Positions 1 to 64,000 of a stretch of DNA of 64,000 bases are shown here, in pieces. The notes under the pieces were generated by a model that worked only from the letters and a program-made list of their open reading frames with translations, was not told the DNA's origin and ran no database searches. Positions within the stretch are counted from its first letter, which is position 1. Each line of letters opens with the position of its first letter. This DNA comes from Pseudanabaena sp. PCC 7367 (GTDB lineage: Bacteria > Cyanobacteriota > Cyanobacteriia > Pseudanabaenales > Pseudanabaenaceae), in the NCBI RefSeq assembly GCF_000317065.1, contig NC_019701.1, positions 1,116,001 through 1,180,000 on the forward strand, written 5' to 3'. The translations under genes were made by a program, and so were the position numbers.

Positions 1-180
1 CCCGGTCAGATCTTGACCACTGAGATCAATGCCACTGAGCTCTGCGTCTGCAAAGAAACGCTCACCGGCGGCATAGAGTTTAAGCAGATTATCAGCTTTT
101 AATTGGGCTTTTTGCGAATCAGTTGCTTCCTGGGCATCGCTAGCGATCGCCTCATCCATAACAGCTTGTGCAATACTCAT
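1..180 (-). CDS. Pentapeptide-repeat protein, N-terminal part (runs off the window)
   Basis: An open frame starts at an ATG (positions 180-178) and stays open to the window edge, giving 60 residues. It begins MSIAQAVMDEAIASD and, after a short helical N-terminus, enters ELSGIDLSGQDLTG, the A(D/N)LXX-like register of pentapeptide repeats, which fold as a right-handed quadrilateral beta helix. The rest of the repeat domain lies outside the window. The function of such proteins in cyanobacteria is mostly unknown. It lies just outside the left end of the integrated element, so it is probably resident chromosomal DNA. The family call is based on only about three repeat units. Confidence 0.6.
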   Translation of the reverse strand, partial: MSIAQAVMDEAIASDAQEATDSQKAQLKADNLLKLYAAGERFFADAELSGIDLSGQDLTG

Positions 181-607
181 TAGTGATTATATTAACAGCG
201 ATAAACATCTAGCCTCTGGCAAATTTTTAGTTGAGTGCGGTTTGCGGTTGGATTAGACAGTGATGTTAATTATGAGCTTGACTTTAGGCTGACACATGGT
301 TATTGACTTTGATGACTTTAAAAAAAATTTATTGTTGCGATCGCTTCTGCAAGGCTTAAATAGGCCTTTTGCCAGAGCTAATCTAGCAACGGGGAAATGC
401 GAATGCCGTCACTCCAACTTACTAACACTTAGCTTAGCTTGATTCCCTTCCCCCCTGCTTATTTATACTAGTTTTGAATCCCTCATGATCTGGTTTTCGT
501 CCAGCTACATTGTTGACGGTGAACTCACCATCACTAAGGCGATGCGATTAGATTATAAATGTCAACTAATCGCCATCAACTCACCAGATTAATTGTCGTC
601 TAAAAAT
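181..607. other. Intergenic region left of the integrated element
   Basis: No convincing gene in 427 bases. It presumably holds the promoter of the leftward pentapeptide gene. The only structure seen is an 8-bp perfect inverted repeat, GCGATTAG at 544-551 and CTAATCGC at 566-573, separated by a 14-base AT-rich loop without a T tract. Confidence 0.5.
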
Positions 608-672
608 ACTCAAAGCGGATGAAGAGATTCGAACTCTCGACATTCTCCTTGGCAAGGAGACGCTCTACCACT
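608..672. repeat. Left attachment site (attL), tRNA-Gly 3' fragment
   Basis: 65 bases identical to 19070-19134. The part from 614 onward is the 3' portion of a tRNA-Gly gene on the minus strand (T arm, anticodon arm with GCC, part of the D arm). Homology stops at 672, after the D-arm sequence, and the 5' acceptor strand is missing, so this copy cannot make a tRNA. The crossover point lies somewhere within these 65 bases. Confidence 0.9.
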
Positions 673-774
673 ATGCTCTCAGGGCTGCGCCCTTTCGAGC
701 AGGGGGATACATAGCTTTTTAGTTACCCGAATAATCGTAGCAAATCCTACCCAAATCAGCCAATTTCTACCCTT

Positions 775-795
775 ATTGGTACGGAATTGGTACGG
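775..795. promoter_or_regulatory. Left arm-type integrase site, tandem ATTGGTACGG
   Basis: Two tandem copies of the 10-mer ATTGGTACGG separated by one A. The identical 21-bp block recurs in the same orientation at 19027-19047, inside the other end of the element. Paired tandem decamers inside both ends are what arm-type binding sites of a lambda-like integrase look like; this role is inferred. The left copy abuts the integrase ATG at 797, so binding there could also repress integrase expression. Confidence 0.6.
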
Positions 796-796
796 G

Positions 797-1939
797 ATGA
801 AACCTCCGAAAGGCAGTGTAGCTATAGAGAACAGGGATAATCGCATACGTTTACGCTGGAGTTTTAACGGTGAGCGCTATTGTTTATCACTTGGATTAAA
901 CTATACTCAAATAAATCTTAAAGCCGCTCAACAAGTTGCTAACCAGATTGAGCTAGACATACTAAGTGGAAACTTTGATTTATCTCTAAACAAGTATAAG
1001 CCCGCAAAGATAAGTTTTGCTAATAAATCAAAGCTTTCTAAAAATCCAAATCTCTTAGAGGTTTGGGATGTATGGGTTAATAGCCTTAAATTAACATCCA
1101 GGACTAAAAACAGGCATTACATGCAAATTAGAGGCCTGATTCGTAAGGCAAACCCAAAGCTAAAAGATCCCAAGTGGTTTACCAAAATTGATACCTTATC
1201 GCCAGAGATCTGGAATTCAAGGCTAAGTTACTTAAGTTCATGCCTGGATTGGTGTATTGATAAAGGATATGCAGCAGAGAACCCATACAAAGGACTTAAG
1301 CGCAGAAAATCAGCCACCAAAGCAGCTAAACCTTTCACCAAACAAGAGATCAACTCAATTATTCTGGCCTTCAGGACTGACCAATTCTGCCCCCAATCAT
1401 CAAGCTATAAGCATAGCTACTATGCAGACTATGTTGAATTTTTATTTCTAACTGGTTGTAGGCCTGCTGAGGCGATCGGGCTCCAGCGCAAGCATATTGA
1501 CCTTGAGCGCAATGAGATAGTCATATGCTCAGTATTGGCTAGAGGTGATAATGGCGAAACTAGCTCTAATAAACGAGTCCGCAAAGAGACTAAAACAGGC
1601 AATATCCGCTACTTGACTATGACTGAGCGATTAAGACAAATCATGGAATCAAGGTGCGCCGATCTACAGCCCGATTGCCTTGTTTTTAGGTCACCTAAGG
1701 GCTTAGCGATCAATGACAATAATTTTACTCGTAGACAATGGAAACCAGTTCTAGAGGGGTTAGGCATTGAGTATCGGAAGCCATACACAACCAGGCATAC
1801 TATGGCCTCGATCGCAATTGAACAGGGCATACCCTTAACGGGGGTAGCATATTTACTTGGCCATAAAGATACAACAATGGTTATGCGTACCTACGGCCAT
1901 ATGATTAACCGTCCCAGCTTGCCTGAGATAGATATTTAG
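797..1939 (+). CDS. int: Site-specific tyrosine recombinase (integrase)
   Basis: About 380 residues. The N-terminus (RIRLRWSFNGERYCLSLGL) looks like the arm-DNA-binding domain of cyanobacterial phage-type integrases. The C-terminal catalytic domain shows the family boxes: TGCRPAEAIGL with the first Arg, TTRHTMAS with the second Arg-His, LLGHKD with the late His, and YGHM with the nucleophilic Tyr near the C-terminus. The residue usually His two before the second Arg is Tyr, which is tolerated in this family. It should catalyse integration and excision at the tRNA-Gly site. The frame is open from a TTG at 776, but I chose ATG 797: the 21 bases before it recur in non-coding DNA at the far end, so they are probably a binding site rather than coding sequence. 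Confidence 0.9.
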   Translation: MKPPKGSVAIENRDNRIRLRWSFNGERYCLSLGLNYTQINLKAAQQVANQIELDILSGNFDLSLNKYKPAKISFANKSKLSKNPNLLEVWDVWVNSLKLTSRTKNRHYMQIRGLIRKANPKLKDPKWFTKIDTLSPEIWNSRLSYLSSCLDWCIDKGYAAENPYKGLKRRKSATKAAKPFTKQEINSIILAFRTDQFCPQSSSYKHSYYADYVEFLFLTGCRPAEAIGLQRKHIDLERNEIVICSVLARGDNGETSSNKRVRKETKTGNIRYLTMTERLRQIMESRCADLQPDCLVFRSPKGLAINDNNFTRRQWKPVLEGLGIEYRKPYTTRHTMASIAIEQGIPLTGVAYLLGHKDTTMVMRTYGHMINRPSLPEIDI

Positions 1940-2066
1940 TATTGATATTTTTGGGATTTGTGATCTAAACAAGAATCAAACCAGCACATAGTAGACTCAG
2001 ATTGATCGCTACTCGATGTTCCTGCACATCTCAAAGTATATTCAGAGAAAGCTATAGGTGTAGCCA

Positions 2067-2087
2067 GGAAGTTATTTTTTAGAATCA
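2067..2087 (+). repeat. Leader repeat, copy 1 (GGAAGTTATTT...TTTAGAATCA)
   Basis: GGAAGTTATTT followed directly by TTTAGAATCA, ending 7 bases before the ATG of the unknown gene at 2095. A near copy lies at 3017-3042, upstream of the primase-helicase gene, with a few extra bases between the halves. A shared regulator site or promoter is possible; the role is not established. Confidence 0.4.
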
Positions 2088-2094
2088 ATCGAGT

Positions 2095-2931
2095 ATGCAA
2101 GTAGACTCTGAGCTTGAACTCAAGGCAATTAATGCACTGCAGTATGACCTTATCAGACCTAACCCAAAACTGAAAAATTTAAACATTGCACAAAAACATC
2201 AACTTTTATTAAACAAACATAAATGGAGTGCGATCACCCACTGGGTAGCTTTTATTCGATATTCTTGGTTAATTAATATAGATAAGCCCCCTGAAGATGA
2301 GCTTCATAGCGATCAAGAGCAATTTTCAAGAATGTTGATATCAGCTCTTGATGTTTGTGGACATCTCTATGCAGAGTTTTACTGGAACAAAGAAAACCCA
2401 CCCTATAAGAGCTATGCTCACTGGTGGTTAGGTTATGTATGGGAAATAAAACGAGCAGAAGCGAGAGCTGCTCTTTACTCTAATAAAAAGAGCTTAAAGC
2501 GCAAAGGCAAGATTGAGCCTATGCGAAAGGAAGTCATTGGAGTACTTCGAAACCGAAAAATACCTGAGGGATACAAGGATAATCCTAATTTAAAGCATCA
2601 CTTCGACCTATATCAGAAGGCGATTGAAATACTAAATAGAAATAACGAGAGCTCAGGAGGCTTGAGAAGGCTAGGTTGGGATCATTATTTAAGTAGTTAT
2701 ACCGCTCACATCCAGTATTTGCATAATAATCCTGAATTAAAATCTGTTTTCAAAATAAATGATCGTTTGTTCTACTCAGATGTGAGCAAGAAAGTAGAGC
2801 CCTTAACTAGAGACCTAACAGGGATTGAGAAGACTTTCTATGATCATTTCATCGCTCCAGATGCACCTAAATGTCGGCTAGATGAAACTTTCCTCGTTTT
2901 AGGTACTCAGCTTCAAATTCCCATCGACTAA
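2095..2931 (+). CDS. Unknown protein of the element, between integrase and primase
   Basis: 278 residues that I do not recognise. The protein is rich in Lys, Asn, Trp and Tyr, looks alpha-helical, and has no signal peptide or membrane segment. An aromatic patch (FYWNKENPPYKSYAHWWLGYVWEIKRAEARAAL) is followed by a very basic stretch (NKKSLKRKGKIEP), which would suit nucleic-acid binding. It lies 155 bases after int and 243 before the primase-helicase gene, all on the same strand, so a role in replication, excision or control of the element is plausible. The ATG at 2095 has only a weak ribosome-binding site. Base composition is AT-rich like its neighbours. No function is claimed. Confidence 0.75.
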   Translation: MQVDSELELKAINALQYDLIRPNPKLKNLNIAQKHQLLLNKHKWSAITHWVAFIRYSWLINIDKPPEDELHSDQEQFSRMLISALDVCGHLYAEFYWNKENPPYKSYAHWWLGYVWEIKRAEARAALYSNKKSLKRKGKIEPMRKEVIGVLRNRKIPEGYKDNPNLKHHFDLYQKAIEILNRNNESSGGLRRLGWDHYLSSYTAHIQYLHNNPELKSVFKINDRLFYSDVSKKVEPLTRDLTGIEKTFYDHFIAPDAPKCRLDETFLVLGTQLQIPID

Positions 2932-3016
2932 GGATTGAATATCCTCAATAGGGCATGGCATGAATCATGAATGTCCTAAGAAACAATTTCCGCTCCAGAA
3001 AAGTTGGAACGGATAG

Positions 3017-3042
3017 GGAAGTTATTTATACTTTTAGAATCA
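3017..3042 (+). repeat. Leader repeat, copy 2
   Basis: GGAAGTTATTT (3017-3027), then a short insertion, then TTTTAGAATCA (3032-3042). It matches the block at 2067-2087, but lies 133 bases before the primase-helicase start, leaving a long leader that contains the hairpin at 3144-3169. Confidence 0.35.
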
Positions 3043-3143
3043 TGTACATTATATTATCACATCTAAACCTTTATCTCAATATGGTTCTGTAGATATATTT
3101 AGTGCATGATCGACTGACTATTTGGTTAAAGAGCATAAATAGC

Positions 3144-3169
3144 TTCCTCAATTTAAAAATATTGAGGAA
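3144..3169 (+). promoter_or_regulatory. Hairpin covering the ribosome-binding site of the primase-helicase gene
   Basis: Perfect 9-bp inverted repeat: TTCCTCAAT (3144-3152) and ATTGAGGAA (3161-3169) around an 8-base AT loop. The right arm contains GAGGAA, the only good Shine-Dalgarno sequence for the ATG at 3175. If the mRNA folds this way, initiation of the replication gene is blocked until the hairpin opens. A protein-binding DNA palindrome is the alternative. Confidence 0.6.
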
Positions 3170-3174
3170 CAACT

Positions 3175-5400
3175 ATGATTAAAGCAAGTACTCTTGCAGA
3201 AGAGCGTCCCAGATCTGATGCCAATACCAAGCCAAGTACGATCAGGCCAGAAATTTCTAAAATAATTGCTGAGCTTCAATTTTTGAGCCTCCCAGCACTG
3301 CCAGTAGCGCCAGGGCATAAGAACCCTAGTTTCATCAATTCTGCTGGTGAGATTGAAAATATCAAGCATTCTGAATACCACGATCGGATGCCTACCGAAG
3401 ATGAGCTAAGGGAGTGGTTCTCCCATGCCGATGTAGGTATTGGAGCCCTGGGATCTATTAGGTACAGATGGCTCGACCTGGATGCTAAGCATTTTGATTC
3501 ACCAGACAAATGTGAAGCTGCCTTCAAGGAGCTTATCCCTAACTACGAGAATTACTGGGTTGAGAGAACGCAAAGCGGTGGATGCAGAGTATTGGTTGAT
3601 TGTGGTGATAATCCACCTGACTTTACTAATTTCAGTCTGAGCCCTGACGGAGAACATGTTGGCGAACTAATTGGTGTAGGCAGATTCGCTGTTCTAGCTC
3701 CTACTGTTGGTCAAAATGGTCGGTATGAAAAGATTACTGATAGTTACGAACCAATACTGTTTGATGAACTTGAAATCTACCAATACAGTGGTAAAACTGG
3801 AAAAAGCAAACAGATCGATAATGTCAAAAGTTCTAATCTGGTCGATCTGGATAACCAAAATAACGAGCCTGAAAAATTAATATCCCATGCATCTATCAAT
3901 ATTAGTGGAAATAGCAGAGTAGTCCCTCTAATAGAGATCATTTCCGAGAATGCAAAAAAAGTGATTGCTGGAGTTGATATTAGTAATGATCGATCTGGTT
4001 CGCTAGCAGCCCTATTGAATGAACTGGTTGGTTGGCAGAACTTCTGTCATAGGCATGGTATCCCGCATTCTAATGATTTGAGTTATCTTGCTCATGAGGC
4101 GGGTTCCAAGCTAGGTATTGACTCTGATCGAATTAACCGAATCATCAAAACCATTGATCCTAGTTGCATGCCAAGCTGCCACTATCAAGGTGGTGATGAT
4201 GCCTGTTGGACGAAGCTCAACAAGTATGGATATTATCCAAAATTGTATGATGATGCCAGTCCTACATCCACCAGATCTAACTCTTCTGAACTTGCCAAAA
4301 ACTACGCTGAGATCGAATATGCCCTTAGTGGTCGGCTGCGATATAACGAGTTAAAGTCTGCAATTGAACTGGATGGGCAGCTATTTGAAGAGGATTCGGC
4401 ACGATTGTGGTTGGCCAATACTCTGGGAGTTACATTAAGTCAGAGCGACGCATGGAACAGCATTACCTCTATTGCTAAGAATAACTCCTATCATCCTGTC
4501 CAAGAGTATTTCAATCTGTTGGCAACTGAAGATATTGATCCAGATCAAGTCATCAATGGACTCGCAGTTAAGCTGTTTGGTGTTGTCGATCCCATTTACT
4601 ATATTTATCTTAAAAGATGGCTAATTGGGGTCGTGGCCAGAGTGTTTGACCCAGGTTGCAAGATGGATACGATCCTTATACTTCAGGGCAAGGAAGGGTT
4701 AGGTAAGTCAATGTTATTCGCCAAAATGTGTAAATATCCTGAATGGTTCTGTGATGACATGGGCAGCATCAAAGACAAGGATCAATTACTCAAGATGCAT
4801 CATGCTCTGATCACTGAGTGGAGTGAGGCGGACTCATTGTTAGCAAAAAATGACAGCTCAAGCATGAAAGCATTTGTCTCCTGCCGTGAGGATAATATTC
4901 GCAAACCTTATGCTAGAGAGAGTAAGCTATACAAGCGCAGAGGTGTGATTGTCGGCACCACAAATCGAAGCGACTTTCTAGGCGATGAAGCAACTGGCGA
5001 TCGCCGATTCTGGGTTATTCCCATTGAAAAGCCTATTGATCTAGAATTTGTCAGAGCAAACAGAGATCTAATCTGGGCAGCAGCCGTCAAGTTCTATCGG
5101 CAGGGTGAGCAGTGGTGGCTCACAAGCGAGGAACAGCAGCTCTCTCACGAGTTTAACAGTGGTTACAGAGCTGTGCACCCTTGGCTGCATGAGGTTGATA
5201 AATTTGTGGCTGATAAAACCGAGCTAACTCAATCAGATCTGGATCGCTGCCTCAAAAGGATTAAGGAAGAAACTGGCACCCACACACCTCAGGATGTTAA
5301 GGCAATCCGTAAATGCATCAGAAATTTGGGTTTTAGTTCCAAAAATCGCAGGGTTGATGGCAAACAACAGACAGTGTGGGTAAAAGAGGTAGAACCTTGA
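3175..5400 (+). CDS. Primase-helicase: N-terminal Prim-Pol-like domain and VapE-type ATPase
   Basis: 741 residues. The N-terminal part (about 15-190) resembles a bifunctional primase/polymerase domain: WLDLDAK supplies the metal-binding DxD and is followed by SGGCRVLVDC, where the usual His after SGG is Arg, so primase activity may be altered. A middle domain (about 260-350) has a cluster CMPSCHYQGGDDACW that might bind zinc. The C-terminal domain (about 440-690) is a VapE/D5-like superfamily 3 ATPase: Walker A QGKEGLGKSM near 503-512, then ITEWSEAD, then GTTNRSDFLGDEATGDRRFW. Such proteins initiate replication of satellites, phages and integrative plasmids. The stop codon is directly followed by an iteron-like repeat field, as expected for an initiator and its origin. 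Translation may be controlled by the upstream hairpin. Confidence 0.85.
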   Translation: MIKASTLAEERPRSDANTKPSTIRPEISKIIAELQFLSLPALPVAPGHKNPSFINSAGEIENIKHSEYHDRMPTEDELREWFSHADVGIGALGSIRYRWLDLDAKHFDSPDKCEAAFKELIPNYENYWVERTQSGGCRVLVDCGDNPPDFTNFSLSPDGEHVGELIGVGRFAVLAPTVGQNGRYEKITDSYEPILFDELEIYQYSGKTGKSKQIDNVKSSNLVDLDNQNNEPEKLISHASINISGNSRVVPLIEIISENAKKVIAGVDISNDRSGSLAALLNELVGWQNFCHRHGIPHSNDLSYLAHEAGSKLGIDSDRINRIIKTIDPSCMPSCHYQGGDDACWTKLNKYGYYPKLYDDASPTSTRSNSSELAKNYAEIEYALSGRLRYNELKSAIELDGQLFEEDSARLWLANTLGVTLSQSDAWNSITSIAKNNSYHPVQEYFNLLATEDIDPDQVINGLAVKLFGVVDPIYYIYLKRWLIGVVARVFDPGCKMDTILILQGKEGLGKSMLFAKMCKYPEWFCDDMGSIKDKDQLLKMHHALITEWSEADSLLAKNDSSSMKAFVSCREDNIRKPYARESKLYKRRGVIVGTTNRSDFLGDEATGDRRFWVIPIEKPIDLEFVRANRDLIWAAAVKFYRQGEQWWLTSEEQQLSHEFNSGYRAVHPWLHEVDKFVADKTELTQSDLDRCLKRIKEETGTHTPQDVKAIRKCIRNLGFSSKNRRVDGKQQTVWVKEVEP

Positions 5401-5405
5401 CCCAA

Positions 5406-5876
5406 TGCTAGGGGTGCTAGACCAGTGCTAGGGGTAATTCAACAATACCCCTAGCGGCTGAAAACGATACTGGCTCTGGTTTCCCACAGTATGCTAGGTG
5501 TGCTAGGGGTATTTTAAGAAAACTAGGATATTCCTTAGTAGTGTGGGGTGTGTGGCCAGCGTGCAGTAAAAGTTGACGATCTTTGCCCTAGTATCCCTAG
5601 CACTTACTCGAAAGCTATGCGCAGTAAGGGATATACGCTTTTCCCACTGCCCTAGCATACCCCTAGCAGTGACCTAGCACTATGTGGGTAATTTCCCTCG
5701 CAAGCATTACTGGGCAAAAGTTCCAACATATAAATAGGCTGCTGTTTCTGCTAGGGCAGAATTCAAAACTATGCTCTAGTAGCCCACCAATTTAATTTTG
5801 ATTGGTATATCCCGATCGAGCAGGGTATTGCTTAACAATCGCTACCCTTCGTAACTTCATTGGTCAGGTACTAGGG
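5406..5876. repeat. Iteron-like field, consensus TGCTAGGGGT; putative replication origin
   Basis: At least a dozen copies of a 7-10 bp motif TGCTAGG(GGT) lie between the primase-helicase and hsdR. Plus-orientation copies start at 5406, 5415, 5426, 5492, 5501 and 5749. Inverted copies lie near 5447, 5586, 5594, 5650, 5659 and 5672, with a weaker one near 5868. Several pairs are spaced 8-11 bases apart, one helical turn. Direct copies dominate the left half and inverted copies the right. This is the architecture of iteron origins bound by an initiator encoded next door; the binding is inferred. The stretch also separates two convergent genes and holds no coding frame. Confidence 0.65.
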
Positions 5877-5968
5877 TAAATACTTTGCACAGATATTGAT
5901 CACTATGGGTAGTCCCTAGAGTTGGCGTAAGATCTGATTGCCGCTTCATTAACCTGGTTGCGATCGCC

Positions 5969-8900
5969 CTAAGCAGTATTGTAGTCAGCATCAACTGGCT
6001 TATTGAATGAACGTACTATTTCAACAATATTATCTGCGTCGATATCAGTGCTAAACAGCCCATCCAGGCCATACTGGTGCAGGTTGGTAAATGGTGGCTC
6101 ATATAGCTGCGCTGGGTCCATTACCCCATGCTGGGTTAAGTAATCGATGATAGTTTCGACGAAGCGGATCTGAGCTGCGCTGAAGTTACCAGTTTGTAAG
6201 TAACGTGAGAAAGCTTGCTTAGCTGCACTGCGATCCAGACCAACTAACTTACGAATAAATAGCTTGAGGCTCCGCTCTTCGCCATAAACTTCATTAAACC
6301 GCTCCTGGCTTTCAATCACCTCTGGCTTGAATAGCATATCTTCGAGGGCGGCTAGATCGGCCTCAGTGAGGGGTAAATTGCGCTTAATCTTGGCGATCGC
6401 CGTGTGGTTATCATTTTCTCTGATATAGGTTTCAACCTTCTTCTTATACTGTTCTCGGCTAAACCCAGTTGATTTGGTAGGCACGTCTACCAGTTCAACC
6501 TCGCCCATCTGATCAGCAAAATCGGTGTAGACAATCTCCTGCTGTTGCTTGTCGATAAATTTGATCAGTTCCCGCAGGTTTAACCTAACCTGTTCGATCA
6601 TCGGTGGGGTAACATCGATCCACCATGATTCATTTTGAACTTCGGTAATTAAGGCTAATTGTGTCTTAACCATAGGTATATCCCGCTTTTGTTCGAGCCG
6701 AGCCAGGAGATCGCGGATCTTGTCACGGAGCCGCTCGAAATCGTTGGTCTGGTTAATCAGTGCCAGTTGAGTTCGCAAGCAAAGTAGATCGAATTCCTTG
6801 GCTAGGTGGTTTTCACTGGGTAGGCCATTGGGCAACTTGGCCAGGCGATCGACTATTATTTCGGTATCTTCATCGCTGAGGTTATTCCAGCGATCGCGGT
6901 TGGCAAACTCTTCTACATACTCTAACTGGCGGCGCACCATAAAGTTATGCTGGGGCATGGAATCAACATGCAGGTGCAAGTCATTAAGCAGGTTCTCGCG
7001 TAGTTCCTGGTTGCCGGGGATTGGATCGCCATTTGCATCAGTCTGGCTTAGCAGTTGAGCTAGTGCTAACCTTTGTTTAACCAGCTTAGTAGTAAGGGTT
7101 TCCGGCAATCGCTGCTGTTTGTCGGCAATGTCCTGGTTGAAGAAGTCGAAATTGCCACAAAGGTCAAATACAAAAAACTCAGTTTTATTCCTGTTAACCC
7201 CAAATAGATCGGGGCAGAGGCGAGTACCCCGACCGATCATCTGGTTGAATTTGACCCGCGAATATACAGGCTTGAAAAATACCAGGTTAACTACTTCCGG
7301 CACATCCACGCCAGTATCAAGCATATCGACTGAGACAGCGATCGTCGGTTGCTTTTTGGAATCGCTGAATTCATCTAATAAGCTCTGGGCATATTTATCA
7401 TGACTATCGATAATTCGGGCAAATTCCCCATTGTAGTGGGGGTAGTTGGCATCAAAACAATCCACAATAAACTCGGCATGTCTATGGTTGCGGGCAAAAA
7501 TAATTGTCTTGCCAAGCCGATCGCCACCTTCCACCTTTAGCCCCTGCTCCATTAATAGCTCCAGGGCTTGCTCGACCGTGTTTTTATTAAATAGCCACTG
7601 ATTGATTGCAGCGGCATTGACCTGATCGGGGACTTCGCCCGTATCTTCATCGCGGAATTTGGCTTCATACTCTAGTTGCTCCGCTGGCGAGAGGTCGCTG
7701 AATTTAACGCCAGAGCGCAGAAATTTAAACGGTACGTCCACACCCAGAGCAGGCACCAGGTAACCATCAGCGATCGCATCACCCAGTTCATAGGCAAAGG
7801 TGGGTACACCCTGTTCCAGGGCAAATACTTCATAGGTGTCCCGATCGACCTCATCCCTGGGCGTGGCAGTCAGGCCAATCAGCAGGGCATCGAAATATTC
7901 AAACAGGGCTTTGTATTTCTGATATATCGATCGGTGGGCTTCATCAACAATCACCAGATCGAAATAGCCAGAGCCAAACAATCGCTCGCCCCCTTCAATC
8001 CGATCGATCGCATTGAACATGCTCGGATAGGTAGCTAAAATGACGTTAGCGGCCTCAATATCAGCTCTGTTAGTCTTTTTAAGGGTAGTGGCGGTAACGG
8101 TGGGTAGATGCCTTCTAAAGGCGCGTTTGGCCTGGGTGATCAGGGAATTACGATCGGCCAGGAATAGCACCCGTTTGACCCAGTTGGCACGTTTGAGCAA
8201 ATCGACCAGGGCGATCGCGGTGCGGGTTTTGCCTGTGCCAGTGGCCATTACCAGCAGGGCTTTACGCATTTTCTTTACGTCGAAGCTCTTGGCAATACTG
8301 CTGATCGCTTCCTTTTGGTAGCTGCGGTTAATGATCTCATCATTGGTTTGCAGCAGGTGCAGGCGCTTGCGGTGGGTGCGGCGAAAAATAATCGATTCTA
8401 ATTCTTCCTGGCGCAGGAACCCCTGGATCTGACGGGGTGGGTAGCTTTTGTCGTCCCAGATATAGGTGCTATAGCCATTGGTATAAAACATCACCGGACG
8501 CTGATCATATTTAGCCTCCAGGCAATTGGCATAGAGCTTTACCTGCTGCTTGCCTCGATCGGGGCTATGGGTAGTGCGCTTGGCTTCGATCACAGCCAGG
8601 GGTTTACCATTGTCGCCCCACAGCACATAGTCGGCGTAACCCTTCCCTGTTTCGTTGGGCATACCTTCTAGTTCGACTTCGCGGTTTTCGTCGGTCAGCA
8701 GCCAACCTGCTTCTTTCAGCAACACATCGATCAAATAGACGCGGGTGTCGGCTTCGTTATAGTCATGAACATCAGCGATCGCCTGATTTTGCGCCTTGAG
8801 CCTGGCAATTTCCGCCTTTACTCTTTCTAACTCCGCTTCGGTTTGTTGCTGCCGCTGCTCGGCGATCTGCCGCATGCGCTCGGTCTGATCCAGTTGTTGC

Positions 8901-9382
8901 TCTAGTTGCTCTAGCTGTTGCTGGCTCAGTTCATCCACCCCGGTGGCAGTGGGCTGAGGAATCAGATCCCGATTAAACTTAATCTCGCCCAGTTGCCTGC
9001 CATTCTCACCATAGTACCGACCAAGCCAGTAGGAAAAATGAAACAACTCCTGCACCAGTTGCAACGCATCCCGCTCGCCCACATTGCGCGGGTCATGCAC
9101 CGCCATATTACCCACCTTCAGGATTGTGCGTACCTTGGCAAACAAATCTTGAGAAAGGTTATTCTTAAACGTCGGCTCATGCACCAAAGACCCCAACCTG
9201 GTCTCATAGGGCATTTGCAAATAGGGATCATTGGCATATAACCACAAAACCGCCTGCTCCAGGGCAAACCGCGCATAGAAACAACTCGCCCTTGGCGCGG
9301 CAAAAACCAACTCCTCCGCCTTGGTGAAGTGATCGTATAGCTTGGGGAAACTGGGTTTGAGAAAGTCAAAGTTAGATGCCAT
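5969..9382 (-). CDS. hsdR: Type I restriction enzyme, motor and nuclease subunit HsdR
   Basis: 1137 residues, a normal HsdR length. The N-terminal 140 residues form a DUF4145-like helical domain (FYARFALEQAVLWLY) followed by a Gln/Glu-rich coiled coil (about 155-205). The endonuclease domain has YADYVLWGDNGKPLAVIEAKR, the PD-(D/E)xK core with Asp near 249 and ExK near 265. Superfamily 2 motor motifs follow: ATGTGKTRTA (Walker A, about 380), VDEAHRS (about 479), GLTATPRDE and the late GRGTRL. The complex translocates DNA and cuts unmethylated invaders. It is the last gene of hsdM-hsdS-hsdR, 38 bp after hsdS. It carries HIP1 octamers, so it looks adapted to a cyanobacterial host. Confidence 0.95.
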   Translation of the reverse strand: MASNFDFLKPSFPKLYDHFTKAEELVFAAPRASCFYARFALEQAVLWLYANDPYLQMPYETRLGSLVHEPTFKNNLSQDLFAKVRTILKVGNMAVHDPRNVGERDALQLVQELFHFSYWLGRYYGENGRQLGEIKFNRDLIPQPTATGVDELSQQQLEQLEQQLDQTERMRQIAEQRQQQTEAELERVKAEIARLKAQNQAIADVHDYNEADTRVYLIDVLLKEAGWLLTDENREVELEGMPNETGKGYADYVLWGDNGKPLAVIEAKRTTHSPDRGKQQVKLYANCLEAKYDQRPVMFYTNGYSTYIWDDKSYPPRQIQGFLRQEELESIIFRRTHRKRLHLLQTNDEIINRSYQKEAISSIAKSFDVKKMRKALLVMATGTGKTRTAIALVDLLKRANWVKRVLFLADRNSLITQAKRAFRRHLPTVTATTLKKTNRADIEAANVILATYPSMFNAIDRIEGGERLFGSGYFDLVIVDEAHRSIYQKYKALFEYFDALLIGLTATPRDEVDRDTYEVFALEQGVPTFAYELGDAIADGYLVPALGVDVPFKFLRSGVKFSDLSPAEQLEYEAKFRDEDTGEVPDQVNAAAINQWLFNKNTVEQALELLMEQGLKVEGGDRLGKTIIFARNHRHAEFIVDCFDANYPHYNGEFARIIDSHDKYAQSLLDEFSDSKKQPTIAVSVDMLDTGVDVPEVVNLVFFKPVYSRVKFNQMIGRGTRLCPDLFGVNRNKTEFFVFDLCGNFDFFNQDIADKQQRLPETLTTKLVKQRLALAQLLSQTDANGDPIPGNQELRENLLNDLHLHVDSMPQHNFMVRRQLEYVEEFANRDRWNNLSDEDTEIIVDRLAKLPNGLPSENHLAKEFDLLCLRTQLALINQTNDFERLRDKIRDLLARLEQKRDIPMVKTQLALITEVQNESWWIDVTPPMIEQVRLNLRELIKFIDKQQQEIVYTDFADQMGEVELVDVPTKSTGFSREQYKKKVETYIRENDNHTAIAKIKRNLPLTEADLAALEDMLFKPEVIESQERFNEVYGEERSLKLFIRKLVGLDRSAAKQAFSRYLQTGNFSAAQIRFVETIIDYLTQHGVMDPAQLYEPPFTNLHQYGLDGLFSTDIDADNIVEIVRSFNKPVDADYNTA

Positions 9383-9420
9383 GGGTTGCTTCCTTGTTGT
9401 CTTTGCTTGCTTTGGGGTTG

Positions 9421-10614
9421 CTATAGTTCGCCTCGGAAGGCTCTTTGGAGGAGGGAGTTAAATAGTTCCTGTAGTTTTATATTAGAAAGAATTGCCTTAT
9501 TATTGAGCTGCTTCTGATTTTCACAAAGTATTTTCCATCGATTCTGATAATTTAATGGAGGAAGAATTACAGATAATTCACGAATATTAGTTAAGCTAAG
9601 ATTGGCTCTAGCGGATTCTACTGCTTGCCCTAAAAGTGATTTCTGAATAGACTGATTCAAAAGTTGATTTAAAAGAAAAACAGGTTTGCAAACTTCTCTA
9701 TTGAGAGACACCACTGCAACTGCTTGGTTGATATTGGCGGGAACGACTTCACTAGGAACTAAGCATGTTCTACCTACAGATGCACCCACGAGATTTATTA
9801 AGATGTCATCTGGAGAAAGTTTTGAACGTTTCAGTTTGTCATGAAATTCCTGAGAAACGAATTTTGGGCTTGAAATATCAATTTGCCCCCAAAGCACATT
9901 TTCACTTGTTACAAAATTAACACCTTCTAATTCATAACTATATCCTTGCCACTTGGGTGATTCGCCTTTGGTTATCCTAGATGCAATTGCACCAATCTGA
10001 ACTACTTCCCAGCCTTTAGGATTAGTAACCGGATCGCCGAACATATCGAGGAAAGCCGATCGCAACAGTTCCTCAGTCAGGGCGATCGCTTCCTTCCGCT
10101 TCCGCCGCACTGCATCAGCCTGGTCAAGGATCGCGGCTATTCGTTTTTGTTCTTCGATCGGTGGTAATGGTGCTTTTAGATTTTTTATACAGCCCAGACT
10201 AAGATTAGAAATTGTTGCAGTAACTTTTGAGCCTGATATCTGTTCTGATGCATCTCTTGAGTTTAGCCAGTAACTGAAGTAGAACGGATCAACATTCTCT
10301 TCAAGCCTTATAATGGCAACAGCTTGATTACAGTTCATAGAGGTAATATCAGGTGGAACTACAGCAGTTCGCCCGATTGTCCCAGCGATTGAAATTAATA
10401 CATCTCTGGGTCTAATCCTAGAACGTGACAGTGCCTTATCTGTATTGGCATCAATATAGAGAATATCGCTAGTATCTAGCATTCCCTCTTGGATATTATT
10501 GACTCTTAAGAACGGTATTCCAGAATCTGTAAACTTGTACCCTATTGATGTTGGCGTAGTACCTTTTGTTACTGTTTCAGCAATAGAGCCAACTGTTACG
10601 CGTTGCCATTTCAT
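9421..10614 (-). CDS. hsdS: Type I restriction-modification specificity subunit HsdS
   Basis: 397 residues in the standard two-half layout. Target-recognition domain 1 is about residues 1-145. The conserved central spacer PLPPIEEQKRIAAILDQADAVRRKRKEAI (about 152-180) forms the helical arm, domain 2 is about 200-340, and the second helical arm ends the protein (LLQRAFRGEL). It sets the bipartite DNA target for both methylation and cleavage. The start overlaps the hsdM stop by ATGA (10611-10614), which implies translational coupling. The two recognition domains are AT-rich while the spacer is GC-rich like hsdM, the usual sign of domain shuffling. The target sequence cannot be predicted here. 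Confidence 0.93.
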   Translation of the reverse strand: MKWQRVTVGSIAETVTKGTTPTSIGYKFTDSGIPFLRVNNIQEGMLDTSDILYIDANTDKALSRSRIRPRDVLISIAGTIGRTAVVPPDITSMNCNQAVAIIRLEENVDPFYFSYWLNSRDASEQISGSKVTATISNLSLGCIKNLKAPLPPIEEQKRIAAILDQADAVRRKRKEAIALTEELLRSAFLDMFGDPVTNPKGWEVVQIGAIASRITKGESPKWQGYSYELEGVNFVTSENVLWGQIDISSPKFVSQEFHDKLKRSKLSPDDILINLVGASVGRTCLVPSEVVPANINQAVAVVSLNREVCKPVFLLNQLLNQSIQKSLLGQAVESARANLSLTNIRELSVILPPLNYQNRWKILCENQKQLNNKAILSNIKLQELFNSLLQRAFRGEL

Positions 10615-12095
10615 CGCAGTAACCCCTCCAACACATCCAAATCCCCACGAATCTCATCCTCCAGGCTTCGCAGCTTCTGCAAAATCACCCTCGGCGGGTC
10701 ATACTCCACCTCCTCATACTCAATCTCCTTATACCGACTAATGGAAAGATCATACCCATTCGCCTTAATCTCCTCCCTCGGTACAAAAAAAGCCCGATCC
10801 TTGCGATCAGTATCCTTCGCCGCATCCCGCGCCTGCCACCGCGCCAGAATGTCAGGAATGTCATTTTCTTCGATCGATTGCCGCTTATCATCCAACGAAA
10901 ACCCATCCGCCTGCATATCATAAAACCAGACAAAATCAGTGCCGCCCGACTTCACCCCCACCTTAGTAAACAAAACGATCGCCGTCGAAACCCCCGCATA
11001 GGGCTTAAACACCCCCGAAGGCATCGCAATCACCCCATCCAGCTTATGCTCCTCCACCAGCGATTTACGCATACCCTGATGCGCCTTAGACGACCCGAAC
11101 AACACCCCATCAGGCACGATCGCCGCCGCCCGTCCCCCCTTCTTCAGCAGCCGCAGGAATAAAGCAATAAACAATAACTCAGTCTTCGTCGTCTTGATCA
11201 TTTGGGTTAGGTCTTTGGCGATCGTAGACTTCTCGATCGACCCCTTAAACGGTGGATTAGCCAGCACCAGCGTAAACGCCTCCTCCACCCCCGCATGATC
11301 CTCCGATAACGAATCCCGCGCCTCGATCTTGGGCGATTCGATCCCATGCAGCATCAAATTCATACTGCCAATCCGCAGCATAGTCGCATCGAAGTCGAAC
11401 CCGTGAAACATCTCCGATTGATAATGCTCCAGATTCCCCGGCGCATTGATCACCTGGTTACCATCTTCATCCTTGAGATCGCGCAAATATTCCGCCGCCG
11501 CCACCAGAAAGCCAGCCGTACCACAGGCTGGATCGCAAATTAAATCCATTGGCTTAGGAGCCGTTAAATCCACCATCAGCTTAATAATGTGCCTGGGTGT
11601 CCTAAACTGCCCATTCGTCCCCGCCGTGCTCAGCTTCGATAGCATGTACTCATACAGATCGCCTTTGGTGTCCCGATCCTCCATCGGGATATTGTCGATC
11701 TGATGCACCACACTATCCAGCAATGCCGCCGACGGGATCATAAATACTGCATCCTGCATGTGCTTCGCATAGGCACTAGTGCCATCCGTGCCGCCCAATT
11801 GCTTAATAAATGGAAATGCCTCATCCCGCACGATCGCCAGCATCGCCTCAGCATCATTCAGGTTCTTGAAATGTGACCAGCGGCATTGCTGCTTGTCCGC
11901 CGGAAACATCGCATCCTTAACACCACCACCCAACCGTTGCGCCCGCTTCTCCTTCACCAACTCCAGGTCGTCCAGCCGCTTAATAAATAGCAAATATGAG
12001 ATCTGCTCGATCACCGACAGCGGGTTGCTGATCCCATTATTCCAAAACGAAGTCCAGAGGCGATCGACCTTGGACTTAAGCTCACCTGTTATCAT
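10611..12095 (-). CDS. hsdM: Type I restriction-modification methyltransferase subunit HsdM
   Basis: 494 residues. It has an N-terminal helical HsdM domain (LWTSFWNNGISNPLSVIEQISYLLFIKRL) and then an adenine-N6 methyltransferase. DPACGTAGFLVAA (about 190) is the S-adenosylmethionine motif, and ANPPF (about 280) is the N-P-P-F catalytic motif IV. It methylates adenine in the host copies of the target selected by HsdS, protecting the chromosome. It is the first gene of the operon, so the promoter should lie in 12096-12291, which is AT-rich. Coding DNA here is markedly GC-richer than the upstream helicase gene. Confidence 0.95.
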   Translation of the reverse strand: MITGELKSKVDRLWTSFWNNGISNPLSVIEQISYLLFIKRLDDLELVKEKRAQRLGGGVKDAMFPADKQQCRWSHFKNLNDAEAMLAIVRDEAFPFIKQLGGTDGTSAYAKHMQDAVFMIPSAALLDSVVHQIDNIPMEDRDTKGDLYEYMLSKLSTAGTNGQFRTPRHIIKLMVDLTAPKPMDLICDPACGTAGFLVAAAEYLRDLKDEDGNQVINAPGNLEHYQSEMFHGFDFDATMLRIGSMNLMLHGIESPKIEARDSLSEDHAGVEEAFTLVLANPPFKGSIEKSTIAKDLTQMIKTTKTELLFIALFLRLLKKGGRAAAIVPDGVLFGSSKAHQGMRKSLVEEHKLDGVIAMPSGVFKPYAGVSTAIVLFTKVGVKSGGTDFVWFYDMQADGFSLDDKRQSIEENDIPDILARWQARDAAKDTDRKDRAFFVPREEIKANGYDLSISRYKEIEYEEVEYDPPRVILQKLRSLEDEIRGDLDVLEGLLR

Positions 12096-12291
12096 TTATT
12101 AACCTATCGATCGTTATGTAATTTTCACTTATCGATTGCCATCATAATATCACCAGCCGTTAACCTGGTTGACTGAGTATCTATTACTAGTGATTAAATT
12201 TTGCCTTATCGATCGATATACCGATCCGAAAATATCTAACGGCTCAAAATATCAGAACGGTAGATCATCTCATTCTGTTGAATGTTCAACC

Positions 12292-15200
12292 TTAGATGTT
12301 TTTGTAGTAGGCTGGCGCTTTCTTTAATTTGCCATCTGTAACAATGTAAGCTTCAATAACATTTTCATGGTTATCAAGAAATTGGATCTCAACTCCATCT
12401 ACTGTCTCCAACCAGCTATATTTATCCAAAAAACCAGGTATCGAAAAATCTGAAGTAAAGTAAGTGCGCCGCCACTGTTTAGCCCGATCGTTCCATTCGT
12501 AATGCTCAGCTTTCAGCAAATCTTTTACGAATAATACACCATCATTGTCTTTATCATCCTGATTGCCTACTCTTACTTCAGTACACGAAAAAAGTGGATA
12601 TTCCGACCAGTCAATTTCAGTAATTGAGTCACGCCCTAGCAACTCAGTAAGGAAAGGGGACTGTTTACTTGAATCAGTAATAATGAATAAATGCTCTACC
12701 GCCCGGGTTAGCGCCACATAGAAGAGACGACGCTCATCTTCAATTACCTTCTCTAAACTGTCGCCAAAAATACGGCTGAAGATCCAATTAGGGTGGATTA
12801 ATGGGTAAGACTTTGCAACGCAATCGATCAAAATTACTATATCATTCTGAGCACCTTTATATTTATGAATGGTTGAGGCGGATATCATATTCCTGCGATC
12901 TTCCGGTAGCTTTAAGCGGATTAAATACAAAAAAGAATCAAGTTTGTTGCTAGACTTTAATTCCCAGCTCAATCTATTTGTGCGGCTGAGTAGAGTAACC
13001 TTCTTATTTTGATCGATAGCTTTACCAACTATCCTTAATATCGATTGGGTGAATTCGTCTCCCGCTCTAAATTTCTCAGACTCCCCGGTAGAAGGCTTAA
13101 ATTTAGACAAGTCTACAATCTCAACTTTTCCTACTTCTTGCTTATTGGCTCTGGCTGGCTCCCCTTTACCTTGCATCAATTTATTGCCGATATCGACAAT
13201 ACTTTCGTGTGAGCGGTAATTAGTTGATATGTGGAGCTGTTGCGACGGTTCGAACAACTCAGTAAATTTCTTATAGAATTCGAGATCGGAACCTGCGAAA
13301 CCATTAATAGCTTGCCAATCATCACCCACGCAGAAGAATTCAACTTCAGGATTATGTTTCCTTATAGCAATGGTCAAACGATAAAAAAGATCGGAAAAGT
13401 CCTGATACTCATCAATGAATATATACCTGAGTTTCTTTAGATCCCGCGAACCAGATTTGCTCTCGAATACTGTCTGACCTGAGTCTATTTTCTCCGCAGC
13501 TCGCTGCATTAGTCCGTCGAAATCTTCTTCACCTTGCTCTTTAATCGCTTCTAAATAAGACTCATAAAATACTTTGCCCAGGTGAATAAAGCGCTCCTCT
13601 GCCTCAGTTTCACATTTGTGCTGATAAATCAAATCGTTCAATTGATCCGGCGTGTATGTTAACTTCCTGGATCGCTTAATGAAGTCGCCCATAGCTTTGG
13701 TAAATTTATCTATGGCTCGTTTTTTTATTTTTTTCCAAATCTCATCTTCAGTTAAGCAGTCATTACAAGCTATTCCGGCACCTTCAAGTAATGACTTAAG
13801 CCAATCTCGAAAAGCTTGGACATTCCCAGCCCTCAATAAGTCTGGATTAAGTTCTAATAGTTGCCAGTCAGTCTTACCCTGCCAGTATTCTCTTTTTCTA
13901 TCCGACATCGCATCATAGTCGGGATTACCTTGTAAGCCAAAATATTCGATTACAATACCCTTATTTGTAAGGGTAAAATCAGGGCAGTAACTAGTGTCAC
14001 CCCTGTCACCCCGAGTATGGTTATGTTCATATTTATACCCAATATTATGTTCAAATAAGAAATTCGCAATAGTCTTCTCGCCAAAAGACTTGTAGTTTGT
14101 ACCATCCCATCCCAGGCAGGGCAATGAGCGACGGTATCGCAACATTTCATCTTTGCTCATTAGATAGCCGCCAGAAATTATGCGTTCCCAGTCAGAATTG
14201 AAGCGGGTCATCATTATGCGGCGAATTTCTTCATAGTATTCAGAATCTTTTAAATATCTATCTATGACTTCCTGGATAGCTCGACTTTGTTTCTCATCGG
14301 CATCAGGGATGTCATATATTAGACTTTCTCTGGGGTTAACAATCCGATAAGCTAAAGAATGAAAGGTCATTGGATGAGAGCTGTTTGACTCTAGATGCTT
14401 ATCTAGGCGCTTTTTAATTTCTCTAGCTGCTTCTTTATTAAAAGCTAACAGCAATATCTCATCGGCCGAGATTCCGCAGTGCTTTTGTAAGAAGATCGCC
14501 CTATTGACTAGCGTTGCTGTTTTACCACTGCCAGCCCGCGCGACCACTTGTATATGGCCTTCGACAGCCCCAATAGCTCGAGCCTGCTCTAAGTCGGGCG
14601 TATTGGGCTTATCCGACTTCAAATTAGTTGCAATCCACTTTTGAACAAAGATCGACTTTCTCTCCTGGTATTCGTCCTCACCTATAATCCCAGCGCATTT
14701 GAGGTTATAGAAAAAGTCAGCACTACTGAAATCTTGGTCAAAGATATACTTTAAGTCTTCAAACAAAGGTTTACTTAATCGTTCAACTTCTTCGCGCCGA
14801 CGTATATTTTCAAGCTCCTGCTTATGAGACGATATTGCTATATTAATTTTCTTTATTTCTGACAAATTCAGGGGCGGGAAGAACTCTATAAAGGACTGAA
14901 TGAAAGATTCAATATTGTACTCTTTCCTAATACGTCTACTGCGACCATTCTCTGGGTTGATCAACCTATAACCCATAAAATCTACTCTAATTGAGACAAG
15001 TAAATTACATAAATAATTTATAGACACAACTCTGCCTTTCTCAAGGTTTCCGCTTGCAACTATTTTGTTCGTTTTCGTATCAATTAGTTTTATCCTGTTC
15101 TTGGGGAAGTAATTTTCTTTTACATTTAAGATAACTTCCCTGCCCTTCATAAGTTCCCAAAGGCTATCAATTCCATAAATAGCTTCATAAAAATCTTTAA

Positions 15201-15312
15201 TACTATTTATGTGGTTTCCTATAAATTCCATCTCTAAGACAATCTTATCTAATATATTCAAGCAATCCTCTACTCTGGCGAAATAGCAATAACATGCCCA
15301 AGCGGATAACAA
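12292..15312 (-). CDS. UvrD/HelD-like superfamily 1 helicase with embedded nuclease-like segment
   Basis: About 1000 residues. A poorly conserved N-terminal region (1-240) precedes the helicase core: ARAGSGKTAT (Walker A, about 261), LLLAFNKEAAREI, FIDEYQDFS (motif II, about 635), VGDDWQAINGF, STNYRSHESI and VALTRAVEHLFI. Between motifs Ia and II sits an insert with YCPDFTL and IVIEYFG (about 440-460), resembling the PD-(D/E)xK-type insert of helicase IV relatives. Such enzymes act in recombination repair or phage defence. It lies beside hsdMSR on the same strand with 196 bp between. It is AT-rich and I found no GCGATCGC in it, unlike its neighbours, so it may be a later acquisition. The start is uncertain: TTG 15312 keeps the longest frame, ATG 15231 is the first Met. 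Confidence 0.85.
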   Translation of the reverse strand: MLSAWACYCYFARVEDCLNILDKIVLEMEFIGNHINSIKDFYEAIYGIDSLWELMKGREVILNVKENYFPKNRIKLIDTKTNKIVASGNLEKGRVVSINYLCNLLVSIRVDFMGYRLINPENGRSRRIRKEYNIESFIQSFIEFFPPLNLSEIKKINIAISSHKQELENIRRREEVERLSKPLFEDLKYIFDQDFSSADFFYNLKCAGIIGEDEYQERKSIFVQKWIATNLKSDKPNTPDLEQARAIGAVEGHIQVVARAGSGKTATLVNRAIFLQKHCGISADEILLLAFNKEAAREIKKRLDKHLESNSSHPMTFHSLAYRIVNPRESLIYDIPDADEKQSRAIQEVIDRYLKDSEYYEEIRRIMMTRFNSDWERIISGGYLMSKDEMLRYRRSLPCLGWDGTNYKSFGEKTIANFLFEHNIGYKYEHNHTRGDRGDTSYCPDFTLTNKGIVIEYFGLQGNPDYDAMSDRKREYWQGKTDWQLLELNPDLLRAGNVQAFRDWLKSLLEGAGIACNDCLTEDEIWKKIKKRAIDKFTKAMGDFIKRSRKLTYTPDQLNDLIYQHKCETEAEERFIHLGKVFYESYLEAIKEQGEEDFDGLMQRAAEKIDSGQTVFESKSGSRDLKKLRYIFIDEYQDFSDLFYRLTIAIRKHNPEVEFFCVGDDWQAINGFAGSDLEFYKKFTELFEPSQQLHISTNYRSHESIVDIGNKLMQGKGEPARANKQEVGKVEIVDLSKFKPSTGESEKFRAGDEFTQSILRIVGKAIDQNKKVTLLSRTNRLSWELKSSNKLDSFLYLIRLKLPEDRRNMISASTIHKYKGAQNDIVILIDCVAKSYPLIHPNWIFSRIFGDSLEKVIEDERRLFYVALTRAVEHLFIITDSSKQSPFLTELLGRDSITEIDWSEYPLFSCTEVRVGNQDDKDNDGVLFVKDLLKAEHYEWNDRAKQWRRTYFTSDFSIPGFLDKYSWLETVDGVEIQFLDNHENVIEAYIVTDGKLKKAPAYYKNI

Positions 15313-16212
15313 CGCTATTATTTATTACACAATAATATATTAGGATAAATACATAAGTGCCATTTCAAGAAGATTAGAAAAGTGGCTGAAAATTAGCAGA
15401 TTTGAGGGGGATCGTGCCGCATAACTACCACAAAACTCACAAAAACTGGCGATCGGCGGCAACCCAAACCCATACATAGAAACACTTTAGCTCAAATGTT
15501 AAACGCTTCAGGGGATATCCTAGGATAGAAACTACATCTGACTCTCAGATCTAAACCAACCCCACCCGATCGCCGCTACAAGCAAGAAACATATATTTAC
15601 CATAGACCCAAGCAACTCATATCACTTTTAGCTATAGAGTCTTATCTATGAACAAGCCTGGGTATATAGAATTGAATGCATAGCATAGACTTAAATCTAT
15701 GATTATAGATATTATTAATAGCTATAGTCTATTTTGTATGGTTGCTGATTGCCGCACAGACTGCTGGTAAAGCTTTGTACTGATTAAACTGCTGCGTTCT
15801 CATCATCAAAGCTGCTTTTTGTGCAATTTGGTCGGTCTCTAAAAATTCATATTCTGGGCGATCGGCATTCTATTTTTTTGAAAAATGTGGGAGGGGTGAC
15901 TTCCCCCACTAGAGTTCAGATTCCTAAAAACAAAAAAGCCCTACCCCCGCTTATTTGAGCCTGAGCAGGTCGTAATTGGATTTTGACTATAGCTAGCTCT
16001 ATACCTGTTCTAGCGATTCAAGCAGGTTTTAGGCGTGATCGCCGCCAAAAGTGGTAACCGGATCACCTGTTAACTGAATCTATTTATAGTTGCAATCGGA
16101 TTAAATTCTAGTTGCGATGAAGCGATCATGATGTGCTGAGTCTGTCTTGGCGATCGCCCCTGATTTGATGCGAATATTTTGCTTAAATATGCCTTCGGCT
16201 TGATGAAAAGTA
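15313..16212. other. Long non-coding stretch inside the element
   Basis: About 900 bases with no supported gene. The left half is very AT-rich with runs such as TATAGATATTATTAATAGCTATAG. A hairpin, GTGGGAGGGG with TTCCCCCAC, lies near 15887-15910, but no T tract follows. It presumably contains the promoter of the leftward helicase and of the rightward accessory module. Confidence 0.5.
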
Positions 16213-16251
16213 AGTGCAATGAGTAAGACTTGCATGACTACTCACTGCACT
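16213..16251 (+). promoter_or_regulatory. Long inverted repeat before the accessory module
   Basis: AGTGCAATGAGTA (16213-16225) and TACTCACTGCACT (16239-16251) are complementary at 12 of 13 positions around a 13-base spacer. The block ends 28 bases before the ATG at 16280 and has no T tract, so it is more likely an operator or a leader RNA structure than a terminator. Confidence 0.5.
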
Positions 16252-16279
16252 CAAATTATTAATTCATCAGGAGTGTAGC

Positions 16280-16981
16280 ATGTATATCAAATCAATTCCA
16301 TCGGGCTCAGAGGTCAAAATTCTCAAGACCGTCGAGCATCACATCAGCTTCAATCTGACAACCACAGGCCGGGTGGCGATCATGTATCAGACCCGCACCA
16401 GCAAGGATCGCCGCAATGGCAAGGTCAGGCATATCAACATTACCCCCAGAGCTGGCTACTTTGGTTTCCGCACCCGCACCGATGCCGATCAGTTCTGTCG
16501 GGCTGTCAGTTCCAAGTATGGGGCAATCTGCCAGGTCAGATCGCCAAAACGTTTATCTGGCTATGAATATGAGGCCAAGGTACAGAACTTTGCCTCTGGT
16601 GATACCACTCTGGAAGTCCTGGCTCAAACAATGGCAGAACGCCAGGATGCCCGTGAGTTGAATCCACCTGAGCCTGAGCCTACTAGCTCAAACTGTGGCT
16701 ATACCAATGTGGTAATCCGTATCCAGACGATCGAACCCTACTTCGAAGAGATGTTGGATGAATTTGTCCACGAAATTCAGGATGTGACAGTCAGAGTCCC
16801 ATTGAATGATCGGGGTCAACTTACTAAGGATTCAATCAATGAGGCGATCGAGCAACACTATCCAGGTTGGCAGCGCTATGTCATGTCGGAGGCTGAACGC
16901 GAGGCAATCGAGGCAGAGGCTTATGCAGATTATCTGGATAGCCGTGAGGAGATTCGGCAGAGTCTTGCACCAAGTCTGTAA
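16280..16981 (+). CDS. Unknown protein, first gene of the accessory module
   Basis: 233 residues, not recognised. The first half is basic and beta-rich (NLTTTGRVAIMYQTRTSKDRR, AGYFGFRTRTDADQFCRAV), possibly a small nucleic-acid-binding fold. A Pro/Glu linker (NPPEPEPTSS) separates it from an acidic helical C-terminal half (EREAIEAEAYADYLDSREEIRQ). No signal peptide or membrane segment is present. The start has a good ribosome-binding site (CAGGAG). It is followed by a strong terminator-like hairpin and then the ArdC-like gene, so it belongs to a mobile-element maintenance or counter-defence module. No function is claimed. Confidence 0.8.
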   Translation: MYIKSIPSGSEVKILKTVEHHISFNLTTTGRVAIMYQTRTSKDRRNGKVRHINITPRAGYFGFRTRTDADQFCRAVSSKYGAICQVRSPKRLSGYEYEAKVQNFASGDTTLEVLAQTMAERQDARELNPPEPEPTSSNCGYTNVVIRIQTIEPYFEEMLDEFVHEIQDVTVRVPLNDRGQLTKDSINEAIEQHYPGWQRYVMSEAEREAIEAEAYADYLDSREEIRQSLAPSL

Positions 16982-17034
16982 GCACCGATCGCCAATCGCT
17001 GGCTAATCAACAAATCAATCCACAACCATACATC

Positions 17035-17068
17035 ACCCCTGGGTTAAGACCTGGGGGTTTTTCTTTTG
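17035..17068 (+). terminator. Rho-independent terminator-like hairpin after the 16280 gene
   Basis: ACCCCTGGG (17035-17043) pairs with CCTGGGGGT (17050-17058), with two wobble pairs and a 6-base loop, followed by TTTTTCTTTT. It lies 54 bases after the stop codon and about 40 before the next start. Confidence 0.75.
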
Positions 17069-17109
17069 CACTTCATCGACACATTAACTGAATCCAAGGA
17101 GAAATAAAT

Positions 17110-17979
17110 ATGGCACGCACCAAGTTTGCACCCAACCCAGAAGTAGCCAAACAGAAGCAAGCTGATGCATTGACTAAGCTTGAGCTGGGTATCCAGGAGT
17201 TGCTTGAATCTGGTGATTGGCAGAAATACTTGCGCACCCAGTCCAGATTTCACAATTACTCGTTCAATAACTGCATGTTGATTATGGCGCAGTGCCCACA
17301 TGCGACCCGGGTGGCCGGGTTTCATACCTGGAAGTCAATGAACCGCAGAGTCAGGAAGGGTGAGAAGGGTATTCGCATCCTGGCACCGATCATCCGTAAG
17401 CTTGATGATGAAATTGGCGATCCTGATGCCAGCACCAGGGCTTTAGTTGGCTTCAGGACTGTTTCGGTATTCGATATTTCGCAGACTGAAGGCGAAGATT
17501 TACCTGAGGTTGAAACATCGCTGGCTGGTGGTGACGCTGGGCTGTGGGAGGCATTGGAGTTGTTCAGTATCGATAATGGTGTACCGGTTTACCTGGAGGC
17601 CAGTTTGAGCGGTGCCAGAGGTTATTGCCAGTATGACGACACTGGTAAGCCGATCAAGATCGCCGTTGACCCTACATTGTCAGCACTGCATAAAGCCAAG
17701 ACATTGGCTCACGAGATTGGTCATAGTTTGCTGCATAGTTGCACTGAATATCTGGGGCATTCAACTAGGTCTGAAAAAGAGTTGGAGGCTGAGTCAGTCG
17801 CTTTTGTGGTGCTTGACCATTTTGGTCTAGATACCAGCAATTACAGCTTTAGCTACATTTGCTCCTGGCAGCAGGGTAAGGATGCGATCGCTAACCTGAA
17901 AGCTTCGGGTCAGCGCATCCAGCAGGCGGCTAGCCAGATCATTGATTGGGTTGAAGGCAGTTTTGCGACAGGGGCGTAG
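17110..17979 (+). CDS. ArdC-like protein: ssDNA-binding N-terminus and HExxH metallopeptidase
   Basis: 289 residues. The N-terminal half (about 15-120) matches the ArdC N-terminal fold seen in plasmid antirestriction proteins: YSFNNCMLIMAQCPHATRVAGFHTWKSMNRRVRKGEKGI, which binds single-stranded DNA. The C-terminal half carries AHEIGHSLLH, a zinc-protease HExxH motif of the ImmA/IrrE type, with ELEAESVAFVV supplying the downstream Glu. ArdC of plasmid pSa protects incoming DNA from type I enzymes, so antirestriction is the likely role, inferred by family. It shares the element with a type I system. Clear ribosome-binding site (AAGGAG). It is the second gene of a module whose genes are separated by terminator-like hairpins. 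Confidence 0.85.
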   Translation: MARTKFAPNPEVAKQKQADALTKLELGIQELLESGDWQKYLRTQSRFHNYSFNNCMLIMAQCPHATRVAGFHTWKSMNRRVRKGEKGIRILAPIIRKLDDEIGDPDASTRALVGFRTVSVFDISQTEGEDLPEVETSLAGGDAGLWEALELFSIDNGVPVYLEASLSGARGYCQYDDTGKPIKIAVDPTLSALHKAKTLAHEIGHSLLHSCTEYLGHSTRSEKELEAESVAFVVLDHFGLDTSNYSFSYICSWQQGKDAIANLKASGQRIQQAASQIIDWVEGSFATGA

Positions 17980-18105
17980 TGCAGTTTGGTAGCTACGCCC
18001 GTATGGGCGTATGGGCAAAGGGGAATGAATCTAGCTGCTGAATTTAATTCCTTAGATTGCTTTATCGGTTGAAGGCTATAGCTTACCCGAATTAGCCAGC
18101 ATAAG

Positions 18106-18141
18106 CCTCCTTGGCATTGGTCAAGGAGGTATTTATTTTCT
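18106..18141 (+). terminator. Terminator-like hairpin after the ArdC-like gene
   Basis: CCTCCTTG (18106-18113) and CAAGGAGG (18122-18129) form a perfect 8-bp stem with an 8-base loop, followed by a T-rich tail (TATTTATTTTCT). The next gene starts about 45 bases later with its own GGAGG site. Confidence 0.7.
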
Positions 18142-18183
18142 CTGTTCAACTTGTTTATTTAATCTATTTATCGGAGGTCTAAT

Positions 18184-18438
18184 ATGTCTGAAATCAAGCA
18201 TTATAGAGAGTTTCTGCTCAATCAAGAGCGTGAAGTATTCCTTGCTGGGATGCGTGGGCAGATCCCACTAGAGCAGGCAATGCATCAACTTGCTGAGACC
18301 AAATCTGCTCTGGCATCACTACGCGATCGCCTGGTGATGCTCAATATCAGGCAACTCAAGCAGCTTGCTGTGGGTAGTGGCATCCGCTATTACTCTAGGT
18401 TGCGTAAGGCCGAGCTGATCGAGGCTTTAGCTGGCTAA
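18184..18438 (+). CDS. Small protein with Rho-N/SAP-like C-terminus
   Basis: 84 residues. The first 50 are helical. The last 33 (LNIRQLKQLAVGSGIRYYSRLRKAELIEALAG) have the helix-extended loop-helix pattern of the Rho termination factor N-terminal or SAP motif, which binds nucleic acid. Ribosome-binding site GGAGG seven bases before the ATG. It sits between two terminator-like hairpins. It could be a small DNA-binding accessory or excision factor of the element, but that is a guess from location. Confidence 0.75.
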   Translation: MSEIKHYREFLLNQEREVFLAGMRGQIPLEQAMHQLAETKSALASLRDRLVMLNIRQLKQLAVGSGIRYYSRLRKAELIEALAG

Positions 18439-18468
18439 TTATGACTTTTAATTACATGTACATATATC

Positions 18469-18503
18469 AAGCTCCTGCATTTCCTGTGGGAGCTTTGTTT
18501 TAT
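18469..18503 (+). terminator. Terminator-like hairpin after the 18184 gene
   Basis: AAGCTCC (18469-18475) pairs perfectly with GGAGCTT (18489-18495), 13-base loop, followed by TTGTTTTATT. The ribosome-binding site of the next gene follows at once (CAGGAGG). Confidence 0.75.
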
Positions 18504-18516
18504 TCAGGAGGCAAAT

Positions 18517-18987
18517 ATGTCTAATTCTACTCAGATCGTTCAGGCTGTCTGTAAATATCCAACAGGGCAGCCCAGGCAGGGTAAGTATGGTGAATATATC
18601 TCTGCTCTATTTACTGCCCCAGAATGCGGCGATGTCCGAATCTTTGGCAATCCCGATGATGATTTGCTCAAATCAATCAAGAAAGGGCAGATGGTCTGGT
18701 TGGTTGATAATAACCGAGGTGGCTATAAATTGGCCGCTGCGCCTGCAATTAATTCAACCAATAGTAATAATGGCAATGGCGATCGTTCAGCTCAGCCACG
18801 ATCCCCTGAACAGTCAGAGAATCGTAAGGGTCAGATTCTAGCTTATATTCAATCCCACACCCGGTTATTCAAAACCTGCTACCTCAGAGCCAGTGAGGAG
18901 ATGGCTGAGTTTGTCTTGGATGAAGATAACTTACGCTGTATTGCTACAACGATCTATATCCAGACTCAGCGTAAATTTGATTTGTAG
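18517..18987 (+). CDS. Unknown protein, last gene of the element
   Basis: 156 residues in two parts. Residues 1-75 look beta-rich and compact (VRIFGNPDDDLLKSIKKGQMVWLVDNNRGGYKLA), as in small OB-fold or single-strand-binding-like proteins, though I cannot assign one. A low-complexity Asn/Ser/Arg linker (75-105) leads to a helical C-terminus (KGQILAYIQSHTRLFKTCYLRASEEMAEFVLDEDNL). Good ribosome-binding site AGGAGG. It ends 40 bases before the right arm-type repeat. By position it may serve DNA maintenance of the element. Confidence 0.75.
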   Translation: MSNSTQIVQAVCKYPTGQPRQGKYGEYISALFTAPECGDVRIFGNPDDDLLKSIKKGQMVWLVDNNRGGYKLAAAPAINSTNSNNGNGDRSAQPRSPEQSENRKGQILAYIQSHTRLFKTCYLRASEEMAEFVLDEDNLRCIATTIYIQTQRKFDL

Positions 18988-19026
18988 CAATTTCAACAGG
19001 TAAACTAGAACCTGTATTGGCTGATA

Positions 19027-19047
19027 ATTGGTACGGAATTGGTACGG
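19027..19047. promoter_or_regulatory. Right arm-type integrase site
   Basis: Exact 21-bp copy of 775-795, in the same orientation: tandem ATTGGTACGG. It lies 22 bases inside the right attachment repeat and outside any gene. An integrase or excision-factor site is inferred. Confidence 0.6.
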
Positions 19048-19069
19048 TTTGCTTAGCTAATTAGTCTAG

Positions 19070-19134
19070 ACTCAAAGCGGATGAAGAGATTCGAACTCTC
19101 GACATTCTCCTTGGCAAGGAGACGCTCTACCACT
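19070..19134. repeat. Right attachment site (attR), part of the intact tRNA-Gly gene
   Basis: 65 bases identical to 608-672. Here the repeat continues into the 5' part of the tRNA (19135-19147), so the host tRNA gene is restored by sequence carried on the element. Confidence 0.9.
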
Positions 19135-19147
19135 GAGCTACATCCGC
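19076..19147 (-). tRNA. tRNA-Gly (anticodon GCC)
   Basis: Read on the minus strand, it starts GCGGATGTAGCTCAG and ends in CATCCGC plus T as discriminator base. The 7-bp acceptor stem pairs fully, the D arm is AGCTCAGTGGTAGAGC, the anticodon loop is TTGCCAA (GCC), and the T arm is GAGAGTTCGAATCTC. CCA is not encoded. The gene is the insertion target of the element to its left and remains intact. Confidence 0.95.
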
Positions 19148-19489
19148 ATGTTGATTAATTTGTTTTGCTTGCTCTTAATTTGAGCTTTACCATGATGCCA
19201 AACTTAGACAGCTTAGTCAACCTCTAATTTAAAGTTTTTGCTAGGGATGGCTCTCGAATGTTGCCTAGCATGGGTTGGTTTAAGCAAACAAATCGCTAAG
19301 GTCACAATGGAGTCTTGAGGTGAGCCCAGGAATGATCAAAATGATCAACCAGGGAGCATAAATATCTGCGCAGCTCCAGATTGGCAACTACTAGAATAAG
19401 CCGATCGCCTTGAGCCAGATCCTAGCAAAGGAGCGATCGCAATTATTTAGTTACCCACAGAGCAGCAGTTTGAATAGTTTGAGTCTAAC
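19148..19489. other. Intergenic region between tRNA-Gly and ribH
   Basis: 342 bases with no coding frame or structure that I can support. It should contain the promoter of the leftward tRNA gene and the 3' end of the ribH transcript. Confidence 0.4.
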
Positions 19490-20047
19490 CTAGCCAGGAT
19501 CAGCAGTTTTAGCCGGTGCGATCGCAGTCATGCGGTCACCTGGCAGCGCAAACCCAATCCCATTATCCGATTGCCGCAATTGTTGCATCAGGCTAGCCAT
19601 CTCCAGCGCATTCATACCAAACTCCCAGCCCTTGTTACTTTTGATCCCAGCTCGTTCCAGGGCTTGCTGCATGGTATCGGCCGTGATGATCCCGAAAATG
19701 ATCGGTACACCAGTTTGAAACGCCGCCGCCGCGATCCCCTTTGCTGCCTCACCAGCCACATAATCGAAGTGGGGAGTTTGGCCGCGAATTACTGCACCCA
19801 GACAAATTACCGCATCATAGTTACCAGTGGCGGCAAGCTGTCTAGCGATCATCGGTGTCTCAAAACTCCCCGGCACCAGCACATAATCAACCTGGCCATC
19901 AATTTCCGATACATTAATGCCATGGCGCTGCAAAGCATCCTTACAGCCCTGCATCAGCTTAGACATAATCAGATCGTTGAACCGACCAGATACGATCGCA
20001 AACTTGAGATGCTCAGTATGGGTAAAATTGCCTTCAAAAACGGCCAT
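19490..20047 (-). CDS. ribH: 6,7-dimethyl-8-ribityllumazine synthase
   Basis: 185 residues. This is the penultimate enzyme of riboflavin synthesis, joining 3,4-dihydroxy-2-butanone 4-phosphate with the ribitylamino-uracil. Family signatures are present: [12 protein letters not shown] at the N-terminus, [32 protein letters not shown] (substrate loop with His), [16 protein letters not shown] and [15 protein letters not shown]. It is about 25 residues longer than typical because of a C-terminal tail. psbZ lies upstream on the same strand, an arrangement I recall from other cyanobacteria, with an unusually long 398-bp gap here. Confidence 0.95.
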
Positions 20048-20408
20048 TAATTTTTAATCTTGGATGTGAAAAACAATAGGGTAAAGCGATCAGACACAAT
20101 ATTCACACAATAGTCGTAGCAAAGCGTTGTCATTATTTAGCCAAAGTACCCAACCAGACAATTAGGTAATTAGGTCGATCGAGAGATCAACTGCTCGCAC
20201 GGCTTTTAGCGTAAGGCTATGGAGAACGTATAAGACAAATAAGCAAATAAAAGGAGAAGCTTGTCGCTACTCCCACATAACTTCAGTAACTGACACAAAC
20301 ACATGAACAGTTAATCCAGACTTAAGTCTAGATCGATTCAAAAGCAGGTCTAGTCTATTTTCAGGTTAGACCAGTAAAAGCGATCGCTGAGTTTTAAAAA
20401 TTAAACTG
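20048..20408. other. Intergenic region between psbZ and ribH
   Basis: No gene seen. A 6-bp inverted repeat GGTCTA...TAGACC lies near 20347-20372. If ribH has its own promoter it should be here. Confidence 0.4.
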
Positions 20409-20444
20409 GAGAATTAAGTTTGAGAATTAAGTTTGAGAATTAAA
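20409..20444. repeat. 13-bp tandem repeat, GAGAATTAAGTTT
   Basis: Two full copies (20409-20421 and 20422-20434) and a partial third that ends just before the psbZ stop codon. It is one of several short tandem duplications in the window's intergenic DNA. Confidence 0.8.
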
Positions 20445-20445
20445 C

Positions 20446-20634
20446 CTAGGTCACAAATGCATTAAATACACCGAGGACAACTACTAAAATTGCCCAGATC
20501 GCCGAACCAATATATAAAAGCGGGCGGGTTTGGTTCCAGTTCCCAGGGAGAGCGTAAGCAACTGGAACTGCCACGATCATCAGGAAGGAAAAGAACACAA
20601 AGAAGGCCAGCAAAAGTTGGAATATAACAGTCAT
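20446..20634 (-). CDS. psbZ: Photosystem II protein PsbZ (Ycf9)
   Basis: 62 residues, the standard length, with two transmembrane helices (about 4-25 and 40-60) joined by the loop LPGNWNQTRP. The motif VAVPVAYALPGNW is characteristic. PsbZ sits at the edge of the photosystem II core near CP43 and helps stabilise the supercomplex. It is alone upstream of ribH. Confidence 0.95.
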   Translation of the reverse strand: MTVIFQLLLAFFVFFSFLMIVAVPVAYALPGNWNQTRPLLYIGSAIWAILVVVLGVFNAFVT

Positions 20635-21670
20635 ATCTAAACTATTTCTAAAGTAATATTTTGCCTATGAAACTAAATTAGCAGAAAATGTAAACGAATG
20701 TGTCAAATAGTTATGCTAATTAATCAGAATTTGGCAAGCCACCAGGGATACCCACGGCTATTTTTAACGCGTTATACATTGGCTGGGGTCGCCGAAAATT
20801 GGAGCTAACGCTAGCTGAATTGACCAAGGATGTTAATTTCTGCCTCTGGCATGATTAATCCTGAAATTAGGCAGTGCCATGATTATTGCCGACAATCGAA
20901 TAATGGGAAGAATCAATGGTAGATTTAATCACTGATTAAACGATAATATAACTTATGGTTACAACCAATGCCTATGGACTTATCATTTATATTTCATTAG
21001 GATGGTTGAAATCATGGTCTCAGTCCCAACTAATCAAAACAATCAAAAAAGTCATTAAATTTACTAGTATTTTTCTGGTATTTTATGAGGCTAATTGAGG
21101 CTAGTTAGGGTGAGTGATATGTCTATGGATTAATTCTTGCTAAACCCGATCGGCAACTAAAAGATCTGAAACTCGCATACCTCCATGCCAATTAGTCTGA
21201 TCTAGATTCTGATCTAGTTAGTCTGATTTAAATATTGCGATCGCAGTTTGAGTTGACGGGTATTAGACGTTAGATCCTATGCTCCAAATAGGCTGTTTCT
21301 GGATTCTGTTTCTGGCTTCAGCAGGCAATATATTTGGATATTTGGCTTAATTGATTGCATCTAAGCATTTTGACGGTAAAAGCCAATGCTCCAGAGCTAA
21401 CAAATTTGTCTGCTGTGGGTAAGATTACTTAACACAGTAGGTTATTGGCCGAGTTATTCAGGGTGACGTAGTAGGGTGATTGGTAGTTTGATAATTGAAT
21501 TTGTAAGTTGTGTGTGAACCTGGGCAATAAAATAGGCAATAAATAGGCAATAAAGCAGTTTATGGGCTTAGGGTTAAGGGCTGGACTGGACATTCGCTAT
21601 CGGTAGCAATTGAATTGATTGCTGAATCTAGATTTTCCGTAGCGATTGGCCGATAGTGGTAACAAATAAA
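20635..21670. other. Long intergenic region between psbZ and the ComFB-like gene
   Basis: About 1 kb between divergent genes. A 47-codon frame at 20955-21098 lacks a ribosome-binding site and is not called. Near 21522-21554, GGCAATAAA occurs three times in tandem with short spacers. Both promoters must lie here. Confidence 0.45.
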
Positions 21671-22699
21671 ATGGAAAACTGCCGCAACGCTATCGAAGAG
21701 ATAGTGCTCGAAGAAATTAATACTCAATTGAATCGGCTTGGCCAGGATGCAAGGCGCAACATCAACATGGGTGAGGTAGTGGCCTATGCACTGAATCGCC
21801 TCCCACCGATGTATGCGACCACGCAAAAGGGTTGGATTCAACAGCGTAAACTAGCCCGCGATCGCCTCCAGCATCAGGTTAACAGCGCGGTGCGACAAGC
21901 TTTGATGGGGGTACGCCGCGATCCACTCCGAACTTCTGACCCACTACCACCAACGGAGCTGCAAAGCCAGGCGCGTTCTTTGCTCAAGCTACAACGCATT
22001 TTGGATCGAGATGATTTGAAATGGAAAGATGTGCCCCCTGCCGTGGCGGCGGCGATCGCTACACCAGAGGCTAGACTAATTCCACGCCAGCCAGCCAGCT
22101 TTGCCCGTCGTAGTGTGCAGGATATTAAGTCCTATTTACGGCGATCGAAATCCTATAAGCCGCGTAGTAGCGATAACAGTGTGCGGGTCTCCGAGCAAGA
22201 TTTTCGGGCTAGTAGCGAAGTTCGTGAGTTTGAATCTTATATGGCAGGTGCTGTTTATAACTACAGCAATATTTTGGAAAACCTGGTTACCTCAGTGGCA
22301 TTGCGCCAGATTGCCAAGCTCAACCCTGAAGTGGTCGATCAGCTAAATATGGACGATGTGGTGGCCTATGCACTCAATCGCCTGCCACCGATGTACGCTA
22401 CTAGCGATCGTGGGCTCAAAAAATTACGCCAGAAAATCAAAGATGAAATGACCCATGAAATTGCCGCAGTGGTGCGTCGGGCAGTCAGTAAGATCGCCCA
22501 GGAGCCGGTGCGCCTTTTGCCACCATTACCCTTTGAGCGCTTTAATGATGAGCAGGATGAGGCCTTATCAAAGCTCCAGGAAATCCTCAAACGCAAGGAT
22601 ATTACCTGGCAAAATGTGGCGGATGTAATTGAAGCTGTGCTGGATAATGGCGGCCTACAAGGTCTAGATAGTCCTACTACCACCCAAATGGGGCATTAG
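21671..22699 (+). CDS. Protein with two ComFB domains
   Basis: About 342 residues. Two copies of the late-competence ComFB fold are visible. The first (about 5-85) has NMGEVVAYALNRLPPMYATT and the second (about 200-290) has NMDDVVAYALNRLPPMYATS, both flanked by helices. The middle (about 120-195) is basic and probably disordered. Recent work describes cyanobacterial ComFB-family proteins (for example CdgR in Nostoc) as receptors for cyclic dinucleotides, so a signalling role is plausible; that is family knowledge. The frame is open from GTG 21656, but ATG 21671 is the natural start. The usual cyanobacterial ComFB protein has one domain, so the duplication is noteworthy. Confidence 0.8.
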   Translation: MENCRNAIEEIVLEEINTQLNRLGQDARRNINMGEVVAYALNRLPPMYATTQKGWIQQRKLARDRLQHQVNSAVRQALMGVRRDPLRTSDPLPPTELQSQARSLLKLQRILDRDDLKWKDVPPAVAAAIATPEARLIPRQPASFARRSVQDIKSYLRRSKSYKPRSSDNSVRVSEQDFRASSEVREFESYMAGAVYNYSNILENLVTSVALRQIAKLNPEVVDQLNMDDVVAYALNRLPPMYATSDRGLKKLRQKIKDEMTHEIAAVVRRAVSKIAQEPVRLLPPLPFERFNDEQDEALSKLQEILKRKDITWQNVADVIEAVLDNGGLQGLDSPTTTQMGH

Positions 22700-22918
22700 T
22701 AGTTAGCGCAACTGCAATTCTGCGATCTCGATGATCGCCAATAAAAAAATAGGGCTCTCAGGCGCTTCTCGGTAGCGACAAGTTATAGTTTGCAAGGATG
22801 ATAAGAGTTTGCCGAACTACAGCTTGAGTTAAGTTATTCGGCTATTGGGCACAGATGTATTGCCATAACCAATATATTCGCGCCGTACCGCTCAATACTA
22901 TCAATACTAAATAAATAC

Positions 22919-23368
22919 TTAATACTCGATCGTCATGCTGCTGTAGTCTGGATCATTCTTTGGATCATTATTTGCTTTATTTGACGATCGCTTCTTCGCC
23001 TGCGATTGCTTGTTATTAGTCGCCTTAGAATTATTAGCGCGATGATTACGATCAGCCTGGGTTTGCGCTGACTGATTGAGCTTGGCTTCAATTAATGCTG
23101 CCACCGCCGGGTCAACTTGCGAAAGGTCTAAATCAGTTGTGTTATTTGCGGCAGTTGTTTCCAATTGATTTAAGCCCTGGTCTAATTCCTGCAGGCGTTT
23201 AATAATTTGATCTTGACGATCGCTAATTCTGACTAGCTCCTGGTGCAAGCGTTCGCGCTCGGTGGCTAGCTGGTGCATCTGAATATAGATCGCCGAAGCA
23301 GACTTACTTGCTGGGATTGAGTGTAATTTGGGTTGAATCCGCCGCCGCCTGATTTGATTACCGCTCAT
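22919..23368 (-). CDS. Coiled-coil protein with basic low-complexity tail
   Basis: 149 residues. A basic N-terminus (QIRRRRIQPKL) is followed by SAIYIQMHQLATERERLHQELVRISDRQDQI, a clear coiled coil to about residue 70. After it comes an Asn/Lys/Ser-rich disordered tail (KATNNKQSQAKKRSSNKANNDPKNDPD). The N-terminal half recalls the small gas-vesicle-associated protein GvpV, but there is no gas vesicle cluster nearby, so this is only a resemblance. Function unknown. Confidence 0.65.
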   Translation of the reverse strand: MSGNQIRRRRIQPKLHSIPASKSASAIYIQMHQLATERERLHQELVRISDRQDQIIKRLQELDQGLNQLETTAANNTTDLDLSQVDPAVAALIEAKLNQSAQTQADRNHRANNSKATNNKQSQAKKRSSNKANNDPKNDPDYSSMTIEY

Positions 23369-24257
23369 TTATACTTGCTCCTAAAATTTCTAAAACTACC
23401 CAAAACCACCACCCGCAATTTACCAGAGATAAAGCATGGCTAAGTTATATATACCTAAGATCGCTTGGATTTATAAATCACTAGACCCTGGCGATCGGTT
23501 ACAAAATCCTCACCCATGCTCCAGCCGAATTGATTGGCATTACCCAATTTAAGGTTAAAACTGCCGCCAAAAAAATCTCAAATCTTATCCTGCCCATGAG
23601 CAACACCATAGATTGCGATGCTCAAAGTTTGCCCCAATTGCCCCCTGATTGCCCATATTTTTAAGCATTGATGCAAATTCATTTAAATTTATCTAACCAA
23701 TCAAGCTTAACTATCTTCACTACTTAACTATCTTCACTATAAGAATGTTAAATTTTAGATTAGCTGCCGATCGCTAAATTTAATTCAGCAATTTGGCCAC
23801 AACCTGGCCAGTTAAATAGCTAAATCGATTCTAACTCTAGTTTCAATGGGGCACTGATATATTCTGCAACTCTTAAAGTAAACTCAACCGAATCTGGTTG
23901 GAGAGCATGGCGATCGCATCCAGCCTAATTCAGCTCAACAAAAATCAACAAACCAGAAATTTTGCCATAATCTGTCACAAAAGCACTCAGAGCAACGATT
24001 CCGAGATTTAGATAGAATTGTTAGGACGCACGATCGCCTTACCTAACTGAATCAATCGCAATGCTAGTCAATCCCCCCACCATAAGCCATAATTCAAACT
24101 AAATAATAGCCACCAATATTAGATCTAAATATTGGGATCTAAGTAAAGCCTTTAGAATCATGGCGGCAACCTTGTAGACTATTCTGTAAACTGGATAAAG
24201 ATACTTTCATCCCTTAAACAAGCACTTAAAAATTTAAATTAAAGGTTACATAGTTTT
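23369..24257. other. Intergenic region upstream of apcD
   Basis: 889 bases with no coding frame that I can support. The right end must hold the apcD promoter and leader. The direct duplication AACTATCTTCACTA occurs twice near 23708-23741. Confidence 0.45.
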
Positions 24258-24743
24258 ATGAGCGTAGTTAGTCAGGTTTTAGTCCAAGCAGACGACGAGC
24301 TCCGATACCCCACTATCGATGAGCTAGAGAGCATCAGCAGCTTTATGCAAACCGGTGAACAGCGGTTACGCATCGCCAGCATACTAGCTGAAAGTGAAGA
24401 CAAAATCGTCAAAAAGTCGAGTGCTGAGTTGTTCAAGCTGCATCCTGAATATATTTCTCCTGGTGGCAATGCCTATGGTCAAAAGCAAAGAGCCCAGTGC
24501 TTGCGTGATTTTGGCTGGTATATCCGCGTGGTGACCTACGGCGTGATTTCAGGCAGCAAGGAGCCGATCGAAAAGATTGGGATCATCGGCGCGCGTGAGA
24601 TGTACAACTCCCTTGGCGTACCAATGGGTGGTATGGCCGATTCGATCCGTTGTCTGAAGAATGCGGCTTTGGATTTGATGAGCAAAGATGATGCGGAAAC
24701 CGCTGCCCCCTACTTTGACTACGTGATTCAAGCCATGTCCTAG
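24258..24743 (+). CDS. apcD: Allophycocyanin-B alpha chain ApcD
   Basis: 161 residues, exactly the family length. The start [19 protein letters not shown] matches ApcD rather than ApcA. The chromophore Cys lies in [13 protein letters not shown], with GGNAYGQKQ before it, and the chain ends [11 protein letters not shown]. ApcD binds phycocyanobilin in the phycobilisome core and passes energy to photosystem I and II as a terminal emitter. It is transcribed alone, as is usual for apcD. Confidence 0.93.
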
Positions 24744-26870
<2,127 letters not shown>

Positions 26871-26950
26871 AACTAATTCAGTAAAGCAGTGATCAGGAAA
26901 TCAGAAGTTGCTGAGCCGAGCTAAAGTTTAGGGCGGTGTCTCTGGCTAAA

Positions 26951-26978
26951 TCCTTAATCCTTAATCCTTAATCCTTAA
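26951..26978. repeat. Heptanucleotide tandem repeat, TCCTTAA x4
   Basis: Four perfect head-to-tail copies of TCCTTAA in the gap between the ATP synthase beta and epsilon genes. Short heptamer repeats of this sort are known from filamentous cyanobacteria; a role is unknown. Confidence 0.9.
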
Positions 26979-27280
26979 GTGATGCATCTGCTGGTTATTG
27001 AGTATTTATTTAAGTAACTTATTTAAGTAGTAAAGCTGAGAATTAACGATCTTATCGATCGCACCGCCCTTAATTTTAAATATGCCCTATATCTATATAG
27101 AGCTAACCGTTCTATTTTTGATAACTCTGACTAAGATCAGTTTTGAAAGCCTTTATTTATTTCGATCTAGACGGTTGATTATGGTTAGTTATGTACCACC
27201 CATCTACCAACTGTCGATGATCAGAAATAACTAGCTAAGTTTATAAGTTTAATTGTCACTCTTAAGATCGAGTAGTATTT

Positions 27281-27688
27281 ATGACCCTGAAGGTAAAAGT
27301 TATATCGCCCGATCAGGTCGTGGTCGATGATGAGGCCGAAGAAGTGATTTTGCCTAGTACCACCGGGCAACTGGGTATCCTCACCGATCACGTTCCTTTG
27401 CTCACTGCCCTGGATATTGGCGTGATGCGACTGCGCAAGGACAAAAGCTGGCAATCGATCGCCCTGATGGGTGGGTTTGCCGAGATTGAAGAAAATGAAC
27501 TGACGATTTTGGTCAATGGGGCACAAACCAGTAGTGACATTGATGCGGATGCAGCCCGTAATGAATTGGTAGCGGCGGAAGAACGCCTGAGCAAGGTTGA
27601 TAGTAGCAATAAGCAGGAAAAACTCCAGGCCGAGCAAGCCCTGAGACGTGCCCGTGCCCGTGTGCAAGCCGTAACGGCTAATAGCTAA
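27281..27688 (+). CDS. atpC: ATP synthase F1 epsilon subunit
   Basis: 135 residues. The N-terminal beta sandwich (MTLKVKVISPDQVVVDDEAEEVILPSTTGQLGIL) and the C-terminal helical hairpin (NELVAAEERLSKVDSSNKQEKLQAEQALRRARARV) match epsilon. It couples F1 to the proton-driven rotor and inhibits ATP hydrolysis. It follows the beta gene and is closed by a strong terminator. Confidence 0.95.
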   Translation: MTLKVKVISPDQVVVDDEAEEVILPSTTGQLGILTDHVPLLTALDIGVMRLRKDKSWQSIALMGGFAEIEENELTILVNGAQTSSDIDADAARNELVAAEERLSKVDSSNKQEKLQAEQALRRARARVQAVTANS

Positions 27689-27719
27689 AATAGTTGATTT
27701 CTTTTTATTATTTTATTAC

Positions 27720-27762
27720 CGATCGCTAGGAGTAATTTCTTCTACAGCGATCGTTGTTTTTT
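27720..27762 (+). terminator. Rho-independent terminator of the ATP synthase unit
   Basis: CGATCGCT (27720-27727) pairs perfectly with AGCGATCG (27746-27753) around an 18-base loop, followed by TTGTTTTTT. It lies 31 bases after the epsilon stop, between convergent genes. One arm overlaps a HIP1-like sequence. Confidence 0.85.
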
Positions 27763-27798
27763 AGCCGCATTATTAAGTCGAAAAAACAAAAAATAACA

Positions 27799-28620
27799 CT
27801 ACAACAATTTCTCCAGGCCATAGACCAAAGACTTAAGCTCCAGGCATTTGCGGATGCAGAGCAAAACCCCAGGCATATAGGAGGCGCGATCGATTACATT
27901 GTGTTTGATTGTATAGGTCTCGCCCACGCCGCCAAACATCACTTCCTGACAGGCCACCAACCCTGGCAATCGCACACTGTGAATATTAATCTGGTCATTA
28001 GTTTTGGCTCCCCTGGCTCCGGTTAAGTGCTCTTTCTCTGGGGCGTTGGTGGTGTTGAATTTGCGGCCAAGTTCAGCGATCATCTGGGCGGTTTTGATCG
28101 CCGTGCCGCTGGGTGCATCGGCCTTCTGGTTGTGATGCATTTCGATGATTTCAATATTTTGATAATACTGACAGGCGGCGATCGCGGCTTGCTGCATAAT
28201 CAATACGCCGATCGAAAAGTTGGGCGCAACAATACAACCCATGCTGGCTTTGTCCGCAAAAATGCTCAGTTCATTGATCTGCGACAGGCTTAGCCCCGTG
28301 GTGCCGATCACTGGCCTCACGCCATAGGCGATCGCGGAACGAATATTTTCATAGACGCGGCTGGGGTGGGTAAAGTCCACCATCACGGCGGGGTGGGCTT
28401 CCTGGGCTCCCTGGGCTAGCATCACTTCCAGGTCGTTGGTCACCGGAATTTCTAATTCACCACATCCGGCGATCTCACCAATGTCTTCGCCCATATGATT
28501 GCGACCGATCGCACCGATTAACTCCATATCCTCGGCCTTGGCGATCGCTTTGACGGTCTCACGTCCCATTTTTCCGGTCGCTCCCGATACGATTACCGGA
28601 ATTTTTACGCTCTCGATCAT
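27799..28620 (-). CDS. dapB: 4-hydroxy-tetrahydrodipicolinate reductase
   Basis: 273 residues. It reduces hydroxy-tetrahydrodipicolinate with NAD(P)H in the lysine/diaminopimelate pathway. The Rossmann motif [16 protein letters not shown] is at the N-terminus, GTTGLS and VAPNFSIGV line the nucleotide site, and the family signature [15 protein letters not shown] contains the catalytic His and Lys. It faces the ATP synthase terminator and is probably monocistronic. Confidence 0.95.
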
Positions 28621-28688
28621 TTGTTTTTTTGTTGCTGATTCTAACTAATATTGCGCCTATTAGGTTTCGATCGCTTTGCTACGAATGG

Positions 28689-29141
28689 CTAAACTGCTAA
28701 AACTTTTGTCAGCACATCACTGAGATCATTGATTGCATCCACGATTTCCAGGTCACTGGGCATAGCGATCGCCATCCCCTTCAGGGTCATATGCGCCTTT
28801 CTGATCGTACTTTTCATTGATTCAGTGTGAGGATTTTGGGTGGCCTCAGCAATAATTTTTAGTTGTTCTAAGGCTATTTCTTTATCAAACTTAGACATAA
28901 GTGGATCACCCTCAATGCTCTTCTCCAAGCAAAGAAGCTTATCTTTTAGGCCAAGGCTTTCAATGTCTAAACTATTGGCATGGGACGGGATTTGGTCAAT
29001 CGCACTATTTACGCCAATTGCTGAACCATAGACACTCCCACCAATACTTATAGTTATGTCTTTACTACGATGCTTCCGAATAATATTTGCCGCATCCGCG
29101 ATCGCCCTTTGTACCTCAGAGTATTTATGTTTTTCGGTCAT
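28689..29141 (-). CDS. Unknown helical protein
   Basis: 150 residues, not recognised. A short Gly/Ser segment (ITISIGGSVYGSAIGVNSAID, about 30-50) is flanked by helices, and the C-terminal half is a likely helical bundle (KEIALEQLKIIAEATQN, MKSTIRKAHMTLKGMAIAMPSDL). No signal peptide or membrane span. It lies 64 bases downstream of another same-strand unknown gene with a membrane anchor and a coiled coil, so the two may be co-transcribed. Confidence 0.7.
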   Translation of the reverse strand: MTEKHKYSEVQRAIADAANIIRKHRSKDITISIGGSVYGSAIGVNSAIDQIPSHANSLDIESLGLKDKLLCLEKSIEGDPLMSKFDKEIALEQLKIIAEATQNPHTESMKSTIRKAHMTLKGMAIAMPSDLEIVDAINDLSDVLTKVLAV

Positions 29142-29205
29142 TGGTTAACCAGCTCCTTGAACAGTTAGAACCGCTCAATTTTTTTGCTTATACAGAGCAT
29201 TATAA

Positions 29206-29796
29206 TTATAGGTCTAACTTCCGAATTTGCTCTAGCGTATATGCCAATACTCCACTAACATCCTTGCTCTCGTCTAGTTGTTCTAGCAATATTTGCATAT
29301 CCAGCAACATTTCTCTTAATAAGTCTAATTTTTGCTTTAACTGCTGTTTCTCCTGCTCCAATTTTCCCAGGCGATCGATGCGATCATCGCGCTCGGACTC
29401 CAATTGGGAAATAGTTTCTTCTTTGGTGCTGATATCCAAATAGGTTTGTTGTTGCTCAGACTTAAGCTGATCGATGTACTTCTCTAGCTGTTCTTTGGTG
29501 CTGAGGTAATATTCCTGCACCTTCATTGGCGTGAAGTCGCGCAGGGTTTGATTTTCCCGCTCCAGGGCGCTGATTTGTCCTTCCAGCCCAGAGGTGACTG
29601 CGCTCAATTCAGCCTCCCGCAGTTCCTTTAGCTCCTGCTGCGAAATTTTGAGGGTTTGGATTTGCTCCCGCAAGGCGCTGATTTGGGCTTCCTTGGCGGT
29701 ACTAAATTCCTCCGACCAGCGCAATTTGGCCAGCCAGGCCAGCACCGCCCCCAGCAGGCTCAAAATTGTAATCGCAGCTTGTAATCGCTCATCCAT
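29206..29796 (-). CDS. Membrane-anchored coiled-coil protein
   Basis: 196 residues. One N-terminal hydrophobic segment (AAITILSLLGAVLAWLAKL, about 7-25) is followed by an almost continuous coiled coil to about residue 175, with heptads such as LREQIQTLKISQQELKELREAELSAV and LGKLEQEKQQLKQKLDLLREMLL. No enzymatic motif. It may act as a membrane-tethered scaffold; this is inferred from architecture only. Confidence 0.7.
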   Translation of the reverse strand: MDERLQAAITILSLLGAVLAWLAKLRWSEEFSTAKEAQISALREQIQTLKISQQELKELREAELSAVTSGLEGQISALERENQTLRDFTPMKVQEYYLSTKEQLEKYIDQLKSEQQQTYLDISTKEETISQLESERDDRIDRLGKLEQEKQQLKQKLDLLREMLLDMQILLEQLDESKDVSGVLAYTLEQIRKLDL

Positions 29797-29952
29797 AGGG
29801 CAAGGATATCAAGGGTTGGTCTAGAATTTAAGTTAAATCACGCGATCGATCATTATTTAATTTACAAGCTTTTTTCACTATGACATCGATCGGTAATCAG
29901 ATAGTTCCATTTAGTTTCATTTAGGCGATCGCCATTAACGATCTAGCAATCT

Positions 29953-31110
29953 ATGCAACGCCCGATTTATTTAGACAACCATGCCACCACAACCATGGAT
30001 CGCCGGGTACTAGAAGCGATGCTACCCTACTTTTGCGAATCCTTTGGCAATGCGGCCAGCACCTCACATTTATATGGCTGGGAAGCAGAAGCAGCGGTAA
30101 GCAGTGCGCGGGAAGTTCTGGCAACGGCGATCGCAGCCGAACCAGAAGAGATCGTGTTTACCAGTGGGGCAACGGAGGCTAATAACCTGGCGATTAAGGG
30201 GGTGGCGGAGGCTTATTTAACCAAAGGTCGGCATATCATTACGATGCAAACTGAGCATAATGCAGTTCTCGATCCCTGTGCTTACCTGGAATCAATGGGG
30301 TTTGAGGTAACTTACTTACCAGTGCAAACTAATGGTTTGATTAATGTAACCGAGTTAGAACAAGCGATCCGCGCCGATACAGTTCTAGTCTCGGTGATGG
30401 CGGCTAATAATGAAATTGGCGTGCTGCAACCGATCGCCCAGATTGGCCAGATCTGCCACGATCGCAATGTGCTATTCCATACCGATGCAGCCCAGGCGAT
30501 CGGCAAAATCCAGCTTGATGTCCAGGCGATGCACATAGATTTACTCTCAATCACTGCCCATAAGATCTATGGCCCCAAGGGGATTGGTGGATTATATGTG
30601 CGGCGTAAAAACCCCAGAGTAAAACTTGCACCCCAACTGCACGGCGGTGGCCATGAACGGGGGATGCGATCGGGCACTTTGTATGTGCCGCAGATTGTTG
30701 GTTTTGCCAAAGCGGTGGCATTAGCCCTGGAGTCGCAAGCCTCAGAACAGGCACGATTGCAAGAACTACGCGATCGGCTCTGGCAAAGGCTCAGTCAACT
30801 GGAGGGCGTTTATTTAAATGGTGATGCTACCCAGCGATTGGCGGGAAATTTAAATATCAGCGTGGCGGATGTGGATGGGCAGGCGTTGATTGTGGCGTTG
30901 CAAAAGAATCTAGCGATCTCGACCGGGGCGGCCTGTAGCTCGGTTAAAAATGAGCCATCCCATGTGCTAACGGCTCTAGGGCGATCGAAAAAATTGGCTC
31001 AAGCTTCGCTCCGGTTTGGGATTGGTCGGTTTAATACGGTTGCCGAAATCGATCGGGCGGCGGACTTGACGATCGCGGCGATCGCTTCACTGCAAAAAGT
31101 AAATTGCTAG
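29953..31110 (+). CDS. Cysteine desulfurase (NifS/IscS class)
   Basis: 385 residues. This PLP enzyme takes sulfur from cysteine for Fe-S clusters and thio-cofactors. The N-terminus MQRPIYLDNHATTTMDRRVLEAM is canonical. FTSGATEANNLAIKG binds PLP, TAHKIYGPKG holds the PLP Lys, and STGAACSS carries the catalytic Cys in the mobile loop of the group I (NifS/IscS) enzymes. No iscU or nif genes are adjacent, so a housekeeping role is likely. The end overlaps the convergent small gene by 4 bases. Confidence 0.93.
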   Translation: MQRPIYLDNHATTTMDRRVLEAMLPYFCESFGNAASTSHLYGWEAEAAVSSAREVLATAIAAEPEEIVFTSGATEANNLAIKGVAEAYLTKGRHIITMQTEHNAVLDPCAYLESMGFEVTYLPVQTNGLINVTELEQAIRADTVLVSVMAANNEIGVLQPIAQIGQICHDRNVLFHTDAAQAIGKIQLDVQAMHIDLLSITAHKIYGPKGIGGLYVRRKNPRVKLAPQLHGGGHERGMRSGTLYVPQIVGFAKAVALALESQASEQARLQELRDRLWQRLSQLEGVYLNGDATQRLAGNLNISVADVDGQALIVALQKNLAISTGAACSSVKNEPSHVLTALGRSKKLAQASLRFGIGRFNTVAEIDRAADLTIAAIASLQKVNC

Positions 31111-31352
31111 ACCTCTTCATCGAGATCGAACACATCAAACTCCTTTCCCTGATCAGATTTCCAGAACTGTAGCAAAATTTCTGAGCCCGCAAATGGCTTC
31201 TCAGTAGACCAGATTGACCGATCAACCTCTTCACTATCTTTGTCCGAGTCTTCTTCATGCTCCAGCTCATCCAGCAAAAACTGGATCGCCTTAAACTTGT
31301 CCGTTCTGGACAAATCCTGGAGTAAGGGCAAAATATCGGGTAATGATTCCAT
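31107..31352 (-). CDS. Small acidic protein of unknown function
   Basis: 81 residues starting MESLPDILPLLQDLSRTDKF, with an acidic middle (ELEHEEDSDKDSEEVDRS) and IWSTEKPFAGSEILLQFW near the end. I chose the ATG at 31352 because GAGGAG lies ten bases before it; the frame is open 15 codons further. Similar short proteins in cyanobacteria often pair with PIN-type toxins, but no partner toxin is adjacent here, so this may be an orphan antitoxin-like gene. Low certainty on function. Confidence 0.6.
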   Translation of the reverse strand: MESLPDILPLLQDLSRTDKFKAIQFLLDELEHEEDSDKDSEEVDRSIWSTEKPFAGSEILLQFWKSDQGKEFDVFDLDEEV

Positions 31353-31456
31353 GTTTTTATTACTCCTCAATAAGGCCACTATACCGTTGGATGGCATAAG
31401 TACCTAATGTTAGGAAATGTTTAAGCATATTTAACTAGAGCTTGTCAAAGGTTTGG

Positions 31457-34400
31457 TCAATCGGCCTCGATCAGATCCAGCGGTGCAAACCCCTGGCGTT
31501 GAGTATTTTCAGTGATCGCCCTTGGTTCCAGGAATTGTAGCAAATAATCGGGGCCACCTGCTTTGGAGCCTACGCCACTGAGCTTGAAGCCGCCAAAGGG
31601 ATGCCGATCGACCAGCGCCCCAGTAATGCTGCGATTGATGTATAAATTACCGACCTCAAATTCTTGGTAAGCCCTTTTAATGTGCGACGGTGTACGGGAA
31701 TACAGGCCGCCCGTAAGTGCATAGGGGGTGTTATTAGCGATCGCCAAAGCCTGATCAAAATTTTCTGCCTTGATTACCGCCAACACAGGGCCAAAAATTT
31801 CTTCCTGCGCCAAAACACCATCGGGGGCAACATCAGTCACGATCGTCGGCCCCACATAAAAACCATGCTCTGGAGCAGGCATTTCCAGCGCCACCTTGCC
31901 TGTTTCGTGGCCTTTGGCAATGTAGCTGCGAATTTTGGCCTGGGCGCTGCCATCGATCACCGGACCAACCTTAGTATCAGGCGCAGTGGCATCACCCACC
32001 ACCAGCGATCGGGTTGCCTCTACTAATCGCGCTATAAACGGGTCATAAATACTGGCTACTACGATCGCCCGTGAGCAAGCGGAGCATTTTTGTCCAGCAT
32101 AGCCAAATGCCGACTTAACCACGCCTACTACGGCCTGATCAAGATCGCTGCTTTCATCGATAATCATGCCGTTCTTGCCGCCCATCTCCGCGATCACCCG
32201 CTTCAGATGCTTTTGACCGGTTCGCAGGATCGCCGCTTCTGCGTAAATATTACAACCGACCTCCTGGGAGCCAGTGAAGGCAATTAAATGGACATCGGGA
32301 TGCTTAACTAAATGCGCACCAACCTGGGAGCCTTTACCGGGCAGGTAATTAAATACCCCAGCCGGCAGGCCAGCAGCAATCAATACTTCGGCGATTTTTG
32401 CACCTATCACCGAGGCTTGTTCAGCGGGCTTGAGGATCACCGTATTACCAGCCGCGATCGCCGCCACACTCATCCCCATTGCGATCGCCAGGGGGAAATT
32501 CCAGGGCGAAATCACCAGCGCAATGCCACGCGGTTGATAGATATAGGTGTTATCTTCACCGGGGACATGGCGATATTGGGGTTGGGCAAGGCGCTCCATT
32601 TCCTTGGCATAGTAGCGACAAAAATCGATCGCCTCAGAGACTTCTGCATCGGCTTCGCGCACTGGCTTACCCACCTCCCAGACAATCCAGGCGGATAGCT
32701 CGGCGCGTTGCTGCTCCATGAGGTCAGCGGCACGACGCAGGATCTCACCGCGATCGGTGGCGGACATTTTCTTCCAGGCGGGAAAGGCTTGCTTAGCGGC
32801 AGCGATCGCTTGATCGGCTTGTTCAATACTCGCTAGGCCAATTTTACCGACTACTTGTTCAGATTTAGAGGGATTGAGCGAATCGACAAAATTTTCTGCT
32901 GTTACGGTGTTGCCATTAATAATCGGCTGATAGGTTTGCCCCAGATTATTACCAACCTGGTCGATCGCCCTGGCTGCATTTTCCCGGTTGGCTAATTCCG
33001 CATAATCCAGGTCTGGCGCATTGGCAAATCCATCAAACTCGATCGACTTGGCCTCACCCTGGCTGGTTTCCATTGTGGGCGTGGCAATTAATTCGGCTTC
33101 CGGCAGCGATTCACTGGTACTGAGGCGCAAAAATGAGCTATTGGCGGTGTTTTCCAGCAAGCGCCGGATCAAATAGGACATGCCTGGGATCAAATCGCCA
33201 AACGGACAATAGATCCTGACCCGATAGCCCATCTCCACGATCGGTTTGGTGAACTTATCACCCATGCCATAGAGGGCTTGCAGTTCAAAATTGCGTGGCG
33301 GGATTTGCAATGTTTGGGCAATGGCGATCGCCTTGGCCAATGAGCGCACATTATGGCTGCCGATCGCGGCATAAAGATATTGATGATTTTCCAGTAGAAT
33401 TTGAATCAGGCGCTCGTAATTGGCATCGGTGGAGCTTTTCTGGTCATAAACAGGCCGATCCCACCCTTGCTGATAGGCCAGGATTGTTTCTTGATCCCAA
33501 TAGGCTCCCTTGACCAACCGCACCGTGAGCGGCGTGCCTCGTTCTTTTGCCCATTCCACCAAATCCAGCAAATCCGCTTCACTATCACGTAAATAGCCCT
33601 GGATTGTAACGCCCACATCACGGCGCTCTTTGAATTCCAGCTCGCTCAATACCTGCTTGAGGATCGCCAAGGTCAAAGTTTTATACTCATATTGCTCCAT
33701 GTCAAAATGCACCGCGCAGCCCAACTCCTGGGCACGACGCAACAGAATCCGGGCTGGTTCGCTGACTTTTTCGGTAGTGGTGACTGGATCGAGTGGGTCA
33801 AATTGCGAATAAAAAGCACTTAGCTTGACTGACACCTGCACCCGTGGCAAGTTCTCACCATCAGCGCGATCGATCTGGTCGATCGTATGCCAGGACTTAG
33901 CACTCTCAGTCAAGTCCTGCATGATCTGCAAATATTTGTCCAGGTATGACTGGGCTTCTTTTTCGCTGATTACGGCCTCGCCCAGCAAGTCCATCGTGAA
34001 GCAATAGCGATCGCGGCGCAGCTTTTCAATGCTTTTGAGCGCTTCCTTTAAATTGGCACCGCAAATATAACGCCTGGCCAGAGTTTCCACTGAGGTTTTC
34101 AGCGCCGTTGCCGCCAGGGTCGCTGTGGGTGAATTGGGGCTGGCTCCCAGATTCAGCATGGATTTTAGCCCTGGCACTTCCACTTCATCACGGGCTAAGT
34201 ATTCCTGCATGTGGTGGGTGATTTCCGTGGTGCTGCCCAGCGCTGGTAAACAATCGATCAGGCGAAATAGCTGTACGCGCAACTCTTCATTCCCCATCGC
34301 CCAGGCCATCAGCTTGTCATCCAAACGCACCTTTTCCTTGAGGCTGCTCCAGAGCGACGCACCTTTGCCCACCTTGTGCAAGATTATCTGGGCAAGCTCA

Positions 34401-34489
34401 CGGGTCTTGGCTTCGTAGGGAGAGGCTTCGAGGGGATTATTTTTAGTTAGATTGTTGGCATTTGCTTGGGTAACCACTGGTGCAGGCAC
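31457..34489 (-). CDS. putA: Bifunctional proline dehydrogenase / glutamate-semialdehyde dehydrogenase
   Basis: 1010 residues. Proline is oxidised to pyrroline-5-carboxylate by the N-terminal FAD barrel (about 150-460; RAQELGCAVHFDMEQYEYK, VRLVKGAYWDQE, YRVRIYCPFGD) and then to glutamate by the C-terminal NAD aldehyde dehydrogenase. The latter (about 540-985) shows SPWNFPLAIAMG, FTGSQEVG, AEMGGKNGMII with the catalytic Glu, and GYAGQKCSACSR with the catalytic Cys. There is no N-terminal ribbon-helix-helix, so it is not a trifunctional autorepressor. It is probably monocistronic. The substrate can feed nitrogen into glutamate. Confidence 0.95.
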   Translation of the reverse strand: MPAPVVTQANANNLTKNNPLEASPYEAKTRELAQIILHKVGKGASLWSSLKEKVRLDDKLMAWAMGNEELRVQLFRLIDCLPALGSTTEITHHMQEYLARDEVEVPGLKSMLNLGASPNSPTATLAATALKTSVETLARRYICGANLKEALKSIEKLRRDRYCFTMDLLGEAVISEKEAQSYLDKYLQIMQDLTESAKSWHTIDQIDRADGENLPRVQVSVKLSAFYSQFDPLDPVTTTEKVSEPARILLRRAQELGCAVHFDMEQYEYKTLTLAILKQVLSELEFKERRDVGVTIQGYLRDSEADLLDLVEWAKERGTPLTVRLVKGAYWDQETILAYQQGWDRPVYDQKSSTDANYERLIQILLENHQYLYAAIGSHNVRSLAKAIAIAQTLQIPPRNFELQALYGMGDKFTKPIVEMGYRVRIYCPFGDLIPGMSYLIRRLLENTANSSFLRLSTSESLPEAELIATPTMETSQGEAKSIEFDGFANAPDLDYAELANRENAARAIDQVGNNLGQTYQPIINGNTVTAENFVDSLNPSKSEQVVGKIGLASIEQADQAIAAAKQAFPAWKKMSATDRGEILRRAADLMEQQRAELSAWIVWEVGKPVREADAEVSEAIDFCRYYAKEMERLAQPQYRHVPGEDNTYIYQPRGIALVISPWNFPLAIAMGMSVAAIAAGNTVILKPAEQASVIGAKIAEVLIAAGLPAGVFNYLPGKGSQVGAHLVKHPDVHLIAFTGSQEVGCNIYAEAAILRTGQKHLKRVIAEMGGKNGMIIDESSDLDQAVVGVVKSAFGYAGQKCSACSRAIVVASIYDPFIARLVEATRSLVVGDATAPDTKVGPVIDGSAQAKIRSYIAKGHETGKVALEMPAPEHGFYVGPTIVTDVAPDGVLAQEEIFGPVLAVIKAENFDQALAIANNTPYALTGGLYSRTPSHIKRAYQEFEVGNLYINRSITGALVDRHPFGGFKLSGVGSKAGGPDYLLQFLEPRAITENTQRQGFAPLDLIEAD

Positions 34490-34863
34490 TCCTAAATCCT
34501 ATACTTTGGCAGTCAAATACTCTGGCAGTCAAAAAATAATAGGGCTGTTCAGGGGCAATCTTTTCTAATCTTTAGATCAACCAGCAGCATCCTGGACTAT
34601 CTAGTTTAGCCTCTATTTTGTGGTGATTGAGGAATGTTTGGTTAGGGTTCGCTGGCAAAAGGATTACTAGTTAACTAGGTAATCAAGCTGGTTAATCAAA
34701 TGGCTATATCTATATCTACCTTACTTATATGCTAGATCACAGCGATCGGGAAAGGTCAGGCGTTGCAGCTCCCTCAAAGCTGGAGATTGTCACAACTATG
34801 ATCAGCACAGCACTATGAGCCAATCTCTCAATTGCTGCCCAATGAACTAAGGTCTAGCTAAAT
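34490..34863. other. Intergenic region upstream of putA
   Basis: 374 bases without a gene. It should contain the putA promoter. AT-rich patch with CTATATCTATATCTACC near 34705. Confidence 0.4.
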
Positions 34864-35205
34864 CTAGCTACTGCGCTTAGCACCACGCCAGGATTGATTT
34901 TCCAGCGCCCGCACCTGATGTTCCAGGCGATCGAGCCGACCGCGCAGTTCATCCAGTTCGCTTTGTCTGGCTACACCAATGTCTTGCATCACATAGCGAA
35001 TCTGGCGTTGAATCAAAAATTCTAGGTTTTCTTGCTCGCCCTTTAGCTTGGAGGTGAGATCGTTAATAAATTTATTGGCCTCTTCCGGATCGATGCGCCC
35101 TTCCTTCACCCATTCATCGGAGGCTTCTTTGATTTTGTCGGCCATGATCGTGGTGGTGCCAACCCCAATCAGCAGCAGTTGTTTGAGAAAATTATTGTTG
35201 TCCAT
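34864..35205 (-). CDS. Phasin-like protein (PhaF/PhaP type)
   Basis: 113 residues. The N-terminus (FLKQLLLIGVGTTTIMADKIKEASDEWVKEGRIDPEEANKFIND) followed by a C-terminal coiled coil (ELDELRGRLDRLEHQVRALEN) matches the polyhydroxyalkanoate-granule-associated family, also represented by the Synechocystis phasin. It would coat PHB granules or act as a general scaffold. No pha synthesis genes are in the window, so the granule link is inferred from family only. Confidence 0.7.
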   Translation of the reverse strand: MDNNNFLKQLLLIGVGTTTIMADKIKEASDEWVKEGRIDPEEANKFINDLTSKLKGEQENLEFLIQRQIRYVMQDIGVARQSELDELRGRLDRLEHQVRALENQSWRGAKRSS

Positions 35206-35520
35206 AGATTCATATTAATAAGCAGATCTGCTACCTGTTATTTTCGCCGATCGGCACTGATTTGGTTAGTTGTAGTAACCGTATCTTTGGCGTGAATTAC
35301 TAATTGGCGCATTAATGCAGCATTAGTGTCAGAATATATAGGATGCGGTGTGTAACAAGAATGCAGAAACACATCTATTAAGTGTTCGGTCGTCTGAATG
35401 TAGCAATTTTGAATAGCTCAAACCAGCAAGATCGATCGCCAAAAATATAGTTATGCATCAGGTTATAGAGCTAAACTAAATACCTACAAAAAGAGCAGAA
35501 TCAATTAGGAGATACCTCTG
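35206..35520. other. Divergent intergenic region, phasin-like gene and lpdA
   Basis: 315 bases between divergently transcribed genes; both promoters should be here. No coding frame or strong repeat seen. GGAGA lies about ten bases before the lpdA start. Confidence 0.45.
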
Positions 35521-36909
35521 GTGGCTGAGAATTTTGACTACGATTTAATTATTATTGGCGCTGGCGTTGGTGGTCATGGCGCTGCCCTCCATGCGGTCGA
35601 TTGTGGCCTAAAAACCGCGATCGTGGAAGCGGGGGATATGGGCGGCACCTGTGTAAATCGTGGTTGTATTCCCTCCAAGGCTCTGCTGGCAGCTTCGGGG
35701 CGGGTGCGAGAGTTAAAGGCGAAGGATCATTTAAAGGCACTGGGGATCGACATTGGCGATATTCAATTCGATCGCGGCACGATCGCTAATCATGCTAGTG
35801 ATCTGGTCAGTAAGCAAAAAAATGCCCTGATCAATAGCCTCAAAAATAAAGGCATTGACATTATTGAAGGCTGGGGTAAGCTTGCCGGCGCACAGACAGT
35901 CCAGGTGGGCGATCGCAAAATTACCGCCAAGGATATTATTCTCTCTACGGGTTCAGCACCGTTTGTGCCACCAGGAATCACGATCGACGGCAAAACCGTT
36001 TTCACCAGTGATGAAGGTGTCAAGCTGGATTGGTTACCGCAATGGGTGGCGATCATTGGCAGTGGCTACATTGGCCTAGAATTCTCTGATGTCTATACGG
36101 CATTGGGCTCGGAAGTAACCATGATCGAAGCCCTCGATCGGTTGATGCCTGGATTCGACCCCGACATTGCCAAGCTAGCGGAGCGGGTTTTAATCAAGCC
36201 CCGTGACATTGAAACCAAAGTCGGCGTACTGGCCAAGAAAGTTACGCCTGGCTCTCCGGTTACGATCGAATTGTCCGATGGGGAAATCATGGAAGTTGAT
36301 GCCTGCCTGGTGGCCACTGGCCGCATCCCCATGACTAAAGACTTAGGCTTAGAAACCGTGGGGCTGGAACTCACCAAGCGCGGCTTCATTGACGTGGACG
36401 ATCGCATGTCAACGGGCATTAATCATGTGTGGGCGATCGGTGATGCCACGGGCAAAATGATGCTGGCTCATACCGCCTCGGCCCAGGGCATGGTGGCCGT
36501 CGAAAATATTTGTGGCCGCGATCGCACGATCGACTATCTCAGTATTCCCGCCGCTGCCTTCACCCATCCGGAAATTGGCTTTGTGGGGTTAACCGAACCG
36601 CAGGCCAAGGAAAAAGGCCAAGCCGAAGGGTTTGAGGTGGCCTCGGTGCGCACCTACTACAAGGGCAATGCTAAGGCGATCGCCGAGGCCGAAACCGATG
36701 GTCTGGCTAAAATTATCTATCGCAAGGACACAGGCGAGCTTTTGGGTGTGCATATTCTGGGTATCCATGCTTCTGATTTGATCCATGAAGCAGCGGTGGC
36801 GATCGGCAAGCGTCTGGGGGTGAATGAACTTTCGTTTAATGTCCATGCCCATCCCACTCTGGCGGAAATCCTGGATGATGCCTACAAACGCGCAGCGGTT
36901 CATGCTTAG
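35521..36909 (+). CDS. lpdA: Dihydrolipoamide dehydrogenase
   Basis: 462 residues, GTG start supported by TAGGAGATA upstream. This flavoprotein reoxidises dihydrolipoamide in the pyruvate dehydrogenase and glycine cleavage complexes. FAD motif [15 protein letters not shown], redox disulfide [16 protein letters not shown]-binding [14 protein letters not shown], second FAD motif [14 protein letters not shown], and the C-terminal interface [10 protein letters not shown] with the catalytic His-Pro. It stands alone, as is common in cyanobacteria. Confidence 0.95.
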
Positions 36910-37314
36910 TTATTAGCCTGCTTATGTAAAACTAAAACATAAAACACATAAAACTAATAAAGCTGGATCGTTATGCTCTGATTGCAATTGAGCGTTTGCA
37001 AGGGAGTAAGCATTGAAAGTGTGAAGATGCCAGATATATTTAAATTTGCTTAAATTGATGGAAGTTAATTTCTTACCCTCAAGCCTATCTATTAGGTCAT
37101 AAGCTAAGGATGAATAAATCTGGGTAGCAACATATTTCCTTGATCTGTCGCTTGTGTGGATTCATTACCTAGCCTATGGTTGGATTGGTAAAGCTGATCG
37201 ATCGGCACATATACAGGACTCACCCTTAATCGGGATAGCAAAGCTAACTGCTCGCATTTATAGAGCTAAGTCCTAGCCGCTTGGTCTTGATTCCATTGAC
37301 CCATAAAACAGCCC
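36910..37314. other. Intergenic region between lpdA and the TPR-glycosyltransferase gene
   Basis: 405 bases; I see no gene, hairpin terminator or repeat here. Confidence 0.4.
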
Positions 37315-40300
37315 ATGAATGCTAGCGCCCAACATCAACTAGCACAGCAACACCTTATGCAAGGTCAGATTGCCGAGGCGATCGCCATTGTCAATCAATT
37401 GCTAGCTCTGGAGCCTGATGATGCGATCGGCAATTATTTACAAGCCCAGATTTTAATTGCCCAGGGACAACTCACCGCCGCCCAAGCTCATTTAGAAAAG
37501 GCGATCGCCCAAGCGCCTGCATATGTTGAGGCCTTACTCAAGCTGGGTAATGTGCAATTCATGCAGCAAAATTTTGCCGCCGCGATCGCTGCCTATCAGA
37601 AAGTTAGCGCTATTAACCCCCACCAGGTCGAGGCATTTTATTATGCTGGGTTAGCCTATCGCCAGAGTGGCAAAAACGACGAAGCGATCGCCAGTTATCA
37701 AAGTGCGCTCAACCTGGCTAGCGATCGAGCCGATATCTGGACGGCAATGGGTAATGTCTATTTTGCCAAACCAAACTATGATCAGGCTGCCCACTGCTAC
37801 CGTCAGGCGATCGCCGCTGATCCTACCCATGCTAATGCCTACAATGGTTTGGGCGGAGTTTTGGGTCAACAGGGCAATGCCGCTGCCGCCACTGAAAATT
37901 TTCGCCAGGCGATCGGCCATGATCCCCGCCATCTCGATGCTTTGACCAATTTGGGCATGGCCTTGTTTCGACAAGAGCAATATGATCAAGCATTAATTTA
38001 TTTAAACCGAGCTGCCAAACTCAACCCCAAGCAGGCTAATCTTCAACGCAATATTGGCTTAGTTTTGTATAAGCAAGAGCAACTTGCAGCCGCGATCGCC
38101 CAATACCAGAAAGCGATCGACCTTGATCCCAGGTTTGCCGATGCCTATGCCAGTCTGGGCGTAGCACTGGTCGCTACCGATCAGCCCGCCGCCGCGATCG
38201 CTGCCTATCAAAGGGCAATTGAGATTATCCCTAACCATGCCGAAGCCAACTATAACCTGGGTGTAATTTTGGCGCAGCAAAACCAACTAGCCGAAGCAGT
38301 GCTGGCCTATTGCCGCGCGATCGCAGCTCGCCCCACCTATGCTGATGCCTACAATGGCCTGGGCGCAACCTTACTACAACAGGGCAATCTAGATGGTGCG
38401 CTCAACTCCTATCAACAGGCTTTGGCGATCGCACCGGATCACTACGGCGCTAACTTTGGCCGGGGTCTTACGTTGCTAACTAAAGGGGATTTTGCGGCTG
38501 GCCTACCTGGTTATGAATACCGTTTCAAGCTGAAAACGATCGCTGCCCCTGAATTTTCTCAACCCCTGTGGGATGGTAGTGAGAAACAAGATCAAACTAT
38601 GCTGCTGTGGATTGAGCAGGGGTTGGGCGATGCGATCCAATTTATTCGGTTTGTGCCGATCGTGGCGCAGCGAGTAGGGCATGTGATTCTCAGATGTCGT
38701 AATAATTTAGTGCCGTTATTTGCCAATGTTCCAGAGTTGACAAGTATAGCGACGATCATTGGCGATCGTGACCCACTGCCAAATTTTGATGTCCATGCGT
38801 CTCTGCTCAGCTTGCCGCAAATTCTCGGTATTAGGCTGGAATCGATTCCTAGTCAAGTGCCCTATTTAAAGGCCGATCGGCAACGGGTTGAACAGCTCCA
38901 GCTTCCGGCAGCACCAGGGCTGAAAATTGGCATCGTCTGGGCCAGTGGCCTTTTCAAACACAATCCCAATGCCGCCAAGCAATATAAACTCAAATCCCTA
39001 TCCCTATTACTTTGGACAGGCTTACTCACCATCCCCGGCACCAGGTTTTATAGCTTACAACTGGGGCAGGATCAACAGGAAATTAGCTGGCTGGCGCTTA
39101 AAAATCATCTGGTCGATCTCAGCGATCGGATTACAGATTTTGCTGATACTGCCGCCCTGATCGCCCAACTGGATCTGGTCATTTCCGTAGACACAGCCGT
39201 GGCGCATCTGGCCGGAGCGATGGGTAAACCGACCTGGGTGCTACTGCCATTTGCCCCTGATTGGCGCTGGCTAACAACCCGCGAGGATAGCCCCTGGTAT
39301 CCAACCATGCGCTTATTCCGCCAAAGTGAACCGCACCAGTGGCGATCGGTCATGGATCGGGTTAGAGATGAGCTGATTGAATTAGTTAAAACCAGTGATC
39401 TAGCCCAGCAGCAACCATTAGCCAAACAATTAGCCAAGTTTACGCCAGGAACAACCCCTGATCACAATGAACTGGCCGACTATTGGCAAAAGCTGGCGGC
39501 AAAGTTAGCAGCCCAGGCCAAGCATGAAGAAGCTCGGTTCTACTATCGAAGAGTGTTAGATTTGCAGCCCAACAATGCCGAGGTGGCGAATAATCTGGGC
39601 TATATTTACTGGCGATCGCAGAAATTAGCTGATGCTGATATTTACTTAGATCGAGCCCTGGCACTAAACCCCAACTACGCCGAAGCATTTAACAATAAAG
39701 GGATCGTGGCCTGGACTAAGCAAAATTATGATGCAGCGATCGAATATTACCAGCAAGCATTGGCGATCGAGCCTGACTATGCCATGGCGCACAGCAATTT
39801 GGGCGTGGTTTTGTCCCATCAAAAGGAATTTATCCAGGCCGAGGAGCATTACCGCCGCGCGATCGAGATCAAACCCGACTACACCCAGGCATTTAACAAT
39901 CTTGGTATCTCGCTGTATGAGCAGGATCGTAGCGCCGAAGCAATCCCCTACTATCGTCAGGCGCTAGCGCTGAATCCCGATTACTACCAGGCTTTGAGCA
40001 ACTGTGGCGCGGCACTGGTGGCAGAGGGGCAGATCGATGAAGCAATTGCACTCTATCACCGCGCGATCGCCATTAATGCCGATTATCCTGAAGTGCAAAA
40101 CAACCTGGGGATGGCACTGTTAGAGCTTGGCCAAGTTGAAGCAGGATTAAATTATTTTCACCGCGCGATCGCCCTGCGGCCGGACTATGTGGATGCCCGC
40201 ACCAATCTGGCGATGGCAATGCTGACCCTGGGGGAATATGAGTCAGGGTTTGCAGAATATGAATGGCGCAGAGACGGCAAATCTTTTCACAGGCGTAACT

Positions 40301-42792
40301 TTGCCCAGCCATTGTGGGATGGCAAACCTTTCCCCGGCAAGACTTTGTTAATTCGCACTGAGCAGGGGTTGGGCGATACGATTCAGTTCATTCGCTATAT
40401 GGAATTAGTGAAGCAACTGGGCGATCGGATTGTGGTGGAATGTAATCACAAGGCATTGCAACCGCTACTAGAAACAATTCCAGCGATCGATCAGGTACTC
40501 GCCAAGGGCGCACCATTGCCCAAGTTTGACTTGCATATTTCCCTGCTGAGCCTGCCCCATCTGCTCAAAACCAACCTGAACAATATCCCCGATCGCTTCC
40601 CTTATCTACAGATCAACCAGCCATTTAACCTCAACCTGGCCAGTTCTAACCAGACCGCCGTAGCATTAGAGCAAACAGCATCCCAGCAAATCGACTCAAC
40701 CGATTCAAACAAGCAAGCTAATCAAGCTCCAGCTAATCAAGCCAATCCAATCACTTCAACTCAGTCACCTGAATCCCAATCAGACCTCAAAGTAGGCATT
40801 GTCTGGCGCAGCGATTCCAAGAATAAAACCAAACAAAAGCGATCTTGCCCATTGGCGATTTTTCAGCAAGTTTTGCAGATCCCCCAGGTGCAGTTCTATA
40901 GCCTGCAAAAGGAGATACAGGATGAAGACCTGGAGCTAATTGAAACTCTAAATAATAAACTTAATGAATCTGGCGAATCTGGCGATCGCCCCAACTCCAT
41001 CGCCTCAACTAACTCAATTACGCTTCTTTCTGAGCAGCTAAATAGCCTCACCGATACGGCAGCGGCAATTGCCCAACTAGACCTGGTGATTTCGATCGAT
41101 ACGATGGTGGCACATCTGGCCGGAGCCCTGGCTAAACCAGTGTGGGTATTGCTACCCCTGGCCTCGGATTGGCGCTGGCTGCTCGATCGCCCTGATAGTG
41201 TTTGGTATCCCACCGCCAGACTATTCCGGCAACCAAAATTGGCAGATTGGCAACCTGTGATTAAACAGGTCTGCGAGGCATTGAATGAAATAGTGGCCGA
41301 TCGTAGCTTATTAGCATCTCCCTTACCTGAACCGACAATTCAGACTAGTAAACTTGATGCGCCTAGCAATCCAGAATATGGCTATGTGATCGATCCCGAT
41401 CGCCTTGATTACATCGATCAAACTAAAGCAACCGAGCAATCAACCTCTAAAGCTAATGTTGAACGGGTAGACAATCGGAAGCCAGCGATCGCTAACCTGG
41501 CCACTAAACCAACCCTAACGGTACTTGCACCCACAGCGATTACGGCAAACCAGTCACAGTCAACTGTTAACACGATTCAACAATCAACCCCAACACCACC
41601 AGTACCGCAACCAATCGGCATCGGCTGGGCGATCGGCGCAAATACTGGCTGGGGCACATTTGGCCTGAATTTAACCCTGCAACTACTGGAGCATAAGCAA
41701 TTCTCCCCCCTCTTGATCGCACCACCAGCGATCGAGCCCAACCAAACCGATCCCTTAACTCAAGCTCGATTAATACCCGCGATCGCCCAACGCCAAGGAC
41801 TTCAGCAGGCTTTCAATCAAAATCCCCACAGTGCCTTTAATCTCGATCTGCCAATCATTCATCCTCTGGGTAATCATTTTGGTGGCTCACAGCTCGATCG
41901 GATCAAAGGCAAACAGAACATCGGCTTTATTTTCTTTGAAGATACTCAGCTCGATCGCGCTGCCCTGGATCGTGCCAATGCCTATGATTTAATTCTGGCT
42001 GGTTCCAGTTGGAATCATGACATCTTGAAAAATTATGGCCTTGCCAATGTGCATACGGTGTTACAGGGCATCGAGCCCACCGCCTATTACCCTAGCCCTA
42101 AGTCAAATTTATTTGGCGATCGGTTTGTAATTTTTTCCGGTGGCAAGCTGGAATATCGCAAAGCTCAGGATATTACGATCGCCGCCTATAAGATTTTCCA
42201 GGCCAAACATCCTGATGCGCTTTTAATTACCGCCTGGCACAATCCCTGGCCTAAGTTTATGCAAGGCTTGGAGCAAACTGGCAATGTGGTGGGCTTGCCA
42301 GCAGTCGATAATCAAGGGCAAATTCAAATTAAACCCTGGCTGATTGAAAACGGCTTACCGATCGATTCATTTATTGACCTGGGTGCGATCCCCCGCCATC
42401 AAGTACCACAAATCATCCGCGAGGCCGATGTGGCTCTTTTCCCGAATCGCTGCGAGGGTGGTACTAATCTGGTGGCGATGGAATGTATGGCTTGCGGCAT
42501 TCCCTGTGTGATTTCTGCTAATACTGGGCATCTGGATATTGTTAATGAAAAGCATTGTTATCCGCTGACCAATCAACGATCGCTGACTAGTCCCCCGGCC
42601 TATTTGCAAGGAGTTGAGGGGTGGCGGGAATCGGAGGTGGAAGAGGTGGTGGCTTACCTGGAGCAGGTGTATAGCGATCGGCAAACGGCTTTAAATAAGG
42701 GCGCGGCGGCGGCAGAGTTTATGCAGGGTCTAACCTGGCAAAAACAGGTCGATCGGTTAACCAAAACCATCCAAGCTGAGTTGTTGAGCTAG
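37315..42792 (+). CDS. Giant TPR protein with two GT9-like modules and a C-terminal glycosyltransferase
   Basis: 1825 residues with an internally duplicated plan. TPR block 1 (about 1-395) has many 34-residue units (AxAxYQKAIxLxP). It is followed by a module with LLWIEQGLGDAIQFIRF (about 429) and DLVISVDTAVAHLAGAMGKPTWVLLP (about 620), which resembles heptosyltransferase-like folds. TPR block 2 (about 705-960) is followed by a second copy of that module (LLIRTEQGLGDTIQFIRY about 1010; DLVISIDTMVAHLAGALAKPVWVLLP about 1256). After a Gln/Thr-rich linker, a GT4-type glycosyltransferase ends the protein (WAIGANTGWG about 1434; EGGTNLVAMECMACGIPCV about 1714). There is no signal peptide, so it acts in the cytoplasm, probably modifying a protein or glycan. 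Substrate unknown. Confidence 0.88.
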   Translation: MNASAQHQLAQQHLMQGQIAEAIAIVNQLLALEPDDAIGNYLQAQILIAQGQLTAAQAHLEKAIAQAPAYVEALLKLGNVQFMQQNFAAAIAAYQKVSAINPHQVEAFYYAGLAYRQSGKNDEAIASYQSALNLASDRADIWTAMGNVYFAKPNYDQAAHCYRQAIAADPTHANAYNGLGGVLGQQGNAAAATENFRQAIGHDPRHLDALTNLGMALFRQEQYDQALIYLNRAAKLNPKQANLQRNIGLVLYKQEQLAAAIAQYQKAIDLDPRFADAYASLGVALVATDQPAAAIAAYQRAIEIIPNHAEANYNLGVILAQQNQLAEAVLAYCRAIAARPTYADAYNGLGATLLQQGNLDGALNSYQQALAIAPDHYGANFGRGLTLLTKGDFAAGLPGYEYRFKLKTIAAPEFSQPLWDGSEKQDQTMLLWIEQGLGDAIQFIRFVPIVAQRVGHVILRCRNNLVPLFANVPELTSIATIIGDRDPLPNFDVHASLLSLPQILGIRLESIPSQVPYLKADRQRVEQLQLPAAPGLKIGIVWASGLFKHNPNAAKQYKLKSLSLLLWTGLLTIPGTRFYSLQLGQDQQEISWLALKNHLVDLSDRITDFADTAALIAQLDLVISVDTAVAHLAGAMGKPTWVLLPFAPDWRWLTTREDSPWYPTMRLFRQSEPHQWRSVMDRVRDELIELVKTSDLAQQQPLAKQLAKFTPGTTPDHNELADYWQKLAAKLAAQAKHEEARFYYRRVLDLQPNNAEVANNLGYIYWRSQKLADADIYLDRALALNPNYAEAFNNKGIVAWTKQNYDAAIEYYQQALAIEPDYAMAHSNLGVVLSHQKEFIQAEEHYRRAIEIKPDYTQAFNNLGISLYEQDRSAEAIPYYRQALALNPDYYQALSNCGAALVAEGQIDEAIALYHRAIAINADYPEVQNNLGMALLELGQVEAGLNYFHRAIALRPDYVDARTNLAMAMLTLGEYESGFAEYEWRRDGKSFHRRNFAQPLWDGKPFPGKTLLIRTEQGLGDTIQFIRYMELVKQLGDRIVVECNHKALQPLLETIPAIDQVLAKGAPLPKFDLHISLLSLPHLLKTNLNNIPDRFPYLQINQPFNLNLASSNQTAVALEQTASQQIDSTDSNKQANQAPANQANPITSTQSPESQSDLKVGIVWRSDSKNKTKQKRSCPLAIFQQVLQIPQVQFYSLQKEIQDEDLELIETLNNKLNESGESGDRPNSIASTNSITLLSEQLNSLTDTAAAIAQLDLVISIDTMVAHLAGALAKPVWVLLPLASDWRWLLDRPDSVWYPTARLFRQPKLADWQPVIKQVCEALNEIVADRSLLASPLPEPTIQTSKLDAPSNPEYGYVIDPDRLDYIDQTKATEQSTSKANVERVDNRKPAIANLATKPTLTVLAPTAITANQSQSTVNTIQQSTPTPPVPQPIGIGWAIGANTGWGTFGLNLTLQLLEHKQFSPLLIAPPAIEPNQTDPLTQARLIPAIAQRQGLQQAFNQNPHSAFNLDLPIIHPLGNHFGGSQLDRIKGKQNIGFIFFEDTQLDRAALDRANAYDLILAGSSWNHDILKNYGLANVHTVLQGIEPTAYYPSPKSNLFGDRFVIFSGGKLEYRKAQDITIAAYKIFQAKHPDALLITAWHNPWPKFMQGLEQTGNVVGLPAVDNQGQIQIKPWLIENGLPIDSFIDLGAIPRHQVPQIIREADVALFPNRCEGGTNLVAMECMACGIPCVISANTGHLDIVNEKHCYPLTNQRSLTSPPAYLQGVEGWRESEVEEVVAYLEQVYSDRQTALNKGAAAAEFMQGLTWQKQVDRLTKTIQAELLS

Positions 42793-42849
42793 TCATAGTC
42801 GATATAATCTATGTAAATACATTTACATTTAGGCTTACTTAAAATCATC

Positions 42850-45800
42850 TTGGCGCAGCGTTACTCATTTTGGATCGATCGCGGTGGTACTTTCACCGAC
42901 GTGGTGGCGCATTGTCCAGATGGACAGTTGGTGGTGCATAAGCTACTCTCGGAGAACCCCGATCGCTATGTTGACGCTCCGATCCAGGCGATCCGTGAAA
43001 TTCTCAATCTCACCCCAGAGCAACCAATCCCCGCCGAGCAGATCGCCAGCATCAAAATGGGTACAACTGTGGCCACTAATGCCCTGTTGGAACGAAAGGG
43101 CGATCGCACTGTTTTAGTTATTACCAAAGGGTTTGGCGATGCATTGCGAATTGGTTATCAAAATCGCCCCGATATCTTTGCGCGACAGATCCTATTGCCA
43201 GAAATGCTCTATGAACAGGCGATCGAAGCGGAGGAACGCTACAGCGCCAAGGGAAAAGAATTAATCCCACTGGCGATCGTGCCCCTCACCCAAGCCTTAC
43301 AAGCCGCCTATGATGCGGGGATTCGTGCCTGTGCGATCGTGTTGATGCATGGTTATCGCTACCACGACCATGAACAGCAAGCAGCAGCGATCGCCCAAAA
43401 AATAGGCTTTACCCAGATCTCCGTATCTCACCAGGTTAGCCCCCTGATGAAGCTGGTAGAACGGGGCGATACAACAGTGGTGGATGCCTATCTATCGCCG
43501 ATCTTGCGCCGCTATGTCGATCGGATCGCCAGCCAGATTGAAAGCCGCGCGATCGATGGATCAGGAGTTAGAGGCGATCGCCCCCAATTAATATCTAGAT
43601 CAGAGCATAAACTAGCTAATCAATCCACCAAACTGATGTTTATGCAGTCCAACGGTGGCCTCACTGATGCCCATTTATTTCAAGGCAAAGATAGCATCCT
43701 ATCGGGGCCAGCGGGTGGGATTGTGGGTGCGGTGCAGACCAGTTTGCAGGCTGGTCTAGACCATGTAATCAGCTTTGATATGGGTGGCACTTCCACCGAT
43801 GTGGCACATTATGCCGGGAAATATGAGCGATCGCAAAGTACCGAGATCGCTGGCGTGCGTTTGAATACACCAATGATGGCGATCCATACGGTGGCGGCGG
43901 GTGGCGGCTCGATTTTGCAATTTGATGGCGCTAAATATCGGGTGGGTCCTGACTCGGCGGGGGCTTATCCTGGCCCTGCTAGCTATCGGCATGGGGGGCC
44001 TTTGACCGTGACCGATGCCAACGTGATGCTGGGGCGGATTCAACCGCAGTTTTTCCCCTCTGTATTTGGCGCAGATGGAGATTTACCCCTGGATGCGGAA
44101 ATTGTGCGCCAGCAATTTAATCATTTGGCAACTGAGATTAAACATGCCACTGGGGACGATCGCACCCCTGCTGAGGTGGCGGCTGGATTTCTGGCGATCG
44201 CAATTGAAAAAATGGCCACCGCGATCAAGAAAATTTCCACCCAACGCGGCCACGATGTTTCCACCTATACGCTCTGTTGTTTTGGCGGGGCAGGCGGTCA
44301 ACATGCCTGTTTGTTGGCGCAGGCATTGGGAATTAAGCAAGTGTTCATTCATCCCTATGCGGGGGTGCTTTCTGCCTATGGCATGGGTTTGGCGGACATT
44401 GCCACGATTAACGATCGCGCGATCGAGCAACCTTTAACGATCGATTTGATTAACCAGATTATGACAGTTATTCAGGAACTAAGCGATCGCGGTCGGGCAG
44501 AAATTGCGCCCCAACTTGGTGACCTAAATGAGCCTGAGCAAGCAATCCAGGTTTTACCTACTTTGCGGTTGCGCTATGTGGGTACGGACTCAGCGATCGC
44601 CATAGACCTAGCTCCCGCTAGTTTGTCGCTGAACAGCACTAATAATAAGCAAGGCTTTGAGATTACTGACACCGATAAACGGTTGATCGTTACCCAACTA
44701 AGTCAGGACTTTGCCCAGGCACACAAACAACAATATGGGTTTACTTTCCCGCAGCGGGGCTTAATTGTGGAAGCGTTGGCAGTGGAGGTGATCGGCAAGA
44801 ATCCAATCCCGATCGAGCCGGACATAGAGCGAATTAACGATCAACCGCCCCAACCAGTTACCCAGGTAAAAATATATGGCGATCACACCTGGCAGAATGT
44901 GCCCCTGTTTCAGCGGGAGAGCCTACAAGTGGGCGATCGGATTCCTGGCCCGGCTTTGATTGTGGAAAGCACAGGCACAAATGTGATCGAACCTGGCTGG
45001 GAGGCAGAAATTACGCCTAAGCAGCATTTGCTATTGCATCATGTGGGGGTGACTGTTGGGCTTGACGATAGACAAATTGAGAATAGATCAAAGGAAGATC
45101 GCATTAATTCTGAACAACGCAAATTGGTAAGCACCGATCGCCATCCAGATCACCTAGATCTTGCTCTCTCACAACCCGACCCAGTAATGCTGGAGATTTT
45201 TAATAATCTGTTTAGAGCGATCGCCGAGCAAATGGGCGTAACGCTCCAGAACACCAGCTATTCGGTGAATATTAAAGAGCGGCTCGACTTTTCCTGCGCC
45301 ATCTTCGATCGGGAGGGTGAATTGGTGGCCAATGCGCCCCATATTCCGGTGCATCTGGGCTCAATGGGCGAGAGCGTCAAGGCACTGATTAACAGCCTAA
45401 GCGATCGTCAGTTGCGCCAGCCAGGTTATGTCTATGCCACTAATAATCCCTACAACGGTGGTACTCATTTGCCAGACATTACCGTAATTACGCCCGTATT
45501 CATTGACTCTATTGATTCAGGTGAGCAAAGAAAATCAAGTAAATCTAGCCAATCAAGCGCATCTAACGATTCAGCGCCCATGTTCTATGTGGCAGCGCGG
45601 GGACACCATGCCGATCTAGGTGGGATCACACCGGGCTCGATGCCTCCCCACAGCCAGCATCTTGATCAAGAAGGGGTATTGTTTGACAACTTTGAACTGG
45701 TGCGATCGGGGCAATTCCAGGAAGCCAAGCTGCGTCAATTGTTGAGTGATAATCCCCATCCAGCGCGTAACCCAGACCAGAACATTGCCGATCTGCAAGC

Positions 45801-46815
45801 CCAGATCGCCGCCAATACCACCGGGATCAAAGAGCTACAGCGCATGGTAGCGCAATTTGGACTAGAGAAAGTCCAGGCTTATATGGGCTTTATTCAAGCA
45901 AATGCCGAAGAACTGGTGCGGCAGGCGATCGCAAAGTTGGCTCAATCCTGGCGATCGCAGGGTTTACCCTTGCAAAATCAATTTACCTGCGCCCTCGATA
46001 ATGGCAGCCAGATCCAGGTGACGATCGACCTGGAGCAAGCAAGCCGTAGCGCCACGATCGACTTTACCGGCACTTCACCCCAACAGGCCAATAACTTTAA
46101 TGCACCCCTGGCGGTAACTAAGGCGGCGATTTTATATGTATTTCGCACCCTGGTCGATGACGATATTCCGCTCAATGCGGGCTGTTTGCAACCATTGTCG
46201 ATCGTAGTACCCCAGGGCTGTATGCTCAATCCGGTTTATCCAGCGGCGGTGGTGGCTGGCAACGTGGAAGTGTCGCAGGTGGTGGTGAATGCCCTCTATG
46301 GCGCACTCAAGGTGATGGCGGCAGCTCAGGGCACGATGAATAATTTCACCTTTGGCAATGCCAACCATCAATATTACGAAACCATTTGTGGTGGCTCTGG
46401 TGCTGGCTTGGATTTTGATGGCACTGATGCGGTGCAAACCCACATGACCAATTCCCGACTAACCGATCCAGAGGTGCTGGAGTGGCGCTTTCCGGTGCTG
46501 CTGGAAGAATTTAAAATCCGCGATCGCAGTGGTGGCAATGGTAAACAGTGCGGTGGTGATGGCGTGATCAGGCGCTTGAAATTCTTAGAAGAGATGACCG
46601 CCTCGATCCTCTCGAATCATCGCCATGTCGCTCCCTTTGGCTTGGCTGGCGGCGAACCAGGTACAGTCGGTCGCAATTGGGTCGATCGCACTAATACCAA
46701 TGGCAGAATTGAAGAATTAGACAGCCAGGACTCCGTAGAGATGCAACCAGGCGATGCGATCGTGATTGAAACCCCTGGTGGTGGTGGTTATGGTCAACCA
46801 GAATCAAGCAATTAA
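42850..46815 (+). CDS. 5-oxoprolinase (HyuA-HyuB fusion), ATP-hydrolysing
   Basis: 1321 residues, the length of the fused eukaryote-type enzyme. The N-terminal hydantoinase A part (about 1-700) begins with FWIDRGGTFTDVV and contains SGPAGGIVGAV, FDMGGTSTDVA and FGGAGGQHAC. The hydantoinase B part (about 770-1315) has LDFSCAIFDREGELVANAPHIPVHLGSM, NPYNGGTHLPDIT and the C-terminal ETPGGGGYG. It cleaves 5-oxoproline to glutamate using ATP, returning a glutathione-cycle by-product. The start is TTG at 42850; the MAQRYSFWIDRGG start fits the family. It lies 57 bases after the TPR-glycosyltransferase gene. Confidence 0.92.
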   Translation: MAQRYSFWIDRGGTFTDVVAHCPDGQLVVHKLLSENPDRYVDAPIQAIREILNLTPEQPIPAEQIASIKMGTTVATNALLERKGDRTVLVITKGFGDALRIGYQNRPDIFARQILLPEMLYEQAIEAEERYSAKGKELIPLAIVPLTQALQAAYDAGIRACAIVLMHGYRYHDHEQQAAAIAQKIGFTQISVSHQVSPLMKLVERGDTTVVDAYLSPILRRYVDRIASQIESRAIDGSGVRGDRPQLISRSEHKLANQSTKLMFMQSNGGLTDAHLFQGKDSILSGPAGGIVGAVQTSLQAGLDHVISFDMGGTSTDVAHYAGKYERSQSTEIAGVRLNTPMMAIHTVAAGGGSILQFDGAKYRVGPDSAGAYPGPASYRHGGPLTVTDANVMLGRIQPQFFPSVFGADGDLPLDAEIVRQQFNHLATEIKHATGDDRTPAEVAAGFLAIAIEKMATAIKKISTQRGHDVSTYTLCCFGGAGGQHACLLAQALGIKQVFIHPYAGVLSAYGMGLADIATINDRAIEQPLTIDLINQIMTVIQELSDRGRAEIAPQLGDLNEPEQAIQVLPTLRLRYVGTDSAIAIDLAPASLSLNSTNNKQGFEITDTDKRLIVTQLSQDFAQAHKQQYGFTFPQRGLIVEALAVEVIGKNPIPIEPDIERINDQPPQPVTQVKIYGDHTWQNVPLFQRESLQVGDRIPGPALIVESTGTNVIEPGWEAEITPKQHLLLHHVGVTVGLDDRQIENRSKEDRINSEQRKLVSTDRHPDHLDLALSQPDPVMLEIFNNLFRAIAEQMGVTLQNTSYSVNIKERLDFSCAIFDREGELVANAPHIPVHLGSMGESVKALINSLSDRQLRQPGYVYATNNPYNGGTHLPDITVITPVFIDSIDSGEQRKSSKSSQSSASNDSAPMFYVAARGHHADLGGITPGSMPPHSQHLDQEGVLFDNFELVRSGQFQEAKLRQLLSDNPHPARNPDQNIADLQAQIAANTTGIKELQRMVAQFGLEKVQAYMGFIQANAEELVRQAIAKLAQSWRSQGLPLQNQFTCALDNGSQIQVTIDLEQASRSATIDFTGTSPQQANNFNAPLAVTKAAILYVFRTLVDDDIPLNAGCLQPLSIVVPQGCMLNPVYPAAVVAGNVEVSQVVVNALYGALKVMAAAQGTMNNFTFGNANHQYYETICGGSGAGLDFDGTDAVQTHMTNSRLTDPEVLEWRFPVLLEEFKIRDRSGGNGKQCGGDGVIRRLKFLEEMTASILSNHRHVAPFGLAGGEPGTVGRNWVDRTNTNGRIEELDSQDSVEMQPGDAIVIETPGGGGYGQPESSN

Positions 46816-46836
46816 ACTAATCCAACTTCACAGATC

Positions 46837-47787
46837 CTACTCCAGATCAACCAGGCTCATCTTCGAGGTTTGTTCTTTCATTCCCGTTGAGGTATTCAGC
46901 TTTTGCAAAAACTCCTTGGTCAAGTTCATAAATGCCTTTGCACCATTAGAGCCAGGGCTGTCAACCACCACCGGACGATAATTGTCGATCGCCTTGGCAA
47001 TATCAACATCATTGGGCACACGGGTAGCAAAAATTTGCGCCGCACTATAATCCTCGCTCACCCGCTTGATTACCTGTTTGTAATACCTGCGCATAAACAA
47101 GAACCCAGACATACTAAACACGATTCCCAAAAGCTGAATATTCACACTATTAGTGTTTTGATATTTGGTACGCATTCTCTCAATCCGGCGCTCTAGCAAC
47201 TGAATCCCCACCAAAGAAAGCGGCTCTGGTTTGGCTGGTAGTAAATAATAGTCACTGGCCAACAGGCTGCTGCGGGTAAGCAGGTTATAGCCAGGCGCGC
47301 AATCGAGGATTACATAGTCGTAGCTGTTGACGATCGGCGCAAGAATATTTTTTACTAAGTTTTGCTCAAACTCATCCCACACTTGCTCAAAGCTTTTCTC
47401 GCCTGCCTCTTTGTTGAGTTCCTGGAGCGCTTGCTTATGCACCGTTTCAGAAACAATATATTCATCGTAGAGATCGATATCCCCTGGCAACAAATCCAAA
47501 CCCTGCACCTTACACACATGGGGTTGAATAATATTTTGAATTGCAAACCGACGATCGACCGGATGGATCGATTGGCGCACCAGTTGCCGCAGCGTCATTT
47601 TTTCCTTGCGTAGTTTGGCAAATTCCGCCGGTGAAATCATGCTTAAGGTGGCGCTGATCTGAGTATCTAGATCCACTACCAGCACCCGTTTACGATGCAG
47701 TTTGGCCAAGCAAGTAGCGATATTTACGGTCAGGGTGGTTTTGCCCACACCGCCCTTCATATTTACCGATGCAATAACGTAACCCAT
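46837..47787 (-). CDS. ParA-family ATPase
   Basis: 316 residues. The deviant Walker A KGGVGKTTLTVNIA, followed by VLVVDLDTQISATLSMI and YVILDCAPGYNLLTRSSL, places it in the ParA/Soj group that partitions DNA or positions protein complexes. No parB, parS-like repeat or second partition gene is adjacent, so it is an orphan and may position something other than DNA. The gene faces the 5-oxoprolinase gene with only 21 bp between the stops. Confidence 0.88.
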   Translation of the reverse strand: MGYVIASVNMKGGVGKTTLTVNIATCLAKLHRKRVLVVDLDTQISATLSMISPAEFAKLRKEKMTLRQLVRQSIHPVDRRFAIQNIIQPHVCKVQGLDLLPGDIDLYDEYIVSETVHKQALQELNKEAGEKSFEQVWDEFEQNLVKNILAPIVNSYDYVILDCAPGYNLLTRSSLLASDYYLLPAKPEPLSLVGIQLLERRIERMRTKYQNTNSVNIQLLGIVFSMSGFLFMRRYYKQVIKRVSEDYSAAQIFATRVPNDVDIAKAIDNYRPVVVDSPGSNGAKAFMNLTKEFLQKLNTSTGMKEQTSKMSLVDLE

Positions 47788-48537
47788 TTCTTATCCTGTC
47801 CAGGTTGTTACCTAGTATGCCTAATATGCGAGCCAGTTTAATATTGTGGCAAAATACCACATTTTGTGGTCGGATCAGCGCTAAGTAACATTGCTTGATT
47901 AGTTTTTATACGGATTTATATTTATACGGACTAATCATGATTATAGTAATTCTGGCGATCGCAAATTCCAGGGGATCAACTACCACAGCCAGAGGAAATT
48001 TCATTATTTAACAAAAATTTAGCGATTCACAGTAATTTCAATTTTTAGGAATAGGGTTTAAATCAAGGTTTGAGCAACTAAAGATTGAAAAGTTGTAAGA
48101 GTTGTAAGAGTGTGGATTTCTGATCATTACAACTTATCGATTGTTTTTGTTTACTGATTAGTTGAGAGAGAAGTAGTTAGCAAAAGCAAGCGGATAAGAG
48201 CTGTTTCACTTAATGACTAGTTAACACACTAGTTGATGGGTCAATCCTAGATGATCCTAGATGTAAGTCCTAAATGTGAGTTTGGAGATCTTAGGGCGAT
48301 CTGATTAGAAAGAAGCGATCGCTCAGCTATATCTCAGGCACAGCAAATCAGATATAGCAGATGTATTAGTGGATTTAATCTTTACGCTCAAATTAGCTCG
48401 AATTAACCACAAACAAGTTACAAGCAGAATGCTAAGCCCAAAGTGTTAAGTTAGGTCTTAGTTGGATAGTTGGCTATGCCTGCTCAGTCTGGTTTGTTTA
48501 CTGAAAATTGAAATAATTAAAAAGAAAGGTGAATCTT
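47788..48537. other. Intergenic region between parA-like and stress-gene cluster
   Basis: 750 bases with no coding frame that I can support. Small repeats include two AGTTGTAAG units near 48092 and the palindrome ACTAGT twice near 48218-48234. The divergent promoters should be here. Confidence 0.45.
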
Positions 48538-48915
48538 ATGTATATTAATATCCGTCGGTTGGCGATCGCCGTGAGACGATCATTCTATACGGCACTAGTT
48601 GCCGCCGCATGTGCTTTGGTATTACTTGGCTCTTTTGCGCCAGCCATGGCCAGTAGTTTAAGCAGTTCTGGTGTTGCCGATCAGGTCGAAGGAACTGTCG
48701 ATCGTGCCGTTGGCAAGGCCAAACAGGATCTTGGCAAGTTGCAAGGCCAAACTGAAGGCATGTTAAATCAGACTGAAGGCGTGGCTGACCAGGTCAAAGG
48801 CAAGGTTAAGCAGGACATTGGCAAAACTAAAAATGCAGCTCAAAAAGCCGATGCCCAGGCCAAAGATAGTGCGGAAAGTCTTCTGGATGCCGCAAAGGAC
48901 TTTATCTCTCGCTAG
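48538..48915 (+). CDS. CsbD-like protein with signal peptide
   Basis: 125 residues. An N-terminal export signal (basic RRLAIAVRRSF, then hydrophobic ALVAAACALVLLGSFAPAMA) is followed by a hydrophilic repeat-like part (GVADQVEGTVDRAVGKAKQDLGKLQGQ and GVADQVKGKVKQDIGKTKNAAQKA) in the CsbD/LEA-like style. It is predicted to be exported to the periplasm or thylakoid lumen. I chose ATG 48538: AAAGG sits about eight bases before it, whereas the GTG at 48529 would overlap that site. First of three small stress-type genes. Function in general stress response is by resemblance. Confidence 0.75.
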   Translation: MYINIRRLAIAVRRSFYTALVAAACALVLLGSFAPAMASSLSSSGVADQVEGTVDRAVGKAKQDLGKLQGQTEGMLNQTEGVADQVKGKVKQDIGKTKNAAQKADAQAKDSAESLLDAAKDFISR

Positions 48916-48983
48916 TTAAACGTGGTAGTCAAGGGGCTTGATTAGATTCTGTCCCTATCTTAGTTTTTTTAGGAGTAGAGTCC

Positions 48984-49157
48984 ATGTTAATGCGCTATGT
49001 GCTTGCCTTTCTGATCATTGCGATCGTGGCGGCAGTGCTAGGTTTTGGTGGTATTGCCGCCGGAGCTGCGGAAATCGCCAAAATCATTTTCTACATTTTT
49101 ATTGTGGTATTTCTGGTCAGCCTGGTCGTCAATTTAATGACTGGCCGCAGAATCTAG
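48984..49157 (+). CDS. Small membrane protein, DUF1328 (YtjA type)
   Basis: 57 residues with two hydrophobic helices ([46 protein letters not shown]) and the short basic end TGRRI. This Gly/Ala-rich layout fits the DUF1328 family, stress-linked small proteins in many bacteria. Ribosome-binding site AGGAG (48971-48975) precedes the ATG at 48984. It sits between two CsbD-like genes. Confidence 0.8.
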
Positions 49158-49294
49158 CCATTAGAGTTATTGATTAGACTAGGGAGAGGACATGATTAAG
49201 TATTTTGGTCTTGATCCTGAGCAATCAGGTTAATTAGATCAATCGCATTTATGTTGTTGATTTCCATTTACTAAAGCAAGTAAGGAGAAAGGTT

Positions 49295-49477
49295 ATGAGT
49301 ATTGAAGATAGAGCCAAGGCAACCGCCAAAAATATTGAAGGCAAGGTACAAGAGGCGATCGGTGAAGTGACTGGCAACCCGGAAGATAAAGTTGAAGGGA
49401 AAGAGAAGCAAGCTGAAGCATCTCTTGAGCATTCGGTGGAGAACGTGAAAGACGACGTCAAAAAAGCGATCGACTAA
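49295..49477 (+). CDS. CsbD-family general stress protein
   Basis: 60 residues, the normal CsbD length: MSIEDRAKATAKNIEGKVQEAIGEVTGNPEDKVEGKEKQAEAS. Very hydrophilic and charged. CsbD is a sigma-B stress gene in Bacillus, and family members in cyanobacteria respond to stress. Ribosome-binding site AAGGAG. Third of the stress-type cluster. Confidence 0.88.
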   Translation: MSIEDRAKATAKNIEGKVQEAIGEVTGNPEDKVEGKEKQAEASLEHSVENVKDDVKKAID

Positions 49478-49528
49478 TCATCGGTTGATCTGAGATATTT
49501 AGATATTAGATATTAAATACCTCACCTA

Positions 49529-49568
49529 AAGCACCCGTGACAAATCCATTAAGGAAGCAGGGGTGCTT
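49529..49568. terminator. Hairpin between convergent csbD-like gene and cphA
   Basis: AAGCACCC (49529-49536) pairs with GGGTGCTT (49561-49568), 24-base loop. No strong T tract, but its position between two convergent genes suggests a bidirectional terminator. Confidence 0.5.
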
Positions 49569-49631
49569 AATTAATTCTCAAATTCTCAGCTAGTTACAAA
49601 GATTAGATATTAGATAGCAATAAGGGACTAC

Positions 49632-52307
49632 CTAAAGCGAAGCGATCGCATTGTTGGACAAAGATTCCGGTGCAGAACCACTAGAACCAGATTCCTCATC
49701 ACTTTGACGGAGTTCAGGGGGCTGGCGGGATTCAATAATTTCGATCGCCCGTTCCACTTTTTCCGGGAAGATCACAATCAAGGATCCATCCGCCGCCCGA
49801 TCAAGGGCACTATTAAGCGCTTCCACTTCATCAAGAGTTACTTCGTAGGTAAACTTGGGATTAGTTTCCTTAATCCCTTGCTCAAACAGAGCCGCAACCT
49901 CACCTTCATTCCGACCCCGCCGATCGTTATCTTCTTTGATCAAAATGCGATCGAACATTTCTGCCGACAGCTTGCCCAACTCCACAAAATCTTCATCACG
50001 CCGATCGCCCGGTGCACCAATTACACCAATTCGATCGCCATTCCAGGTATTAATAAAATCAGCGATCGCCTTATATCCGGCTGGATTGTGGGCATAATCG
50101 AGCAACACATGGAATCTGCCCAGATTAAATAAATTCATCCGCCCTGGCGTTTGCTTGGCCGAAGCCACAAAGCTATTGAGGGCATCTCGAATCACTTCAA
50201 TTTGCACCCCTTGCACAAAGGCAGCGAGGCTGGCAGCCAGGGCATTTTGAATCATAAATGGGGTGCGGCCACCGAGGGTAATCGGTACATTCACCGCCTG
50301 TTCGATCCGCAGCGTCCAATCGCCCTTGAGGATCGAGAGATAACCATTTTCATATACTGCAGCCAAACCACCCTGCTCGGTGTGCTCCTTAACGATCGGG
50401 TTTTCTGGGTCCATCGAGAAGTAAGCCACCTGCGCCCTCAGGTCTTTGGCCATCGCTGAAACAAGGGGATCATCAGCATTCAGCACCGCATAGCCACTGG
50501 GCACAACGGCTTTGGCCACCACACTTTTGAGATCGGCCAGATCCTCTACGGTTTCAATATCACCAATACCCAGATGATCGGCCTGAACATTTAGCACCAT
50601 ACCCACATCGCAGCCATCAAACCCTAAGCCCGATCGCAAAATGCCACCCCTGGCGGTTTCCAGGACAGCCACTTCCACGGTGGGATCGCGTAAAATCACT
50701 TGAGCACTATAAGGGCCAGTGGTATCGCCTTTCTCCACCAGCCAATCGCCCACATAAATGCCATCGGTGGTGGTATAGCCAACGGTTTGCTGAGTTTGCT
50801 TGAAAATATGCGCCGTCAATCGGGTGGTGGTAGTTTTGCCGTTAGTGCCAGTAATTGAAATAATCGGAATCCGCGCAGGCGCACCGTTGGCAAACAGCAT
50901 ATCGATCACAGGTTCGGCCACATTACGGGGAATGCCAATACTGGGTGAAGTGTGCATCCTGAATCCCGGCGCTGCGTTTACTTCCACAATCACGCCATCG
51001 GTGGCTCGCAGTGGCTGAGTAATATCCGAGGTGACAATATCAATACCAGCAATATCCAAGCCGACAATCTGGGCGACCCGTTGCGCCAACCAGACATTTT
51101 CAGGATGAATATCATCGGTGCGATCGACCGCGATCCCACCAGTGCTTAGATTAGCCGTTGCCCGCAAATAGCACGTCTGCCCTGCCTTGGGGATCGTATC
51201 TAGGTCATAACCCTGGCGCTGCAACACATCATAGCTGGTGCTGTTGAGTTCAATTTTGGTGAGCACATTATCGTGCCCTTCACCACGGCGGGAATCTTGA
51301 TTAGTAATCTCAATTAGCTCCGCAATGGTTGCTTTACCATCACCGATCACATGGGCAGGCACCCGTTCAGATACAGCCACTAGCTTGCTATTTACCACCA
51401 ACACCCGATGATCGCGGCCAGGATGATAGCGTTCGATAATTACTTCATTGGAAACTTCCTGAGCCAAATCAAAGGCATCTTCGGCGGCAATGTAGGTACG
51501 CACATCGATCGAAATACCCCGGCCATGATTACCGTTGAGCGGCTTGACCACGATCGGGAAGCCCCCCACATCGGCGATCGCATCATCTAAATATTTAATT
51601 GAGCTGATCACCGTACCGCGCGGCACTGGCACTCCGGAATCGCGCAAAATTCGCTTAGTGCCTTCTTTATCGCAGGCCAGTTCTACCCCTAGCAAACTAC
51701 TGCGATTGCTCAGGGTAGCTTGAATCCGCTTTTGATGCACCCCAAATCCCAATTGCAACATCGCTCTGGTGCCCAATTCAATGTAGGGAATATTTCTGGC
51801 TCTCGCCTCAGCTACGATCGATTCGGTGCTAGGGCCAAGCTGCGCATCCAGTCGTAGATCGGTTAGATCAACTAAATCCTGTTTCAGCTCCTCGTCCGGG
51901 TAAACTCCATCTTCAATCATGCTTTGGCAAAGCCGCACCGCCGCTCTGGCAGCATAGCGACCAGCCAGTTCATGGACATATTCGAGCACCACCAGAAACA
52001 CATTGCGCTCCACCGTGGGACGGTGATTGCTATATTCAACCGGCATCCCTGCCAACCGCTGCAATTCCAATGCAATATGCTGCACTAGCTCAGCCGCCAC
52101 AATATTTTCGCCCTCGGCTACCGATCGCCCTAGGGCAGAATCCTTGAGGCTTGGCAACACATCAGCACAGATATTGTCATAAAGCTCGAGCACATCCTCG
52201 CGGTAGACCAGTGCATCCTCTAGATCCAGTCTGATCACGACCAACTTATGTCGATCGATGCTCCAACGATTTGGCCCACGCAAAGTTTGGATTTTGAGGA
52301 TCTTCAT
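49632..52307 (-). CDS. cphA: Cyanophycin synthetase
   Basis: About 891 residues. It polymerises aspartate and arginine into the cyanobacterial nitrogen store cyanophycin. The start MKILKIQTLRGPNRWSI is diagnostic, so I chose the ATG at 52307 rather than the upstream TTG. An N-terminal domain, an ATP-grasp domain (about 220-480; GGFPIVVKPLNGNHGRGISIDV) and a Mur-ligase domain (about 490-880; ITGTNGKTTTTRL, LDYAHNPAGYKA, GAPGDRRDED) appear in order. cphB (cyanophycinase), often its neighbour, is not here. Confidence 0.97.
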   Translation of the reverse strand: MKILKIQTLRGPNRWSIDRHKLVVIRLDLEDALVYREDVLELYDNICADVLPSLKDSALGRSVAEGENIVAAELVQHIALELQRLAGMPVEYSNHRPTVERNVFLVVLEYVHELAGRYAARAAVRLCQSMIEDGVYPDEELKQDLVDLTDLRLDAQLGPSTESIVAEARARNIPYIELGTRAMLQLGFGVHQKRIQATLSNRSSLLGVELACDKEGTKRILRDSGVPVPRGTVISSIKYLDDAIADVGGFPIVVKPLNGNHGRGISIDVRTYIAAEDAFDLAQEVSNEVIIERYHPGRDHRVLVVNSKLVAVSERVPAHVIGDGKATIAELIEITNQDSRRGEGHDNVLTKIELNSTSYDVLQRQGYDLDTIPKAGQTCYLRATANLSTGGIAVDRTDDIHPENVWLAQRVAQIVGLDIAGIDIVTSDITQPLRATDGVIVEVNAAPGFRMHTSPSIGIPRNVAEPVIDMLFANGAPARIPIISITGTNGKTTTTRLTAHIFKQTQQTVGYTTTDGIYVGDWLVEKGDTTGPYSAQVILRDPTVEVAVLETARGGILRSGLGFDGCDVGMVLNVQADHLGIGDIETVEDLADLKSVVAKAVVPSGYAVLNADDPLVSAMAKDLRAQVAYFSMDPENPIVKEHTEQGGLAAVYENGYLSILKGDWTLRIEQAVNVPITLGGRTPFMIQNALAASLAAFVQGVQIEVIRDALNSFVASAKQTPGRMNLFNLGRFHVLLDYAHNPAGYKAIADFINTWNGDRIGVIGAPGDRRDEDFVELGKLSAEMFDRILIKEDNDRRGRNEGEVAALFEQGIKETNPKFTYEVTLDEVEALNSALDRAADGSLIVIFPEKVERAIEIIESRQPPELRQSDEESGSSGSAPESLSNNAIASL

Positions 52308-52660
52308 AGTCAAGCACTCTTCCCATTACCAGAATATTTACTTACCCAGCTTTCAATTTTATCGAGGCTGAGATAATGATTTTGTGACATGTGAGACTGT
52401 TGAGTCGTTTTCTTAGTGCTGGTAAGCACTCTTAGCGGCTATGATTCATCACGCTTGCTTAAATATAGCGCTATCACGGTCAGCTTTCACTTGTTCTTTG
52501 CTCAGCAGTTTGAGGATTTAAACTAAACTTTTGCGATGCGTTAAATCCAGGGAATTGATTTTAATTCAGGAAATCGATTCTGTTGCCACAAATTTATAGT
52601 TTTTGGTGAGTGGAGTTAGCCAACAGTTACAGCTTCAACCAGGTCGATCGGCTCCTAAAC

Positions 52661-52688
52661 ATTGCAGTAATATCACTGCAATATTACT
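52661..52688. promoter_or_regulatory. Two overlapping inverted repeats upstream of cphA
   Basis: ATTGCAGT (52661-52668) with ACTGCAAT (52675-52682), and AGTAATAT (52666-52673) with ATATTACT (52681-52688). Both are perfect 8-bp arms and mutually exclusive as hairpins. They lie about 355 bases upstream of the cphA start. An operator or alternative RNA fold is possible. Confidence 0.4.
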
Positions 52689-52988
52689 ACCTACTATTTT
52701 TGTTCGAACCTAGCTCAGAGCCCAGAAACATTCTCTCATCACCATTGGCCTAGGTTGGCAAGAACCATTGCAGTACAAATACTAATTGCTAGGTGGTTAA
52801 AATCAATCCCCGATTACCTTAATATAGCGCGAGCCCGATCGATCGCGTTAATCATAAATCTATTATTACTATTGATTTAAGCTCTTTTACTAGGTCTATA
52901 CTAGGTCTAGCAAACTGGTGGGTGATTACGATCAGTCTTCTAGCAACTCCTGGTAAAAATAGTCAAATAGAAGCAAGTCTTAGCTAAG

Positions 52989-53025
52989 AAAAAATCCAAA
53001 CGCCCGAATCGATCGAACGCTTGGA
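52989..53025 (-). terminator. Rho-independent terminator downstream of the pirin gene
   Basis: On the minus strand TCCAAGCG pairs with CGTTTGGA (one G-U), followed by TTTTTT. It ends transcription coming from the pirin gene, about 270 bases after its stop. Confidence 0.65.
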
Positions 53026-53091
53026 CTTAAGTCCTAGGTTTTACAATGCATAGCAAAGTTAATGGCAGCAGCAGGATCACAAATTTTGGAT

Positions 53092-53260
53092 CTGCTCAAA
53101 CTGCTCAAACTGCTCAAACGAGCTAGATCATTAAACTAAGCCACTTAGATGTTTAGATGCTCAGATAGTTAGATGCTCAGATAACTAGTGCATCTTCAAA
53201 AGACTGCTTTTGCATGAATACCTTTAGATCAAAGTATTCAAGTAGATCAAAGCATTCAAG
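53092..53260. repeat. Three sets of short tandem duplications
   Basis: CTGCTCAAA three times (53092-53118); TTAGATGCTCAGATA twice (53153-53167, 53169-53183); TAGATCAAAGTATTCAAG twice with one mismatch (53225-53260). The units are unrelated to one another, which suggests local slippage rather than one repeat family. Confidence 0.85.
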
Positions 53261-53294
53261 TCTCTACTTGCACAACATCTCGCTTGAAATAGCA

Positions 53295-53996
53295 CTAGGC
53301 AAGATCGAAGATCAAAAACTCCACTTCATCTTGGCCAGCAATTTCTAAATCACCAGCTTCGCTCACCGCCACGCCATCACCTTCACGGAGTGGTTGACCG
53401 TTCAAGGTGGCGCTGCCACGGGCGATCTGCACCCAGGCATGGCGATCGGGCTTGACAGTATGCATAACCTTAGCGCCGGGTTCCAGGACTGAGGCATAGA
53501 TACTAGTGTTCTGGTTGATCGTCAGTGAATTATCCCTGCCATCGGGCGAGACGATCAAACGCAATTGATTTAGCTTATCGGCGCGACTAAACCCTTTTTG
53601 TACATAACCTGGCTTAATGCCTCGATCCTGCGGATAGATCCAAATTTGCAGAAAATGGACTGGGTCTGTGATCGATGCATTATATTCGCTGTGAACTATG
53701 CCAGTGCCTGCACTCATCCGCTGCACATCACCGGGCTGCATAACCTCACCATTGCCCATGCTGTCTTTGTGCTCAAGCGCCCCATCGAGTACATAAGTAA
53801 CTATTTCCATATCGCGGTGGCCGTGGGCACCAAAACCCATTCCGCCTTTAACCCGATCTTGATTAATTACCCTTAAGTCCCGAAAGCCCATATGTGCCGG
53901 GTCCATGTAATTAGCAAAGGAGAAGGTGTGATATGAATCTAACCAGCCATGATTGGCATGTCCTCTTTCTGCGGATTTACGGATCGCTACGGTCAT
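53295..53996 (-). CDS. Pirin-family cupin protein
   Basis: 233 residues in two cupin halves. The metal-binding motif HGHRDMEIVTYVLDG and the later HSEYN are present, and the start NHGWLDSYHTFSFANYMDPAHMGF is typical of YhhW-type pirins, some of which oxidise quercetin. Other pirins act in transcription or stress. I chose ATG 53996 because AAGGAG lies eight bases before it; the open frame extends 19 codons further. Probably monocistronic. Confidence 0.9.
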   Translation of the reverse strand: MTVAIRKSAERGHANHGWLDSYHTFSFANYMDPAHMGFRDLRVINQDRVKGGMGFGAHGHRDMEIVTYVLDGALEHKDSMGNGEVMQPGDVQRMSAGTGIVHSEYNASITDPVHFLQIWIYPQDRGIKPGYVQKGFSRADKLNQLRLIVSPDGRDNSLTINQNTSIYASVLEPGAKVMHTVKPDRHAWVQIARGSATLNGQPLREGDGVAVSEAGDLEIAGQDEVEFLIFDLA

Positions 53997-54387
53997 CTTT
54001 CTTGCTCCTTCAAATTCAGGTTTACTATGCTTTGTGCTTTGGTTTAGCGCCAATTAATTGGCTGTTGCGAATTGGACTAGCACTAAAAAACAACTAAATG
54101 AAACGATCGAGGCTGGCAAATAGAGATTGATGAATCGCTCTAACTATCTCTTTTGCTATACAGTATTTTAAGGGGGTATTATATGTAAGTAAAGTATGCA
54201 CCTTTTAGTAAGGTATAGCTTTTAAAGAAAGTTAGTATCAAAAAAGGTATTTAATTACATTTAAGTAACTATTATTAATCTCCTTGTATTGATCTCCTTG
54301 CTCCCCTGATTAAGATGATTAAGATTGGTATGACTGCGTAACAGATCAATTAACAGCTTAATCAATCGATTTATGGAGTAATTCAAC
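53997..54387. other. Divergent intergenic region, pirin and small membrane protein
   Basis: 391 AT-rich bases with no gene. GTATTTTAAG and AAGGTAT-like patches occur, but no clear operator was found. Confidence 0.4.
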
Positions 54388-54768
54388 ATGACCGATCCAG
54401 CTACTTCATCCGATCGCCCTCAAGAAAATGGTGCAGCCATTGCCACAGAAAACTCGATCGCCCCTGATCACTCCACTGAATCCAGCGATCTTGCCTCTGA
54501 ATCTCCTGGATTGAGCCCAGAATTAAACCTAGAATTAAACCCAGAGAATCAACGATCGCCAACGGTGGCTTGGATTGCGATCACCCTAACTGTGATTTTT
54601 GGCGTTACTTTGCTGGGTTGCTTTTGTGTATTTACGGTAGCGATCTTTAACCCGCATGTTGATCGCATGATGGTCAAAGATCTTACGATCACTCTTTTAA
54701 ACCCGGTTATGATCCTGGCCACCTTTGCAGTGGGCTTTTATCTTGGCTCGAAGACAAGGGATCACTAA
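54388..54768 (+). CDS. Small membrane protein with disordered N-terminus
   Basis: 126 residues. The first 60 are a Ser/Glu/Pro-rich disordered region (ESSDLASESPGLSPELNLELNPEN). Two hydrophobic helices follow (AWIAITLTVIFGVTLLGCFCVFTVAIF and LLNPVMILATFAVGFYLGS). The C-terminus is short (KTRDH). No family recognised; a two-helix membrane protein with both ends on the same side. Confidence 0.7.
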   Translation: MTDPATSSDRPQENGAAIATENSIAPDHSTESSDLASESPGLSPELNLELNPENQRSPTVAWIAITLTVIFGVTLLGCFCVFTVAIFNPHVDRMMVKDLTITLLNPVMILATFAVGFYLGSKTRDH

Positions 54769-54788
54769 ATCTATCGCTAATCCCTGGC

Positions 54789-56066
54789 TTAAAAGCGAAC
54801 CGTGTTATAGAGCGGGATCGCGGGGAACCAGGCTGTAATTAGATCGCGCACGGCTGGGTTGTTGATTCTCACCCATCCTTTATGTTCTAGCGCTTTGATG
54901 GGTAAAGTGCCATAGACCAACGCCGAGATCCCCTCGATCGATGCAATCACATCTGCTGCTGCTATATCCTTTATGTCCTTGGCTAAGCGATCGCACCGCA
55001 ATCGCCCCTGATCTGCCCAAATTTGATAAATTCCCTGATTCCAATCACAAAATTGATCACTAACTTCGATCGTCAGCTTGCCAGCCATAGATGCCGGTAG
55101 ATTTGCGATCGCCCCCACCACATCGATCACCCTCACCATATAAGGATTACGGCTAATTTCTACTTGCAGCGGCGTGGGTACATCGCCAAACCAGGGCTGA
55201 AAATTTGTCCCAAGCGGTAAATTGAGCTTGACGGAAAAAACTTGCTCACGGTGACGGGCAATGAAGCTAAACAGCATATCCCTGGCGGCCAAATCCGACC
55301 AGTACAGATCAGGGATATTGATCAAGCGCTGCTCGTTAGTAGCCCGAAAATCGCTATTGATTTCATAATGCGCCGCTGCCACCAATTCTCCCGCATGACG
55401 AATTAAAATACATTGGCGTTTTTGCAACCGCGATCGCCATTGGGGTGCTGGCATTTCTGAGGGGATAATAAGGCCATGATGCTGTTTAGGGGCAACCTTG
55501 ATCATAAAATCCAAAAATTCAGGCCATGACTCACTGGCCTTGACCCGTTGCCATTGCCAATTATGCTCTAAATTCTCTAAATCATTTGGATTTCCAGACT
55601 GCTCCAACTTTTTACCTTGTTCTAAATAGGGCAAAAACGCCGCGATCGGCAAAGTAACTTCTAAGTTGGCATTGGTCACCACATAGCCAAACTTGCCATA
55701 GAAACTGGGCTTAAAGGGAATCAGCATACTCGCCACCTGCCCTGCCCTATGCATTTGCGCAAAAGCTACCTGGAGCAATCGCCGCACCACCCCCCGATTG
55801 CGATGTTCAGGATAGACCCACACGCCACCGATCCCACCGATCGGCCTAACTTCACCACGGATCGATTGGTGGAAATCATGTACCCGCAATGATGCGCCGA
55901 TTTTGTTGTCAATAATAGCGGCCAGAATCTCATCCGGCTCGACGATCGCTAAACTTGCTGGTTCAACCGGATTTGGTAGCAGGTCTTCTTGCCATTCATA
56001 AAAAGCATAGTCATAGCCGTCCAGTATTTGGCTACGCTCAGCGGCGGTGATTTTCCTGATTTCCAT
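54789..56066 (-). CDS. Eis-like GNAT N-acetyltransferase
   Basis: 425 residues. The N-terminal GNAT domain has the acetyl-CoA motif EHRNRGVVRRLL (about 95-106) followed by FKPSFYGKFGYVV, and the whole layout (two acetyltransferase-like domains and a C-terminal sterol-carrier-like domain) matches the Eis family. Mycobacterial Eis acetylates aminoglycosides and proteins; the substrate here is unknown. The end lies 20 bases from the convergent small membrane protein gene. Confidence 0.87.
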   Translation of the reverse strand: MEIRKITAAERSQILDGYDYAFYEWQEDLLPNPVEPASLAIVEPDEILAAIIDNKIGASLRVHDFHQSIRGEVRPIGGIGGVWVYPEHRNRGVVRRLLQVAFAQMHRAGQVASMLIPFKPSFYGKFGYVVTNANLEVTLPIAAFLPYLEQGKKLEQSGNPNDLENLEHNWQWQRVKASESWPEFLDFMIKVAPKQHHGLIIPSEMPAPQWRSRLQKRQCILIRHAGELVAAAHYEINSDFRATNEQRLINIPDLYWSDLAARDMLFSFIARHREQVFSVKLNLPLGTNFQPWFGDVPTPLQVEISRNPYMVRVIDVVGAIANLPASMAGKLTIEVSDQFCDWNQGIYQIWADQGRLRCDRLAKDIKDIAAADVIASIEGISALVYGTLPIKALEHKGWVRINNPAVRDLITAWFPAIPLYNTVRF

Positions 56067-56165
56067 AGCTGCCCAATCAATATCAATATGTGCGAATATT
56101 TGCCCTCATCATTCTGCCCCGATCGCCCCAGATCTATTCGATCGATCTGGATTATTATTTCGCAC

Positions 56166-56255
56166 AGACATAACAACAGACATAACAACAGACATAATAG
56201 GCGTGACGGCTCTAGCCGATCGATCTTTGATATCTCTATTCTTGATATCTCTATT
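56166..56255. repeat. Tandem duplications between the Eis-like gene and the insertion sequence
   Basis: AGACATAACAAC occurs twice plus a partial third (56166-56199). TTGATATCTCTATT occurs twice (56227-56240, 56242-56255) and is followed by two TTTTTGGCA units. No coding potential in this 275-bp gap. Confidence 0.85.
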
Positions 56256-56385
56256 TTTGGCATTTTTGGCATCAGAGCCCACCGAATTTGCCCCATGGCA
56301 GACAGCCCTAACCCATTCACTTCAATTCAATAGCAATTCCAGATGATTATAGAGAATAATAGAGGGTAGTATATGTTGAGAAGAT

Positions 56386-56817
56386 ATGCCCCTAGAAGAA
56401 TTTATCGCCAGTAACCCAGACCCGCGCGAGATGAAACGCGCATTAGCAGTACAAATGCGTCTTAAGGAGATGAAACACCATGAAATTCAACCAATCCTAG
56501 GCGTGAGTTCAAACTATATCAGCCGCTGGGAGAGAAAGTATAGAGAGCAAGGCATAGCAGGTTTGAGGCTAGGCCATAAAGGCAGTGCGGGCTTTTTGAG
56601 TAAGGTAGAGCGTCAGGCGGTAGTTGAATGGATCGCTCAAGAAAGGCAACGTACAGTATCTGAAGTAGTTGAACATATAGCCCAGAACTATGGAGTGATA
56701 TACCGTTCGGTGCAAAGCTATTACGATTTGCTCAAAAGTGCTGGCATGAGTTGGCATAAGGGGAGAAAAAAAGCCCCAGGTATGATGCATCTGTGGTGCA
56801 CGAGCATAACCAAATGA
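56386..56817 (+). CDS. IS630-family transposase, frame A
   Basis: 143 residues carrying the helix-turn-helix DNA-binding region (MRLKEMKHHEIQPILGVSSNYISRWERKYREQGIAGL) and a second winged-helix part (EVVEHIAQNYGVIYRSVQSYYDLLKSAGMSWHKGRKK). Frame A runs into an unrelated tail after the slippery A7 (56766-56772). Translation from there would normally continue in frame B by a -1 shift. Confidence 0.85.
   Translation: MPLEEFIASNPDPREMKRALAVQMRLKEMKHHEIQPILGVSSNYISRWERKYREQGIAGLRLGHKGSAGFLSKVERQAVVEWIAQERQRTVSEVVEHIAQNYGVIYRSVQSYYDLLKSAGMSWHKGRKKAPGMMHLWCTSITK
56766..56772 (+). other. Programmed -1 frameshift site (A7) in the transposase
   Basis: AGAAAAAAAGCCCC: two AAA codons in frame A. A -1 slip at the A7 run continues as SPRYDASVVHEHNQMINNWL, joining frame A to frame B in the typical IS630 order (HTH then DDE). 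The fusion after the slip reads like ordinary family sequence, so the shift is probably functional, not decay. Confidence 0.7.
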
Positions 56818-57401
56818 TTAACAATTGGCTTAAGTCTCATCAACCAGAGATTCAAAACGGACAGATAAGGGTATTTGCACTAGATGAGTGCCATACTCGA
56901 GCAGGTGATATTTGTGGGTATGGCTGGGGAGACCGTCAACAGCGGCTGGAGGTCAAAGTTGATAACTACCGAGATAGCCAGACTTATTTTGGCGCCTTAG
57001 ATTGTCTGAATGGAGATTTAATCTTACAGTCCTATCAAAGTGCTAATAGCTCCTCGACAATTGAATTTGTAAAGCATTTGCACGATATCAGTGCTGGTGC
57101 CAAGATATTGCTAGTGTGGGATGGCGCTAGTTATCACCGCTCCCAAGCGTTTCGTGATTTCCTGACCCAAATCAATCAAGGACAGGACTGGCAAATACAT
57201 TGTCTGCGCTTTGCTCCTTATGCACCGGCAGAGAACCCGATTGAAAATATCTGGGGACAAGCCAAACAGGTGTTACGCCAGATGCATCAATTTTGTCGTT
57301 CCTTCAAGCTAACCAAGAAACTATTTGAGCTATTTTTGAGGTACAGATTATTTACATTGCCTGATTTAAGTACCTATAGCGCTTTCTCTAATATCATTTA
57401 A
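56793..57401 (+). CDS. IS630-family transposase, frame B (catalytic)
   Basis: 202 residues if started at the internal ATG, but expected to be made as the C-terminal part of a frameshift fusion. All three catalytic acids are visible: FALDECHTRAG, LVWDGASYHRS and AENPIENIWGQAK. The frame appears intact, with no stop or frame break besides the programmed site, so the element may be active. Confidence 0.88.
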   Translation: MVHEHNQMINNWLKSHQPEIQNGQIRVFALDECHTRAGDICGYGWGDRQQRLEVKVDNYRDSQTYFGALDCLNGDLILQSYQSANSSSTIEFVKHLHDISAGAKILLVWDGASYHRSQAFRDFLTQINQGQDWQIHCLRFAPYAPAENPIENIWGQAKQVLRQMHQFCRSFKLTKKLFELFLRYRLFTLPDLSTYSAFSNII

Positions 57402-57649
57402 GATTGCTAAAGAAACGATGACGGCATTTGAATATATTTTAATTACGGTTTTAAATTGCATTTTTTAATTCAAGAATTTGGCCAGACTAATAACGATTTT
57501 TGCACCCACGCTAAGTTAGAATGGGCAGTGGTTCCTTTGCTTGGAGCTAGTAGTAACAAAATCCAGCCCAAAAGGGGTTAGTTGCTACAATAATAAAAAG
57601 TTGTTTAAGATTTGTAGATATCAAGATTTAAGATTAGAGAGGACTACTC

Positions 57650-57904
57650 ATGGCAGGTACAACGGGTGAAAGACCTTTTGGTGACATCATTACCAGTGTT
57701 CGTTACTGGATTATTCATAGCTTGACGATTCCGGCTTTGTTTATTGCTGGTTGGCTGTTTGTCAGTACTGGTCTGGCCTATGATGTTTTTGGCACCCCCA
57801 GACCAAACGAATACTACACCCTCGATCGCTCCGATGCACCAGTATTGCTGGATCGCTTTAATGCGATCGATGATATTGAAGATTTTAATGACTCGCTTAA
57901 TTAA
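57650..57904 (+). CDS. psbE: Cytochrome b559 alpha subunit PsbE
   Basis: 84 residues. [56 protein letters not shown] is near-identical to other PsbE. The His in [10 protein letters not shown] is the haem ligand, and one transmembrane helix follows. It is part of the photosystem II reaction centre. Ribosome-binding site GAGAGGA. It is the first gene of the psbEFLJ cluster. In other cyanobacteria rubA and ycf48 precede psbE; here an insertion sequence does. Confidence 0.97.
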
Positions 57905-58059
57905 TTAAATAAGCACTGCAGCTCCTTGCTGGACTGTTGGCAATGTCTTAAGACATGTTTAGATTTGCATTTAAATGCTTGTGTAAATTTGCAAATGTAA
58001 AGTTAAGCGCAAAAAAACTGTTAAACGTAAAAATTGTTAAGCATAAAAATTTCTAGATT

Positions 58060-58194
58060 ATGACAAACAGTAACCCCAATCAACCAGTTGAATATCCCGT
58101 GTTTACTGTGCGCTGGTTGTCAATTCATGCCCTCGGCGTACCCACAGTCTTTTTCCTTGGTGCGATCGCGGCAATGCAATTTATTAGCCGTTAA
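58060..58194 (+). CDS. psbF: Cytochrome b559 beta subunit PsbF
   Basis: 44 residues. [30 protein letters not shown] is diagnostic; the His in SIHALG is the second haem ligand. It pairs with PsbE. Start at ATG 58060, with only a weak ribosome-binding site. The gap after psbE is 155 bp. Confidence 0.97.
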
Positions 58195-58389
58195 ATTGTT
58201 GTTGAATTAAGTCAGCAGGTTACTCAATCATTGAGTTAAGCATTGAGGCTTTTCTGCTGCTATGGGCGTTTTGAGGTTGCTTCATGCCTCCTCATTGGTG
58301 CTCATTTAATCTTTAAACACTCAATCAAACCTGAAGCAGTTTTCCTACTACTTGCTACTTTTTAAAAACAAAATTAAGAGGGACTAATA

Positions 58390-58506
58390 ATGCCTGAGAA
58401 AAATCCGAACTCCCAGCCAGTAGAACTTAATCGCACATCCCTATATCTTGGGTTGCTGCTCATTTTTGTAACTGCTTTGCTATTTGCCAGTTATTTCATC
58501 AACTAA
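58390..58506 (+). CDS. psbL: Photosystem II protein PsbL
   Basis: 38 residues. [30 protein letters not shown] matches PsbL; one transmembrane helix. It is needed for plastoquinone function and PSII dimer contact. Ribosome-binding site AGAGGGA. It lies 195 bp after psbF. Confidence 0.97.
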
Positions 58507-58838
58507 TAATCAATTACTATTACTAATAAATACTAATAAATTAAGTAGTTGGTTAGGTCTGAATCAGGCAAGATCCCAATGATCCTGGGCAGAAATCAGG
58601 TTTGACCACATTCCTAGGATCTAGAACAATTAATTTTTAGTTGGGATGATTAAGCGATCGATCGGCCAGGAACTTTCCCTTGGGTGTCGGTCATTTTCTG
58701 GCTGTAGCCCAATTTCGCTCTTAGTTCTAGTGCCAATCCTGGTTTTCTAGATCTGGCTTAATCAAGAAACTAAAATTCTGAATTAGCAAAATTTCTTTTA
58801 TCCCCAATCCCCAATTTAATTAAGAGGAGGTTTATTGC
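58507..58838. other. 332-bp gap between psbL and psbJ
   Basis: No coding frame that I can support. ACTAATAAAT occurs twice near 58519-58540. The gap is much longer than the usual few tens of bases in this operon. Confidence 0.5.
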
Positions 58839-58958
58839 ATGCTTAAGAACGGTCGGATTCCTTTGTGGCTCGTTGCCACGATTGCTGGCACTGGCATATT
58901 AGTGGTAGTTGGTCTATTTTTCTACGGTGCTTATGTGGGGCTTGGTTCTGCGAGCTAG
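58839..58958 (+). CDS. psbJ: Photosystem II protein PsbJ
   Basis: 39 residues. [19 protein letters not shown] and [13 protein letters not shown] are diagnostic for PsbJ; one transmembrane helix. It regulates electron flow around the QA/QB sites. Strong ribosome-binding site GAGGAGG. Last of the cluster. Confidence 0.97.
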
Positions 58959-59200
58959 ACTCAAGCACTGGGCTATAGGCTATATCTCAAATTAATTAGT
59001 TAGATGAATTAATGAATTAGATTGAATTAGAGATAGATATTGGCTGGTTGAATCACTGGCCATCTCTAATTGTCTATCCCAGCATTAATCTATACCCATA
59101 TCAACATTTGTTAACAAGTTAAGGCGTTAGAGTATCTTTACTCCAGCGCCTTTCTCGATCGCAGCAAATTAATTGGCTTTAAACGAATAACGAATAATGC

Positions 59201-59896
59201 CTAGGGCAGGGTTACCTCACGCTTACGCAGTTCTGCTTCTAGCTTGGGCAGGTGCTTACGTTCAAAGATCACTACTCGGCCAGAATTAGCCCTACCACTG
59301 GCATTCTCCACGGTTTCGAGCCAGTAGACAAACTGTTCACCCTCGCGTAACTCACCTTGTAATGCAATCAATAAAACATTGCCATTGTTCACTTTAGCCC
59401 TGGCGATCATCTCTTCCGTGGGATAGGCATACACAGTTTTAGCGGACACATAATCACGCATGATCGAAGCACCATAAATACTGCGCACCGAATCTTCCAG
59501 ACGATCGCGGGTAACCCCATTGACCGCATCAAAAAATGAAATTTCCTCAGAACGAATTAGGTTGGCATCCCCAGGTATATTAGCGATCCCTGGGATCAAA
59601 ACGCTGGCTTGAAATTGAAATCGCCGCGCTGCCGTATCGGATTTTTTTACCAGTAATCGTTCACTGCGAGTTGGCTTCAGTGCTGGATTTGCCCTGATCC
59701 AATCGGCCACTTGGGTTTCTGTCTGGCCGGGCAGCGCATAGGCAGCCTGGTCAAGCCCAGAAAGACTACCAGAAAGACTAATTGAACTTAATCCTGGTAC
59801 AGCCATCACACCACAGGTAGCGATCGTGGCGATCGCCGCAGACTTTAGCTGCTGCTGCTGCTGACTCAATTTTTTGATTATGCTCTTAATACTCAT
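59201..59896 (-). CDS. Exported protein of unknown function
   Basis: 231 residues from ATG 59896, chosen because GGGGA lies just upstream; a GTG four codons earlier is the alternative. A signal-like N-terminus (KKLSQQQQQLKSAAIATIATCGVMAVPGLSS) precedes the mature part, which has motifs such as ADWIRANPALKPTRSERLLVKKSD and VYAYPTEEMIARAKVNNGNVLLIALQGELREGEQFVYWLE. I do not recognise the family. Probably periplasmic or lumenal. Confidence 0.7.
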   Translation of the reverse strand: MSIKSIIKKLSQQQQQLKSAAIATIATCGVMAVPGLSSISLSGSLSGLDQAAYALPGQTETQVADWIRANPALKPTRSERLLVKKSDTAARRFQFQASVLIPGIANIPGDANLIRSEEISFFDAVNGVTRDRLEDSVRSIYGASIMRDYVSAKTVYAYPTEEMIARAKVNNGNVLLIALQGELREGEQFVYWLETVENASGRANSGRVVIFERKHLPKLEAELRKREVTLP

Positions 59897-60082
59897 AACT
59901 ATCCCCACACACGATCGAAAGCAACTTGAATGGGTGACAGGATATCACGTTTGGTCAACTAGAATCGCTCAATTTTAGGTTATTTTATTTATGTGGCGAT
60001 AGGATTAAGTGTTTTGGGCTGAAATCCTATTTCTTGCCTTGTGAACCAGAACTTTTGCCATAAATCCAGCGATTAAACTGTT

Positions 60083-62005
60083 ATGAATTTTGACCTGCGC
60101 AACTGCACGGAAGAGCTTTTAGATCTAATCGCATTACAGGCACACCGTAAGCAGCTTGAGCTGACTTTTTTAATTGATGACAACGTGCCCACCAAACTAG
60201 AAGGGGATTTGGTGCGCCTATCGCAAGTGCTCACACTGCTATTGATCAAGGCGATCGAGGTTCTCAGTGAGGGTGAAATTAAAATGCGGATTCAACTACT
60301 AGAAACCACTGCCTCAATCGTAAAGCTAGAGTTTACTGTAGCCCATAGTAATATCTTTTTAAGCGATCAAGACCAAGATGAAATCGCTGAATTCTTGGCT
60401 CAGGCTGATGGTTGGGGCAGTGAGGCGAACGAACAGGGCGATCTTGCTCAGGATTTCACTACAATCGGTACGGATCTAGCGATATGCCGATCGCTGGTAC
60501 AGATGATGGCCGGCACAATGGAACTAAAAACAACGGGGAGCGATCCAGAAACAGCCTACTGTTTTAGTGCGGCGTTTAATCTACCCGATCAACAAACTGC
60601 GATCGCCCCCCAGGCAGATCTGACTGGCCTCAAGCTCCTAATTGTTTCCGAAAATGCCTCCACCCGTGCTGTTTTGAGCCAACATGCCCAAAAGTGGCAA
60701 ATTAAAGCGGATGAAGTAGTTAACTCGGCCATGGCGATGAATGCCCTCAGGCAAGCAGTCGGTGAAGGGAAACCCTATCAGATTGCCATTATTGATATGC
60801 AAATGTCGGTACTCAGTGGAGCGGTGCTGGGAAGAACAATTCTGGCCGATGCCTCGCTCAGTAATACCAAGCTGGTAATTGCCTGTTTTGCGACCCAGCA
60901 GCAAGAGAGTAAAAAACTCTGCCAACAAGGTTTTGCCGCCGTATTGGTCAAACCAATTAAGCAGCTACCGCTATTGCATGCCCTGGTAGAAGCAGGAGCC
61001 AACCTCAGAGCCACCAATAAATCAAACACACGGGCGATCGCATCAACCCAGCCTCAATCTCCGATCGATAAGATCGATAAGAAGGAAGACACTAATCAAC
61101 TAGATCAAGCTAATCAACTGAATCAGTCAGATCAGCCCATTACAGCCAGCCAACCAACCGATCTAGCTGCTAATCCAGATGGCGCTGCTTCATTACCAGG
61201 ACAGCAACTGATCGATGTCGATCACTTGATCAAGCTGTGTGAGGGTAATCGCACCGTCATAAATAAGATGCTCAAGCAGTTTATTGAGGATCTACCCCAT
61301 AGTATTACTGCCCTCCAGGAGGCGATCGCCCAGCAAGACTTTTTTATAATTCAGCAAAATGCTCACTTCATCAAAGGCTCTAGCGCCACGATTGGTATGC
61401 ACCAGGTGCGGCAACGTGCCGAACAAATTGAACTGGAGGCCAAAACCCAGCAAACCCAGGAAAGCAATCAATTAATCGCTGAAATTGTTAATATCACTAC
61501 CAATTTACTGACCCAGCAAGCCACAGTTTTAGAGGAGATCAACACTAAGTTAGCAGTAATAGATAGTAATAATGATTCTGCTAGCTCAGCCTCAACCAAT
61601 CACACAGCAGATCTGGCCACTGGCCAAAAGCAGCTCACTGTTCTGGTGGTAGATGACGATCGGATGACCTTGACCCTGGTGGCTGATAGTTTGGCAAAGC
61701 TGCCCAATTGTAATATTGTGACGGCGAATAATGGCAAAGAGGCATGGCAACACCTTAGCTCTACTAGGTTTGATGCGATCGTCAGCGATTGGTCAATGCC
61801 AGATATGTCAGGGATTGTGCTATGTCAGCGGATTAAGTTCTATCCCCAATTGCCTTCCGCTGCTGCACCATTCATTTTGTTGACGGCTTATTCTAATGCT
61901 GAATATAAAAAGATCGCCCGTGATGCAGGTGTAGATGATTTTCTGGTTAAGCCAGTTGACCCGGACGCGCTCAGACGCATGGTTAGCTTGTGGGTAGCAA
62001 ATTAG
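60083..62005 (+). CDS. Hybrid phosphorelay protein: ATPase-like, receiver, HPt, receiver; no sensor or dimerisation domain
   Basis: 640 residues. The start FDLRNCTEELLDLIALQAHRKQLELTFLIDDNVP is the region that in hybrid kinases follows the phospho-accepting His. The HATPase part (to about 180) reads LSQVLTLLLIKAIEVLSEG where the ATP-binding N-box Asn would be, so it is probably inactive. Receiver 1 (about 190-310; IIDMQM, VKPI), HPt (about 385-470; NAHFIKGSSATIG with the phospho-His) and receiver 2 (about 520-640; VVDDDRMT, VSDWSMPD, VKPVD) look complete. A stop codon lies just upstream in frame. Most likely a remnant of a hybrid kinase that keeps a phosphate-transfer chain. Confidence 0.87.
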   Translation: MNFDLRNCTEELLDLIALQAHRKQLELTFLIDDNVPTKLEGDLVRLSQVLTLLLIKAIEVLSEGEIKMRIQLLETTASIVKLEFTVAHSNIFLSDQDQDEIAEFLAQADGWGSEANEQGDLAQDFTTIGTDLAICRSLVQMMAGTMELKTTGSDPETAYCFSAAFNLPDQQTAIAPQADLTGLKLLIVSENASTRAVLSQHAQKWQIKADEVVNSAMAMNALRQAVGEGKPYQIAIIDMQMSVLSGAVLGRTILADASLSNTKLVIACFATQQQESKKLCQQGFAAVLVKPIKQLPLLHALVEAGANLRATNKSNTRAIASTQPQSPIDKIDKKEDTNQLDQANQLNQSDQPITASQPTDLAANPDGAASLPGQQLIDVDHLIKLCEGNRTVINKMLKQFIEDLPHSITALQEAIAQQDFFIIQQNAHFIKGSSATIGMHQVRQRAEQIELEAKTQQTQESNQLIAEIVNITTNLLTQQATVLEEINTKLAVIDSNNDSASSASTNHTADLATGQKQLTVLVVDDDRMTLTLVADSLAKLPNCNIVTANNGKEAWQHLSSTRFDAIVSDWSMPDMSGIVLCQRIKFYPQLPSAAAPFILLTAYSNAEYKKIARDAGVDDFLVKPVDPDALRRMVSLWVAN

Positions 62006-62036
62006 CAACATTACCTGATTACCTGATGCCAACAAC

Positions 62037-62867
62037 TCAGCAGAGACCTTGGCTATAGCCCTCAGGGAAGCGGGTGCCATTGATTTTAGCCTTGGTTAAA
62101 ACCACCCCCATTAAATTAGTGCGGCTCAAATCCGCCTGGGTCAGATCGGTCATGCTCAAATCCGCACCCATTAAATCTGCACCCATCAGATCAACTCCAT
62201 GCAAATTAGCACCAATTAAGTTGGCACCGATCAAATTAACTCGATTTAAGTTTGCTTCACTCAGATTAGCGCCGGTCAAATTTGCACCGATTAAATCAGC
62301 CCCCGCCAGGATTGTGATGCTTAAATTCGCTTTGCTTAAATCCACCTTGCCCATATTTGCCCGCCCTAAGTCAGCACCACTAAAGTTAGCTTCGCTGAGG
62401 TTAGCGCGACTGAAATCGGCAGCAACTAGCTTAGCCTGACTCAGGTTTGCTTGATTCAGGTTGGCTAAACTAAACCGCGCCAGGGTGAGATTGGCATATT
62501 TGAGATCGGCCTGGTTGAGTTTTGCGCCCCTTAGATCGGCACTCCTTAAATCAGCATCGTAGAGGTTGGCACCAATTAAGTTGGCCATGCTGAGAAAAGC
62601 ATCACTAAGATCGGCTCCTTTTAGATCGGCAGCATGTAAATTAGTGCTACTGAGATCGGCTCCCTTTAATTTTGCCTTGCTCAAATTTGCTTCATGCAGG
62701 TCTGCGCCACGCAGATTCGCCATACTTAGATCAATCTTGCGTAATTTAGCGCCACTTAAACTAGCCATGGTCAGATCTATGCCACGCAGCTCGGGATTGG
62801 CTTCCCGCCAGTTATTCCAATCTTCTACCCCTCGTGCCAATAAAGCTAAATGTTGGTTATCTGCCAT
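62037..62867 (-). CDS. Pentapeptide-repeat protein
   Basis: 276 residues. About residues 40-265 are continuous A(D/N)LXX repeats (ADLSSTNLHAADLKGADLSD, GANLIGANLHGVDLMGADL), forming a long right-handed beta helix. No signal peptide or enzymatic domain. Ribosome-binding site GGAG ten bases before the ATG. Its start region differs from the partial pentapeptide gene at the window's left end. Function unknown; some relatives mimic DNA. Confidence 0.9.
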   Translation of the reverse strand: MADNQHLALLARGVEDWNNWREANPELRGIDLTMASLSGAKLRKIDLSMANLRGADLHEANLSKAKLKGADLSSTNLHAADLKGADLSDAFLSMANLIGANLYDADLRSADLRGAKLNQADLKYANLTLARFSLANLNQANLSQAKLVAADFSRANLSEANFSGADLGRANMGKVDLSKANLSITILAGADLIGANLTGANLSEANLNRVNLIGANLIGANLHGVDLMGADLMGADLSMTDLTQADLSRTNLMGVVLTKAKINGTRFPEGYSQGLC

Positions 62868-63303
62868 GGTCTAATTTCTCCGATGGGCGCGAATTGGAGC
62901 GATCGCATTGCTCTATCTTAGTCATATTATTGATCTAATTGGTCTAACTGCATCCGCAAAAACATAGTTGGTCAATGCTCAACCAGCAGATCAATCAATC
63001 AATTAATCAATCAATTAATTTAAATGTGATTGACGCAATAGAGATAACGTATTTATTCGATCGCAGCAATAACGATTATGCGGCAACAATTTCCTTGGTC
63101 AACCCATAGCCCAATAGTCAAAAAACCACCTACCAGATAACTAAGTAGGTGGCGATTGGATTTGGAGTTCTACTAATTCCAGGCTGGCAAATACTCCTAG
63201 AACCAGCGGGAAAAATAACATTAGGAGTAATGCTTAGCCAGAATTAGCTAGCACAGAAGATCACCTTAATTAGGCTCAGCTAAGCTTAGTAATGATCTAG
63301 AGA
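62868..63303. other. Intergenic region with a 12-bp tandem repeat
   Basis: 436 bases without a gene. TCAATCAATTAA occurs twice in tandem (62995-63018). It holds the promoter of the pentapeptide gene and, at 63120-63152, the terminator of the gene to the right. Confidence 0.6.
63120..63152 (-). terminator. Rho-independent terminator on the minus strand
   Basis: CCACCTA (63146-63152 read on minus) and TAGGTGG (63126-63132 read on minus) form a 7-bp stem with a 13-base loop, followed by TTTTTT. It ends the transcript of the exported-protein gene at 63304-63945. Confidence 0.75.
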
Positions 63304-63945
63304 TCAAACGCATGCATCTGTAGTCCATTCTTGAGTCCCCCTGCCTTCATAACAGGTTTGCTGAACCCCAACCCAGACAAGTTGCCAGGTTTGGTCATCC
63401 ATTTGATCAAATTTGAGCATATAGCGTACGCCGCGCACCGAGTCATCGGCTAGACCAAGTTGAGTGATGGTGACTACGGCTTGGTCATCAACGATCTGGG
63501 AATCGATCTCTTCTTCAAAATTGCCCTCGGTTGGCTCGGTGTTGCCAAATAGCGCCACGGCGATCGCTTCTGGATCGGCACCATTTTGCTCGACCGCAGC
63601 GGGGAGTGAATTTAAATCGACTACGGCATAGTCTGCCTCAGCGGATGCATCTGATGTGTCTGGGGTGTCTGGGGTGTCTGAGAGTTCTGAGGATTCGGGC
63701 AATTCCAGCGGTTCTGGGGATGTGGGGAATTCAGATGGTGTTGCGGGTGGCACGCTGTCGCTGGGATCAATGTCATCTAAATCGCTCGATGTAGGATCGG
63801 GGCTGGTGTTTTGTTCCAATTCTGAGGGTTGTTCTGCTTGAGCCAGGGTACTGGTTGATGAATTGGCCTGGGAGCTAGCGGAAACAGAGTACATGCCAAA
63901 GATCAAGGCGATCGGCATAGTCAGAATAATTAGTTTTTTGATCAT
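63304..63945 (-). CDS. Exported protein with acidic linker, unknown function
   Basis: 213 residues. The signal peptide MIKKLIILTMPIALIFGMYSVSASS is followed by a Ser/Pro/Asp/Glu-rich linker (PSELEQNTSPDPTSSDLDD and further to about residue 105). The folded C-terminal part ends with WQLVWVGVQQTCYEGRGTQEWTTDACV, where two Cys could form a disulfide. I recall such C-terminal parts in cyanobacterial exported proteins but cannot name a function. Ribosome-binding site GGAAGG seven bases before the ATG. Confidence 0.75.
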   Translation of the reverse strand: MIKKLIILTMPIALIFGMYSVSASSQANSSTSTLAQAEQPSELEQNTSPDPTSSDLDDIDPSDSVPPATPSEFPTSPEPLELPESSELSDTPDTPDTSDASAEADYAVVDLNSLPAAVEQNGADPEAIAVALFGNTEPTEGNFEEEIDSQIVDDQAVVTITQLGLADDSVRGVRYMLKFDQMDDQTWQLVWVGVQQTCYEGRGTQEWTTDACV

Positions 63946-64000
63946 AGTTAAACCTTCCGTTAAACCTACTTAATCGAATAAACAATTTGGCCGAGGAACA

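Follow-up and report, generated by a model that had tools for sequence, protein, structure and literature searches.

A putative iteron origin behind a primase-helicase gene in a tRNA-Gly island of Pseudanabaena sp. PCC 7367, and similar layouts at related loci

Replication proteins that bind repeats placed just behind their own genes are known from several mobile elements. In the SaPIs, the iterons follow the rep gene directly and are recognised by the C-terminal domain of Rep; the isolated C-terminal domain of the SCCmec protein Cch2 binds its downstream repeats (PMC7581432). PICI origins are located immediately 3' of rep (PMC6092414). The minimal replicon of the crenarchaeal plasmid pRN1 is reported to include the gene for the orf904 replication protein together with 166 bp downstream (PMC4234260). 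Among marine cyanobacteria, tycheposons are described as tRNA-flanked islands of 4-200 kb with a tyrosine recombinase (PMC10872708). Here we describe a repeat array behind a primase-helicase gene in a 64,000-nucleotide stretch of the Pseudanabaena sp. PCC 7367 chromosome, the whole of which we call the window. We conclude that these repeats are very probably the iteron origin of an integrated 18.46-kb element, bound and unwound by the element's own fused primase-helicase, and that the element may be capable of autonomous replication.

An integrated element at tRNA-Gly(GCC)

The original prediction placed the repeats in an element residing in the chromosome, and the borders of such an element proved to be clear. 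It is integrated in tRNA-Gly(GCC), carries a tyrosine integrase, and is bounded by 65-bp direct repeats, identical at 608 and 19070, which correspond to the 3' part of the tRNA gene. Its features are as follows.

608-672, minus strand: attL, the 65-bp repeat with the 3' part of tRNA-Gly(GCC), identical to 19070-19134; Rfam tRNA match at 622-677 (partial tRNA)
776-795, plus strand: candidate integrase arm site TTGGTACGGAATTGGTACGG, left copy, overlapping the int start, with an exact second copy at 19028
776-1939, plus strand: tyrosine integrase with an Arm-DNA-bind_2 domain (Pfam PF00589, PF12167); start codon not certain
2095-2931, plus strand: 278-aa protein with two weak relatives in 386 genomes
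3175-5400, plus strand: primase-polymerase/VapE-type helicase fusion with a C-terminal winged helix (PF05272, E 4e-66; PHROG primase match; AF2 model; PriRep1 match)
5969-9382, minus strand: type I restriction subunit HsdR, cargo (PADLOC REase_I, E 2e-184)
9421-10614, minus strand: type I specificity subunit HsdS, cargo (domain and PADLOC scans)
10611-12095, minus strand: type I methyltransferase HsdM, cargo (domain and PADLOC scans)
12292-15312, minus strand: UvrD-like helicase, cargo (domain scan)
17110-17979, plus strand: ArdC-N / IrrE-type protease-like antirestriction protein (domain scan)
19028-19047, plus strand: candidate integrase arm site TTGGTACGGAATTGGTACGG, right copy, an exact repeat of the left copy
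19070-19134, minus strand: attR repeat, inside the intact tRNA-Gly(GCC) at 19076-19147

The 20-bp TTGGTACGGAATTGGTACGG had no further copy within 3 mismatches in the window, and the pair, with one member near each end of the element, is a good candidate for the arm sites of the integrase. If TTGGTACGGAATTGGTACGG has this role, the sites of the integrase would be separate from the iterons. The 278-aa protein gave no Pfam or PHROG match. The UvrD-like helicase, a protein of 1006 aa that adjoins the type I genes and whose UvrD motifs are split by approximately residues 340-560, is possibly a further defence gene. No repressor, xis, phage-interference or packaging genes were recognised among the larger ORFs scanned.

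The repeat array and the proposed initiator

The repeats occupy the gap between the stop codon of the helicase gene (plus strand, 5400) and that of hsdR (minus strand, 5969), so that the flanking genes are convergent, as originally predicted. The helicase ORF ends 5 bp ahead of the first iteron, leaving the array outside the coding sequence. Within the gap, 12 sites with a CTAG core match TGCTAGGGGT at 7 or more of 10 positions, in agreement with the earlier count of at least a dozen copies, and are arranged in two sets with outlying members.

5406-5878, no strand assigned: iteron array and proposed origin, 12 TGCTAGGGGT-type sites (motif count and 8-mer cluster scan)
5406-5510: left iteron set, plus-strand sites at 5406, 5415 (weak), 5426, 5492 and 5501, minus-strand site at 5447 (CTAG-core site listing)
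5584-5679: right iteron set, minus-strand sites at 5584, 5593, 5648, 5659 and 5670 (CTAG-core site listing)
5749-5878, plus strand: outlying sites at 5749 and 5869, next to the most unstable 50 bp in the gap, which begin at 5760

The copies had been described as direct on the left and inverted on the right, and this is correct for most of them, but the site at 5447 is inverted on the left, and those at 5749 and 5869 are direct on the right. Within the groups the sites are 9 or 11 bp apart, about one helical turn, as had also been proposed.

The enrichment of the motif at this location was evaluated in several ways. Seven copies of TGCTAGGGGT with at most one mismatch lie in 5406-5668 and four elsewhere in the window, while shuffled sequence yielded 3.2 such copies for the whole window, and 7 at the largest; four of the iterons are perfect copies. 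Within the element, CTAG cores number 16 in the 568-bp gap, compared with 15 in the 4.8 kb and 37 in the 13.2 kb that flank it. The 12 copies of TGCTAGGG at 5406-5756 form the top 8-mer cluster of the window, with a log10 p of about -15.5, and eight Markov-simulated elements reached -7.5 at most; these cluster p-values are approximate and refer to a first-order Markov background. When the motif search proposed with the original prediction was run over the 4.886-Mb genome, the GCTAGGGG octamer was found 110 times on both strands, with 5 of these octamers located in the 261 bp from 5407 to 5667, where about 0.006 are expected. Pairs of the form GCTAGGG-N(1-30)-GCTAGGG occurred three times in the genome, twice in this gap. 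The same 8-mer scan detected other strong clusters in the window, ATACTTAA in 8 copies at 26950-27083 and AGATTGGC in 11 copies at 62458-62823.

The instability of the DNA between the two iteron sets reached only the 60th percentile, and no AT-rich melting region was seen there. Scans of the gap found no DnaA box, no sigma-70-like promoter and no terminator-like site with a T run. These scans bear on two other explanations of the repeats. The sites are clustered, partly inverted and operator-like, and might be where a regulatory or partition protein of the element binds, instead of being an origin; however, a gap between two gene ends contains no annotated promoter to regulate, none of the sigma-70 type was detected, and no partition or repressor domain was found among the larger proteins scanned. 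Alternatively, the inverted copies could form hairpins that end transcription of both convergent genes, as might be suggested by a perfect inverted pair of 10 bp, its arms 9 nt apart, at 5427-5455, just past the helicase stop codon. Arguing against hairpins, the gap lacks a terminator-like site of the kind scanned for, and within groups the sites mostly point the same way and are spaced by about a helical turn. Evidence from related loci, presented below, weighs further on both explanations.

The properties of the helicase protein fit the origin interpretation. The PHROG primase match covers residues 41-199. An AF2 model of residues 356-741, the C-terminal half, had a pLDDT of 84 and a pTM of 0.78, and its C-terminus is modelled as helix-helix-helix-strand-strand, a winged helix. 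When all 741 aa were modelled, the primase half came out poorly (mean pLDDT 60.7), and the primase assignment therefore rests on the PHROG match and on the annotation of the matched plasmid genes. By fold, the closest solved structure is SaPI5 PriRep1 with dsDNA (Z 27.5 over 362 residues, C-terminus included), followed by phage NrS-1 PrimPol (Z 14.8). The PriRep1 entry was also the only PDB match by sequence, at 17-20% identity. With its PF05272 domain, modelled winged helix and structural match to PriRep1, the protein is predicted to be an initiator helicase with a C-terminal dsDNA-binding domain. A peptide-pattern scan of genome contigs with the helicase returned no relative; the patterns are lineage-specific.

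Arrays behind and inside related helicase genes

Loci encoding relatives of the helicase were taken from 386 cyanobacterial genomes (43 with a match, that of the window included), PLSDB, phage records and IMG/VR, and for each locus we asked where the strongest repeat cluster was positioned, using a zone that reaches from 30 bp before to 500 bp past the winged-helix end of the helicase. The best cluster was in this zone, at the 3' end of the helicase domain, in 102 of 128 loci. By comparison, of 756 corresponding control zones, each placed behind another long ORF of these loci, 15 contained the top cluster. Once the set had been dereplicated at 70% identity, a level beyond which the sampled loci are not independent, the count was 38 of 57 (26 of 44 from genomes, plasmids and phage records, and 12 of 13 from viral contigs); 21 of the 57 dereplicated initiators, about a third, had no strong adjacent cluster. 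The relatives carry 56 distinct repeat 8-mers, some of which are variants of one another, and the sequence differs between lineages, with a TAGGG core common to the repeats of the window and to some phage and plasmid repeats. Over these 56 8-mers, iterons in the same direction are mainly 8-9 or 11-12 bp apart, and the spacings between iterons in opposite directions are scattered. Similarity between iterons tracks similarity between initiators (Mantel p 0.001), and in a partial Mantel test the winged helix did not stand out as the only determinant of specificity (p 0.11). In one of the loci with such an array, a 3.1-kb Microcystis plasmid, twelve AGGTAGGG-type sites lie behind the VapE gene. 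Since a hypothetical ORF is all that is annotated besides this gene, the VapE protein is likely to be the replication protein of this plasmid.

Some of the related arrays are embedded in the coding sequence itself. Among 103 strong arrays, 29 were wholly within the helicase ORF and 69 outside it, and the nested arrays follow the winged helix and precede additional C-terminal residues that show conservation within subgroups. Nested arrays encode repeat-like peptides at the 3' end of the helicase ORF. The loci concerned are:

L031, L033-L037, L039, L041-L044, L048-L050, L066-L068
L070-L072, L080, L084, L088, L097, L100, L103-L105, L116

A precedent for such nesting is the origin located inside the lambda O gene.

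Different repeats in a similar layout, behind the same gene in most relatives and beside a product that resembles the SaPI5 initiator, support the origin originally predicted. The recurrence of this place with changing repeat sequences also argues against sites for a regulator or partition protein, which we consider improbable. Termination hairpins are more improbable still, given the scattered spacings of oppositely directed sites in relatives and the 29 arrays within coding sequence. As for the wider pattern, we lean slightly towards a widespread origin cassette of cyanobacterial phages, plasmids and islands, so far undescribed, in which the helicase gene and its 3' iterons travel as a unit, the repeat sequence changes by lineage, and the layout is kept (groups of 2-4 sites, 9-12 bp, alternating direction), with about a quarter of arrays nested in the part of the initiator coding sequence that links the winged helix to a further C-terminal segment. 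A literature search of limited extent returned no paper describing this helicase-iteron pattern for cyanobacteria.

The islands closest to the element by integrase present a different picture. The nearest integrases, in L045 (61% identical) and L038 (59%), are both at loci with VapE genes, and no clear array was found behind either gene, nor in the family members L184 and L185 when read in the helicase direction; L185 and L045 contain a few degenerate AGTCAA-type copies. L038, an island at tRNA-Pro, has a GGGACAC repeat cluster at about 6549-6811, approximately 5 kb upstream of the VapE stop codon, which is possibly its origin or another control site. The related integrases of L038, L045 and the window are near different tRNA genes (Pro, Val and Gly) and close to VapE-type helicases, which suggests one island family with shifting target sites. 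The lack of a clear array in these integrative relatives, together with the large cargo of the element, raises the possibility that the origin is now a remnant, and that the element is fixed and replicated passively with the chromosome. This possibility overlaps with the origin interpretation, because the latter concerns the purpose of the repeats and not their present firing. We regard a remnant as unlikely, though clearly less so than the two explanations above, since the helicase ORF and the integrase are intact, the two att repeats match at all 65 bp, and four iterons are perfect copies.

Proposed replication and comparison with known systems

Reports on SaPI Rep and Cch2 (PMC7581432) and on PICI origins (PMC6092414) suggest how the iteron origin might work. 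The element would replicate after excision, perhaps only then, or while integrated. The PrimPol-VapE protein would use its C-terminal winged helix to bind the iterons, could assemble on the left and right sets as one or two helicase hexamers, and would melt nearby DNA. The fused primase domain would then prime synthesis, with the host polymerase taking over.

Such an origin gives a cyanobacterial defence island a candidate mechanism of replication, through which its restriction system might also be mobilised. We find the wider pattern across relatives more interesting than the single origin. Similar layouts, with arrays 3' of or inside the initiator gene and no requirement for an AT-rich spacer, are present in cyanobacterial plasmids, phages and islands, and the pattern offers a sequence-only route to candidate origins in many uncharacterised mobile elements. 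The matched initiator-iteron pairs provide a natural series for working out recognition rules.

The small cyanobacterial plasmids p2-NIES88 and pAL20115c and phage S-LBS1 encode the same helicase family and have an iteron array directly behind the gene or, as in pAL20115c, inside its coding sequence; they are free replicons, whereas the element is integrated and its iteron sequences differ from theirs. The resemblance of the element to tycheposons, as described in PMC10872708, lies in a tyrosine recombinase element at a tRNA gene within the 4-200 kb range, and is one of description, not of sequence. The likeness to pRN1, from an unrelated host, is drawn from the reported gene layout (PMC4234260), not from protein comparison. 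Cch2 is proposed to be a helicase that loads itself, and its C-terminal domain binds direct repeats located past its gene (PMC7581432); by analogy, the protein of the element may bind the repeats behind its own gene. However, Cch2 is paired with a separate polymerase-type primase and has three 5-nt iterons, whereas the element has a fused primase-helicase and about 12 sites.

The closest resemblance is to the SaPI/PICI group, represented by SaPI5 PriRep1. Both combine a primase and a helicase (sometimes fused) with a C-terminal DNA-binding domain, and both are tyrosine-integrase islands in which two sets of iterons directly follow the gene (PMC6092414, PMC7581432). Of the features that define PICIs, the element has the tyrosine integrase with a specific attachment site and, by anatomy, pri-rep followed by ori; it lacks the AT-rich region that the two iteron sets of a PICI flank. 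It also differs in its type I restriction cargo, in its cyanobacterial host, in having 17-20% identity to PriRep1, and in that the scan of its larger ORFs recognised no genes for a repressor, phage interference or packaging. We do not file the element as a PICI, and regard its array as a probable origin of the SaPI/PICI working type, a kind already known, in a cyanobacterial tRNA-Gly island.
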